Source: Muribaculaceae bacterium (GTDB taxonomy: Bacteria > Bacteroidota > Bacteroidia > Bacteroidales > Muribaculaceae). From it: a stretch of 47,534 nt of DNA. Where the stretch lies: contig JAMPAK010000001.1 of NCBI GenBank assembly GCA_023667285.1, positions 916,690-964,223 on the forward strand, written 5' to 3'. Of the stretch, positions 1 to 47,534 are shown piece after piece (position 1 is the first letter of the stretch; each line of letters begins with the position of its first letter). A program made the position numbers and the translations under genes. The notes under the pieces are model-generated. The model was not told the origin of the DNA, did no database searches, and was given only the letters and a program-made list of their open reading frames with translations.

Positions 1-33
1 ACTGCGAAAGTGGGAAAGTAGATAACCGCCCCT
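1..33 (+). rRNA. rrf: 5S ribosomal RNA, 3' end (partial)
   Basis: The first ~33 bases (ACTGCGAAAGTGGGAAAGTA, then GATAACCGCC) resemble the conserved 3' arm of bacterial 5S rRNA, in which ACTGC...GGGAGAGTAGGT...GCC closes the molecule. It is followed at once by a strong hairpin with a T tract. The rest of the gene, and presumably an rRNA operon, lies to the left of the window. The exact 3' end is uncertain by a few bases. The call rests on remembered consensus. Confidence 0.72.
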
Positions 34-38
34 TCACC

Positions 39-70
39 AAGAGCCGATGCCCAAAGCACCGGCTCTTTTT
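39..70 (+). terminator. Intrinsic terminator of the rRNA operon
   Basis: Perfect 8-bp stem AAGAGCCG (39-46) / CGGCTCTT (60-67) with a 13-nt loop and a T run to position 70. It directly follows the 5S-like sequence. The next ATG is only 12 nt beyond the T run. Confidence 0.85.
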
Positions 71-81
71 AGTATATAACA

Positions 82-924
82 ATGAAAAATGGATTGGTGC
101 TTGAGGGCGGTGCGATGCGCGGCCTGTTTTCAGCCGGAGTCATTGATGTCATGATGGAGAATGATATCCGGTTTGATGGTCTTGTCGGGGTCTCGGCTGG
201 ATCGAGTTTCGGTTGTAATTATAAGTCGAATCAGCCCGGACGTGTGCTGCGATACAATCTAGCTTATTGCAGGGATCCGCGCTATATGGGTTTAAGGTCT
301 CTAATAAAGACAGGAGACCTCGTTGGCGCTGAGTTTGCATATCATATACTTCCACTCGAACTAGACAAATTTGATATTAAGGAGTTTGAGCGCAATCATA
401 TGGATTTTCATCTTGTTTGTACTGACGTGGATACTGGTGAACCTGTTTATTATAAGATGGACAAGGTAGATTATGAATCTTTGGAATGGCTGAGGGCATC
501 TGCGTCAATGCCAGTTGTGACTCGCCCGGTCTGTGTGGATGGACGTCGTCTTCTTGATGGGGGAATCAGTGATTCAATCCCGCTGAAGTATTTTCAGGAG
601 CAGGGATATGAGAGGAATGTGGTTGTGCTCACTCAGCCTCGTGACTACATCAAGAAGCCTGCTCCGGGTTGGCTTTTCAGACTTCTCCTTCCGAAAGCAC
701 CGAAGATTGCAGAGGCGATGGCACGAAGACATGAGATGTACAATGCGCAACTACAGTACGTTGCCCAAGAGGCGGCGGCAGGTTCAATATTTGTAATTGC
801 CCCCGATGAGCCGCTACCCATAGGCCGAGTGGAGATGAATCCCACAAAAATGAAGGAAGTCTATCGTCGCGGCCGAGAGGCCTGCCTAAGCTCGATAGAC
901 TCCATAAAGGAATTTTTAATGTAG
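82..924 (+). CDS. Patatin-like phospholipase family protein
   Basis: A 280-aa cytosolic protein of the patatin-like lipase superfamily, closest in layout to bacterial YjjU-type proteins. Visible hallmarks are the oxyanion-hole glycines GGAMRG (residues 9-14), the nucleophile elbow GVSAG (36-40, Ser38) and the catalytic-dyad aspartate in DGG (159-161). The family hydrolyses acyl esters of phospholipids or other lipids; the substrate here cannot be told. There is no signal peptide or membrane segment. The gene starts 12 nt after the rRNA terminator, leaving little room for a promoter of its own, so transcription may rely on read-through. It converges on the GH3 gene with only 3 bp between stop codons and no hairpin in between. 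Confidence 0.9.
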   Translation: MKNGLVLEGGAMRGLFSAGVIDVMMENDIRFDGLVGVSAGSSFGCNYKSNQPGRVLRYNLAYCRDPRYMGLRSLIKTGDLVGAEFAYHILPLELDKFDIKEFERNHMDFHLVCTDVDTGEPVYYKMDKVDYESLEWLRASASMPVVTRPVCVDGRRLLDGGISDSIPLKYFQEQGYERNVVVLTQPRDYIKKPAPGWLFRLLLPKAPKIAEAMARRHEMYNAQLQYVAQEAAAGSIFVIAPDEPLPIGRVEMNPTKMKEVYRRGREACLSSIDSIKEFLM

Positions 925-927
925 ACT

Positions 928-3132
928 TTACTTGTATCTGAAGGGCATCGTGGCTCGGATGTCGCCCGACGATGAGCCTATGTATGCCTTGAACGAGCCG
1001 GGTTCAGCCTTCCATGAATGGCTCTTGTCGTCAAAGAATTTCAGATCTTTTGGAGTGATTGTGAAAGTCACCACTGCGGTCTCCCCGGGTTTAAGAGATA
1101 TTTTCCTGAAGCCTTTAAGTTCCTTGAGCGGACGCAACACTGATGCCTTGTCATCGCCAATATAAAGTTGGACGGTCTCCATTCCTTCTACTTTCCCAGT
1201 GTTTGTGACAGGGACAGTCAAAGTTATTGTGCCGTCCTCTGTGATCTCCTTTGAGTCAATGGAGGGATTGGAGTATTCAAACGACGTGTAGCTGAGGCCG
1301 TGTCCAAATGGGAAGAGAGGAGCAATTTTCTTGGTGTCATGCCAGCGATAACCCACGAGGATATCCTCTAAATACTCCTCTCGGGGCTGCCCTGAAGTCT
1401 CCTCAATGCCGGGATAGGCAATCTCGCCGAAACTGTGGGCTCCGTTGTCAGAGAGTTTAACGGGGAAAGTAAAGGGGAGTTTGCCTGAAGGATTCACCGC
1501 ACCGGTGAGGACGTCGGCCATCGATGGGCCTATCATCGTCCCCAGATACCAGCTCTGCACTACCGCAGGCACCTTGGAGAGCCATGGCATCGCATAGGCA
1601 TTGCCAGTGATATTTGCGACAACAAGATTGGGGTTAGCCTCAGCCAGCTGCTCAATCAACAGGTCCTGGCTCCATGGGAGATTATATTCACGCCGGTCTG
1701 ATGCCTCGCAGTCCTGATAAGCATTCTTGTTGAGTCCACCTATATATATGACGGCGTCATAGTCGGGAGCCATCATTACGGCCTCAGCTCTCAAGGCTGC
1801 CTGCTCAGCCTCAGGAATTGTGTCCTCATGACTATACATGGCTCGGCCTGACTTGTAGCCCGGAGTATAATCGACAACCTCAAATCTCTTTTTCAGAGCC
1901 TCGAGTGGTGAGAACATGTCCTTGACTTTCAGTTCCGACGAACCTCCACCCTTATTGAGCATTCTGGTGGCGTTCTCACCCACGACAAGGACTCTCTTAA
2001 CTTTTGCCGGGTCGAGTGGCAGTATGCCGTCGTTTTTCATTAGCACAATCGATTCATCTCCTATCTCCTTAGCGGCGGCATAATGCTCGTCGGAAGCAAG
2101 GGAGCCAAAAGGCTTATCAGTGTTCATGGCTGTCCTGAATATCAGTCTGAGCACATTGGCAGCCTTTGCGTTGACAGTAGAGTCGGGCAGTTCGCCAGCC
2201 TTCAGAGCCTTGAGATAGGGCTGTGCAAGATAGTAGTCCTGAAAACCGAAATCCTTGCTCTGTGTGGTCAATCCGTTTGTGTAGGAGCCCATCTCCAGGT
2301 CGAGGCCATAGAGAGCAGCCTCGCGGGTGTCGTGACAACCGCCCCAGTCAGTGATGACAACACCGTCGAATCCCCATTCGTCGCGCAGGATGTCGCAGAG
2401 AAGACGCTTATTGTGACAGGCGTGTGAGCCGTCATATTTATTGTATGACCCCATGATTGACCATGAGCCGCCATCCCTCACGGCCTTCTCGAAAGCAGGC
2501 AGATATATCTCATAGAGAGCTCGGTCAGAGATTTTGACATCGACATTGCCACGCCATTTCTCCTGGTTGTTCAGAGCGTAATGCTTCACACAAGCAGCCA
2601 CGCCATTTTTCTGCAGTTCCTTAATGTAAGGCACCACCATCTCTCCCGCCAGGTAGGGATCCTCGCCCATATACTCGAAATTGCGTCCATTCAGGGGGGT
2701 GCGATATATGTTGACGCCCGGCCCAAGCATGACATTCTTGCCTCTATACAGAGCCTCCTCGCCAAGATTCTTGCCATAGACACCTGAGAGGGCGGGGTTC
2801 CATGTAGCAGCGAGGGCGGTCAGTGCCGGGAAGGCAGTGCATGAGTCGCTGGTCCATTTAGCATACCCCCAGTCATTCCAGTTTATCTCAGCGCGGACAC
2901 CGTGAGGGCCATCGCTCATCCAGAGCTCAGGGATGCCGAGTCTCGGCACGCCGGCTGATGAGAACTTCCCCTGGGCATGCAGGAGAGCCACTTTCTCTTC
3001 AAGTGTCATGCGCGACAGCGCATCGTCGACACGCTTTTCTATCGGCGCAGAAGAATCGAGATATATCGGAGTCTCGGCCATGACGGCGACAGCCGTCAGC
3101 GCTAAGGCAGCGATGGTAAGGATAGATTTCAT
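928..3132 (-). CDS. Secreted glycoside hydrolase family 3 (beta-glucosidase/beta-xylosidase type)
   Basis: A 734-aa GH3 enzyme with an N-terminal signal peptide (about residues 1-19, cut near VMA-ET) and no lipobox, so probably periplasmic. Order of parts: GH3 N-terminal (beta/alpha)8 domain (about 35-330) with KH at 183-184 and the nucleophile Asp262 in ITDW; GH3 C-terminal alpha/beta sandwich (about 360-590); fibronectin type III-like domain (about 640-715). Known relatives remove beta-linked glucose or xylose from the non-reducing ends of oligosaccharides; the exact sugar cannot be read from sequence. It is a lone gene, without SusC/D neighbours, divergent from groESL. A TACCTTTG -7 box lies at 3164-3171 on this strand. 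Confidence 0.92.
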   Translation of the reverse strand: MKSILTIAALALTAVAVMAETPIYLDSSAPIEKRVDDALSRMTLEEKVALLHAQGKFSSAGVPRLGIPELWMSDGPHGVRAEINWNDWGYAKWTSDSCTAFPALTALAATWNPALSGVYGKNLGEEALYRGKNVMLGPGVNIYRTPLNGRNFEYMGEDPYLAGEMVVPYIKELQKNGVAACVKHYALNNQEKWRGNVDVKISDRALYEIYLPAFEKAVRDGGSWSIMGSYNKYDGSHACHNKRLLCDILRDEWGFDGVVITDWGGCHDTREAALYGLDLEMGSYTNGLTTQSKDFGFQDYYLAQPYLKALKAGELPDSTVNAKAANVLRLIFRTAMNTDKPFGSLASDEHYAAAKEIGDESIVLMKNDGILPLDPAKVKRVLVVGENATRMLNKGGGSSELKVKDMFSPLEALKKRFEVVDYTPGYKSGRAMYSHEDTIPEAEQAALRAEAVMMAPDYDAVIYIGGLNKNAYQDCEASDRREYNLPWSQDLLIEQLAEANPNLVVANITGNAYAMPWLSKVPAVVQSWYLGTMIGPSMADVLTGAVNPSGKLPFTFPVKLSDNGAHSFGEIAYPGIEETSGQPREEYLEDILVGYRWHDTKKIAPLFPFGHGLSYTSFEYSNPSIDSKEITEDGTITLTVPVTNTGKVEGMETVQLYIGDDKASVLRPLKELKGFRKISLKPGETAVVTFTITPKDLKFFDDKSHSWKAEPGSFKAYIGSSSGDIRATMPFRYK

Positions 3133-3163
3133 GGTGATTAGTCAAGGGTTTGTTTATGATTCA

Positions 3164-3171
3164 CAAAGGTA
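3164..3171 (-). promoter_or_regulatory. Bacteroidetes -7 promoter element of the GH3 gene
   Basis: On the minus strand the sequence reads TACCTTTG, matching TAnnTTTG. It ends about 32 nt before the start codon. No clear TTTG is seen at the -33 position. Confidence 0.55.
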
Positions 3172-3277
3172 ACGAAAAATCATAAGAAAACGCCTATATG
3201 CATAGGAATTTTGAACTAAAGACCGGGTAAGGTTGTTATAGGAATGATACATGAATATTGATGCCATACCGTCAAAA

Positions 3278-3295
3278 TGTCAGTCCTGACTGACA
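3278..3295. promoter_or_regulatory. Perfect inverted repeat upstream of the groES promoter
   Basis: TGTCAGT (3278-3284), spacer CCTG, ACTGACA (3289-3295): a perfect 7-bp palindrome centred about 22 bp upstream of the -24 GG of the sigma-54-like promoter. It is a candidate binding site for a regulator of the chaperonin operon. TGTCAG also occurs upstream of the similar htpG promoter (42246-42251, minus strand). Confidence 0.55.
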
Positions 3296-3305
3296 GCCGT
3301 AATCT

Positions 3306-3323
3306 TTGGCACGGTTTATGCCA
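3306..3323 (+). promoter_or_regulatory. Sigma-54-type promoter of groESL
   Basis: TTGGCACGGTTTATGCCA has GG at 3308-3309 and GC at 3320-3321 with exactly 10 bases between, matching the TGGCAC-N5-TTGC layout of RpoN promoters with one mismatch (ATGC). The predicted start is near 3333, giving a leader of about 39 nt. No better TAnnTTTG box is visible between 3172 and 3371. Confidence 0.6.
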
Positions 3324-3371
3324 CCTTGAAAAGCAGATAATCAAACATATCAATCAAAATATACATAGACT

Positions 3372-3647
3372 ATGAATATCAAGCCATTAGCAGACCGCGT
3401 TCTTATCAGCCCCACACCGGCTGAGGAGGTCACAGCAGCAGGTATCATCATCCCCGATTCAGCAAAAGAGAAACCCCTCAAAGGTGAGGTGATTGCGGTT
3501 GGCCCCGGCACAAAGGACGAGGAAATGACCGTAAAGGCAGGCGACGAGGTGCTCTTCGGCAAGTATGCCGGCACTGAGGTAGAACTTCAGGGAACCAAGT
3601 ATCTCATCATGCGCCAGAGCGACATTCTCGGCATCATTGAGAAATAA
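3372..3647 (+). CDS. groES: Co-chaperonin GroES
   Basis: A 91-aa Cpn10 of normal length. It contains the N-terminal PLADRVLI strand, the mobile loop region (about 16-33, ending in GIIIPDSA), the [10 protein letters not shown] turn and the C-terminal strand of the beta barrel. It forms the heptameric lid of the GroEL folding chamber in the cytosol. It is the first gene of a groES-groEL operon, 45 bp before groEL. Upstream lie a sigma-54-type promoter (3306-3323) and an inverted repeat (3278-3295). I see no CIRCE element. Confidence 0.98.
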
Positions 3648-3677
3648 GCAGTTCAAAGTTTTTCCAACAAGCATTAA

Positions 3678-5330
<1,653 letters not shown>

Positions 5331-5370
5331 AAATCCGCAATAGGAATCATCCTCAAGGCATAAATTTGAT

Positions 5371-5418
5371 GGGGGTGCCTCTAGGCCAGAAATGGTTTTT
5401 AGAGGCACCCTCTTTCTA
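5371..5418 (+). terminator. Terminator after groEL
   Basis: Perfect 11-bp stem GGGTGCCTCTA (5373-5383) / TAGAGGCACCC (5400-5410), 16-nt loop, followed by the pyrimidine-rich TCTTTCTA. The U tract is interrupted but the stem is strong. Confidence 0.8.
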
Positions 5419-5426
5419 TATTCAGT

Positions 5427-5461
5427 AAGTTTGATGTGAATAAAAAGTTTGATGTGAATAA
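5427..5461 (+). repeat. Tandem 17-bp direct repeat upstream of the 5517 gene
   Basis: AAGTTTGATGTGAATAA occurs exactly twice, at 5427-5443 and 5445-5461 (18-bp period, one extra A between). It lies just upstream of the TAATTTTG box at 5484-5491. It may be a regulatory site or a chance slippage duplication. Confidence 0.8.
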
Positions 5462-5483
5462 TCGGAATCATAGATTTATTTAC

Positions 5484-5491
5484 TAATTTTG
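5484..5491 (+). promoter_or_regulatory. -7 promoter element for the 5517 gene
   Basis: TAATTTTG matches TAnnTTTG and ends 25 nt before the start codon. No TTTG is seen at the -33 distance. Confidence 0.55.
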
Positions 5492-5516
5492 CTGTTGTAA
5501 TTAAATAATTAGTCAT

Positions 5517-6335
5517 ATGAGAACGGCATTAGTCATATTGCTCGCAGTTATATCGCTGTCTGTCAGTGGTAAGACCCTTTATGAGATGCTCCGTGACAAG
5601 GGATGCTATGGCAAAGTAGTCTACTGCACAAATAACTACAGTGTCCTCACGCAGGAGCAGATAGAGAAACTCAACCATATGCTGGTGAAAGATTTTGAAA
5701 TGGGTGCCGACACTGTCAAAGTGACGCTCAGGGGACGGTCAGCACTCGAACTTCAGCACGAATTGGTGCCCTCTTACAGGGCCGACCTCTGGGTGGGTGA
5801 GAATAGATGCCGATACACATGTGACGAGATACCCTCATTCATGCCGAAGACTTCGCAATACATGCTCTCAGACTCCTGCTTCTATCTCACCTTCGACCTT
5901 GCTCCCCGCTTTCAGATCTCCGGGGAGAGGGTATGGCTCTCTATGTTCATGGCGCTCGACTCTGTCCCCGAGCGCGGTGATGTCTATGATCTTGTCGCTG
6001 TGCATGATGTCGTCGGCGACTCAACCATCGTCGGGTGGAACAGGGGGATGGGAGATGTCTCGGCTCTACAGTTAATGATGATGCCTGATAAATCATCGAG
6101 AAATTATCGCGACCTCATCCCTCTGAAGGGCGGCAAAGTGAAGATTATGCAATTCAAGATAAACAAGTCCGGACTCGCATCCATCAAAATGAGACTCACG
6201 CTTGAGGCCGTCATTAAGCCTGGCAAAGATATTATGAAGGTTAGAGGTGACATAAACCTGATGCAAATTCAAAAGACCGAACTTCAGCCCTGCTTCTTTG
6301 AGACTGATTTCGCCTGGGGCAATAATCAGAAGTAA
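5517..6335 (+). CDS. Secreted protein of unknown function
   Basis: A 272-aa protein that I cannot assign to a family. Residues 1-18 look like a signal peptide (a hydrophobic run ending SVSG-KT) without a lipobox, so it is probably periplasmic or released. The mature part has scattered cysteines (including DKGCYGKVVYC), no membrane segment, and alternating hydrophobic stretches suggesting beta structure. It has its own -7 box and a 17-bp direct repeat upstream. Downstream is dsbD, a periplasmic thiol-redox gene, separated by about 100 bp that holds a separate promoter. The ORF is supported by a signal peptide, normal codon use and a well-placed promoter. Confidence 0.8.
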   Translation: MRTALVILLAVISLSVSGKTLYEMLRDKGCYGKVVYCTNNYSVLTQEQIEKLNHMLVKDFEMGADTVKVTLRGRSALELQHELVPSYRADLWVGENRCRYTCDEIPSFMPKTSQYMLSDSCFYLTFDLAPRFQISGERVWLSMFMALDSVPERGDVYDLVAVHDVVGDSTIVGWNRGMGDVSALQLMMMPDKSSRNYRDLIPLKGGKVKIMQFKINKSGLASIKMRLTLEAVIKPGKDIMKVRGDINLMQIQKTELQPCFFETDFAWGNNQK

Positions 6336-6413
6336 GAAGAGAGGCAGCGGGATAGAAGTGAGAATGAACGCCGATTTTCAGCTCTTTTAACATAAAGTCA
6401 GCGTCAGAATTGG

Positions 6414-6421
6414 TAATTTTG
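6414..6421 (+). promoter_or_regulatory. -7 promoter element of dsbD
   Basis: TAATTTTG matches TAnnTTTG. An in-frame ATG at 6423 lies 1 nt past the box, at or before the likely transcription start, so it is unlikely to be used. The ATG at 6441 fits as the real start. Confidence 0.55.
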
Positions 6422-6440
6422 CATGAAATTACCAAGAATT

Positions 6441-8456
6441 ATGACAAAACGACTCATATCAGCCCTACTCATCATGCTGTCGGCCATGTTAAACGCATCA
6501 GCCCAGATGATGGAGCCTGTCAAATGGACCGGCGATTTGAAAATGACCGGCGATGACAAGGGAGAGATAATTCTCAACGCCACTATCGAGCCGGGATGGC
6601 ATCTTTATTCATGGGATTTCCCGTCAGGTGAAGGCCCGCAGCCCCTTGAGATAACCTATACACTAAAAGGCGCGAGACTCGACGGCGGTAAAATCCCATC
6701 CTCACCGGCTCACAAGGAGATGGATGAGATCTTTGAGATGGAACTGTCGTGGTGGACTTCACAGGTGAGCATCCGCCAGGGATTCATAGCCACTGAGGCA
6801 GATTTCTCAGTCGATGTCAACATACGCTATGGTGCATGCAATGACCAAAACTGCATACCACCCTCCAAGGAGGTATTCACATTCGGCGGAAAAGCCAAGA
6901 TTGTCAGCACCCCTAAGGATGAGAAGGCTGAGACACCTGTCGAAAAGCCTGTCACTGAAGCCATTACCGTCAATATTGACTCCCTGGCCGCAGATTCTGA
7001 CACCGCGGTAGAACGAGTCACCCCCATCGCTCCGCCCGATGAGATAGACCTCTGGGCGCCGGTCAGTTTCACTGATGCCGACAGCAATAGCGAGATAGCC
7101 GGACAGTCTCTTTTCTACATTTTCCTCACCTGCTTCCTAGGCGGGCTTGTGGCGCTCTTCACCCCGTGTGTGTGGCCCATGATACCCATGACCGTGAGCT
7201 TCTTCCTGAAGAAAGGTAAGGACAGGTCTAAATCCATCATGGACGCATGCATCTATGGAGTCTCCATAATAGTCATATATGTGGCCCTTGGCCTCATCAT
7301 CACCGGCATCTTCGGAGCAAGCTCACTGAATGCGCTCTCCACATCGGCCGTGTGCAACATAATCTTCTTTCTTCTGCTGGTGGTCTTTGCCATATCCTTC
7401 TTCGGAGCATTTGAGATAAAGCTCCCGGCCTCCTGGGCCAACCGGATGGACGCCACAGCCGAGCGCACCACCGGACTTCTCTCCATCTTCTTCATGGCCT
7501 TCACCCTCACCCTGGTCTCCTTCTCATGCACAGGCCCCATCATAGGCACCCTCCTCGTCGAGGCAGCCACCATGGGCAATGTCTGGGGACCAGCCATCGG
7601 AATGCTGGGGTTCTCCACTGCGCTCGCACTCCCATTCATGCTCTTCGCTATGTTTCCCACCATGCTCCAGAGCGCCCCACGTTCCGGAGGCTGGATGAAC
7701 ACGCTCAAGGTTGTTCTTGGATTCATCGAATTGGCGCTCTCGCTCAAATTCCTCTCTGTTGCCGACCTGGCATATGGGTGGCATATACTTGACCGCGAGA
7801 TATTCCTGGCGCTCTGGATAGCCATCTTCCTGCTTCTGGGCCTCTACCTCTTGGGGCAGTTCAACTTTTCGCACTATGGCGAGCGTGAGCAGTCGATAGG
7901 GGTGACCCGCTTCTTCCTTGCGCTCATAACACTGTCGTTCACGGTCTATCTGATTCCCGGTCTTTGGGGTGCACCGCTCAAGGGGGTCAGTGCCTTTGTG
8001 CCTCCTCTCTGGACTCAGGATTTCAATCTATATGGCAACACCTTCCATGAGTATGACGACTTTGAGGAAGGGATGAAGGCCGGAAGGGCCGAGGGGAAAC
8101 CTGTGCTCATCGACTTCTCAGGCCACGGCTGTGTCAACTGCCGCAAGATGGAGGGTGCAGTCTTGGACGATGAGGGGGTCAAGACCATGATTACTGACAA
8201 CTTTGTGGTCATCAAGCTTATGGTTGACGAGAAGAAACCCCTCCCGACACCTATGGTAGTGGAGGAGAACGGACGCAAGGTGACACTCGACACCTATGGC
8301 GACAAGTGGAGCTACCTGCAGCGGTCCAAGTTTAATGCCAACGCTCAGCCCTACTACGTCATCCTCAACGACCGTGGAGAACTCCTCTCCGGACCCTTCT
8401 CATATGATGAGAATATTCCCCGATTCACTGATTTTCTAGAGAAAGGATTGAAATAG
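6441..8456 (+). CDS. dsbD: Thiol:disulfide interchange protein DsbD
   Basis: About 671 aa when started at the ATG at 6441, which directly precedes a good signal peptide (TKRLISALLIMLSAMLNASA). It moves electrons from cytosolic thioredoxin across the inner membrane to periplasmic partners. Three parts are visible: an N-terminal periplasmic alpha domain with Cys133 and Cys138 (GACNDQNC); a membrane beta domain of about eight helices with Cys243 (TPCVWPM) and Cys363 (SFSCTGP); and a C-terminal thioredoxin-like gamma domain with the CVNC pair (564-567). All six expected cysteines are present, so it should be active. The next gene starts 2 bp after the stop. An upstream ATG at 6423 is in frame but collides with the promoter. 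Confidence 0.95.
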   Translation: MTKRLISALLIMLSAMLNASAQMMEPVKWTGDLKMTGDDKGEIILNATIEPGWHLYSWDFPSGEGPQPLEITYTLKGARLDGGKIPSSPAHKEMDEIFEMELSWWTSQVSIRQGFIATEADFSVDVNIRYGACNDQNCIPPSKEVFTFGGKAKIVSTPKDEKAETPVEKPVTEAITVNIDSLAADSDTAVERVTPIAPPDEIDLWAPVSFTDADSNSEIAGQSLFYIFLTCFLGGLVALFTPCVWPMIPMTVSFFLKKGKDRSKSIMDACIYGVSIIVIYVALGLIITGIFGASSLNALSTSAVCNIIFFLLLVVFAISFFGAFEIKLPASWANRMDATAERTTGLLSIFFMAFTLTLVSFSCTGPIIGTLLVEAATMGNVWGPAIGMLGFSTALALPFMLFAMFPTMLQSAPRSGGWMNTLKVVLGFIELALSLKFLSVADLAYGWHILDREIFLALWIAIFLLLGLYLLGQFNFSHYGEREQSIGVTRFFLALITLSFTVYLIPGLWGAPLKGVSAFVPPLWTQDFNLYGNTFHEYDDFEEGMKAGRAEGKPVLIDFSGHGCVNCRKMEGAVLDDEGVKTMITDNFVVIKLMVDEKKPLPTPMVVEENGRKVTLDTYGDKWSYLQRSKFNANAQPYYVILNDRGELLSGPFSYDENIPRFTDFLEKGLK

Positions 8457-8458
8457 TC

Positions 8459-9016
8459 ATGTCAAAAGCATCTGTCCGTAAAGCCATAGCCCAATTCAGC
8501 GCGCCACAGTTGCGCGACGTGATCCTTGACCTCTATTCACGCTCCAAGGAGGCCAAGGAGCTGCTCGACTTCTTTGCGGAGCCTGAGATAGACAAAAAAG
8601 AGGAAGAATATATCGACCTTGTCCTCAAGGAGGCAAACCGCAGGCGCCACGGCCTTCCCGCCATGCGCCTCCGCGAGATACGCTCCATCATCAAGAAATT
8701 CACCCGTCTTGAGCCGGGCGATGAGGCCGTGGGCGACTTCATGGCCCGGTGTTTCCTGGTGATGTGCCAGTATGCCCAGATTCATTATGTTGAGGAAAAT
8801 CAGGTAGAGCAGATCGGCAAACTCTTTGAGGATACACTCAAGTTTCTTGAAAAACATCGGATGGCCGAAGAGTATATGGCGAGATTTGAGAAAGCCATCG
8901 ACAATATTCCACACGAATCAGGCTATCGATATCCCTATCTCGTCCTCAATAGAATGTTGAGCGATTTCGTCAACAGAGAAAACAGAGTGGCCGATGATGA
9001 ATTTTTGGCAAATTGA
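8459..9016 (+). CDS. Small helical cytosolic protein, DUF6155-like
   Basis: A 185-aa protein with no signal peptide or membrane segment, rich in charged helices. Its start (SKASVRKAIAQFSAPQLRDV, then ILDLYSRSKEAKELLDFF) resembles the DUF6155 family of uncharacterised Bacteroidetes proteins; this comes from memory, not a search. It begins 2 bp after the dsbD stop and is surely cotranscribed with it. No catalytic motif is visible and no function can be given. Confidence 0.8.
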   Translation: MSKASVRKAIAQFSAPQLRDVILDLYSRSKEAKELLDFFAEPEIDKKEEEYIDLVLKEANRRRHGLPAMRLREIRSIIKKFTRLEPGDEAVGDFMARCFLVMCQYAQIHYVEENQVEQIGKLFEDTLKFLEKHRMAEEYMARFEKAIDNIPHESGYRYPYLVLNRMLSDFVNRENRVADDEFLAN

Positions 9017-9039
9017 GGTGTATTTAGTCTGATTTTTCG

Positions 9040-9047
9040 TAATTTTG
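9040..9047 (+). promoter_or_regulatory. -7 promoter element of prs
   Basis: TAATTTTG matches TAnnTTTG. The start of transcription would be near 9052, leaving a leader of about 73 nt, unusually G+C-rich, before the prs ATG at 9126. This argues against the longer ORF that begins at TTG 9045 inside the box. Confidence 0.55.
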
Positions 9048-9125
9048 CAATGGTTTTGTGAGCGCGGCCTCCGCCACGGCGTGTGTTGCCCGTCACGGAT
9101 CACACCAATCACTTCACATAAACTT

Positions 9126-10070
9126 ATGATTGACACCCTGCCACCAATCAAAATTTTTGCCGGCACACGCTCGACCTACATGGCTGAGGAGATATGCCGT
9201 GAACTGGGCTGCGAACTCGGCAAAATGAACATCCAGTACTTTGCCGACGGCGAGTTTGAAGTATCCTTCGAGGAGTCCATCCGCGGATGCGAGGTCTACC
9301 TTGTTCAGTCGACATTCCCTAACTCTGACAATCTCATGGAACTGTTGTTGATGATAGACGCTGCAAAGCGCGCCTCGGCAGCATCCATAGTCGCCGTCAT
9401 GCCCTACTTCGGGTGGGCACGTCAGGACCGTAAGGACAAGCCTCGTGTGTCCATCGCTGCCAAGCTTGTGGCCAACCTCCTCACAACGGCCGGAGTTGAC
9501 CGCATCATTGCCATGGACCTCCATGCCGACCAGATCCAAGGATTCTTCGACATCCCCGTCGATCACCTCTATGCCTCATCGGTGTTCATCCCCTACATCC
9601 AGAGCCTGGGCCTCAAGGACCTCGTCATCGCATCGCCCGACGTCGGTGGCGCCAAGCGAGCCAACAGTTACTCTAAATACCTCAACGTCCCCCTTGTGCT
9701 GTGTCACAAGCAGCGCGCCAAGGCAAACGTCGTGGCAAACATGACAGTCATCGGCGATGTCAAGGACAAGGATGTGATCCTTATCGACGACATGGTCGAC
9801 ACAGCAGGCACCATCACCAAGGCTGCCGACCTCATGAAGGCCAATGGTGCCCGCTCAGTGAGAGCCCTCTGCTCACACGCCATCATGAGCGACCCCGCCT
9901 CAGAGCGCGTGGACAACTCGGCCCTCGAGGAGATGATGTTCACCAACTCAATCCCCTTCCAGAAAAACTGTAAGAAGGCTACAATCCTGTCTGTGGCCCG
10001 TCTGTTTGCCGACACCATCCGCCGTGTCCACACCCACGAGTCAATCTCATCACAATACCTTATAAAATAA
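9126..10070 (+). CDS. prs: Ribose-phosphate pyrophosphokinase
   Basis: A 314-aa class I PRPP synthetase, the usual length, when started at the ATG at 9126 (MIDTLPPIKIFAGTRSTYMA). It makes 5-phosphoribosyl-1-diphosphate from ribose 5-phosphate and ATP for nucleotide, His and Trp synthesis. Visible motifs are the ATP-loop segment FADGEFEV, the catalytic-loop region WARQDRKDKPR, and the PRPP-binding loop VILIDDMVDTAGT near the C terminus. The ORF could extend to a TTG at 9045, but that lies inside the promoter. A stem-loop (10085-10117) separates it from the next gene. Confidence 0.97.
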   Translation: MIDTLPPIKIFAGTRSTYMAEEICRELGCELGKMNIQYFADGEFEVSFEESIRGCEVYLVQSTFPNSDNLMELLLMIDAAKRASAASIVAVMPYFGWARQDRKDKPRVSIAAKLVANLLTTAGVDRIIAMDLHADQIQGFFDIPVDHLYASSVFIPYIQSLGLKDLVIASPDVGGAKRANSYSKYLNVPLVLCHKQRAKANVVANMTVIGDVKDKDVILIDDMVDTAGTITKAADLMKANGARSVRALCSHAIMSDPASERVDNSALEEMMFTNSIPFQKNCKKATILSVARLFADTIRRVHTHESISSQYLIK

Positions 10071-10084
10071 AAAGGAACTTCGAC

Positions 10085-10117
10085 TGTCCGGGAGTGGAGA
10101 ACACCCACTTCCGGACA
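10085..10117 (+). terminator. Intercistronic stem-loop between prs and the S9 peptidase gene
   Basis: TGTCCGGGAGTGG (10085-10097) pairs with CCACTTCCGGACA (10105-10117): 13 bp with one G-U pair and a 7-nt loop. No T tract follows, so it may be an mRNA 3'-end or stability hairpin rather than a true intrinsic terminator. Confidence 0.5.
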
Positions 10118-10140
10118 TCAGTCTATCAGAACATATAGTT

Positions 10141-12309
10141 ATGAATCTAAAAAACATATTCATGACAGCCGGAATTGCAGCCGCACTGGTGTCGTGTGGC
10201 GGAAATGCCGCCAAGGATGAGGGCAAGGTCATAGACAAGCCCGACTTCAAGACCACAACAGGCATCTTCGACATTGACGCGCTCGAGGCTCTGGGCCGCG
10301 TGAGCGATGTCAAGGTGTCGCCTGACGGGACTAAGGTCCTCATGGCCATCTCTTATGAAAGTGTAGAGGAGAACAAAAGCAACGCTGACCTCTATACAAT
10401 GAATCTCGACGGGTCAGACCTCAAGCGTCTCACCAGGACTGCCTCCAGCGAGGGTAACTTCTGCTGGATAGACGGTGGAAAAAAGATTGCCTTCACGTAT
10501 CCTGTCGACGGCAAGCCCCAGGTGTTCACCATGAATGCCGACGGTTCAGGCCGCGCGCAGGCAAGCGAGGTCGAGAAGGGTGTCGAGGGATTCCTCTTCT
10601 CGCCTGACGGGACCAAGGTCATCGTGGTCTCAACCGTAAAGTATTCCCGCGAGGCTTCAGAGATTTATCCCGATCTTCCCAAGGCCACAGGCCGTGTCAT
10701 CGACGACCTCATGTACAAGCACTGGGATGAGTGGATCACCGAGATACCTCATCCCTTTGTGGGTAAGTTTGACGGCACAAAGATCTCAGATCTTGAGGAC
10801 ATTATGGCCGATGAACTCCGTTTTGAGTCGCCCATGCGCCCCTTCGGCGGCATGGAACAGTTTGCATGGGCTCCTGACTCCAAGAGCCTTGTCTATACAA
10901 GCCGTAAGAAAAGCGGTGTCGACTATGCTGTATCAACAAACTCTGACCTCTTCCTCTATACCCTCGACGATAAGCAGACCACCTGCCTCACTGAAGGCAT
11001 GATGGGATATGACATCAACCCTACCTTCTCCCCGGACGGACAGACACTGGCGTGGCTCTCAATGGAGCGCGACGGATATGAGAGCGACAAGAACCGCATC
11101 TTCACTCTCAACCTCGAGTCCGGCCTGAAGAACGACCTTACATCGGACTGGGACTACACGGTCGACGCAATCGCTTGGAACCCTGACGGAAAGTCAATCT
11201 ATTTTATCGCTGCCAAGGATGGTGTGACCCCCATATTCAGTATCGACACCACCTCCAAGGAGGTAAGGACCGTGGCCGATGGCATATGCGACTATGCCGC
11301 CCTCGCCCCCGTGGCCGACGGCTCGCTTGTCACCCTGCGCCACTCGATGCTCTATCCCAACGAGGTGTTCCACGTTGCTGTTAACGGAGATGTAAAGCAG
11401 ATCTCAAACGTCAACACCGAGCTTCTCGCATCGCTCAAAATGCCCACTGTCGAGAAGAAGATGGTACCCACCACAGATGGCAAGCAAATGCTCGTCTGGA
11501 CCATCTATCCTCAGGACTTCGACTCAACCAAGACCTATCCCTCAATACTCTACTGTCAGGGTGGCCCCCAGCAGGCAGTCAGCCAGTTCTGGAGCTATCG
11601 TTGGAACTTCGCGCTCATGGCCTCTAACGGCTATGTGGTCATTGCCCCCAACCGTCGCGGCCTCCCCGGATTTGGCACTGAGTGGAACTCACAGATTTCA
11701 GGCGACTACGGCGGCCAGAACATGAAGGACTATCTCGCTGCCGTCGACTACATGAAGCAGTATCCCTACATTGATCCGGCCCGCATTGGTTGTACCGGCG
11801 CAAGTTACGGTGGCTTCTCTGTATATTGGCTTGCAGGCAATCACGACAAGCGTATCTCAGCCTTCCTGGCTCACGCCGGCATCTTCAATATGGAGGCTCA
11901 GTATCTTGAGACAGAGGAGATGTGGTTTGCCAATTGGGATATGGGCGGAGGAGCCACCCGCGAGAACCCTGATGCCACAATCGAGCCTGACTTCGGGGCC
12001 TTCTGGCGCAAGGACAATGCCACAGCACAGCGCACATTCGCCCTATCGCCTCACCGCTTCGTAGACAAGTGGGACACTCCCATCATGATCTCTCACGGCG
12101 AGCTCGACTACCGCATCCTCTCATCTCAGGGCGAGATGGCGTTCAATGCCGCCAAACTCCGTGGCATCCCTGCTGAGATGGTGATATATCCCGATGAGAA
12201 CCACTGGATTCTGAAACCCCAGAACGCTATTCTCTGGCAGCGCCTCTTCTTCCGCTGGTTTGACAAGTGGTTGAAGCCCGGAGAAGGTGAAGCCGCTTCT
12301 GAGAAATGA
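10141..12309 (+). CDS. S9 family peptidase lipoprotein (DPP5/acyl-peptidase-like)
   Basis: A 722-aa serine peptidase of the prolyl oligopeptidase clan. The signal peptide ends in a lipobox (LVSC, Cys19), so it is probably a membrane-anchored envelope protein. A beta-propeller with WD40-like PD40 repeats (about 50-440; recurring SPDGTK, NPDGKS and SPDGQT turns) caps a C-terminal alpha/beta-hydrolase domain (about 460-710). The triad can be read as Ser555 (GASYGG), Asp656 (GELDYR) and His688 (ENHW). Relatives in Bacteroidales (DPP5-type) release dipeptides from peptides in the periplasm; whether this one is an exo- or endopeptidase is not certain. Its TGA overlaps the fkp ATG (ATGA), so the two are translationally coupled. 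Confidence 0.93.
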   Translation: MNLKNIFMTAGIAAALVSCGGNAAKDEGKVIDKPDFKTTTGIFDIDALEALGRVSDVKVSPDGTKVLMAISYESVEENKSNADLYTMNLDGSDLKRLTRTASSEGNFCWIDGGKKIAFTYPVDGKPQVFTMNADGSGRAQASEVEKGVEGFLFSPDGTKVIVVSTVKYSREASEIYPDLPKATGRVIDDLMYKHWDEWITEIPHPFVGKFDGTKISDLEDIMADELRFESPMRPFGGMEQFAWAPDSKSLVYTSRKKSGVDYAVSTNSDLFLYTLDDKQTTCLTEGMMGYDINPTFSPDGQTLAWLSMERDGYESDKNRIFTLNLESGLKNDLTSDWDYTVDAIAWNPDGKSIYFIAAKDGVTPIFSIDTTSKEVRTVADGICDYAALAPVADGSLVTLRHSMLYPNEVFHVAVNGDVKQISNVNTELLASLKMPTVEKKMVPTTDGKQMLVWTIYPQDFDSTKTYPSILYCQGGPQQAVSQFWSYRWNFALMASNGYVVIAPNRRGLPGFGTEWNSQISGDYGGQNMKDYLAAVDYMKQYPYIDPARIGCTGASYGGFSVYWLAGNHDKRISAFLAHAGIFNMEAQYLETEEMWFANWDMGGGATRENPDATIEPDFGAFWRKDNATAQRTFALSPHRFVDKWDTPIMISHGELDYRILSSQGEMAFNAAKLRGIPAEMVIYPDENHWILKPQNAILWQRLFFRWFDKWLKPGEGEAASEK

Positions 12310-15044
12310 CCCACAAACTACTCTCGCTCCCCCCTAACCTCGTGGATTCATTCCACGAGGTGACGGGACTGAGCAACACTGAATATTTCTGCACCTCCGA
12401 TCCCGTCGGCTCCCGCCTCGGGAGCGGAGGTGGCACTACATGGCTCCTTGAACAATGCCACCGGGCATGGGCGCCTGACACTACCTTCGAGTCGTGGCTC
12501 TCATCAGGCCGCAGGATTCTCCTGCATGCCGGCGGACAGAGCCGCCGGCTTCCGGCTTATGCGCCCTCCGGAAAAATCCTGACCCCCATCCCCATCTTCC
12601 GCTGGGAACGCGGACAGAGGCTGTCGCAGACGCTCCTCGACCTCCAGATTCCGCTCTATGAGCGCATCATGGACAAGGCTCCTGAAGGTCTTAACACCAT
12701 GATAGTGAGCGGCGATGTCTACATCCGTGCTTCTGAGCAGCTGGGGGCTATTCCCAAGGCAGATGTGGTGTGCTACGGGCTTTGGCTCGATTCCTCGATA
12801 GCCAAGGACCATGGAGTGTTCTTCAGCCGTCATTCCTCACCCACTACGCTCGACAGAATGCTCCAGAAGCCCTCTGTCGACACACTCTCGGCTCTGCTCC
12901 AGGAGGGATACTATCTCACAGATATAGGAGTGTGGATTCTCAGCGACAGGGCTGTTGAGGTGCTGAGACGCCGCTCGCGCGACAGTGAGGGGAACCTCAA
13001 GGAATATGACCTCTACTCTGACTTCGGTCGTGCATTGGGAGTCAATCCATCACATCCTGACCCCGAGTTGGCCGAACTCACCGTGGAGATTCTCCCTCTC
13101 CCCGGAGGCGAGTTTTATCACTATGGGACGAGCCGCGAGATGATATCCTCGACCCTGGCCATCCAGAACATTGTCAATGACCAGCGCGAGATAATGCATC
13201 GCGACCGCAAGCCTCATCCCTCGATATTTGTCCAGAATTCCATCACACGGATACCCTTCAGTCCGTCGAATACAAACGTCTGGGTTGAGAACTCATACAT
13301 AGGTCCCCGTTGGACACTAACCGGTGATAATATCGTCACCGGAGTCCCCGAGAACGACTGGGAGATCACCCTCAATCCAGGGCAGTGCATCGACATCGTG
13401 CCCTTAGGCGCTGATAAGTGGATGGTGAGAGTCTATGGCATCGACGACAAGTTTGCCGGGCATGAGCAGCAGAGACCCCAGTTTCCGGTGGTTGACAATA
13501 CCGATGACATGGGCAGGATGGTCAGACTGATGCTCGAGGGGGGCATGATAGAGGATGGAGTCGAACTCATGAGCGCTGAGCAGATATCGGACATTGCGTC
13601 GCTGCCGCGCCTTGTGAGTCAGCGCCGCCGTTTCCGCAACGCCAACCGTATGGCCATGGCCCGTAATCATCGACACAGCGTCTTCTATCAGGCCGACCTT
13701 GATGAGGAAGCCAATGCCTTCGCTTCTGAGAACATACCTTTGCCTGAACCGCTCACCCCGGAGTCACCATTGCTTAAGCGTATGAGCGACTCTATGTGGC
13801 GAGGCGAGATATTGCGCCGGCGCGGAGAGGAGGGATGGCGTGAACTGGAAAACGATGCATTCTCCTTGCTCCGCTCCGGGCTTATCGACACCCTTGGGAC
13901 AACCCCAAATACACCTCGGCGAGCCGTGTGCTCCGATCAGATTGTGTGGAGCCGCTCCCCTGTCCGCATCGACATTGCAGGTGGTTGGACAGACACACCA
14001 CCGTTCTGCCTTGAAGAGGGCGGAAATGTGATCAACCTTGCGATAGAACTCAACGGACAACCGCCGCTCCAGACATACATCCGTCCCTCCCGCGAGCCTC
14101 ACATAGTGTGCCGGAGCATTGACCTCGGGGCATCAGAGATTGTCAGCACTTTCGACCAACTGATAGGGTTCAACAAGGTAGGCTCTCCATTCTCTATCCC
14201 CAAGGCCGCCCTGGCTCTGGCCGGATTCCATCCACGTTTCTGCCGAGAGCAGTACCCATCGCTCAAGGCTCAGTTGGAGTCCATGGGCGGAGGGCTTGAG
14301 ATAACACTCTTCTCAGCCATCCCGGCTGGAAGCGGACTCGGGACAAGCTCAATCCTTGCGGCCACTGTCCTCGGCGCTGTGAGCGACTTCTGCGATCTCG
14401 CATGGGACAAGGTGGAGATATGCCGACGCACACTTGTGCTGGAACAACTCCTCACCACCGGTGGAGGGTGGCAGGACCAGTATGGTGGAGTGATTGGAGG
14501 AGTGAAGCTCCTGCATACATCCAAGGGATTCGACCAGACCCCTATGGTGCGCCGCCTCCCCTCAGACCTCTTCACATCTCCTGACTACGCCCCGTGCCAT
14601 CTCCTCTACTACACAGGCCTGACACGCACGGCTAAGGATATTCTCGGAGAGATAGTCCGCAGGATGTTTCTCAATCAAGGGAGACAGTTAGAACTGTTGA
14701 GAAGGATGAAAGCCCACACTCTCGAGATGTATGATGCCATCCAGCGAGACGACTTCATGCGCATGGGGACACTCATGCGCGAGACATGGCGTCAGAACTG
14801 CCGTCTGGATCCTGGCACCAACCCTGATGCCGTGGAGGCCATCTCACGTCTTGTAGACGACCTCTGCCTGGGCTATAAACTCCCCGGGGCCGGAGGAGGC
14901 GGCTACTTATACATGATAGCCAAGGACATCGAGGCCGCATCGAGGATAAAACATATCCTGCAGACCACCCCCGGTCTACCCTCAAATGGACGTATGGTGG
15001 ATATGACTCTGTCGCGACAGGGCCTCAACGTCACCCGCTCCTGA
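12306..15044 (+). CDS. fkp: Bifunctional L-fucokinase / GDP-L-fucose pyrophosphorylase
   Basis: A 912-aa fusion enzyme that turns free L-fucose into fucose-1-phosphate and then GDP-L-fucose, the donor for fucosylated capsule, O-glycan and glycoproteins in Bacteroidales. The N-terminal half is the guanylyltransferase, with a nucleotide-binding loop HAGGQSRRLPAY...SGK (74-90). The C-terminal half is a GHMP kinase: motif 1 around WSRSPVRIDIAGGWTDT (from 548), motif 2 PAGSGLGTSS (673-682), motif 3 PGAGGGGY (860-867). The length is near that of the Bacteroides protein (about 950). The start overlaps the S9 peptidase stop by 4 bp. No fucose uptake genes are nearby. Confidence 0.95.
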   Translation: MTHKLLSLPPNLVDSFHEVTGLSNTEYFCTSDPVGSRLGSGGGTTWLLEQCHRAWAPDTTFESWLSSGRRILLHAGGQSRRLPAYAPSGKILTPIPIFRWERGQRLSQTLLDLQIPLYERIMDKAPEGLNTMIVSGDVYIRASEQLGAIPKADVVCYGLWLDSSIAKDHGVFFSRHSSPTTLDRMLQKPSVDTLSALLQEGYYLTDIGVWILSDRAVEVLRRRSRDSEGNLKEYDLYSDFGRALGVNPSHPDPELAELTVEILPLPGGEFYHYGTSREMISSTLAIQNIVNDQREIMHRDRKPHPSIFVQNSITRIPFSPSNTNVWVENSYIGPRWTLTGDNIVTGVPENDWEITLNPGQCIDIVPLGADKWMVRVYGIDDKFAGHEQQRPQFPVVDNTDDMGRMVRLMLEGGMIEDGVELMSAEQISDIASLPRLVSQRRRFRNANRMAMARNHRHSVFYQADLDEEANAFASENIPLPEPLTPESPLLKRMSDSMWRGEILRRRGEEGWRELENDAFSLLRSGLIDTLGTTPNTPRRAVCSDQIVWSRSPVRIDIAGGWTDTPPFCLEEGGNVINLAIELNGQPPLQTYIRPSREPHIVCRSIDLGASEIVSTFDQLIGFNKVGSPFSIPKAALALAGFHPRFCREQYPSLKAQLESMGGGLEITLFSAIPAGSGLGTSSILAATVLGAVSDFCDLAWDKVEICRRTLVLEQLLTTGGGWQDQYGGVIGGVKLLHTSKGFDQTPMVRRLPSDLFTSPDYAPCHLLYYTGLTRTAKDILGEIVRRMFLNQGRQLELLRRMKAHTLEMYDAIQRDDFMRMGTLMRETWRQNCRLDPGTNPDAVEAISRLVDDLCLGYKLPGAGGGGYLYMIAKDIEAASRIKHILQTTPGLPSNGRMVDMTLSRQGLNVTRS

Positions 15045-15087
15045 TAACTTTAAACTTAAATTAACACAGTAAAGCCGAAAATAATTG

Positions 15088-15095
15088 TAATTTTG
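15088..15095 (+). promoter_or_regulatory. -7 promoter element of the lysS-gpsA-pgi operon
   Basis: TAATTTTG matches TAnnTTTG within an A+T-rich gap after fkp. The predicted leader to the lysS ATG (15149) is about 50 nt. Confidence 0.55.
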
Positions 15096-15148
15096 CAATT
15101 AGACAATTTTACAGTGTAAAAAAACGACCGCACAATATATTTGACGAT

Positions 15149-16696
15149 ATGAACGCACCTTCACTAAGTGAACAGGAAGTAATCAGGCGTCAGAGCCTGG
15201 ATGAGATGCGCCGCATGGGCATTGAGCCTTATCCCGCAGCCGAGTATCCCGTGAGCGGATATGCTGCCGAAATCAAAGAGACATTCACAGACGACGCTCC
15301 CCAGAGGGATGTCTGTGTGGCCGGCCGCGTCATGGGGCGCCGCATCATGGGCAAAGCCTCATTCATGGAACTTCAGGACTCCACGGGCCGCATACAGGTC
15401 TATGTGAACCGTGATGAGATATGCCCCGGCGAGAACAAGGACCTCTACAATATTGTGTTCAAGAAACTTCTCGACATAGGCGATTTCGTAGGCGTTAAAG
15501 GCTTTGTGTTCCGCACCAAGACAGGCGAGATTTCCGTGCATGCCTCTGAACTCACCGTCCTTGGCAAGTCGCTCCGGCCGCTTCCGGTGGTCAAGATTAA
15601 GGATGGCGTCAAGTATGATGCCTTCGACGATCCCGAGCTCCGCTATCGACGCCGCTATGTCGACCTCGTTGTCAATGACGGCGTGAAAGAGATATTCATC
15701 AAGCGCACTAAGGTCTACAACTCCATGCGCGAGTATTTCAACCGTGCCGGCTACATGGAGGTTGAGACTCCCATCCTTCAGTCGATTCCCGGTGGAGCGG
15801 CAGCCCGCCCCTTCATCACCCACCATAACGCTCTCGATATCCCTCTCTATCTCCGCATCGCCGACGAACTCTATCTCAAGCGCCTCATCGTGGGTGGTTT
15901 TGAGGGTGTGTATGAGTTCTCCAAGAACTTCCGCAACGAAGGCATGGACCGCACACACAACCCCGAGTTCACATGTATGGAGATATATGTGGCATACAAG
16001 GACTACAACTGGATGATGGACTTCACCGAGAAGATGCTCGAGAAGATTTGTCTCGACGTGAATGGCACTACCGAGGTCAAGGTAGGCGACAATGTCATCA
16101 GTTTCAAGGCTCCTTACCGCCGCCTCACCATGACAGATGCTATCAAGGAAAAGACCGGTGTCGACATAACCGGTATGACTGAGGAGCAGCTTCGCGAGAC
16201 AGCGAAGAGCCTGGGCATCGAGGTCGACAACACAATGGGCAAAGGCAAACTCATCGATGAGATTTTCGGAGAGAAGTGTGAGGGTTCCTATATCCAGCCT
16301 ACCTTCATCATAGATTATCCCATAGAGATGTCACCCCTCACAAAGCGTCATCGCAACAACCCCGATCTCACTGAGCGCTTCGAGCTCATGGTGAACGGCA
16401 AGGAACTTGCCAATGCCTACTCCGAGCTCAACGACCCCATCGACCAGTATGAGCGCTTCGTAGAGCAGATGCGTCTGGGAGAGAAGGGTGATGACGAGGC
16501 CATGATCATCGACAAGGACTTCATCCGCGCCCTTGAGTATGGAATGCCCCCCACATCGGGCATGGGAATAGGCATGGACCGACTCGTCATGCTGATGACA
16601 GGCCAGACCACCATCCAGGAAGTGCTTTTCTTCCCACAGATGCGCCCTGAGAAGAAGCCCGCGCAGCAGGCTGCAGAAGAGACCACTGAAGAATAA
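15149..16696 (+). CDS. lysS: Lysyl-tRNA synthetase, class II
   Basis: A 515-aa class IIb enzyme that charges tRNA-Lys. An OB-fold anticodon-binding domain (about 55-160, with [20 protein letters not shown]) precedes the catalytic core (about 180-500). Class II motif 2 appears in FSKNFRNEG and motif 3 in [12 protein letters not shown]. The start is the only ATG close to the usual N terminus. First gene of a tight run: gpsA starts 21 bp after the stop and pgi 36 bp after gpsA. The last ten residues are a Gln/Glu/Ala-rich tail, common in Bacteroidetes. Confidence 0.98.
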
Positions 16697-16717
16697 CCCT
16701 CCAAAGCCACCTCAACC

Positions 16718-17710
16718 ATGAGTTTTGAAAAAATAGCGGTAATGGGAGGCGGAAGTTGGGCGACCGCGCTCGCCAAGCTCCTGCTGCGCAACTGCGACAC
16801 TATCCTCTGGTATATGAGGCGTGACGACCGCATAGAGGACTTCAAGCGGATGGGTCACAATCCGGCTTATCTCACCGACGTGGAGTTTGACGTGAGCCGC
16901 ATAGACTTCTCAAGCGACATCAACGATGTCTGCAGCAGAGCCGACACTCTCCTGCTTGTGATGCCCTCACCATACTTTAAGACGCATATCAACAAGATTT
17001 CCGTCGACATCTCCGGGAAGACCATTGTCTCAGCTGTCAAAGGCATCGTCCCTGGCGACAACGAGATAATCTCCGATTATATGGTAAACCGCTTTGGGGT
17101 CGATCCAGAGAAGGTACTGGTCGTGGCCGGACCTTGTCATGCTGAGGAGGTAGCCCTCTCGCGTCCCAGTTTCCTGACTGTCGGATGTCATAACGTGTCG
17201 TATGCCGAGGAGTTTGGGAAATGCCTCACATCTCCCACCACCCGCACCATCCCCTCGAGCGATGTCGAGGGAATAGAATATGCAGCCGTCCTCAAGAATG
17301 TCTACTCGATCGCTGCCGGCATTGTCCACGGCATGAAGGGGGGCGACAATTTCCTTGCTATGCTTGTCAGCAATGCCATCAGGGAGATGGAGCGTTTCGT
17401 AGACGAGGTCTGTCCCCGTCCGCGTTGCATCTGCGACAGCGTTTACCTGGGAGACTTGCTCGTCACGGCCTACTCACGTTTCTCTCGCAACCATAATTTT
17501 GGTTCAATCATTGGCAAAGGCTACTCAGTCTCAACAGCAAGAATGGAGATGGAGCAGACTGCCGAGGGATATTACGGAACCAAGTGCATCAAGGAGATAA
17601 ACAAGAACTATGGGGTGAGGATGCCTATACTCGATGCTGTGTACGATATCCTCTATCGCCACGCCAATGCCGAGCGTGCCATGCGTGCCCTCGGCAAATG
17701 GTTTATATAA
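16718..17710 (+). CDS. gpsA: Glycerol-3-phosphate dehydrogenase [NAD(P)+]
   Basis: A 330-aa cytosolic enzyme that reduces dihydroxyacetone phosphate to sn-glycerol 3-phosphate for phospholipid synthesis. The N-terminal Rossmann fold carries VMGGGSWATALAKLL (8-22). The substrate and catalytic lysine region is seen in AAVLKNVYSIAAGIVHGMKGG, and the C-terminal helical domain is complete. It sits between lysS and pgi in one operon. Confidence 0.96.
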   Translation: MSFEKIAVMGGGSWATALAKLLLRNCDTILWYMRRDDRIEDFKRMGHNPAYLTDVEFDVSRIDFSSDINDVCSRADTLLLVMPSPYFKTHINKISVDISGKTIVSAVKGIVPGDNEIISDYMVNRFGVDPEKVLVVAGPCHAEEVALSRPSFLTVGCHNVSYAEEFGKCLTSPTTRTIPSSDVEGIEYAAVLKNVYSIAAGIVHGMKGGDNFLAMLVSNAIREMERFVDEVCPRPRCICDSVYLGDLLVTAYSRFSRNHNFGSIIGKGYSVSTARMEMEQTAEGYYGTKCIKEINKNYGVRMPILDAVYDILYRHANAERAMRALGKWFI

Positions 17711-17746
17711 CCGAACATTCTATCATCATAACTTAAACGATACAAC

Positions 17747-19087
17747 ATGAAAACTCTGAACGTTGACATCAAGGACGTGCTCTCGACAGTGAGCCGCGAA
17801 CAGATCAGCAATCTCGATGCCAAGGCTGCCGGCGCTCTCGACAAGGTGCTGACAGGCAGCGGCGAGGGCAATGACTTCCTCGGCTGGGTCAACCTTCCCA
17901 CAGACACAACAGATGCCCAGCTCGACGACATCATAGCATGTGCCGATGAGCTCCGCGCATCGTGTGACACAGTCGTAGCCATCGGCATCGGCGGCAGCTA
18001 TCTTGGCGCCAAGGCCGTAATCGAGGCTCTCAGCGATAGTTTCGCAGCTTATCGTCCCGGCGTTGAAGGTGAGCCTAAAGTGCTTTTCGCAGGCCAGAAC
18101 ATCGGCGAGGACTACCTCTACGAACTTCAGGACTACCTTAAGGATAAGAAGTTTGGCATCATCGTCATCTCAAAGAGTGGCACCACCACAGAGCCGGCCA
18201 TCGCTTTCCGCCTCCTCAAGGAGCAGCTCGAGCGTCAACTTGGAGTCGATGAGGCCCGCAAGCGCATCGTTGCCATAACCGATGCCAAGCGCGGCGCCCT
18301 CCGCACTCTCGCCACAGAAGAAGGCTACAAGACATTTGTCATCGCCGACAATGTGGGTGGCCGCTTCTCAGTCCTCACTCCCGTGGGTCTCCTCCCCATC
18401 GCAGTGGCCGGATTCGACATCCGCGCCCTCATCGATGGTGCAGGCGAGATGGAGAAGGCCACAAACGCTGCCGACGAGGCTAACCCGGCTCTCCTCTATG
18501 CAGCCACACGCAATGCCCTCTATCAGGCTGGCAAGAAAATTGAGATTCTTGTCAACTACAACCCCAAGCTCCACTACTTCGGAGAATGGTGGAAGCAGCT
18601 ATATGGCGAGAGCGAGGGCAAGGACCACAAGGGCATCTTCCCCGCTGCTGTCGACAACTCAACAGACCTCCACTCCATGGGTCAGTGGATTCAGGATGGC
18701 GAGCGCACAATCTTCGAGACCGTCATCTCTGTCTCAGAGACTGAGCACGAAAAACTCATCCCCTCAGACGCGGCTAACCTCGATGGCCTGAACTACATCG
18801 CCGGCAAGCACATCGATGAGGTCAACAAGATGGCCGAACTCGGCACACGTCTTGCACACGTTGACGGTGGTGTCCCCAATATCCTCATCACTCTCCCCGC
18901 AATCCAGGAGAAATATCTCGGCCAGCTCATCTACTTCTTTGAGAAGGCATGTGGCATCAGCGGCTATATGCTCGGTGTCAACCCCTTCAACCAGCCCGGT
19001 GTCGAGGCTTACAAGCGCAACATGTTTGCTCTCCTTGCCAAGCCCGGCTATGAGGCTGAGACAGAGGCTATCAAGGCTCGTCTCTAA
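17747..19087 (+). CDS. pgi: Glucose-6-phosphate isomerase
   Basis: A 446-aa enzyme interconverting glucose 6-phosphate and fructose 6-phosphate. This is the shorter PGI form typical of Firmicutes and Bacteroidetes. Motifs: [16 protein letters not shown], the sugar-phosphate loop [14 protein letters not shown], and the PGI signature [15 protein letters not shown]. It is the last gene of the lysS-gpsA-pgi operon and is followed by a hairpin shared with the convergent fructokinase gene. Its product links to the neighbouring fructose locus, since fructokinase makes fructose 6-phosphate. Confidence 0.97.
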
Positions 19088-19107
19088 TTATAATTAAAAT
19101 ATGCTTT

Positions 19108-19147
19108 AAGGGCCACAGAGACGCTAAGTCTCTATGGCCCTTATTTT
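19108..19147. terminator. Terminator between pgi and the fructokinase gene
   Basis: AAGGGCCAcAGAGAC (19108-19122) pairs with GTCTCTaTGGCCCTT (19128-19142), 14 pairs with one mismatch and a 5-nt loop, followed by ATTTT. It lies between convergent genes. It reads best for pgi; the T tract on the other strand is poor. Confidence 0.8.
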
Positions 19148-19165
19148 GAATTGTGTGGAGGGATT

Positions 19166-20044
19166 TTATTCAGTAATCTCGGAGGGCAAAGTGGGCATTG
19201 CACCCTGCTGGGTGCATACATAGGCCGATGTCTGTACAGCCTTGTGGTGAGCCTCGGTGACAGATTTACCCTTTAGGATGCTGGCAATGAACGCAGCCGT
19301 GAAAGAGTCGCCCGCGCCGACAGTGTCAGCCACCTCCACTGTGGGGGTGGGGAGGAACGACACCTCTCCCGGAGTGAAAACATAACTGCCGTTTATGCCG
19401 CAGGTGAGGATGAGCATGCGGAGGTTATATTTTCCCAGCAGAATCCAGCACTTGTCCTGCAGGTCGATGCCGGGATAACCGAACATGCGGCTGATGGTGA
19501 CGAGTTCCTCATCGTTGATCTTGAGAATGTTGCAGCGCTTCATGGAGTTGCAGACGGTCTCCGGGGAATAGAAGCCCTGGCGGAGGTTGATGTCGAAGAC
19601 AATCAGCGGGTCGTTCTCTGCGGGTATCGTGTCGAGGAATCGGTTGATGGTCTCGCGTGAGACAACGTTGCGCTGGGCGAGAGAGCCGAAGCAGACAGCC
19701 TTGGTGCGCTTGGCCAGAGCCTCGACCGTAGGAGTGAAAGGGATATTGTCCCATGCCACATTCTCCTTGATGTCATACTGCGGGATGCCGGCCTGGTCAA
19801 TCTCCACCTGAACAGTGCCGGTGGGGTAGGGGACGGTGTCGATGTGATGCTTCACACCTTTCTCATTGAAATTCTGAAGCAGTTCCATGCCCAGAGGGTC
19901 ATCGCCGATGGCGCTGACAGCACAGCTGTCCAGACCGAACTGCGAGACGTGATATGCAAAGTTGGCGGGTGCGCCACCTATTTTCTTTCCTTCAGGGAGA
20001 ACGTCCCACAGGGCCTCTCCCATTCCTATTACGATTTCTTTCAT
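19166..20044 (-). CDS. Fructokinase, PfkB (ribokinase) family
   Basis: A 292-aa cytosolic sugar kinase. PfkB features: an N-terminal GGAPANFAYH substrate segment (23-32) and the C-terminal signature DTVGAGDSF (240-248) with catalytic base Asp246. It is the last gene of a leftward GH32-MFS-kinase unit, 13 bp after the carrier gene. From this setting, its substrate is inferred to be fructose delivered by the carrier, giving fructose 6-phosphate, as in the B. thetaiotaomicron fructan locus. PfkB sequences alone do not fix the sugar. Confidence 0.92.
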   Translation of the reverse strand: MKEIVIGMGEALWDVLPEGKKIGGAPANFAYHVSQFGLDSCAVSAIGDDPLGMELLQNFNEKGVKHHIDTVPYPTGTVQVEIDQAGIPQYDIKENVAWDNIPFTPTVEALAKRTKAVCFGSLAQRNVVSRETINRFLDTIPAENDPLIVFDINLRQGFYSPETVCNSMKRCNILKINDEELVTISRMFGYPGIDLQDKCWILLGKYNLRMLILTCGINGSYVFTPGEVSFLPTPTVEVADTVGAGDSFTAAFIASILKGKSVTEAHHKAVQTSAYVCTQQGAMPTLPSEITE

Positions 20045-20057
20045 GGCTATATGATTT

Positions 20058-21236
20058 CTATTTGATTCTGAGTGTATAGTAAGCGAGATAAATCACCCCG
20101 ATAGTCATCACGGCGACTGCGCCGATCTGTCCGATGGCGTCTGCGGCATAGCCCATGGCCAGGGGGAACACTGTTCCGCCGAAAAGTCCCATGATCATGA
20201 GGCCGGACACCTCGTTCTTCTCATCGGGCGATGAGATGAGAGCCTGCGAGAAGACCACAGAGAAGATGTTCGAGTTGCCGAATCCGACGAGGCCGATGCC
20301 GATGTAGAGAGCCGTCAGCGTGTCGCACACGAAAAGAATCACCATTGCCGCGAGCATCATTGCCACACTGAGGCCAAAGAAGAGACGCGGTGAGACCGAC
20401 CTGAGGATAAACGCTCCTAGAAAACATCCGGCTGTGCGGAAGATGAAATAGACGCTGGTGGCAAACCCGGCCTCCTCGAGGGGGAGTGACAGGCGCTCCA
20501 TGATAATCTTGGGTGCAGTGGTGTTTGTGCCGACATCAATACCCACATGACACATGATGCCGAGGAAACACAGCAGGATGAACGGGCGTCCAAGCAGTTT
20601 GATGCACTCCTTGATTCCTGATGCCTTGTCCTGGCGCTCCTCCTCGATGGGAGTGGCGGCAAGCATGGTGATGGAGATGAACGACACGGCGGCATAGATG
20701 ACGAAGAGTATTCTCCAGTCAAGCCCGAAAGTGGGCATGACGGTCGTGGCACCCCACGCTGCAAGGATAGGAGCGAGGAACGAGGCTATAGCCTTCACAA
20801 ACTGCCCGAAGGTAAGGGTCGAGGCCAGTTTGTCGCCGCTGATCAGGTTAGTGACAAGTGGATTGAGAGATGTCTGCATCACAGCGTTGCCTATGCCGAG
20901 CAGTGAGAACGACGCGAGCATTGTCATGTAGCTGTCATCGAAAATAGGCAGTATGAGAGAGGCTGCAGTGATGAAGAGGCTGACGAGCACAGTCTTCTTG
21001 CGGCCTATCCTGTTCATGAGCATCCCGGTGGGGACTGAGAATATCAGGAACCAAAAGAATACGAGCGACGGGAAAAGTCCGGCCTGTGAGTCGCTCAGAC
21101 CCAGGTCTTTCTGTACATAGTTTGAAGCAATGCCGACAAGGTCAACGAAGCCCATGGCAAAGAAGCACAGCATTACGGGGATTATCTGCATCAGCAGCCC
21201 TTTCTTGCCATATTGAAGTGTCTGTGAAGTTTCCAT
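20058..21236 (-). CDS. MFS sugar permease, probable fructose carrier
   Basis: A 392-aa inner-membrane protein of about 12 helices from the major facilitator superfamily, similar in layout to the sugar:H+ symporters of Bacteroidetes PULs. The loop 2-3 signature reads GMLMNRIGRKK. The start is set at the ATG at 21236 (METSQTLQYGKK); a TTG two codons upstream is less likely. Placed between a GH32 gene (31-37 bp upstream) and a fructokinase gene (13 bp downstream), it most likely imports the fructose released in the periplasm. The substrate is an inference from context. Confidence 0.9.
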   Translation of the reverse strand: METSQTLQYGKKGLLMQIIPVMLCFFAMGFVDLVGIASNYVQKDLGLSDSQAGLFPSLVFFWFLIFSVPTGMLMNRIGRKKTVLVSLFITAASLILPIFDDSYMTMLASFSLLGIGNAVMQTSLNPLVTNLISGDKLASTLTFGQFVKAIASFLAPILAAWGATTVMPTFGLDWRILFVIYAAVSFISITMLAATPIEEERQDKASGIKECIKLLGRPFILLCFLGIMCHVGIDVGTNTTAPKIIMERLSLPLEEAGFATSVYFIFRTAGCFLGAFILRSVSPRLFFGLSVAMMLAAMVILFVCDTLTALYIGIGLVGFGNSNIFSVVFSQALISSPDEKNEVSGLMIMGLFGGTVFPLAMGYAADAIGQIGAVAVMTIGVIYLAYYTLRIK

Positions 21237-21273
21237 TGTCAAGGATACGGGTTAAGGTTGAGAGATATCGATT

Positions 21274-23115
21274 TTAGAGTTCAACGGTCGGAGTCAGGGC
21301 ATAGACCTTCAGATCCTTTATCTTGGCCTGGGAGCCGGTGGTTGAGAGAGTGAGGGCCGTGTAAGGAGCGGTGGGGAACACCAGATTTGTCATTACACTC
21401 TTGCCTCCGTCAGCAAAGACCTCGATGCTTGAGCGGTCCACGAATATACGTAGGCTCATCTTGTCGCCATCTGTATATGTCGGAGCCGTTGTGACAGCCG
21501 GAAAGTCCTGGCTGAAGTCTGAGAGGCCGCTGTTGCGGCGGTCAAAAGAGAGGGTATCATTTGCAGGTGTGTATGTCAACACTGCTCTTTCATCCTTGTC
21601 GTTGCTGAGAGTCACGGAGACAGTCTCAGCCTTTCCAGGCTCGATGTCAAGAAGAATCTCACAGATGCCGGAGTTAGCTGTGGGGAGAGCGAAATTTTTC
21701 CCCTTGCCTGCCACTGAGACAGACTCTTTGTTGATAGTGAGTTGACCGCGGAGAGCATCAATCTCAGGCGAGGGGACTGTGGCAGCATAGATCTGTCCGT
21801 CAGGAGCGGTGAAGAGGCTTATCTCACGAGGCAGAGTGTTGGCGCTTCTGAACTGATGGGTGGGAACCTCAGCGGCATACTGCCAGTTGCTCATCCATCC
21901 CATCAGGGTGCGACGGCTCTCAGGTGCGTCGCTCCAGCTCACCACGGCATAGTTGTCCTTGCCATAGTCAAGCCACTTTGTGGCCACCTTGCCCGAAGCA
22001 TCCGTGTCGGCCTTGAATGTCTTGCCGTCAAAGTCGCCCACGAAATACTGTATGCCGCTACCTCCGAACGGGCCGCCCGGGTTGATATTGCACAGAAGCA
22101 CCCATTTTGTCTTGTCTGTGCCATCGACGGTGAGTTCAAAGAGGTCAGGACACTCCCACACACCCTCCTGTGCACCCAGTCCTTTGCCAAACGCGCTCTG
22201 CAGAGTCCACTCCTTCATGTCGGGCGACGTGAATATGAGCATCTCGCGGTCCAGAGCGTGGGCCAGCACGAGTGTCCACTCCTTAGTCGTCGGATTCCAG
22301 AACATGTTCGGGTCGCGCGCCTCGCTCTCGAGGGTGAGGATGGGGTTGCCGGGATAGATATTGAACGTATTGCCGTTGTCGTTGCTCCATGCCAGACTCT
22401 GAATCTGACTCTCAGCGGCCGACGTATAGAGAGTCACCACAGCGTCCTCGCCAAACCCGGCGCTGTTTTCATGATCGATGGCCGAGCTGCCGCTGAAGAC
22501 AGTTCCCAGTCCGTTAGGCTCGATGGCTGCCTGATGATGGTCCCAGTGAACAAGGTCGTTAGAAGAGGAATGACCCCAAGTCATGTTCTGCCACTTTGAG
22601 CCATAGGGATTCCATTGGTAATATAGGTGCCATGTGCCATCCTTGTAGAACATCCCGTTTGGGTCGTTCATCCACCCGTAGAGAGGGGTGTGATGGAAGG
22701 CAGGACGATACTGTTCGCTGTTTGCCGTGTCAAACGTGTCTGCCAGCGACAGATTGCTCCAGCAGGCATCCTGCTTGGCCTCGCGCACGGAGGTGCGGTC
22801 GTGGGTGGTGACGATGTTCAGCACCACATCGTGTCCCTTCCACGGCGAGAGATCGAGCGGCATCTTATAGTCGATCTTCGACTTTGCCAGACGCACAAAT
22901 ATGGTCTTCTCAAGTCGGCCATCGACAACGATGTTGACCTTGGCATCATCATATGCCTCCTGCACTGGAAGCAACAGATAGCGGCCCTCCCCCTCAACTC
23001 GCACAAGGGTATTGTTTATCCCCAGGTGTTCCACTTTCACTCCGTCGGCGGCTGAGAGACCCAGGGCGAGCAAGAGCGCGGGGGCGGCAAGCAGGTTTTT
23101 AATCTTAAGTTTCAT
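21274..23115 (-). CDS. Periplasmic GH32 fructosidase (levanase/inulinase type)
   Basis: A 613-aa GH32 enzyme. The signal peptide (about 1-23, LLALGLSAA-DG) lacks a lipobox, so the protein is predicted periplasmic. Residues about 25-125 form the extra N-terminal beta domain common in Bacteroidetes GH32. The five-bladed propeller follows with an intact nucleophile motif WMNDPNG (148-154, Asp151), RDP (267-269) and the acid/base motif WECPD (Glu321), then a C-terminal beta-sandwich with FVDRSSIEVFADGG. It should cut terminal fructose from beta-fructans or sucrose-type oligosaccharides. First gene of the leftward unit, divergent from the sensor gene. Confidence 0.94.
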   Translation of the reverse strand: MKLKIKNLLAAPALLLALGLSAADGVKVEHLGINNTLVRVEGEGRYLLLPVQEAYDDAKVNIVVDGRLEKTIFVRLAKSKIDYKMPLDLSPWKGHDVVLNIVTTHDRTSVREAKQDACWSNLSLADTFDTANSEQYRPAFHHTPLYGWMNDPNGMFYKDGTWHLYYQWNPYGSKWQNMTWGHSSSNDLVHWDHHQAAIEPNGLGTVFSGSSAIDHENSAGFGEDAVVTLYTSAAESQIQSLAWSNDNGNTFNIYPGNPILTLESEARDPNMFWNPTTKEWTLVLAHALDREMLIFTSPDMKEWTLQSAFGKGLGAQEGVWECPDLFELTVDGTDKTKWVLLCNINPGGPFGGSGIQYFVGDFDGKTFKADTDASGKVATKWLDYGKDNYAVVSWSDAPESRRTLMGWMSNWQYAAEVPTHQFRSANTLPREISLFTAPDGQIYAATVPSPEIDALRGQLTINKESVSVAGKGKNFALPTANSGICEILLDIEPGKAETVSVTLSNDKDERAVLTYTPANDTLSFDRRNSGLSDFSQDFPAVTTAPTYTDGDKMSLRIFVDRSSIEVFADGGKSVMTNLVFPTAPYTALTLSTTGSQAKIKDLKVYALTPTVEL

Positions 23116-23180
23116 TATTTGGTTCGCGTATTAAATTTTCGGTTCTTGTTGAGAAAAACTGTCTGAGAGAATTGACACTG

Positions 23181-23188
23181 CAAATCTA
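23181..23188 (-). promoter_or_regulatory. -7 promoter element of the leftward GH32-MFS-kinase unit
   Basis: The minus strand reads TAGATTTG, matching TAnnTTTG. No TTTG is seen at -33, as expected for an activator-dependent promoter. The paired repeats at 23213-23245 begin 25 bp upstream of the box. Confidence 0.55.
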
Positions 23189-23212
23189 CCATTTTCCCCA
23201 ACGAAACGCTAC

Positions 23213-23245
23213 TAAAATTGGTGCAAAGGTGATTAAAAATGGTGC
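23213..23245 (+). promoter_or_regulatory. Candidate sensor-regulator operator: 21-bp phased direct repeat
   Basis: TAAAATTGGTGC (23213-23224) and TAAAAATGGTGC (23234-23245) are 11/12 identical and exactly 21 bp apart, two helical turns, which is the spacing of AraC-type half-sites. The pair lies between the divergent GH32 and sensor genes. A related pair with the same period lies upstream of susC (26100-26132). Confidence 0.6.
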
Positions 23246-23294
23246 ATCACGACATTTTTAATATTAAATGCTCTGTTATTCATAATTTTATGAT

Positions 23295-23302
23295 TAACTT
23301 TG
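23295..23302 (+). promoter_or_regulatory. -7 promoter element of the hybrid sensor gene
   Basis: TAACTTTG matches TAnnTTTG. The predicted transcription start near 23308 leaves a leader of about 32 nt before the ATG at 23340. Confidence 0.5.
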
Positions 23303-23339
23303 CCACAAAGGTCACAACAATGGGCCTTTATCCTGAAAA

Positions 23340-26069
23340 ATGAATCTATACCGATACACAGCCATAATGCTGGTGGCTTTGTCAGTGCTCCTTCTATCCT
23401 CCTGCCGTGAAGAAACTAAACTACGCATAGGTGTCTCTCAGTGCAGCAACGATGACTGGCGCACGAAGATGAATGACGAGATAAGACGCGAGATAATGTT
23501 CCACCCTGAGGCCGAGGTGGAGATCCGCTCTGCGGACGACAGCAACGAGAAGCAGATCTCAGACATACGTTATTTCATGGACAACGGTTTCGACATCATC
23601 ATAGCCGCAGCCAACGAGGCCGATGCCGTCACTCCGGTGATACGCGAGGCATATGAAAGTGGAATTCCCGTCATAGTCTTTGACCGCGACATTAACGGCG
23701 ACACCTATACATCCCGTCAGAGTGTAGACAATGCCGGAATAGGGCGCGAGGCTGCTGATTATGCCTACCATCTCACCGGTTCGGGCGGAAAAGTCATAGA
23801 GATATATGGCCGTCCCGGATCTACTCCCGCACGCGAGCGCCACAAAGGCTTCAATGCCCGGGCCTCTCTCCTCGGTCTTGAAGTCCTCGCCTCAGCCCAT
23901 GGAAACTGGAACTTCGAGGATGCCGCACGTGTCACAGACTCACTCCTTAATATATATAAGGATGTCGACCTCATATTTGCCCATAACGACCGCATGGCCA
24001 TAGCAGCCTCTGAGACAGCACGAAGCAGGGGCTTGGACCTTAAGGTGATAGGCATTGACGCCGCCCCTGAAATAGGCATAAAGGCCGTGGCTGACAGTGT
24101 GATAGACGCCACATTCTTTTATCCCACCGAGGGCCACCGCCTCATCCGCACAGCCCTCGCCATCCTGAACGGCTCTCCGTATGAGCGCGAGGTGAGACTG
24201 CCGATAGCCTCAGCCGTCGACAATACCAATGCAGACATACTCCTGCTTCAGAATGAATCGCTCAAGGAGGAGACCAATAAGATTCAGTTGCTCAAGATGC
24301 AGGTCGACGACTACTGGACCCGCCACTCAGCCCAGACGCTTCTCTTCTATGCCTCTGTGGCTATACTTGCGCTAGTGCTATGCGTCATGTTTATGATACT
24401 CAGGGCCTTCTGGCAGCGCAAGCGCCATCAGAAGGCACTCATGGAGCAGAACCGTCTCCTCGAGCAGCAGCGTGATACTGAGAAAGCCCTAAACCGCCAG
24501 CTCAACGAGGCCACGCAGTCCAAACTCATTTTCTTCACCAACGTCTCCCACGATCTACGCACACCCCTCACCCTCATAGCCGAACCGGTCGAGCAACTTG
24601 CTGATGCAGATAATCTCACCCCTCAGCAACACACCCTGATGAAGATTGCCAATAAAAATGTCAAGATTCTGCGTCGACTTATCAATCAGATACTTGACTT
24701 CCGAAAATATGAGAATGGCAAACTCGACCTCCACCTCACCGAGGTTGGTTTCGCAGGGATAGTGGCAGAGTGGGCCGAGTCATTCTACTCCATAGCGCGC
24801 CGCCGCGCCATAAAACTGGGTGTCGAAATCTCAATCCCCGAAGACTTCACCCTCGCCATCGATACTGAGAAAATCGAGCGCGTGTTCTTCAACCTCATGT
24901 CAAACGCCTTCAAATATACCCCAGACAACGGCCATATCAACTTCCGCTGCAGCCTAGAGGGGGAGACCCTCACATTGTCAGTTGAGGACACCGGCATGGG
25001 CATCCCCGCTGAGGAACTCGGCAACATCTTCGACCGCTTCTTCCAGGTCGACAAAATCCACTCGAATGGTTCAGGGATAGGACTGTCGCTCGCCAAGGCT
25101 TTTGTCGAGCTCCACGGCGGTGAGATAAGTGTCGAGAGTGAGCAGGGTCGAGGAAGCCGCTTCACTGTTACACTTCCCGTCAGACATGTGGCCACCCCCG
25201 CCCCCGAGACTCTCTCACGCGCAGTACCTGACAGCGACATAGAGACCGAACTGGCCGACATCGAGACCGAGCGAACCACCGACGGCGATGACAAACCACT
25301 CCTGCTTGTGATAGACGATAATGAGGATATCCGAAGCATGGTGTCCGAACTTCTGAGCGATGAATATCAGATCATCGAGGCCTCCAACGGTAAGGAGGGT
25401 GTGAGGAGAGCAGCCAAATATGTCCCTGACCTAATAATATGCGATGTGATGATGCCCGTGATGGACGGACTGGAATGCTGCCGCCTCATAAAGGAGGAGG
25501 TCTCCACTTCTCACATCCCCGTCCTGATGCTGACAGCATGCACAATGGACGAGCAGCGCATACAGGGCTATGAGAGCGGTGCCGACGGCTATCTTGCCAA
25601 GCCCTTCAATAGCCGCATGCTCAGGATGAGGTGCCATAACCTCATAGACAACCGCAAGCGCATCAAGGAACTGTGGAAAGCCCAGGGACACCCGGAGTTG
25701 AAACCGCTCACATCAAAGCCTTCTTCTACCGCCGATGTCGAGAGCGAATTCTATTCCCGGTTCCTCGAGATAGTCCGCTCTGAGATGGGCAATCCTGAAC
25801 TCAGCGTCGACTCCCTCGCATCAAAGATGGGACTGGGTCGCTCGCAGTTCTACCGCAAGATAAAAGCCCTGACAAATTTCTCGCCCGTCGAGCTCCTGCG
25901 CAATCTCCGCATCAAGCAGGCCCGCGAGCTTCTCACCACAACCGCCAAGAGCATCAGCGAGATAGCATATGAGGTGGGATTCTCGGCTCCGGCCTACTTC
26001 ACGAAATGCTACCGCGACATCTATGGCGAGACACCATCCGATGTGCGTGAGCGCCTGGGACACAAGTAA
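23340..26069 (+). CDS. Hybrid two-component system sensor/regulator of the fructan locus
   Basis: A 909-aa one-protein signalling system (HTCS). Order: N-terminal hydrophobic segment ending in LLSSC (Cys22, possible lipobox or uncleaved anchor); a periplasmic sugar-binding-protein domain of the LacI/ribose-binding type (about 28-310); a membrane helix (about 334-356); histidine kinase with phospho-acceptor His404 (VSHDLRTP) and an ATPase domain (DTGMGIP, GSGIGLS); a receiver domain with Asp702 (ICDVMMP); and a C-terminal AraC-type helix-turn-helix (about 805-905). This layout is that of B. thetaiotaomicron BT1754, which binds fructose directly. It probably activates susC and the divergent GH32 operon via the 21-bp phased repeats. 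Confidence 0.93.
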   Translation: MNLYRYTAIMLVALSVLLLSSCREETKLRIGVSQCSNDDWRTKMNDEIRREIMFHPEAEVEIRSADDSNEKQISDIRYFMDNGFDIIIAAANEADAVTPVIREAYESGIPVIVFDRDINGDTYTSRQSVDNAGIGREAADYAYHLTGSGGKVIEIYGRPGSTPARERHKGFNARASLLGLEVLASAHGNWNFEDAARVTDSLLNIYKDVDLIFAHNDRMAIAASETARSRGLDLKVIGIDAAPEIGIKAVADSVIDATFFYPTEGHRLIRTALAILNGSPYEREVRLPIASAVDNTNADILLLQNESLKEETNKIQLLKMQVDDYWTRHSAQTLLFYASVAILALVLCVMFMILRAFWQRKRHQKALMEQNRLLEQQRDTEKALNRQLNEATQSKLIFFTNVSHDLRTPLTLIAEPVEQLADADNLTPQQHTLMKIANKNVKILRRLINQILDFRKYENGKLDLHLTEVGFAGIVAEWAESFYSIARRRAIKLGVEISIPEDFTLAIDTEKIERVFFNLMSNAFKYTPDNGHINFRCSLEGETLTLSVEDTGMGIPAEELGNIFDRFFQVDKIHSNGSGIGLSLAKAFVELHGGEISVESEQGRGSRFTVTLPVRHVATPAPETLSRAVPDSDIETELADIETERTTDGDDKPLLLVIDDNEDIRSMVSELLSDEYQIIEASNGKEGVRRAAKYVPDLIICDVMMPVMDGLECCRLIKEEVSTSHIPVLMLTACTMDEQRIQGYESGADGYLAKPFNSRMLRMRCHNLIDNRKRIKELWKAQGHPELKPLTSKPSSTADVESEFYSRFLEIVRSEMGNPELSVDSLASKMGLGRSQFYRKIKALTNFSPVELLRNLRIKQARELLTTTAKSISEIAYEVGFSAPAYFTKCYRDIYGETPSDVRERLGHK

Positions 26070-26099
26070 AAATTCTGTCAGTCTGCCGCAGGCTGATAT

Positions 26100-26132
26100 T
26101 AAGAATCGTGCTTTTGATATAAAAAAACGTGC
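26100..26132 (+). promoter_or_regulatory. Candidate operator upstream of susC: 21-bp phased direct repeat
   Basis: TAAGAATCGTGC (26100-26111) and AAAAAAACGTGC (26121-26132) have a 21-bp period and resemble the pair at 23213-23245 (10/12 identity between the best members). The second copy overlaps a short palindrome CGTGC-GTT-GCACG (26128-26140), and TTTTGATAT occurs twice (26112-26120, 26143-26151). Confidence 0.55.
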
Positions 26133-26193
26133 GTTGCACGGATTTTGATATTCCTTGCAACCTGCGTGTTACACATAAGGGGCTCCCTGGCCC

Positions 26194-26201
26194 TAACTTT
26201 G
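26194..26201 (+). promoter_or_regulatory. -7 promoter element of the susC-susD operon
   Basis: TAACTTTG matches TAnnTTTG, with no TTTG at -33, in keeping with activator dependence. The start of transcription is predicted near 26207, which rules out the in-frame ATG at 26145 as the susC start. Confidence 0.55.
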
Positions 26202-26231
26202 CGTCAGAATCCAAAACCAATCTATACAAAC

Positions 26232-29200
26232 ATGAAAAAATCAATCCTCGGTGCAGTCATGCTATTCTTCATAGCACTCACCGCACAAGCACGAGACATC
26301 ACGGTGCATGGGACAGTCCTCTCAGCCGCCGATGACGAACCGCTGATAGGCGCCAGCGTCATCCCCGACGGAAAAGGCACCACAGGAGTCGCCACTGACA
26401 TTGACGGTAACTTCACCCTCAACGTCCCCGAAGGATCAAGCCTTGCAATATCTTATGTGGGCTATAAGACAGAGACCGTCAAGGCCTCGACAGAACATAT
26501 GACAGTCCGCCTCTCAGAGGACACCGAGCTGCTCGATGAGGTTGTAGTGGTGGGCTATTCATCAGAGAAGAAATCCGACCTCACCGGCTCAGTCTCCGTG
26601 GTGAAGATGAAGGATGTGTCAGACACCCCCACGGGCAATGTCCTCCAGGCTCTTCAGGGACGTGTGGCAGGCATGAACATCACTACCGATGGTACCCCCG
26701 GCGGTCTGAGCACCGGCACATCTATCCGCGGTGCATCATCATTCCGCAGCGATGCCAATGGTCCCCTCTATGTTATAGATGGCGTGATGACACGCGAGAA
26801 TCCCGGCACAATCCTCAACAGCAACGATGTTGAGTCCATTCAGGTGCTGAAGGACGCAGCCTCCGCAGCCATCTATGGCGCCCAGGCCGCCAACGGTGTA
26901 ATCATTATCACCACCAAGCGCGCCAAAGAAGGTGAATGCCGTGTGACATTCGATGCCACTCTCACCCTGCAGACTTACAACAGTGGTCTCGACATGATGA
27001 ACGCCGATGAGTGGGGCCAGGTCTACTGGGCAGCTCACAAATATACATATGGCACCACACCCACATCCAACGAACTCTATGGCAACGGCGCCACTCCTCA
27101 GCTCCAGGGCTATACTAACCTCAACGGTGTGGCCGTCAACCCTCAGAACACCGACTGGGAGAAGGAGATTCACCGCACAGCACTCATGCAGACCTATAGC
27201 GTAGGTCTCTCAAAGGGCGCCTCGAACGGCTCCTCCTCAATGTCGCTCAGCTGGCTTGACCACGACGGTATCATAAAGGGTTCGGATTTCCAGAAGGCCA
27301 ATGCACGTTTCAGCTCAGACTACGGATTCCTCAACAACCGTCTGCGCGCCGGCGGCAACATGACACTCAACTGGTGGCGTCAGCACAATGCTCCCGGCGG
27401 CATCGAGGAGAATGCCATCAAGATGCACCCCGCCCGCACCGTCTACGACAGCGAGGGCAATTGGAACGACCAGGTCAACTTCGGTCTCAACGACACCCCA
27501 AACCTCATGAGACAGATTGAGGAGCAGAGCAAGAACAAGCATGAATACTGGCGTGTGTTCGGCAACGCATATCTCCAGGTAGAACCCATCAAGAACCTCA
27601 TCGTCAGAACCAATTTCGGTATCAACTACCACAACGGCAACGACAAGGAGTTCACACCTGCAAACCTCCGCGACCAGACCAACACTCTCTATCAGTACTC
27701 AAGCAAGACTGTCGACTGGGTGTGGACAAACACCGCTCAGTATAATGCCGACTTCGGCAAGAACGCCATCATGGCTCTCGTGGGCATCGAGGCCAAGCGC
27801 AACCACTTTGAGGATATGTATGGCCGCGGCAAGGGCCTCGAGATTGAGGATGAGAACTACCTCTATCTCGGCAACGTGACTTCAAATCAGGAAGTAGGCT
27901 CAAGCGCCTCAAACTATTCGATGTTCTCAGTGTTCGGCAAGTTCAACTACACATGGGACAACAAGTATCTCGCCTCGCTCACCATCCGCCGCGATGCATC
28001 CTCACGCCTCTCTAACGAGAAGAATTCCGACTGGTTCCCCTCATTCTCAGCAGGATGGCGCATCTCACAGGAAAATTTCATGGAGGACACCCGCACATGG
28101 CTCACAGACCTTAAGATCCGCGGTGCCTACGGTGTGAACGGTAACGACATCATTGCCAACGACGCCTTCTATGCAAAATACAACATGGATCTCAACAAGG
28201 CCGGATATGCCATTGCCGGCGGCGACAAACTCTACTCCGGAGCCTTCCGTTCACGTAGCACCAACCCGGACCTGACATGGGAGAAGACCTATCAGACAAA
28301 CATCGGCTTTGACGCTGCCTTCCTCAACAACCGTCTCTCAGCCTCGTTCGACTACTTCTATAAGAAAACCAAGGACATGCTCGTGGAGAAACCCTATATC
28401 GCCACAATCGGCGAGGGCGGCTACTGCTGGTATAACGGTGGTGAGATGGTCAACAAGGGTGTCGAGATTGTCCTCAACTGGCGCCAGGCAGTCAACAAGG
28501 ATTTCAGCTATGAAGTGGGTCTCAACATCACAGCCATGAAGAACAAGGTGACAGACCTCATGGAGGATATCTACTACACCTATGGAGGCGGCAACGGACG
28601 AGACCTCAGCATTGTGGGTCAGAGCCTCGGCTCATGGATGGGCTATAAGACCGATGGTGTGTTCCGCACACAGGAAGAAGTTGACGCCTATAAGGCACAG
28701 TACAAGATAGGTTTCGGCAACCCCGCCGTGGGACGTGTGCGCTATGTCGACACAAATGGCGACGGTGAGATCAATGACCGCGACCGCACATGGCTCGGAT
28801 GCGACCTCCCCAAGGCTCAGTTCGGTCTCAATCTCGCTGCAAACTGGAAGGGTTTCGATGCAAGCCTCTTCTTCAACAGCATCATCCGCGACGCCTGGAA
28901 CAACTCCAAGTACTACACCGACTTCTTCCCTCTCTGGACCGGCAACCACGGCACACAGCTCCTCGGTGCTGCTAAGGCTTATGAGAACTATCTCACCACC
29001 GGTGTCTATAACTCTGATGTCCCAGCTCCCTCAATCGACAACTCAAACAGTGAGGGCGACGGCTCTGAATACTACATCGAGGATGGCTCTTTCCTGAGAC
29101 TCAAGACCCTCTCCGTGGGCTACACTCTCCCCAAGAACATACAAGACAAGCTCTCGCTTAAGAACGCCCGCGTCTACTTCCAGGCTCAGAACCTGTTCAC

Positions 29201-29294
29201 AATCACAAAATACAGCGGCGCTGACCCCGAGGGTCTCGGCTATCCCTATGCCCTTCCCCGTCAGTACACTTTCGGTCTCCAATTCGGTTTCTAA
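26232..29294 (+). CDS. SusC-family TonB-linked outer membrane transporter
   Basis: About 1020 aa from the ATG at 26232, where a clear signal peptide begins (MKKSILGAVMLFFIALTAQA). A carboxypeptidase-regulatory-like domain follows (about 23-95, VHGTVLSAADDEPLIGASV), then the TonB box/plug (EVVVVGYSSEKKSDLTGSV; plug to about 230) and a 22-strand beta barrel ending in an aromatic residue (FGLQFGF). It imports oligosaccharides across the outer membrane with TonB energy, capped by SusD. By context the substrate is a fructan. The ORF could extend upstream to 26145, but that segment spans the promoter. susD begins 21 bp downstream. Confidence 0.96.
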   Translation: MKKSILGAVMLFFIALTAQARDITVHGTVLSAADDEPLIGASVIPDGKGTTGVATDIDGNFTLNVPEGSSLAISYVGYKTETVKASTEHMTVRLSEDTELLDEVVVVGYSSEKKSDLTGSVSVVKMKDVSDTPTGNVLQALQGRVAGMNITTDGTPGGLSTGTSIRGASSFRSDANGPLYVIDGVMTRENPGTILNSNDVESIQVLKDAASAAIYGAQAANGVIIITTKRAKEGECRVTFDATLTLQTYNSGLDMMNADEWGQVYWAAHKYTYGTTPTSNELYGNGATPQLQGYTNLNGVAVNPQNTDWEKEIHRTALMQTYSVGLSKGASNGSSSMSLSWLDHDGIIKGSDFQKANARFSSDYGFLNNRLRAGGNMTLNWWRQHNAPGGIEENAIKMHPARTVYDSEGNWNDQVNFGLNDTPNLMRQIEEQSKNKHEYWRVFGNAYLQVEPIKNLIVRTNFGINYHNGNDKEFTPANLRDQTNTLYQYSSKTVDWVWTNTAQYNADFGKNAIMALVGIEAKRNHFEDMYGRGKGLEIEDENYLYLGNVTSNQEVGSSASNYSMFSVFGKFNYTWDNKYLASLTIRRDASSRLSNEKNSDWFPSFSAGWRISQENFMEDTRTWLTDLKIRGAYGVNGNDIIANDAFYAKYNMDLNKAGYAIAGGDKLYSGAFRSRSTNPDLTWEKTYQTNIGFDAAFLNNRLSASFDYFYKKTKDMLVEKPYIATIGEGGYCWYNGGEMVNKGVEIVLNWRQAVNKDFSYEVGLNITAMKNKVTDLMEDIYYTYGGGNGRDLSIVGQSLGSWMGYKTDGVFRTQEEVDAYKAQYKIGFGNPAVGRVRYVDTNGDGEINDRDRTWLGCDLPKAQFGLNLAANWKGFDASLFFNSIIRDAWNNSKYYTDFFPLWTGNHGTQLLGAAKAYENYLTTGVYNSDVPAPSIDNSNSEGDGSEYYIEDGSFLRLKTLSVGYTLPKNIQDKLSLKNARVYFQAQNLFTITKYSGADPEGLGYPYALPRQYTFGLQFGF

Positions 29295-29315
29295 ACCTCC
29301 ACAATACATAATGTC

Positions 29316-31094
29316 ATGAAACTCAATAAAATCCTCAGCATATTCCTGGCTTCGGCAGCCATAGCATCCTGTAGCGATGACTTCCTTGAGAATCCCCCTC
29401 AAGGTCCCCTCTCAGAGGCAAACATGAACGACCCTCAGGCCGTAGACCTCCTGGTCAACAGCGCATATGCCACCTTCGGGTGTCGCTATGCCGACTCAAA
29501 CGATCCTCATCTCTACCCCCTCACCAACTGGAGCTATGGCGAGGTCAGGGCCGACAATGCCTACAAGGGTGGCGGCGGTGAGACCGACCTCTGGGAGGTG
29601 CACGACATGGAGACAGCCAAGATTCAGCCAAACAACGGCTTCCTCGACGGAAAATGGTTCAACGTCTACTGCGGCATCTCGCGCTGCAACTCAGCCATTC
29701 GCGCTATCATGAAGACAGATGAGAACAAAATTGCCAATAAGACTGTCCGTATCGCCGAGATGAAGGTTATCCGAGACCACTGGTATTTTGAACTCGTGCG
29801 CCTCTTCAACCGCATCCCCTACATGGACATTGACCTTCCGGAGAACGACTACACCTCTGTCCCCAACAATGAGTTCACACGCGAGCAGCACCTCGACCGC
29901 ATCGCCAACGACCTCCTTGAGGCTGCCGGAGATCTCCCTGAGACTCAGCCTGAGATAGGACGCATCAACAAGCGCGCCGCCCTTGCATATGCCGCCAAGG
30001 TGAAACTCTATCAGGCATATGAGGAGGATCCCGAGACAAACGCTGTCACAAACATCAACAAGACTCTCCTCAAGGAGGTTGTCGAGATAATCAACGGTAT
30101 CAGTGGCTACGAACTGCTCAAAGATTTCCAGCATCTCGACCTCCTCGAGTATGAGAACGGACCTGAGTCAGTGCTTACAGTGCAGTTCTCCAAGAACGAT
30201 GGCACCGCCGACGGCGGACGTGTCAACTGGAGCATGCTCCTCAACTCAATGACAGGCGAGGGTTGTCCCTGGGCCGGCGATGGTTTCTTCCTCCCCTCGC
30301 AGGACCTCATCAATGCCTATCAGACAGATGCCGATGGTCTCCCACTCTTCGACTATCAGAGCCTTCCTGATTACGGTGTCGTGAAATTCGACGAGGCTGA
30401 CAACTCTAAGTACACACTCGACAATGTCAGCGGCAATGTCGATCCCCGTCTCGACTTCGTGACAGGCCGTCCCACCATCCGCTATAAGACATACACAGAG
30501 AAACCCTGTGGCCTCTGGGTTAGAAACAAGGACGTCTACGGCTACAACAACACCAAGCGCTTCTGGCTCTCTCCCGAGTCTGAGGACGCCAACCACGGTT
30601 GGCCCTGGGGTGCTTCAGGCCTGAACTGGCAGATTATCCGCTATGCTGATCTTCTCCTCTACAAAGCCGAGGCTCTCATAGAGATAGGCGACGGCGCAAG
30701 CCTTGAGGAAGCCCGCGGTCTCATCAACCGCATCCGTGAGCGTGCACGTCAGAGCGCATACGTCAAAGACTTCAACGACCCCACAAAGGATGCCGCCAAC
30801 TATAAGATTGGCCTCTATCCCCAGGCCGGTTGGACACAGGATTATGCCCGCAAGGCCCTGCGCACTGAGATGCGGCTTGAGAAGGCCATGGAGGGTGAGC
30901 GTTTCTACGACCTCGTCCGTTGGGGCATAGCAAAGGAGACTATGAACAACTACTTTGCAGCCGAGCAGGACAACCGCATCTACTATCAGAACGCATCGTT
31001 TGAGACCGGTGAGGAGTATTTCCCTGTACCCGTTGCGCAATACAACTTCTCAGGGGGCATATATGTCCAGAATCCCGGATACCCCTCATTCTAA
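29316..31094 (+). CDS. SusD/RagB-family outer-membrane glycan-binding lipoprotein
   Basis: A 592-aa surface lipoprotein, lipobox IASC with Cys19. It has the usual SusD layout: an N-terminal SusD-like region with helical TPR-type repeats (about 20-250) and a C-terminal RagB/SusD region with LRTEMRLEKAMEGERFYDLVRWG. It sits as a lid on the SusC barrel and binds the substrate before import. Cotranscribed with susC (21-bp gap). No SusE-like gene follows; instead a strong hairpin (31152-31192) and then a GH32 gene. Confidence 0.96.
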   Translation: MKLNKILSIFLASAAIASCSDDFLENPPQGPLSEANMNDPQAVDLLVNSAYATFGCRYADSNDPHLYPLTNWSYGEVRADNAYKGGGGETDLWEVHDMETAKIQPNNGFLDGKWFNVYCGISRCNSAIRAIMKTDENKIANKTVRIAEMKVIRDHWYFELVRLFNRIPYMDIDLPENDYTSVPNNEFTREQHLDRIANDLLEAAGDLPETQPEIGRINKRAALAYAAKVKLYQAYEEDPETNAVTNINKTLLKEVVEIINGISGYELLKDFQHLDLLEYENGPESVLTVQFSKNDGTADGGRVNWSMLLNSMTGEGCPWAGDGFFLPSQDLINAYQTDADGLPLFDYQSLPDYGVVKFDEADNSKYTLDNVSGNVDPRLDFVTGRPTIRYKTYTEKPCGLWVRNKDVYGYNNTKRFWLSPESEDANHGWPWGASGLNWQIIRYADLLLYKAEALIEIGDGASLEEARGLINRIRERARQSAYVKDFNDPTKDAANYKIGLYPQAGWTQDYARKALRTEMRLEKAMEGERFYDLVRWGIAKETMNNYFAAEQDNRIYYQNASFETGEEYFPVPVAQYNFSGGIYVQNPGYPSF

Positions 31095-31151
31095 AGACAG
31101 ACAATAGGTACAACACACATAGATAAGCAGGAAAGACGAGAAAGGTTCGCC

Positions 31152-31199
31152 GGGGAGGGGACTTGATGGGCCTATGCCCATATCCCCTCCCCACTTTTT
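31152..31199 (+). terminator. Strong hairpin with T tract between susD and the second GH32 gene
   Basis: GGGGAGGGGA (31152-31161) pairs with TCCCCTCCCC (31183-31192), with an inner stem TGGGC/GCCCA (31167-31171/31176-31180), followed by ACTTTTTAT. The GH32 ATG (31211) lies only 12 nt past the T run. It may terminate most susCD transcripts and let a fraction through, or protect the susCD 3' end. Confidence 0.8.
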
Positions 31200-31210
31200 A
31201 TCTGCATGAT

Positions 31211-32692
31211 ATGAGAAAAATATTTTTTATGTTCCTTATGGCGATTAGCCTGGGTGCGATGGCCGAGGGCCTGTATAAGGAACAGTGGCGTCCGCAATAT
31301 CACTTCACACCTGCCCATAGATGGATCGGCGACCCCTGTGGCCTGGTCTATCACAACGGGATGTTCCATGCCTACAGCTGGGGATGCGCTGAGTCGCCTG
31401 ACCTTCTGCACTGGACTGAAATCAACCGAGAATCTTTGGTCGATGTCCCTGCAGGGATTGGAAAATTCACAGGCAGTGTCGCTGTCGACACAGCCGGCAC
31501 AGCCGGATATGGAAGAGGTGCATATGTCGCTGCCTTCACATCATTTGATGAGGCTACCAAGAAACAGTCACAGTCAATTGCCCACAGCAGAGACGGTGGA
31601 CGGACATTCAACTATTACGACCTCAATCCCGTCATCGACATATGGAGCACTGAGTTCAGAGACCCTACAGTGCTGTTGGATGAGAGGACGGAGCGCTGGA
31701 TTATGCTTGTTGCAAAGGCTCTTGAGAAAAAGGTCGCTTTTTATGGCTCCTCAGACCTTAAACATTGGGAGTGGCTGAGTGAGTTTGGTCCAGCTGGAGA
31801 CAGCGAGCGTTCATGGGAATGTCCTGACATGTTCCAACTTCCCGTTGTGGGAAAAGAAGGTGAAAAGAAATGGGTGCTTGTGGTCTCTGTAAACTGGGCG
31901 CGTGAGCAATACTTTGTCGGCGATTTTGACGGCACCAGATTCACCCCTGACACCTCTGACTCTGAACCGCTCTACATAGATTTTGGCCTTGACTACTATG
32001 CCTCGCGTACGTTCCGCGACTATGACGGGACCCTCCCCAATGTCTATTCCATTGGTTGGGTCTCGACATGGGACTATGCACAGCATGTACCCACAACCTA
32101 TGGAAAAGGTGTTTGGTCATTGCCGAGGGAACTGTCTTTGGTAGAGACCCCTGATGGGCTGCGCCTCAGGCAGACTCCGGCCACTGCTTTGAGACAGCTG
32201 AGAGGCAAGCCGGTCAAGTATGCCAAAACTCTCAAACCCGGTGTCACTCCATTGCCGGAGATTAGCGGGATGGACAATCAATATGAATTGGAAGTAGAAT
32301 TTCCCACCGACGAGGCAAACACATTCGGCCTGAACCTTTGTGCAGGCGATGGCATGAAGGTGACCCTCAGTTACGACACCACATCAGGCATACTCACTCT
32401 CGATCGCACTAACTCGACTGCCGTCAAGATGCCAAAGTTCGAGCGCATCGCCTTCACAAGAGTAGTCCCAGAGAATGACAGCCTGAGGCTGAACATATTT
32501 GTGGATAAATCTGTCGTGGAAATATATACCGGTGATGGTGAATGTGTCATGACTGCTCTCACCTTCCCAACTCCCGGAGCCGTAGGAACCGAGTTGTTCG
32601 CCCTCCGTGCGGGATGTCATCCTCGTCTCACAGCATGGCCAATGGCTTCTGTATGGGATGAAGTGACATCTGTTGCTCACAGTGTGAAATGA
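31211..32692 (+). CDS. Divergent GH32 family glycoside hydrolase, periplasmic
   Basis: A 493-aa GH32 enzyme from the ATG at 31211 (MRKIFFMFLMAISLGAMA, a signal peptide without a lipobox). The ORF is open 48 nt further upstream, but that stretch is the terminator hairpin. The catalytic triad is present: Asp41 in WIGDPCG (38-44), RDP (150-152) and Glu203 in WECPD. The usual WMNDPNG is altered in both residues that flank Asp-Pro (N to G, N to C), and the following aromatic motif is AYSWG rather than YQWNP, so sugar recognition probably differs. It lacks the N-terminal extra domain of the other GH32. It probably completes fructan breakdown in the periplasm. Confidence 0.9.
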   Translation: MRKIFFMFLMAISLGAMAEGLYKEQWRPQYHFTPAHRWIGDPCGLVYHNGMFHAYSWGCAESPDLLHWTEINRESLVDVPAGIGKFTGSVAVDTAGTAGYGRGAYVAAFTSFDEATKKQSQSIAHSRDGGRTFNYYDLNPVIDIWSTEFRDPTVLLDERTERWIMLVAKALEKKVAFYGSSDLKHWEWLSEFGPAGDSERSWECPDMFQLPVVGKEGEKKWVLVVSVNWAREQYFVGDFDGTRFTPDTSDSEPLYIDFGLDYYASRTFRDYDGTLPNVYSIGWVSTWDYAQHVPTTYGKGVWSLPRELSLVETPDGLRLRQTPATALRQLRGKPVKYAKTLKPGVTPLPEISGMDNQYELEVEFPTDEANTFGLNLCAGDGMKVTLSYDTTSGILTLDRTNSTAVKMPKFERIAFTRVVPENDSLRLNIFVDKSVVEIYTGDGECVMTALTFPTPGAVGTELFALRAGCHPRLTAWPMASVWDEVTSVAHSVK

Positions 32693-32715
32693 ATTCATAG
32701 TGAATTGTAGAAAGA

Positions 32716-32758
32716 AAAGTGAGTCCGGAGGTCATGGGCGCCGGACTCACTTTTTATT
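32716..32758. terminator. Bidirectional terminator between the GH32 gene and ridA
   Basis: Perfect 13-bp stem AAAGTGAGTCCGG (32716-32728) / CCGGACTCACTTT (32741-32753) with a 12-nt loop and T-rich sequence on both strands. It marks the right edge of the fructan locus. Confidence 0.9.
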
Positions 32759-32775
32759 TCTATGAACTTAGTCTA

Positions 32776-33150
32776 TCAGATGGAGGCGATTACCTCAATC
32801 TCAACGAGAACACCCTTGGGGAGCTCGCGCACGGCCACGGCTGAGCGGGCCGGATAGGGAAGAGTGAAGAATTGTCCATACACCTCGTTCATGGGGCCGA
32901 AGTTGTTCATGTCTGAGAGGAAGACAGTGGTCTTCACCACATTCTCGATGCCGGCGCCTGCTGCGTTGAGCAGCGCGAGGACATTGGCCAAAGCCTGCTC
33001 CGTCTGAGCCTTGATTCCACCGGGAATCTCACCGCTGGCGGGATTGACTGGAATCTGGCCTGAGCAGAACAGGAGATTGCCCACTTTGATGGCCTGGCTA
33101 TATGGGCCGATGGCGGCGGGAGCCGCAGTTGTTGCGATTGCTTCTTTCAT
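32776..33150 (-). CDS. ridA: RidA family enamine/imine deaminase
   Basis: A 124-aa YjgF/YER057c/UK114 protein, a trimeric cytosolic enzyme that hydrolyses reactive 2-aminoacrylate-type enamines made by PLP enzymes. Family marks: GPYSQAIKVGNLLFCSGQIP near the N terminus and the substrate-carboxylate Arg in YPARSAVAV, followed by LPKGVLVEIEVIA. It begins 6 bp after the yihY stop and ends a leftward operon. Confidence 0.95.
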   Translation of the reverse strand: MKEAIATTAAPAAIGPYSQAIKVGNLLFCSGQIPVNPASGEIPGGIKAQTEQALANVLALLNAAGAGIENVVKTTVFLSDMNNFGPMNEVYGQFFTLPYPARSAVAVRELPKGVLVEIEVIASI

Positions 33151-33156
33151 GGATTT

Positions 33157-34494
33157 TTATATTTGAATATATTTGAGTAAAACGTCCTTGCCTTTGGTGC
33201 GGGCAGCCTGGATGACAGCTTCCATCATCGGGACGAGTGGCTTCGTCTCGTCATCAAAGTGGCTGAGGAAGTCAGAGGCTCCCAGGTTGTCGAGCGTTGT
33301 GTTGACAAATTCGAGCGTATAGCGGTCAGGAGGATAGGAGGGTATCACGGGGAGGATGATGGGATCGGCTTCAGAGGTCCCTTCAGGGAGCACTCTTGTC
33401 AACAACCCGGCTGTGAGCAGCCGCTTCACAGTCTCATCGAGCAGACGTATGGGGACGGTGAGATGCTCCGAGAGTTGGGAGGCGGTCATAGGCAGCTCTC
33501 CTGATTCCATTCGCCTGACTGTCACGGCAAGCACTGCCACCTCGACCTTGCGGCGGTATGAGAGCGAGATGGTGCGCGTCTGTTTGTCGTAACTGAACAT
33601 GGATATATTCTGTGATGCACAGCATATCAGAGCGCCTGCCAGGGTAATCAGCCATGACAGTTGCATCCATATCAGCATCAAGGGGAGAAACGAGAAGGAA
33701 CCATAGATGGCATTATATTTAGCCACATACAATTGTCCGGAGATAAATAGCCATTGAAGCACCTGGAATGCCGTCCCTGCAACCACCCCGGCCATCATGG
33801 CATTCTTGAATTTTACCCTTGTGTTAGGGATGAGGATATAGGCTCCCGCAAAGAAAAGCCATGCCAGCATGAAACTCAGGCAATCAAACACAATCTCCAG
33901 AAATGGAGTCATGAAATGAGGCAGGAGTTTCTGTATGGCCGTCGACATGAACACCTGAAGGCCCCCTGAGCAAATCATCAGGATGGGCAGTATGATACAT
34001 ATGGCCAGATAGTCAGTCACCTTTCTGAAAAATGAGCGGTCAACTGTCACCCCCCACACCTGATTGAAAGTCGCCTCAACACTGTCGAGCAGCGAGATTA
34101 TGGTCCAAAGAAGGAAAACGATGCCAACACCCACAAAGATTCCCTCTGATGCCTGCGCAAGCGTCGAGTCCACAAACGAGAAGGCCATCTCGAGGGCACG
34201 GTGCTGTGAGGGCAGGTAACTGAACAGTTGGGACTGCAGCAGATTTTGGAATCCGAAACCGCGCCCTATTGCAAATAGAAGCGCAATGGCCGGGACTACG
34301 GCCAGAAGTGTCCGATAGGTCATGGCACACGCCTTCGACTGCAGGTCGGTGCTGAAAAATGTCCTCACAGTGAGGTTGAGGGTCTTTATCAGGTTGACCT
34401 TAAATATGTCACGGTGGTCATCCCAGACTTTTTCCGAGGCATATTCCCAGAAGTTCAGAACTTTGTCATAGAGTTTTTGGAACCTGTTGTCCAT
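33157..34494 (-). CDS. YihY/BrkB family inner-membrane protein
   Basis: About 445 aa from the ATG at 34494 (MDNRFQKLYDKVL); the ORF stays open further upstream but would overlap the preceding lipoprotein gene. The YihY (formerly ribonuclease BN/BrkB) domain spans about 45-310 with roughly six membrane helices and the family's KACAMTYRTLLAVVPAIALLFA segment. A C-terminal cytosolic part (about 315-445) resembles a winged-helix region (MTASQLSEHLTVPIRLLDETVKRLLTAGLL). The function of the family is not settled. It lies between the lipoprotein gene (22-bp gap) and ridA (6-bp gap). Confidence 0.9.
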   Translation of the reverse strand: MDNRFQKLYDKVLNFWEYASEKVWDDHRDIFKVNLIKTLNLTVRTFFSTDLQSKACAMTYRTLLAVVPAIALLFAIGRGFGFQNLLQSQLFSYLPSQHRALEMAFSFVDSTLAQASEGIFVGVGIVFLLWTIISLLDSVEATFNQVWGVTVDRSFFRKVTDYLAICIILPILMICSGGLQVFMSTAIQKLLPHFMTPFLEIVFDCLSFMLAWLFFAGAYILIPNTRVKFKNAMMAGVVAGTAFQVLQWLFISGQLYVAKYNAIYGSFSFLPLMLIWMQLSWLITLAGALICCASQNISMFSYDKQTRTISLSYRRKVEVAVLAVTVRRMESGELPMTASQLSEHLTVPIRLLDETVKRLLTAGLLTRVLPEGTSEADPIILPVIPSYPPDRYTLEFVNTTLDNLGASDFLSHFDDETKPLVPMMEAVIQAARTKGKDVLLKYIQI

Positions 34495-34516
34495 AGGAGA
34501 GAGATTTTGTGGATTG

Positions 34517-35356
34517 CTATTTGGATTCTTCCTCGATAAAAGTCCGGGCGGCCTGCGAGCGTGATGTGTCGAGCGCACGTGTGAGCCGCTCCTTCTCGAG
34601 AGAGGCCACACGGGCGCGCCTCAGGGTGAGAGCATAGTCATAGAGTGTGGCTGTCTGAGCTGCTGTCTTCTCCGGGAGTGTCACCGTGGTGCTTCCGGCG
34701 TCGCCGTTGAATGTCAGCTTCAACGGGATGCCAGCATTCTCCATGATGAAACGGCCCAGGGTGTCACACTCGGCGGCAATGAATGTGATTCGCTCTGAGC
34801 CGCCTGTGCGGTCGTTGCGCTCACCGTCGTGGCTCACGGTGGCAGTCGTTGCCGATGAGTTTCCGTCCGTGACGGTGACTGAGGTCGACTTCACCCCTTT
34901 CCCCTTCAAGGTTGAGACGATGTAAAAGTCTCCCTCGGGCGAGAGACGGGCCTGGATGCCTGTGACATTGAGAATATCCTCAGGATTGGCTCCATCGGCC
35001 ACAAAGTAGCCCTCCACGGGATTTTGGACATACTTCACCAGAGGCTTGAGTGAGTCTGCCCTGGCTGCAAGCAGAGCCAGGAGTGAATCGGCAGACTCAA
35101 GCCTGCGCAGCGAGATACCCTCGATGGCCACGGTTCCAACGTGCATGGCCTCGCGGCGTGCCTTGATGGCCCTGGGATAAGCATTGTTGATGGAGTCGAC
35201 CAGCATCTTGGCGCGTCCATAGTCTCGCGCCTCGACAGCCTCCTTAGCCTCGGCCACAAGCTCTGAGGCTTCTTTCTCACCATTGTCTGAGGAGCAGGAG
35301 GCAAGGAAGAGGGCGATGACTGATGTGATGATTGATTTAATTGCTGCGTTGCACAT
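34517..35356 (-). CDS. Lipoprotein of unknown function
   Basis: A 279-aa lipoprotein with lipobox LASC (Cys21). The mature protein starts with a charged helical region (about 25-110, ASELVAEAKEAVEARDYGRA) that looks like one or two TPR-like helices, followed by a beta-rich middle (about 115-230) and a basic helical C terminus. I do not recognise the family. The start overlaps the 3' end of the RSH gene by 20 bp, so the two are cotranscribed and probably coupled; the YihY gene follows after 22 bp. Its place in a cell-wall and stringent-response operon suggests an envelope role, which is only inference. Confidence 0.85.
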   Translation of the reverse strand: MCNAAIKSIITSVIALFLASCSSDNGEKEASELVAEAKEAVEARDYGRAKMLVDSINNAYPRAIKARREAMHVGTVAIEGISLRRLESADSLLALLAARADSLKPLVKYVQNPVEGYFVADGANPEDILNVTGIQARLSPEGDFYIVSTLKGKGVKSTSVTVTDGNSSATTATVSHDGERNDRTGGSERITFIAAECDTLGRFIMENAGIPLKLTFNGDAGSTTVTLPEKTAAQTATLYDYALTLRRARVASLEKERLTRALDTSRSQAARTFIEEESK

Positions 35357-37544
35357 TTTTTACACCTTTGACTGCTTGTATTTTCTTTATTACATTGTTG
35401 AGAGCATCTGTCGTGTTGACCCCCACCACGAGAAACCCTGAGAAGATGCCGTCGTGGCTCTCGATGGAGATGTTGCGGAGCAGGACATCCTTCTCCTTGT
35501 TTATTACCGATGTGATGTTAGTGACAATCCCTATATCATCCTGACCGACAATGCGGATAGTAGCAGCGGTCTGATTTCCGGCTTTCCCTGACCAGCGTGT
35601 GCGTATCACACGATAGGGATAACGCTCATGTATATGGGCGCTGTTTGGGCAATCCTCACGATGAATCTTCACCACACCTTCCGACGATATGAAACCGAAC
35701 ACTTTATCACCGAAGATAGGGTTGCAGCAGCGAGCCATCTTGTAGTTCATCCCTCGGATATTGTCGGTGCCTATCACAAGGATGTCATTGTTTCCGGCCC
35801 CTTCTTCGATACGTGTTGTCGGGTCGGAGAGTTCAAACTCTTCGGCGCTCCGCTTCTCTGTCGCTGCTGCTGCCTTGGAGTCGGCTGCTTGGATAGCCTC
35901 ATATCCGGCTATCACATCAGCCGGGTCAATGATCTCATCAGCCAGAGCCTTATAGAAGTCCGTGACAGACTTATAGCCCATCTTCTTGATGGTGCGCATA
36001 AGGTCGCCCTCCTCAAGTTCTATCTTGCGGTTCTTGCAGCGGCGTTGCAGCAGTTCCTTCCCATACTCGCTTGAGCGTGCAGCACGTTCGTTGATGGTCT
36101 GGCGGATCTTTGTCCTGGCCTTGGCCGTGACAACTATGTTGAGCCAATCCTGTTTAGGAGTCTGCGAGGGTGAGGTGAGAATCTCTACGGTGTCCCCTGA
36201 GCGGAGCTTGTGTCCCAGTTTGCGGTTGCGTCCGTTCACCTTTCCACCTATGCACGCACAACCAAGTTTTGAGTGGACTGCAAAGGCAAAGTCGAGCACA
36301 GTGGCTCCAAGCGGCAGGCGGTGGAGATCACCCTGAGGAGTGAAGACGAATACCTCCTTGTCATAGAGATCCATCTTGAAGTTCTTCATCAACTCCATTG
36401 GCCCGTCGGCCGTTTCGAGTATATCGCGGACATTGTTCATCCACTGGTCCAGCGAACTCTCGCTCTTGATACCCTTATATCGCCAGTGTGCAGCCAGGCC
36501 CTTCTCGGCTACAAGGTCCATCCTACGGGTGCGTATCTGCACCTCCACCCACTTTCCGCCCGGTCCCATCACCGTGGTGTGGAGCGACTCATAGCCATTG
36601 CTTTTCGGGATTGTAATCCAATCCTTGAGACGCTTGGGGTTGGGGGTATACATGTCAGTGATTATAGAGAATACTCTCCAGCACTCTGCCTTCTCCTTCT
36701 CGCGCTCCACATCCAGGATGATGCGGATTGCAAAGAGGTCATAGACTCCAGAGAGTTCCACTTGCTGCTTGCGGAGCTTGTTCCAGATTGAATATATTGA
36801 CTTGGTGCGCCCCTTGATGTCATATTTCAGACCCGTCGCGTCAAGTTTCTCTCTCACCGGGGCGATGAAAGAGGCTATATAGGCATCGCGCTCAGTCTTT
36901 GTCTCATTAAGCCCGCGGGCTATCTTTGTGTAGGTGTCGCGCGAGGTATATTTGAGCGAGAGGTCCTCCAGCTCGCTTTTTATCTTATAGAGACCCAAGC
37001 GGTGAGCCAGGGGTGCATACAGATAGTTTGCCTCAAAAGCCGTGTCGGTGACAAACTTCTCATCAGGATGGTGATTTATTGCCCTCATCAGCGTGAGGCG
37101 CTCCACAATCATGATGATGATGACGCGGATATCATCGGCAAGCGCCATCAGCAGACGGCGGAAGTTGTCGGTCTTCACCACGGTCTGCTTCCCATAGAGG
37201 GTCGAGACCTTCATCAGGCCCTCAACAAGATGAGCCACATCCGCGTCCCAGGCCGATGTGATTCTCTCTAGGCTCACGGCTCCCATGGCTGCCAATTGGT
37301 AGAGCATCACGGCTATGAGCATGTTCCTGTCGGGCGACACCATCTCACAGAGGGCCACCCCCGCGTTGAGCGATTCAGCCACTGGGTCAATGCCATGGCG
37401 CGGAGAGAGGCACATGCCCCTCTCCGCGGCTTCGCGGTATATGGTTTTGACTTCCTTGAAATCTCCCGAAGCGGCCACATCGGCGCTGAGTCTCAGAAGG
37501 TCTCTGACTAGTAGTGGAATTGGACGTTTCGTAACTTTTTCCAT
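35337..37544 (-). CDS. relA: RSH-family (p)ppGpp synthetase with degenerate hydrolase domain
   Basis: About 735 aa from the ATG at 37544 (MEKVTKRPIPLLVRD); a TTG eight codons upstream overlaps the murA stop. It makes the alarmone (p)ppGpp from GTP/GDP and ATP. Order: pseudo-HD domain (about 15-190), synthetase domain (about 230-360; RTKSIYSIWNKL, YESLHT, VEVQIRT), TGS (about 390-450), helical, zinc-finger-like (RCCNPI...HREDCPNSA) and C-terminal ACT. The hydrolase HDxxED motif is replaced by MLYQLAAMGA (about 80-89), and the usual ADRLHNMRT reads VERLTLMRA, so hydrolase activity is probably lost. The synthetase motif is RLKD (305-308), the type usual in bifunctional Rel rather than EXDD. Second gene of the murA operon. 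Confidence 0.92.
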   Translation of the reverse strand: MEKVTKRPIPLLVRDLLRLSADVAASGDFKEVKTIYREAAERGMCLSPRHGIDPVAESLNAGVALCEMVSPDRNMLIAVMLYQLAAMGAVSLERITSAWDADVAHLVEGLMKVSTLYGKQTVVKTDNFRRLLMALADDIRVIIIMIVERLTLMRAINHHPDEKFVTDTAFEANYLYAPLAHRLGLYKIKSELEDLSLKYTSRDTYTKIARGLNETKTERDAYIASFIAPVREKLDATGLKYDIKGRTKSIYSIWNKLRKQQVELSGVYDLFAIRIILDVEREKEKAECWRVFSIITDMYTPNPKRLKDWITIPKSNGYESLHTTVMGPGGKWVEVQIRTRRMDLVAEKGLAAHWRYKGIKSESSLDQWMNNVRDILETADGPMELMKNFKMDLYDKEVFVFTPQGDLHRLPLGATVLDFAFAVHSKLGCACIGGKVNGRNRKLGHKLRSGDTVEILTSPSQTPKQDWLNIVVTAKARTKIRQTINERAARSSEYGKELLQRRCKNRKIELEEGDLMRTIKKMGYKSVTDFYKALADEIIDPADVIAGYEAIQAADSKAAAATEKRSAEEFELSDPTTRIEEGAGNNDILVIGTDNIRGMNYKMARCCNPIFGDKVFGFISSEGVVKIHREDCPNSAHIHERYPYRVIRTRWSGKAGNQTAATIRIVGQDDIGIVTNITSVINKEKDVLLRNISIESHDGIFSGFLVVGVNTTDALNNVIKKIQAVKGVKNVQRSN

Positions 37545-37564
37545 TGGCAGCGGGTCTGATTTTC

Positions 37565-38875
37565 TCAATCCCTGCGATATATGCAGGCTCCCACGGAGTT
37601 GAGGCGAGTGTCGATGGCCTCATATCCACGGTCAATCTGGTCTATGTTGTCGATGGTCGACACCCCTTTGGCGCTCATGGCCGCAATGAGCATGGCTATG
37701 CCGGCGCGGATGTCGGGCGAATGCATCTTGTTGGCGCGCAGTGCAAACTTGTGGTCGAGGCCAATCACCACAGCCCTGTGGGGGTCGCAGAGCATAATCT
37801 GGGCGCCCATGTCGATGAGCCTGTCCACAAAGAACAGTCGGCTCTCAAACATCTTCTGGTGTATAAGCACACTCCCCCTGCACTGTGTGGCCGTCACAAG
37901 CATCACCGACAGAAGGTCTGGTGTAAGGCCCGGCCACGGTGCATCCGCTATGGTCGGAATCGAGCCGTCGAGATTGGTCTCTATCTCATACACATCCTGC
38001 TCCGGGACAACGATGTCATCTCCGTTGCGCTCCAGGTTGATGCCAAGGCGCCGGAATGAGTCGGGGATAATCCCCAGATTGTCATAGGAGACATCCTTGA
38101 TGGTGAGAGTGCTTCGTGTCAGTGCAGCCATCCCGATGAATGACCCCACCTCAATCATGTCAGGCAGTATGGTGTGGTCAGCACCTGAGAGACGCTCAGT
38201 CCCCGTGATGCGGAGAAGATTGGAGCCTATCCCGTCTATCTGCACACCCATCCCCACGAGCATCTTGCATAGCTGCTGCACATAAGGCTCGCAGGCCGCA
38301 TTGTATATTGTGGTGGTCCCATCAGCCAGCGCAGCTGCCATGATGATATTTGCAGTTCCCGTCACCGATGCCTCATCGAGCAGCATGTAGCACCCCTTGA
38401 GGCCATTGACAGTCACGAGATAATATGCCTGGCGCTCTTCATTGTAAGCTATCATGGCTCCCAGTTTCGACAGGCCGGTGATATGGGTGTCCACCTTCCG
38501 TCGGCCTATCTTGTCGCCGCCGGGCTTGGCAAAGTAAGCCTGTCCCAGACGCGCCAGAAGCGGCCCCACCACAAGCACTGAGCCTCGCAGACCGGCACAC
38601 CGAGCCACAAAGTCTGCGCTCGACACATAGTCCTCATCGATGTCATCGGCCTGAAAACGATATGTCGACTCATCGAGTTTCTCAACCTTCACATTCATTG
38701 CTCTCAGCAGATTGATCAGATTGGTCACATCGAGGATATTCGGTATATTGTGGATGGTGACAGGCTCACGGGTCAGAAGCGTTGCGCTGATCACCTGGAG
38801 GGCTTCGTTCTTTGCTCCCTGGGGACGGATATCGCCATGTAGATGATGGCCTCCTTCAATAATATAAGTGCTCAT
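37565..38875 (-). CDS. murA: UDP-N-acetylglucosamine 1-carboxyvinyltransferase with Asp at the catalytic Cys position
   Basis: A 436-aa enolpyruvyl transferase that adds phosphoenolpyruvate to UDP-GlcNAc, the first committed step of peptidoglycan synthesis. It has the two-domain inside-out barrel layout: PQGAKNEALQVISATLL near the start (Lys22 region), LRGSVLVVGPLLARLGQA, and PGGDKIGRRKVDTHI. Asp121 stands where E. coli MurA has Cys115; this change is known from M. tuberculosis and Chlamydia enzymes and confers insensitivity to fosfomycin. It opens a leftward operon with the RSH gene 20 bp downstream. No TAnnTTTG box is seen in the 116 bp to murB, so it may be cotranscribed with murB. Confidence 0.96.
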   Translation of the reverse strand: MSTYIIEGGHHLHGDIRPQGAKNEALQVISATLLTREPVTIHNIPNILDVTNLINLLRAMNVKVEKLDESTYRFQADDIDEDYVSSADFVARCAGLRGSVLVVGPLLARLGQAYFAKPGGDKIGRRKVDTHITGLSKLGAMIAYNEERQAYYLVTVNGLKGCYMLLDEASVTGTANIIMAAALADGTTTIYNAACEPYVQQLCKMLVGMGVQIDGIGSNLLRITGTERLSGADHTILPDMIEVGSFIGMAALTRSTLTIKDVSYDNLGIIPDSFRRLGINLERNGDDIVVPEQDVYEIETNLDGSIPTIADAPWPGLTPDLLSVMLVTATQCRGSVLIHQKMFESRLFFVDRLIDMGAQIMLCDPHRAVVIGLDHKFALRANKMHSPDIRAGIAMLIAAMSAKGVSTIDNIDQIDRGYEAIDTRLNSVGACIYRRD

Positions 38876-38991
38876 AGACAGGATAGTTGAGAGATGAGGG
38901 ATGAGAGATGTTTTTTTTTGACAGTGTTGAGATCACCGCAGCCCCTAGTGGCTTTGTTTACTCATGTTATAATTATTTAACAATCCAAGGG

Positions 38992-40011
38992 TCAGATGTG
39001 TTCAACCTCAGGTGAGAGTGTTATCCCAAACCTCTCTCTGACACTGGCGATGATGGCATTCTCAAGCGCCACAACCTCACCCGGAGTGCCCTTCCGCTCA
39101 GGGTTGACAATCACCAGCGGCTGTGAGTGCCACACGGCCACATTGCCCATGCTCTTCCCTTTCCATCCGCAGCGGTCTATCATCCAGGCTGCCGGAATCT
39201 TTACCCCGCTCTCCACATCATAGTGAGGCACATTCTCCGGTCCACCCTCCTTCTCGCAAATCCTCTCGAACGTCTCCCTGTCCACCACCGGGTTCTTGAA
39301 AAAACTCCCCGCGCTGGGCACACGGGCCGGATCAGGCAGTTTTGTGTTGCGTATCTCTATCACAGCCTCTCTCACCTCTCCGGGCGTAGCCGGCGGAGTG
39401 GCAAACCGCTTCGACAGCGCCGGATATGTAGTGTTAGGCTTCGGGGTCGCAGACAGTCTGAAGGTCACCGAGGCGATGATGTAGTTCTTCTTCATCACTG
39501 GGTTCTTAAACATCGACCATCTGTAGCCATACCCACAATCCTCTGCCTTGAGATTGACAAACTCACCCCTCGAGCGGTCAAATGCCTCAATGGTGTCTAT
39601 GACGTCGGCAGCCTCCACCCCATATGCACCTACGTTCTGCACCGCAGCAGAGCCTACCTCCCCGGGAATCCCCGATAGATTCTCAACGCCCCACAGTCCG
39701 CGGCCACCCATCTCCTCTATAAACGAATCCATGGTCTCACCCGCACCCGCCCTTACAAGCACAGTGTCTCCATCAGTCTTCACAGTCTCTATCCCCCGGA
39801 TGGCGCTGTGAATCACCACTCCAGGATAGTCGCGCAGGAACAGCAAGTTGCTCCCCGCCCCGATATGAAAGATATCCACCTCCTGGCGTATAGTCGAGAG
39901 GAGAAACGAGATATCGTCGCGTGAGTCATATTCCATGAAGCATCCGCATTTAACAGGCATAGCGAATGTATTGCGGTCAGTGAGATCGAAATTTTGACGG
40001 GATGTAATCAT
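38992..40011 (-). CDS. murB: UDP-N-acetylenolpyruvoylglucosamine reductase
   Basis: About 339 aa from the ATG at 40011 (MITSRQNFDLTDRNTFAM). This FAD enzyme reduces the MurA product with NADPH to UDP-MurNAc. Visible: the FAD-binding segments NTFAM and HIGAGSNLLFL, GIPGEVGSAAVQNVGAYG, and the catalytic Ser236 in AGSFFKNP; the C-terminal substrate domain is complete. The ORF is open to 40062, but those upstream codons run through a promoter (40017-40048). The promoter is so close that the mRNA may begin at or a few bases before the ATG. Confidence 0.95.
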   Translation of the reverse strand: MITSRQNFDLTDRNTFAMPVKCGCFMEYDSRDDISFLLSTIRQEVDIFHIGAGSNLLFLRDYPGVVIHSAIRGIETVKTDGDTVLVRAGAGETMDSFIEEMGGRGLWGVENLSGIPGEVGSAAVQNVGAYGVEAADVIDTIEAFDRSRGEFVNLKAEDCGYGYRWSMFKNPVMKKNYIIASVTFRLSATPKPNTTYPALSKRFATPPATPGEVREAVIEIRNTKLPDPARVPSAGSFFKNPVVDRETFERICEKEGGPENVPHYDVESGVKIPAAWMIDRCGWKGKSMGNVAVWHSQPLVIVNPERKGTPGEVVALENAIIASVRERFGITLSPEVEHI

Positions 40012-40016
40012 ATCTG

Positions 40017-40048
40017 CAAAGTTAACCATTATTTCCCATATCGGCAAG
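40017..40048 (-). promoter_or_regulatory. Promoter of murB
   Basis: On the minus strand CTTG (40045-40048), a 20-bp spacer and TAACTTTG (40017-40024) match the Bacteroidetes -33/-7 pattern well. The expected start, 4-7 nt past the box, falls on or next to the A of the murB ATG (40011). Confidence 0.6.
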
Positions 40049-40057
40049 GGGTGTGAT

Positions 40058-40112
40058 GACAATAAGAGACCCGCCCGTACCGGAGTCTTTACCTCCGTCC
40101 CAGGCGGGTCTC
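40058..40112 (-). terminator. Terminator after htpG
   Basis: GAGACCCGCC (40066-40075) pairs perfectly with GGCGGGTCTC (40103-40112), with an inner 5-bp stem CGGAG/CTCCG (40081-40085/40093-40097). On the minus strand TTATTGT follows. It lies 20 bp past the htpG stop and just upstream of the murB promoter. Confidence 0.75.
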
Positions 40113-40131
40113 ATGGATGTGTTATGAGGTA

Positions 40132-42174
40132 TTACAATAACTCTACCGATCTGTGGACAAACTCTGTGAGGGCCTTACCCTTGAGCAGGCCGTTGCCCAG
40201 CAGCGCCAGGTCTATCATCTGTCTAACCTTCGGACGACCTGCGGCATATTCGGAGACTATCTTCTCCTGCTCCTTGCGCGACTTCTCCACATTCTCCATG
40301 AGAGCCTTCTCCTTCTCAGACTGCTCAGGCGTGGGCTTATTGTCCTTAAACTCAGCGCGTAGTGAGGTCAGGCTCGCATTGTCAGCCTCGACTGCTGAGC
40401 GCAGCGGCGACAGAGAGGCGCCTATCTTCTCCTCAGCCTCCTTCAACTCGCTCTCCACGAGAGGCTGCGCCGTGTTCACAATCAGGTTATAGCTGTCAGG
40501 CAGTTCGGCATAGAAGGCCATGCCGGGCTGTGTGGCTGCCATATCCTTCATTCGGCGCATATACTCATTCTGTGTCACAAGCACAGGGTCGGCCTTCGGG
40601 TCGAGGCTCTGGAACGACACCAGAAACTCGCTCTTCTCCATCTTCGGAAGCTGAGAGCGGAAGAGTGTGGTGAGCATCGAGATAGAGTCTGCGCTCAGAC
40701 CCGTGTTGTCATCGCCTTCCTTGGGGATGAGACGTGAGGCTGTATCTGAGTCCACACGCACGAAACGCGTCTTCTCAACCTTGCTCTCGAGCATAGAGAT
40801 AAAGTGGCTGTCAAGTTGTCCGTCCATCACCAGGACATTGTAGCCCTTGTCCGTCGCAGCCTTGATATAACTGTATTGGGCCGTCGGGTCGGTGGCATAG
40901 ATATAGACCACATCCCCGTCCTTGTCTGTCTGGGTTGACTCGATGAGCTTACGATACTCCTCGAGTGTGAAATATTTCCCATCCGTGTCCTTGACAAGAC
41001 AGAACTTCATGGCCGAGTCACAGAACTTCTCATCCGTGAGCATGCCATACTGGATGAAGATGCGTATGTCGTCCCACTTCTTCTCAAAGTCTGCACGGTC
41101 TGCCTTGAAGAGCTCCTCAAGGCGTGAGGCCACCTTCTTGGTGATATAGCCTGAGATTTTCTTTACAGCACGGTCGCTCTGCAGATATGAGCGCGACACA
41201 TTCAGTGGGATGTCGGGAGAGTCAATCACACCTTGAAGAAGCATCATGAACTCAGGCACCACACCCTCCACCGAGTCAGTCACAAACACCTGGTTGCAGT
41301 AGAGCTGGATGCGGTCCTTGCGGATGTCCAGATTGCTCTTGATCTTGGGAAAATAGAGTATTCCGGTCAGCGTGAAGGGGTAATCCACGTTGAGGTGTAT
41401 CCAGAACAGCGGATCCTCCTGTCCCGGATACAAGTCGCGATAGAATGTCCGGTAATCATCGTCGGTCAGTTCTGCCGGCTTCTTGGCCCACAGGGGCTCG
41501 GTGGCGTTGATGACATTGGGCTTGTCAGTGTCCTGATACTTTCCGTCCTTCCACTCCTGCACCTTGCCTGAGATTACAGGCACCGGCAGGAAGCGGCAAT
41601 ACTTCTTGAGCAGCAGGTCTATGCGGCTCTGCTCCAGATACTCCTTGTTGTCATCATCGATATAGAGTATCACATCCGTGCCTCTGCTGGTCTTGTCGGC
41701 CGGCTCCATCTCATACTCCGGAGAGCCGTCACAACTCCACCTCACGGCCTCCGCACCCTCCTTATATGACAGAGTGCGTATCTCAACCTTCTTGCTCACC
41801 ATGAAGGCCGAGTAGAATCCCAGTCCGAAGTGGCCTATGATGCCGGGAGCCGAGTCTTTGAACTTGTTGACAAACTCCTCAGCCCCTGAGAATGCTATCT
41901 GATTGATATATTTCTCAACCTCCTCGGCTGTCATGCCGATGCCGTGGTCTGAGACGGTTACGGTCCCGGCCTCTTTGTCGACCTTGACCTCCACGTTCAT
42001 CTCGCCGAGCTCACCCTTGAAGTCACCGAACGCTGAGAGGGTCTGGAGTTTGCGGGTGGCGTCGATGGCGTTGGCCACGAGCTCGCGCAGGAATATTTCG
42101 TTGTCTGAATAGAGGAATTTCTTGATGACGGGGAAGATGTTTTCCGTCGTCACGCCAATATGTCCTTTCTGCAT
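40132..42174 (-). CDS. htpG: Molecular chaperone HtpG (Hsp90)
   Basis: A 680-aa bacterial Hsp90. The N-terminal GHKL ATPase domain shows LRELVANAIDATRKL, DHGIGMTAEEV and GHFGLGFYSAFMV; the middle domain (about 230-480) and the C-terminal dimerisation domain are complete, and there is no MEEVD tail, as in all bacterial forms. It remodels client proteins under stress. Single gene with a sigma-54-like promoter upstream (42222-42236) similar to that of groESL, and a hairpin terminator downstream. Confidence 0.97.
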   Translation of the reverse strand: MQKGHIGVTTENIFPVIKKFLYSDNEIFLRELVANAIDATRKLQTLSAFGDFKGELGEMNVEVKVDKEAGTVTVSDHGIGMTAEEVEKYINQIAFSGAEEFVNKFKDSAPGIIGHFGLGFYSAFMVSKKVEIRTLSYKEGAEAVRWSCDGSPEYEMEPADKTSRGTDVILYIDDDNKEYLEQSRIDLLLKKYCRFLPVPVISGKVQEWKDGKYQDTDKPNVINATEPLWAKKPAELTDDDYRTFYRDLYPGQEDPLFWIHLNVDYPFTLTGILYFPKIKSNLDIRKDRIQLYCNQVFVTDSVEGVVPEFMMLLQGVIDSPDIPLNVSRSYLQSDRAVKKISGYITKKVASRLEELFKADRADFEKKWDDIRIFIQYGMLTDEKFCDSAMKFCLVKDTDGKYFTLEEYRKLIESTQTDKDGDVVYIYATDPTAQYSYIKAATDKGYNVLVMDGQLDSHFISMLESKVEKTRFVRVDSDTASRLIPKEGDDNTGLSADSISMLTTLFRSQLPKMEKSEFLVSFQSLDPKADPVLVTQNEYMRRMKDMAATQPGMAFYAELPDSYNLIVNTAQPLVESELKEAEEKIGASLSPLRSAVEADNASLTSLRAEFKDNKPTPEQSEKEKALMENVEKSRKEQEKIVSEYAAGRPKVRQMIDLALLGNGLLKGKALTEFVHRSVELL

Positions 42175-42220
42175 GATATATGTTTTGATAAGATTATTCT
42201 ATTTACTTACTAACAATCTA

Positions 42221-42251
42221 TGCAAAAATTGTGCCGATGACAATGCTGACA
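42221..42251 (-). promoter_or_regulatory. Sigma-54-type promoter of htpG with upstream TGTCA repeats
   Basis: The minus strand reads CGGCACAATTTTTGCA: GG (plus 42234-42235) and GC (plus 42222-42223) with exactly 10 bases between, a near-consensus RpoN core (GGCAC-N5-TTGCA). The predicted start is near 42210, leaving a 36-nt leader, like groES. TGTCA occurs twice just upstream (42247-42251 and 42238-42242). Confidence 0.6.
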
Positions 42252-42311
42252 AAAAATGTGAAAAAATGGCAGATTCCCCTGTTCCCTCCCCATCTGCAGT
42301 CGCAGTTATAT

Positions 42312-42343
42312 TTTGGCATTCTCACCGAATTTGACTAATTTTG
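42312..42343 (+). promoter_or_regulatory. Promoter of the 42362 gene
   Basis: TTTG (42312-42315), a 20-bp spacer and TAATTTTG (42336-42343) fit the Bacteroidetes -33/-7 consensus fully. The start of transcription would fall near 42349, 13 nt before the ATG at 42362. Confidence 0.75.
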
Positions 42344-42361
42344 CACAAAACAACACGCTCT

Positions 42362-42784
42362 ATGAAACGACTAATCTTCCCATTGCTGGCCTCCATCATG
42401 GCCTTTCTCCCGGTCAATGCCCGCATGGTCAGGGGCTGTGTCTCAGCCTCCGAAGGGGAGCCGGCATTCACTGTCGACAGCATTGATTGCCGCAAGGACC
42501 TTACACGTGTCTATGGCCGCCTCCAGGGCCGTCCTCACACCTCCATGCGCATCGATGCCATCTCCATGCTCGTTCCCGGCGCCGTCCTCAAGGAGTGTAC
42601 CGACATTGATGGTGTCGACTTCAACCGTTGGTTCCAGTGGGAGGACGACGGCGTTATTCTCCTCGAGCTCGACTTCGGCCCCGTCAAGGACGCCCGTACA
42701 GGCCAGTTGACCTTTGTCACCCCCCGCGGCAGTTCCGTGGTCAAATGGCACACGCCGGCTCCGGCTAAGAAGAACAAAAAATAG
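42362..42784 (+). CDS. Small secreted protein of unknown function
   Basis: A 140-aa protein from the ATG at 42362, where a signal peptide begins (MKRLIFPLLASIMAFLPVNA); an in-frame TTG at 42341 lies inside the promoter. The mature part (about 118 aa) has two cysteines, GCVS and IDCRKD, and short beta-like segments (TRVYGRLQGRPHTSMRIDAI), ending in a lysine-rich tail (PAPAKKNKK). No family is recognised. topB starts 11 bp after the stop behind a strong Shine-Dalgarno site, so the two are cotranscribed. Confidence 0.8.
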   Translation: MKRLIFPLLASIMAFLPVNARMVRGCVSASEGEPAFTVDSIDCRKDLTRVYGRLQGRPHTSMRIDAISMLVPGAVLKECTDIDGVDFNRWFQWEDDGVILLELDFGPVKDARTGQLTFVTPRGSSVVKWHTPAPAKKNKK

Positions 42785-42798
42785 GAGGTAGGCTCTTG
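42783..42798 (+). promoter_or_regulatory. Shine-Dalgarno site and TTG start of topB
   Basis: AGGAGG (42783-42788) overlaps the stop codon of the upstream gene and stands 7 nt before TTG (42796-42798). Strong Shine-Dalgarno sites are rare in this window, and the next residues (RLCITEKPSVA) match the usual TopB N terminus, so a TTG start is well supported. Confidence 0.8.
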
Positions 42799-44832
42799 AG
42801 ACTCTGTATCACTGAGAAACCCAGTGTGGCGCGCGATATCGCACGCCTCCTTGGCGCTGATATGAAGCGCGACGGCTATTTCGAGGGAAATGGCTACTGT
42901 GTCACATGGACCTTCGGTCACCTCTGCACCCTCAAGGAGCCTCACGACTATTCCGAGGGGTGGAAGCGTTGGAGCCTTGGCGCCCTACCAATGATTCCGG
43001 CTAAATTCGGCATAAAGCTCATCCCTGATGCCGGATACGAACGACAGTTCCACGTCATAGAATCCCTGGCCGGACAGGCCGACGAGATCATAAACTGCGG
43101 CGATGCCGGCCAGGAGGGTGAGCTCATCCAGCGATGGGTCATGCAGAAGGCCGGTGTGAAGTGTCCCGTCAGGAGGCTCTGGATCTCTTCGCTCACAGAC
43201 GACGCCATCCGCGATGGTTTCAGCGACCTAAAGCCTGAGGCTGACTACAAGAACCTCTATTATGCCGGACTCTCGCGCGCCATCGGCGACTGGATTCTCG
43301 GCATGAACTGCACACGCCTATACTCGCTCAAATACTCCGAACCGGGCAAGGTCCTCTCCATCGGCCGTGTCCAGACACCCACGCTGGCCCTCATCGTGCA
43401 GCGCCACAGGGAGATTGTCGATTTCAAGCCTGAGGATTTCTGGGAACTCAAATCCCTATACCGCGACACCCTCTTCAGCGCCGTCTCAGGCCGATTCAAG
43501 AAAACAGAGGAGGCTCAGGCCGCTCTCTCGCAGATTGAAGGAAAGGAGATGGTCATCAAGGATATTCAGGAGAAGCAGGGACGCGAGGCCGCTCCCAGGC
43601 TCTTCGACCTCACATCGCTCCAGGTGGAGTGCAACAAGAAGTGGGGATGGACCGCCGACGAGACCCTGCGCCTCATCCAGTCTCTCTACGAGAAGAAGGT
43701 CACTACCTATCCTCGTGTCGACACCACATATCTCAGTGAGGATCTTCACCCCAAGATTCCATCCATCCTGTCGGCCATGACCCCTTATGCACCCCAGACA
43801 GCCCCCATTCTGGCTGGAAAGATTGCAAAGAACAAGAAGATTTTCGACAACTCAAAGATCACAGACCACCACGCCATTATCCCCACCGGGCAGTCGCCGT
43901 CCGTGCTTATCGGCGACGAGCGCAAGCTCTATCATCTCATTGCCCTGCGCTTCATTGGTGTGTTCTATCCTGACTGCCGCTTCATGACCACCACTGTCCA
44001 GGGCGAAGTCGACACCATCCCTTTCAAGGCGTCCGGCAAGGTCATCACAGACCCCGGATGGCGCGCTCTCTATGAGGAGTCCAAGGATGAGGATAGCCGC
44101 AAGGAGGACGACGGCGAGGCCATACTCCCTGAATTCAGGGTGGGGGAGAGCGGACCGCAGCAACCATCGCTGGTCAAGAAAACCACTCAGCCTCCTAAAT
44201 ATTACACTGAGGGAACTCTCCTCCGTGCCATGGAGAGCGCCGGCAAGACCGTCGACGACGAGACCCTGCGTGAGGCCATGAAGGAGAATGGCATCGGCCG
44301 CCCATCCACACGCGCCGCCATCATCGAGACCCTCTTTAAGCGCCGCTACATTCAGCGTAACCGCAAGTCCATCGTCCCCACGCAGGCAGGCATAGACCTG
44401 ATTGACTCCATCAACGAGGAACTCCTCAAGAGCGCCAAGCTCACCGGCCTCTGGGAGAACAAACTCCGCCGCATAGAGCGCGGAGCATACTCCGCATCCG
44501 AGTTTATCGACGAACTCAAGACCCTTGTCAACGAGATTGTCCTCAATGTCCTCGCCGACAACTCGCGCAGCAAGATTCTTGTCGAGGATGAGAAGAAATC
44601 CTCCGGCAAGGCCTCAAAGTCCTCTCCGGCTCCTGCTCCCAAGAAGCCGCGTGCACCCCGAATCACCAAGTTCGAGCAGGTGGAATGTCCCCTCTGTCAT
44701 CAGGGCCACATCGTCAAGGGCCACACCGCCTTCGGCTGCAGCCGCCACCGCGACGGTTGCAATCTCAGGCTTTTCTTCACAGACTATCCTGAAGACCTCA
44801 CCCCCTCAAAACTCAAGAAGAAGCTCGGTTGA
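42796..44832 (+). CDS. topB: DNA topoisomerase III
   Basis: A 678-aa type IA topoisomerase with a TTG start. It cuts one DNA strand through a 5'-phosphotyrosine link and decatenates DNA. The N-terminal TOPRIM domain shows CITEKPSVARDIAR and the metal-binding DAGQEGE. The catalytic Tyr305 lies in TTYPRVDTTYL. Domain IV has GIGRPSTRAAIIETL. A C-terminal cysteine motif (CPLCHQGH...CSRHRDGC) near 630-660 is a probable zinc/TOPRIM-C-terminal repeat after an Ala/Pro/Lys linker. It is a chromosomal copy in a housekeeping setting, not within a mobile element. Confidence 0.95.
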   Translation: MRLCITEKPSVARDIARLLGADMKRDGYFEGNGYCVTWTFGHLCTLKEPHDYSEGWKRWSLGALPMIPAKFGIKLIPDAGYERQFHVIESLAGQADEIINCGDAGQEGELIQRWVMQKAGVKCPVRRLWISSLTDDAIRDGFSDLKPEADYKNLYYAGLSRAIGDWILGMNCTRLYSLKYSEPGKVLSIGRVQTPTLALIVQRHREIVDFKPEDFWELKSLYRDTLFSAVSGRFKKTEEAQAALSQIEGKEMVIKDIQEKQGREAAPRLFDLTSLQVECNKKWGWTADETLRLIQSLYEKKVTTYPRVDTTYLSEDLHPKIPSILSAMTPYAPQTAPILAGKIAKNKKIFDNSKITDHHAIIPTGQSPSVLIGDERKLYHLIALRFIGVFYPDCRFMTTTVQGEVDTIPFKASGKVITDPGWRALYEESKDEDSRKEDDGEAILPEFRVGESGPQQPSLVKKTTQPPKYYTEGTLLRAMESAGKTVDDETLREAMKENGIGRPSTRAAIIETLFKRRYIQRNRKSIVPTQAGIDLIDSINEELLKSAKLTGLWENKLRRIERGAYSASEFIDELKTLVNEIVLNVLADNSRSKILVEDEKKSSGKASKSSPAPAPKKPRAPRITKFEQVECPLCHQGHIVKGHTAFGCSRHRDGCNLRLFFTDYPEDLTPSKLKKKLG

Positions 44833-44840
44833 GCCTCCTT

Positions 44841-44872
44841 TTTGTTTATCTCAGCGGAATTTCTTAATTTTG
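44841..44872 (+). promoter_or_regulatory. Promoter of the tpiA operon
   Basis: TTTG (44841-44844), a 20-bp spacer and TAATTTTG (44865-44872) match the Bacteroidetes consensus fully. The leader to the tpiA ATG is about 35 nt. Confidence 0.75.
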
Positions 44873-44913
44873 CTCCCGGAAATTTCAACTGCCACATATT
44901 ATAAAAGGTAAAA

Positions 44914-45669
44914 ATGAGAAAGAATATCGTTGCAGGCAACTGGAAAATGAACACCACCCTGCCCGAAGGCATAAAACTTGCCAAGGAAGTGAACGACGCC
45001 CTTGCCACTGAGGCTCCCAAGTGTGACGTCATCATCTGCGTCCCCTTCACCCATCTGGCCATGATCAACGAGGTCATCGACAAGAACAAACTCGGCCTCG
45101 GCGCTGAGAACTGTGCCGACCACAAGTCAGGCGCTTACACCGGCGAGGTGTCCGCTCCCATGGTAGCCTCAACCGGTGCCACTTACGTCATCCTAGGCCA
45201 CTCAGAGCGCCGTCAGTATTATGGCGAGACCTCAGAGACCCTGCGCGCCAAGGTGCGTCTTGCTCTCGACAACTCTCTCGCACCCATCTTCTGCATCGGC
45301 GAGGTGCTTGAGCAGCGCGAGGATGGCTCTTATCTTGATGTCGTCAAGTCACAGATAGAGGAGGGACTCTTCAACCTCGATGCCGAGGAGTTTGGCAAGA
45401 TCATCCTCGCCTACGAGCCTGTTTGGGCCATTGGCACAGGCAAGACTGCCACTGCCGACCAGGCCGAGGAGATGCATGCTTTCATCCGCAAGACCATCGC
45501 CGAAAAGTATGGCAATGAGGTGGCTGAGAACACATCTATCCTCTATGGCGGAAGCTGCAAGCCCTCAAATGCCAAGGAAATCTTCTCAAAGCCCAACGTC
45601 GACGGCGGCCTCATCGGTGGCGCCGCTCTCGAGGCTGAGTCCTTCATGGGCATTGTAAACGCATTCTGA
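44914..45669 (+). CDS. tpiA: Triosephosphate isomerase
   Basis: A 251-aa TIM barrel that interconverts dihydroxyacetone phosphate and glyceraldehyde 3-phosphate. Catalytic residues are visible: Lys11 in NWKMN, His96 in LGHSERR and Glu168 in [11 protein letters not shown]; the phosphate loop GGSCKPSNA and the C-terminal [10 protein letters not shown] are intact. It has a strong consensus promoter and precedes a SPOR-domain gene and folE in the order common in Bacteroidales. Confidence 0.98.
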
Positions 45670-45675
45670 TTCTGA

Positions 45676-45714
45676 CTGAGAGATGGGGGAGAATCACAAT
45701 CTCCCATCTCTCAG
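45676..45714 (+). terminator. Stem-loop between tpiA and the SPOR gene
   Basis: CTGAGAGATGGG (45676-45687) pairs with CCCATCTCTCAG (45703-45714), continuing inward with AGA/TCT after a GG bulge. There is no T tract, so it may set mRNA stability or uncouple tpiA from the genes below it rather than terminate fully. Confidence 0.5.
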
Positions 45715-45746
45715 CCATCTCTAACCACCATCCATCCATCCACCTC

Positions 45747-46244
45747 ATGCGCTCTATATTCTACCCACTATGTCTGGCCGCGGCGGGCGTCCTTGCTGCC
45801 CAAGCCGATGTGACCACCGTCACCATCATCGACCATATCACAGCGACAGGCTCAAACACAGTCGAGCTTCCTGAGTCGCTGCTCAAGCGTCTGGCCAAGG
45901 TCGAGAGTGCTCCTGAGGAGGAAGAGAAGGAAACTGAAAAGGAGGAGGCCGCACCTCGCCCGCAGAGCGGGCGCATGGCCGGATATCGCGTGCAGGTGTT
46001 CAGCGACAACAACCCCCGCACAGCCAAGTCTGAGGCCGGAAGCAAGAAGCGCGTCATTGATGCCCGGTTCCCCCAGTATCAGACCTATGTCACCTACACA
46101 TCTCCCTACTGGCGACTCAAGGTGGGCGACTTCCGTACTCAGCAGGAGGCCAACGCCGCCGCCGAGGAGCTCCGCAAGGCATTCCCCGCCTACAGCAAGG
46201 AGATTCGTGTGGTCAGGGACAGAGTCAACATATCAGCAAACTGA
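45747..46244 (+). CDS. Secreted SPOR-domain protein
   Basis: A 165-aa protein with a signal peptide (about 1-20, LAAAGVLAAQA), an acidic Glu-rich linker (about 52-70, APEEEEKETEKEEAA) and a C-terminal SPOR domain (about 78-160; MAGYRVQVFSDNNPRTAKSE, WRLKVGDFRTQQEANAAAEE). SPOR domains bind peptidoglycan stripped of stem peptides, typically at division sites. Here it should be a periplasmic wall-binding protein with no catalytic part. It lies 77 bp after tpiA and 14 bp before folE. Confidence 0.92.
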   Translation: MRSIFYPLCLAAAGVLAAQADVTTVTIIDHITATGSNTVELPESLLKRLAKVESAPEEEEKETEKEEAAPRPQSGRMAGYRVQVFSDNNPRTAKSEAGSKKRVIDARFPQYQTYVTYTSPYWRLKVGDFRTQQEANAAAEELRKAFPAYSKEIRVVRDRVNISAN

Positions 46245-46258
46245 ACAGACTTTAGCAG

Positions 46259-46843
46259 ATGAGTAAGAACAGCGGACTCTCTGAGGAGACTATAAGTGAG
46301 ATTGCCGCACACTATGCCGAGATAATCCGCCTGCTTGGCGAGGACATCTCGCGCGAGGGGCTTGTAAAGACACCCATGAGAGCAGCCCGCGCCATGGCAT
46401 ACATCACACGCGGCTACCGTCAGAACCCCGACGCCATCATCAACGACGCCATCTTCACCCACGAGGGCTCAAGAATGGTCATCGTCCGCGACATCGAGTT
46501 CCACTCTCTCTGCGAGCACCACATCCTCCCATTCTACGGCAAAGTCTCCGTAGGCTATATCCCCGATGGCCGCACAATAGGTTTGAGCAAACTCGCCCGC
46601 CTTGTCGACTTCTATGCCCGCAGACTCCAGGTCCAGGAACGGATGACAGCCCAGATATGCCGCATCATCATGGACAAACTCAAGGCCAAGGGCGTCATTG
46701 TTGTCTGCGAGGGAGAGCACCTCTGCATGAAGATGCGCGGCGTCGAGAAACAACTCTCCGTGACAACAACCGTCGAGACCGCCGGAGTCTTTGACACCGA
46801 TCCGGAACTGCGCCGCGAATTTTTCGACGCCATCAACCGCTGA
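46259..46843 (+). CDS. folE: GTP cyclohydrolase I
   Basis: A 194-aa enzyme that converts GTP to 7,8-dihydroneopterin triphosphate, the entry to folate (and queuosine-type) synthesis. Zinc ligands are visible as Cys85 and His88 in SLCEHH and Cys156 in EHLCMKMRG; other core motifs are FYGKVSVGYIP and GLSKLARLVDFYARRLQVQE. Start at the ATG 14 bp after the SPOR gene. It ends the tpiA-SPOR-folE unit. Confidence 0.97.
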   Translation: MSKNSGLSEETISEIAAHYAEIIRLLGEDISREGLVKTPMRAARAMAYITRGYRQNPDAIINDAIFTHEGSRMVIVRDIEFHSLCEHHILPFYGKVSVGYIPDGRTIGLSKLARLVDFYARRLQVQERMTAQICRIIMDKLKAKGVIVVCEGEHLCMKMRGVEKQLSVTTTVETAGVFDTDPELRREFFDAINR

Positions 46844-46877
46844 GGCTGTAACCCCTGCATTATTAACCTAATTATTG

Positions 46878-46911
46878 TTAACTACGGCCGCAATAACGCC
46901 GTAAGTGTTAA
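46878..46911 (+). terminator. Possible weak terminator after folE
   Basis: TACGGC (46883-46888) pairs with GCCGTA (46898-46903), extended outward by TTAAC/GTTAA after a short bulge. A TTTGATTTTT stretch begins a few bases further on. The fold is modest. Confidence 0.35.
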
Positions 46912-46946
46912 AACGCTTTGATTTTTAACCAATTAGAGTTAAAGTC

Positions 46947-46978
46947 CTTGACAAAGGGCTTTTTTCTTTGTAACTTTG
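46947..46978 (+). promoter_or_regulatory. Promoter of the ~300-nt transcript at the right end
   Basis: CTTG (46947-46950), a 20-bp spacer and TAACTTTG (46971-46978) fit the -33/-7 pattern. The expected transcription start is near 46983. No ORF of note begins soon after it. Confidence 0.6.
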
Positions 46979-46982
46979 CACT

Positions 46983-47286
46983 ACCAAACGAAAACTCAGC
47001 GGTCCTCAGCGACCGACACATAGATAATAAACCGCTAAAAATCAAATAATATAACTACCTGAAATTTTCATAGTCGTTAATAAGAAAAGTTGATTGTTTA
47101 CACTTTTTTACCTCTCTTTTTGTTATCCCATTAGAGACATCTATTCGCTAAGAAATTATCCTGACCCATCTCCATCGTCACCCGTGAGTGGCACCGGAGA
47201 AGAGTTTGAGAAAACGCATACCGATAATTAGAATTGATGATTATAATTACGGGCGCTCGCTGCGTGACGCAGAGGGCGTCTTTTTT
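46983..47286 (+). ncRNA. Candidate noncoding RNA or long leader
   Basis: This is most of the only gene-free stretch over 300 bases (46844-47428). A consensus-type promoter and a strong intrinsic terminator bracket about 300 nt with no convincing ORF. The 5' part can fold two ways: CGGTC/GACCG (47000-47004/47011-47015) or AGCGGT/ACCGCT (46998-47003/47031-47036), which share bases and exclude each other. I do not see the consensus cores of tmRNA, RNase P RNA or SRP RNA. It may be an independent small RNA or an attenuator leader for the gene starting at 47429; that gene has its own -7 box, which favours the former. Confidence 0.5.
47252..47286 (+). terminator. Intrinsic terminator of the right-end transcript
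   Basis: GGCGCTC (47252-47258) pairs with GGGCGTC (47274-47280) with two G-U pairs, and inside it CTGCG/CGCAG (47260-47264/47268-47272) closes a TGA loop. Six T follow (47281-47286). Confidence 0.85.
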
Positions 47287-47388
47287 CTTTCAGCCTCCCC
47301 CAGGTCGATGATTTACGTGGCCGAACAATCATTTTTTTATTTCACTGGCCTTCGGCATTATCACACTATTCTTTCCTCCTATCATTCT

Positions 47389-47396
47389 TACCTTTG
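47389..47396 (+). promoter_or_regulatory. -7 promoter element for the partial gene at 47429
   Basis: TACCTTTG matches TAnnTTTG. The predicted start is near 47401, with a leader of about 28 nt. No TTTG at -33. Confidence 0.5.
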
Positions 47397-47413
47397 CAAC
47401 CTAACATTCCTTT

Positions 47414-47498
47414 TCTCGAAGCCACCCAATGAAAAAACTCATCACAACCTCCCGGAAACAAACCTACTCCCCCATACTGGGGATACGTGGCTTCGAGA
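47414..47498. repeat. 12-bp inverted repeat across the start of the partial gene
   Basis: TCTCGAAGCCAC (47414-47425) and GTGGCTTCGAGA (47487-47498) are perfect reverse complements separated by 61 bp. The left arm lies in the leader, 3 bp before the ATG; the right arm lies in codons 20-24. A smaller CCCC/GGGG hairpin sits inside. Confidence 0.85.
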
Positions 47499-47534
47499 CA
47501 TATCTCAACCGACGCCTCACGAAAAACGAGCGCA
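47429..47534 (+). CDS. Start of an unidentified gene (partial, runs off the window)
   Basis: An open frame from the ATG at 47429 to the window end with no stop: 35 codons, beginning MKKLITTSRKQTYSPILGIR. It is preceded by a TACCTTTG -7 box (47389-47396) about 33 bp upstream. The basic N terminus shows no signal peptide. The visible part is too short to assign to a family. The inverted repeat 47414-47498 spans its start codon and first 24 codons, so a hairpin in the mRNA could limit translation. Confidence 0.5.
   Translation, partial: MKKLITTSRKQTYSPILGIRGFETYLNRRLTKNER

Follow-up and report, generated by a model that had tools for sequence, protein, structure and literature searches.

Two 75-bp elements flank the HTCS gene, 2.9 kb apart, in the window, a 47,534-nucleotide stretch of a Muribaculaceae bacterium contig: operator U (23210..23284) in the GH32a/HTCS gap and operator D (26097..26171) in the HTCS/susC gap. 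As judged from the DNA itself, they are very probably the predicted HTCS operators of the GH32-MFS-kinase and susCD units, because the element is conserved in orthologues, tracks the HTCS in the family, is confined to two gaps of the genome, and recurs at fructan loci of Bacteroides that are akin to the BT1754 regulon. An earlier, sequence-only reading of this region had assigned a recognition site of the HTCS to the same two units. The assignment very probably stands, while the extent of the site and the pair said to serve susC had to be corrected.

The presumed binder is the HTCS (23340..26069, plus strand), a single chain that joins a periplasmic sugar-binding-type sensor (Peripla_BP_4), HisKA, HATPase_c, Response_reg, and an AraC-type HTH_18 domain, as in the BT1754 family. 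It adjoins genes for GH32, a sugar transporter, a sugar kinase, and susCD, a neighborhood that likewise characterizes the HTCS_Fru/BT1754 family. On the minus strand, GH32a (DUF4980 plus GH32; 21274..23115) is the first gene, ahead of an MFS transporter (20058..21242) and a PfkB-family kinase (19166..20044); on the plus strand lie susC (26235..29294), susD (29316..31094), and GH32b (31163..32692). The sensor domain of the HTCS matches 2x7x, which we take to be the BT1754 sensor, at E 9.7e-75, and the receiver and DNA-binding domains match 12aw at E 1.6e-61. The locus thus resembles the BT1754 fructan locus (PUL22) of B. thetaiotaomicron in sensor domain and in its set of GH32, MFS, kinase, and susCD genes. 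Fructose is the presumptive ligand of the HTCS and inducer of the locus.

Each operator comprises four 16-bp half-sites, TATNAAAAANNNTGCA, in the layout -> -> <- <- around a 1-bp centre. In U, half-sites 1 (23210..23225; the proximal half for the GH32a promoter) and 2 (23231..23246) are on the plus strand, and half-sites 3 (23248..23263; the inverted offset peak at +38) and 4 (23269..23284; overlapping the HTCS promoter around -33) are on the minus strand. In D, half-sites 1 (26097..26112) and 2 (26118..26133), on the plus strand, are distal to susC, and half-sites 3 (26135..26150) and 4 (26156..26171), on the minus strand, form the susC promoter-proximal pair. The inverted pairs share the 21-bp period of the direct pairs and begin 1 bp after them. 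The sequence-only reading had recorded one half of each operator: its four 12-mers at 23213, 23234, 26100, and 26121 are all present, inside half-sites 1 and 2 of U and D, respectively, and both pairs do have an exact 21-bp period. Their arrangement is far beyond chance, as the genome ranking below demonstrates, and the element as first described was incomplete, with two half-sites rather than four. As separate observations on D, half-site 4 is the nearest to the susC promoter, yet it is weak in the window's own gap (4.1 bits), and the dyad (26128-26140) shows no surplus of terminator-like stems (3 counted in the region, 2.5 in shuffles).

We compared 57 orthologous gaps, the window's two included: 30 of the U type and 27 of the D type. 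The 40 fetched loci (L032-L071) contributed 29 U and 26 D gaps; loci without GH32a or susC beside the HTCS in the window's orientation were left out, as was L067_D, and the half-site profile was started from a consensus read by eye off the gaps. With leave-one-locus-out profiles built from the direct pairs alone and scanned on both strands from offset -80 to offset +120, further positive means appear at just two positions, both inverted: +38 (6.1 bits in U, 6.3 in D) and +59 (7.0 bits in U, 4.1 in D); the next-best offsets average -1.4 (U) and -0.3 (D), on a background of -16/-17 (sd 4.6). The alignment of orthologous fructan gaps suggested by the sequence-only reading reveals a conserved element. 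When each operator was scored with a profile derived solely from the promoter-proximal half-sites of its counterpart at other loci, the mirror pair fell at a 1-bp gap, among 49 gaps tried, in 29/30 U and 23/27 D, with the D gap otherwise 0 bp (3/27) or 4 bp (1/27); a good mirror pair is missing from L040_U and L054_D in this test. In a promoter-anchored cross test, the distance was chosen with the proximal half and the other three half-sites played no part in the choice. Here, the fractions above 4 bits are.80 (distal 1),.73 (distal 2),.97 (inner 3), and 1.00 (proximal 4) in U and.70,.78,.89, and.74 in D, against 1.7-1.9% of positions. A profile from U finds the operator in D and vice versa, though the gaps differ. 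Period 21 leads among periods 15-30 in the fructan D gaps (z 8.5; next 3.1 at 26). Finally, the susC gene next to 9 of the 27 D gaps is of another type, with 37-39% identity to that of the window: the operator persists in 4 of these gaps (39.7-52.4 bits) and, in its 0-bp form, in 3 more; L054 and L055 score low (17.7 and 27.7).

The genome-wide search for the paired motif, also suggested earlier, returns U and D and no other site. It employed R1, a 75-position profile from 25 orthologous operators (25 of 28 gaps with a quad score of at least 44) that left out the two window gaps and L048, which is close to L045. Across the 2.19-Mb genome, R1 ranks U first (E 3.0e-12 on the plus strand; 1.2e-7 on the minus strand) and D second (E 7.9e-11 on the plus strand, model positions 1-68; 4.1e-8 on the minus strand), and the next locus has an E of 0.23. 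An HTCS match is present in 89 of the 198 family genomes, and 75 of these 89 have the operator; the operator is in 75 of the 78 with a close HTCS orthologue, a split of the 89 matches (78 close, 11 others) that was drawn after the operator list had been seen. No operator at E<=0.001 appears in 14 of the 89: ten genomes with 43-46%-identity matches, the partial match G240, and G014, G147, and G247. It is present in 9 of the 109 family genomes without an HTCS match.

The promoter consensus used here is TAnnTTTG (-7) and TTTG (-33). TAnnTTTG boxes are present at the GH32a, susC, and HTCS promoters, and TTTG in the -33 region is found at 0/30, 0/27, and 0/24 of them, respectively, in agreement with the sequence-only reading that nearby promoters have a -7 box and no good -33; a shorter TTG occurs there at 6 GH32a, 2 susC, and 0 HTCS promoters (of 30, 27, and 24). 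The GH32a-MFS-PfkB operon has its -7 box, TAGATTTG (23181..23188, minus strand), 21 bp from U half-site 1 (21-22 bp in 30/30 loci), and the -7 box TAACTTTG of susC (26194..26201, plus strand) is 22 bp from D half-site 4 (20-22 bp in 27/27 loci). The proximal pair is thus 20-22 bp from the -7 box at 57/57 GH32a and susC promoters. Sites of class II AraC-type activators consist of half-sites in tandem with a 21-bp spacing, of which the proximal half-site occupies the -35/-33 element; the operators described here share that spacing and position, with a site at fixed distance in place of the -35/-33 element, but have an additional tandem pair, inverted, directly beside the first. This phasing reassigns the pairs that were first reported. 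The 26100/26121 pair, initially taken as the susC site, points away from susC, and the pair in activating position is its mirror at 26135-26171; the 23213/23234 pair is the activating one in its gap, but for GH32a. We rejected an antisense promoter to the left of D, as leftward -7 boxes within 60 bp occur in 0/27 gaps.

We propose, with good confidence, that both elements serve as operators for the HTCS whose gene they flank and that they operate as follows. Each half-site would be the footprint of one AraC-type domain, and the 21-bp direct pair would be the minimal site. Fructose binding to the periplasmic domain would lead to phosphorylated HTCS, which would take the pair with its TAT end 20-22 bp ahead of the -7 box, in the place of the absent -33 element, and recruit RNA polymerase to switch on GH32a-MFS-kinase and susCD. 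The mirrored pair, abutting across the 1-bp dyad, most likely carries another HTCS dimer, which would stabilize the first one, presumably by cooperative binding. At the HTCS promoter, protein on this DNA would occlude and not activate, and we therefore expect constitutive or weakly self-repressed expression of the sensor. More speculatively, the HTCS may act as a paired complex, with two membrane-anchored dimers face to face on the 75-bp mirrored operator and U and D perhaps joined at the membrane, such that import and catabolism are induced in an all-or-none manner while the sensor gene is uninduced.

It is less probable, though conceivable, that only the promoter-proximal direct pair works, as in published HTCS motifs, and that the mirror pair is a by-product without a cooperative role (either a weak decoy or an extra divergent-gene site in U of which D received a copy). 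One pair is present at each of the four Bacteroides GH32 promoters inspected (L072, L073, L075, L077), L054_D has lost its distal pair and kept the proximal one, and distal pairs score on average below proximal pairs (U 7.1/6.8 vs 13.9/14.1; D 5.8/7.0 vs 8.1/9.3). Yet D lacks a leftward -7 box within 60 bp and its distal pair is nevertheless fixed at 1 bp (23/27) or 0 bp (3/27), and flanking columns are less conserved (0.09-0.42 bits) than the operator (0.76-0.78 bits, a figure somewhat inflated because windows were selected by score). Positive autoregulation, which the sequence-only reading had entertained and in which the U mirror pair would activate the HTCS gene so that both divergent promoters are driven symmetrically, is unlikely. 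Half-sites 3-4 of U do face the HTCS promoter, but its -7 box, again TAACTTTG (23295..23302, plus strand), is 10 bp from half-site 4, as opposed to the 20-22 bp of the 57 GH32a and susC promoters. That distance is 8-11 bp in 24/30 loci; the other 6 have no 8-11 bp box, and a box at 14-30 bp occurs in 0/30. At this spacing, bound protein would cover the HTCS -33 region, which argues against activation. The available text of PMC3404733 reports that the BT1754 promoter of B. thetaiotaomicron is not fructose-responsive; the comparison is indirect because, among the six best pairs of the Bacteroides loci, no such operator is seen before the HTCS.

A different sugar regulator, such as the Crp-like BT4338 or a SusR-type protein, is a very improbable owner of the element. 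Several regulators are possible for such genes, and BT4338 is described in portions of PMC11501099 and PMC3878776 as acting on Bacteroides carbohydrate genes, but the element tracks the HTCS across the family and the SusR repeats in the literature have spacings of 67 or 77 bp. We rejected a BT4338 site, as the window contains no match to its palindrome TATGTTNTANAACATA at <=3 mismatches. A chance origin in AT-rich gaps, or common ancestry of the gaps without selection, is already contradicted by the whole-genome search with a profile that excludes the window and by the cross-operator tests, in which different gaps share one operator that persists next to some susC genes of a different type, even though the orthologues are related and the 12-mer alone is unenriched in the window (73 matches at <=3 mismatches vs 74.3 expected).

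Much of the glycan utilization of gut Bacteroidetes is under the control of HTCSs, and their operators have so far been described, in the parts of these sources available, as predicted direct repeats (PMC3878776), ChIP regions (PMC3404733), and single-regulator DNA-binding assays (PMC11253607). According to the text of Ravcheev 2013 (PMC3878776) consulted here, the predicted motifs are direct repeats on average 21 bp apart (example sites of 12, 14, and 16 bp) upstream of genes adjoining an HTCS, and an inner-membrane transporter is a member of the HTCS_Fru regulon, as is a kinase. The element reported here is alike in having two similar same-strand sites about 21 bp apart, conserved in orthologues and placed before operons that adjoin an HTCS. 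It differs from that description, which gives one direct repeat per motif, in having two, mirrored over 75 bp with a 1-bp centre and 20-22 bp from the -7 box. Because of the second, mirrored pair, we regard it as a variant of the Ravcheev-type operator: the 21-bp direct repeat was already known, and the mirrored doubling is unreported in the literature searched, as far as its accessible text extends. For other HTCSs, 14 usable susC promoters from 40 loci fetched around their genes (a stricter, earlier selection left 4) give a weak period-21 signal (z 3.2); they show no clear mirrored layout, as gap 1 scores 40.6 vs 38.8 with an sd of 0.7 from only 4 shuffles and other gaps differ equally. The rigid layout and single conserved promoter distance of the fructan operators allow base-level predictions of half-sites, of promoters that would lose induction, and of a non-self-inducing sensor.

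The profile also suggests related sites at BT1754-type loci of Bacteroides. In ten Bacteroides/Prevotella genomes, its best matches are weak (E 5.5e-7 to 0.1) and surrounded by many at chance level. The best pair is upstream of GH32a in 7/7 Bacteroides loci covering that DNA (L072, L073, L075, L077, L086-L088), and the -7 box is 21 bp from the pair in the first four, which were those counted. L170-L172 have three half-sites in the same geometry upstream of susC, and L173 has the pair alone. The half-site pair is common to both types of locus, as known from related Bacteroides rather than from B. thetaiotaomicron DNA. In the Bacteroides loci, however, the HTCS follows the kinase, the GH32 operon has one pair, susC has two or three half-sites, and no pair among the top six of these loci lies ahead of the HTCS. 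In the sections of PMC3404733 available, BT1754 ChIP enrichment is strongest at the 3' region of its own gene; the motif leaves this unexplained, as none of the six best pairs is in the first 300 bases downstream of the HTCS in seven Bacteroides/Prevotella loci. Further regulon members may include a GH32 elsewhere in one relative: L189 has a pair upstream of GH32 on another contig (E 0.005), singled out because of its gene and not its rank, as the genome search is full of chance-level matches. The Bacteroides pairs, this unlinked GH32 included, are consistent with the BT1754 regulon and its unlinked, co-regulated BT3082 as presented in the accessible text of PMC9845299 and PMC11501099.

The fructan locus in the window comprises PfkB, MFS and GH32a genes on the minus strand and HTCS, susC, susD and GH32b genes on the plus strand. 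The HTCS is a sensor-regulator whose sensor domain matches chain 2x7x, the BT1754 fructose sensor, at E 9.7e-75. A sequence-only reading had proposed that its operator is a 12-bp element in phased pairs, and the four copies do lie at 23213, 23234, 26100 and 26121 with an exact 21-bp period in both pairs. By itself, the 12-mer is not enriched in the window (73 found vs 74.3 expected, allowing up to three mismatches); the evidential weight therefore rests on its arrangement.

An HTCS search in 118 relatives returned 57 genomes at E<=1e-100, many with other HTCS types. Around orthologue-like matches, 40 loci were fetched, and gaps were retained where genes were oriented as in the window (29 and 26); with the window's own added, this gave 30 GH32a/HTCS gaps (U) and 27 HTCS/susC gaps (D). 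Comparing these orthologous gaps, as the sequence-only reading had suggested, recovered the element and revealed that it is larger than the original pairs: a 16-bp half-site, TATNAAAAANNNTGCA (consensus initially read off the gaps, refined afterwards), occurs four times in the layout -> -> <- <- with spacers of 5, 1 and 5 bp, for a total of 75 bp. The window carries two such putative operators of four mirrored half-sites, U at 23210-23284 and D at 26097-26171, and the 12-mers correspond to positions 4-15 within half-sites 1 and 2, numbered from the left. Half-site 4 of the window's D scores weakly (4.1 bits), and the whole-genome profile search aligned D only as far as model position 68.

Three tests address the mirror arrangement. 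With a profile from direct pairs alone (leave-one-locus-out; offsets -80 to +120, both strands), the only positive means beyond the pair itself were inverted at +38 and +59; runner-up means were -1.4 (U) and -0.3 (D), and background means -16 and -17. A second test placed the halves by their -7 box distance, which had been chosen using the proximal half, and scored them against a profile of the opposite operator built from other loci: all four positions exceeded 4 bits in 70-100% of gaps, compared with 1.7-1.9% of all positions, and the distal pair scored below the proximal pair. Finally, mirror gaps from -8 to 40 bp were compared using a profile from proximal halves only; the top-scoring mirrored pair had a 1-bp gap in 29/30 U and in 23/27 D. 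Three D gaps (L045, L046 and L048) have a 0-bp mirror gap, and the best pair in L040_U and L054_D lies at another gap with a poor score. Mean column information is 0.76-0.78 bits in the operator vs 0.09-0.42 in the flanks, somewhat inflated by score-selected windows.

Promoter phasing assigns roles to the pairs. The leftward GH32a -7 box lies 21-22 bp from half-site 1 in all 30 loci, and the rightward susC box 20-22 bp from half-site 4 in all 27. For the HTCS promoter, 24/30 loci have a box 8-11 bp from half-site 4, with none there in the other six and none at 14-30 bp in any of the 30; no leftward box occurs within 60 bp of D (0/27). As the sequence-only reading had observed, the -7 boxes lack a good -33: at -33, TTTG is absent from all 81 promoters scored, and the shorter TTG occurs in 6/30 GH32a and 2/27 susC promoters. 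Together, the box distances and missing TTTG argue that the proximal pair, the one nearer the promoter served, occupies the activating position; the predicted activating half-sites are 1-2 for GH32a and 3-4 for susC. The pair originally noted before susC is the distal one.

The cassette next to the sensor varies among loci. A different susC type, 37-39% identical to the window's, lies downstream of the HTCS in 9/27 D loci (L032, L040, L041, L043, L045, L046, L048, L054 and L055), as if the import cassette beside the same sensor had been exchanged. L050 (G014) has degenerate copies of both operators (22.9 and 21.1 bits) despite an HTCS 62% identical, and its MFS gene is of another kind (26% identity).

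The genome-wide search that had been proposed used R1, a profile of 25 operator sequences with the window left out. In the 2.19-Mb assembly (93.8% complete), only U and D fell below E 0.2, both matched on both strands as a mirror image predicts. Within the genus, R1 matched at E<=0.01 in 18/27 genomes; two matches were weak (G002, partial, and G011). Among 198 family genomes, the operator (E<=0.001 under stricter large-set filters) was found in 84 and an HTCS match (E<=1e-170) in 89: both in 75, operator only in 9, HTCS only in 14 and neither in 100, a co-occurrence for which Fisher's value is only a guide because the genomes are related. The 14 HTCS-only genomes comprise ten matches at 43-46% identity, a partial match (G240), G014, G147 and G247; the other 78 matches are accompanied by the operator in 75, a split drawn after the operator list was known. 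A looser cut-off gave weak matches in several distant genomes, such as G050 (E 0.07), whose susC-HTCS gap holds a degenerate version of the four-site layout (L239). Seven HTCS matches each contain one in-frame stop codon, real or an assembly error (L014 of G017, G170, G239, G240, G246, G247 and G252); five of these genomes nonetheless yield an operator match, the exceptions being G240 and G247.

Beyond the family, a search with the 2x7x sensor chain returned 23 loci, 18 of them from Bacteroides or Prevotella (L072-L089). In all seven Bacteroides loci covering the DNA upstream of GH32a (L072, L073, L075, L077, L086, L087 and L088), this upstream DNA holds the highest-scoring pair anywhere in the stretch, and a -7 box is 21 bp from the pair in all four Bacteroides loci counted. 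R1 gave weak best matches on ten of these genomes (E 5.5e-7 to 0.1) amid many at chance level. Among 11 matched loci read, L170-L172 have three half-sites of the same geometry before susC, L173 has the pair alone, and in L189 (B. faecis) a GH32 on a different contig is preceded by a pair. L169, a Prevotella site also covered by L089, has four positions before susC with weak inverted halves. L174 corresponds to the B. luti site, and matches in L175, L176, L180 and L181 look like chance. B. luti (L088) has two pairs, which face susC and GH32 but are separated by 22 bp. PMC9845299 and PMC11501099 describe a BT1754-driven locus switched on by fructose and co-regulation of BT3082, an unlinked levanase. 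PMC3404733 reports the 3' end of the BT1754 gene itself as the top region in BT1754 ChIP, which could reflect the deletion rather than binding if, as its text suggests, the region was called against the chimera strain without BT1754.

The main text of Ravcheev 2013 (PMC3878776) predicts motifs for 16 HTCSs as direct repeats at an average distance of 21 bp and names HTCS_Fru among its regulons. In that main text, "inverted" and "symmetr" are absent and "palindrom" appears three times, for the Crp-like motif and the workflow; titles and abstract openings of the literature searched describe no mirrored HTCS operator. The original operator reading was right in kind, with the layout corrected to four mirrored half-sites and the susC pair to distal, and the putative mirrored operator is a variant on a known kind of predicted HTCS operator. 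Its layout yields sharp predictions that are cheap to try in experiment.

Further targets may exist. In G015, a GH32 with 56% identity to GH32b (L228:3200-4846, contig C6, not the fructan-locus contig) is preceded by a single direct pair of the operator half-site in activating orientation, approximately 22 bp from TAATTTTT, an incomplete match to the -7 box; this gene is a possible HTCS target. An operator-like stretch in G011 (L118:1440-1580; E 0.002), with no evident fructan genes within the 2.8 kb read of a 57% complete genome, is possibly the scar of a lost fructan locus. G002, a genome without an HTCS match of this type, carries several TGCAACATTTAT-like copies in 21-bp tandem (L230, around 2130-2210, contig C15), perhaps the operator of another HTCS.
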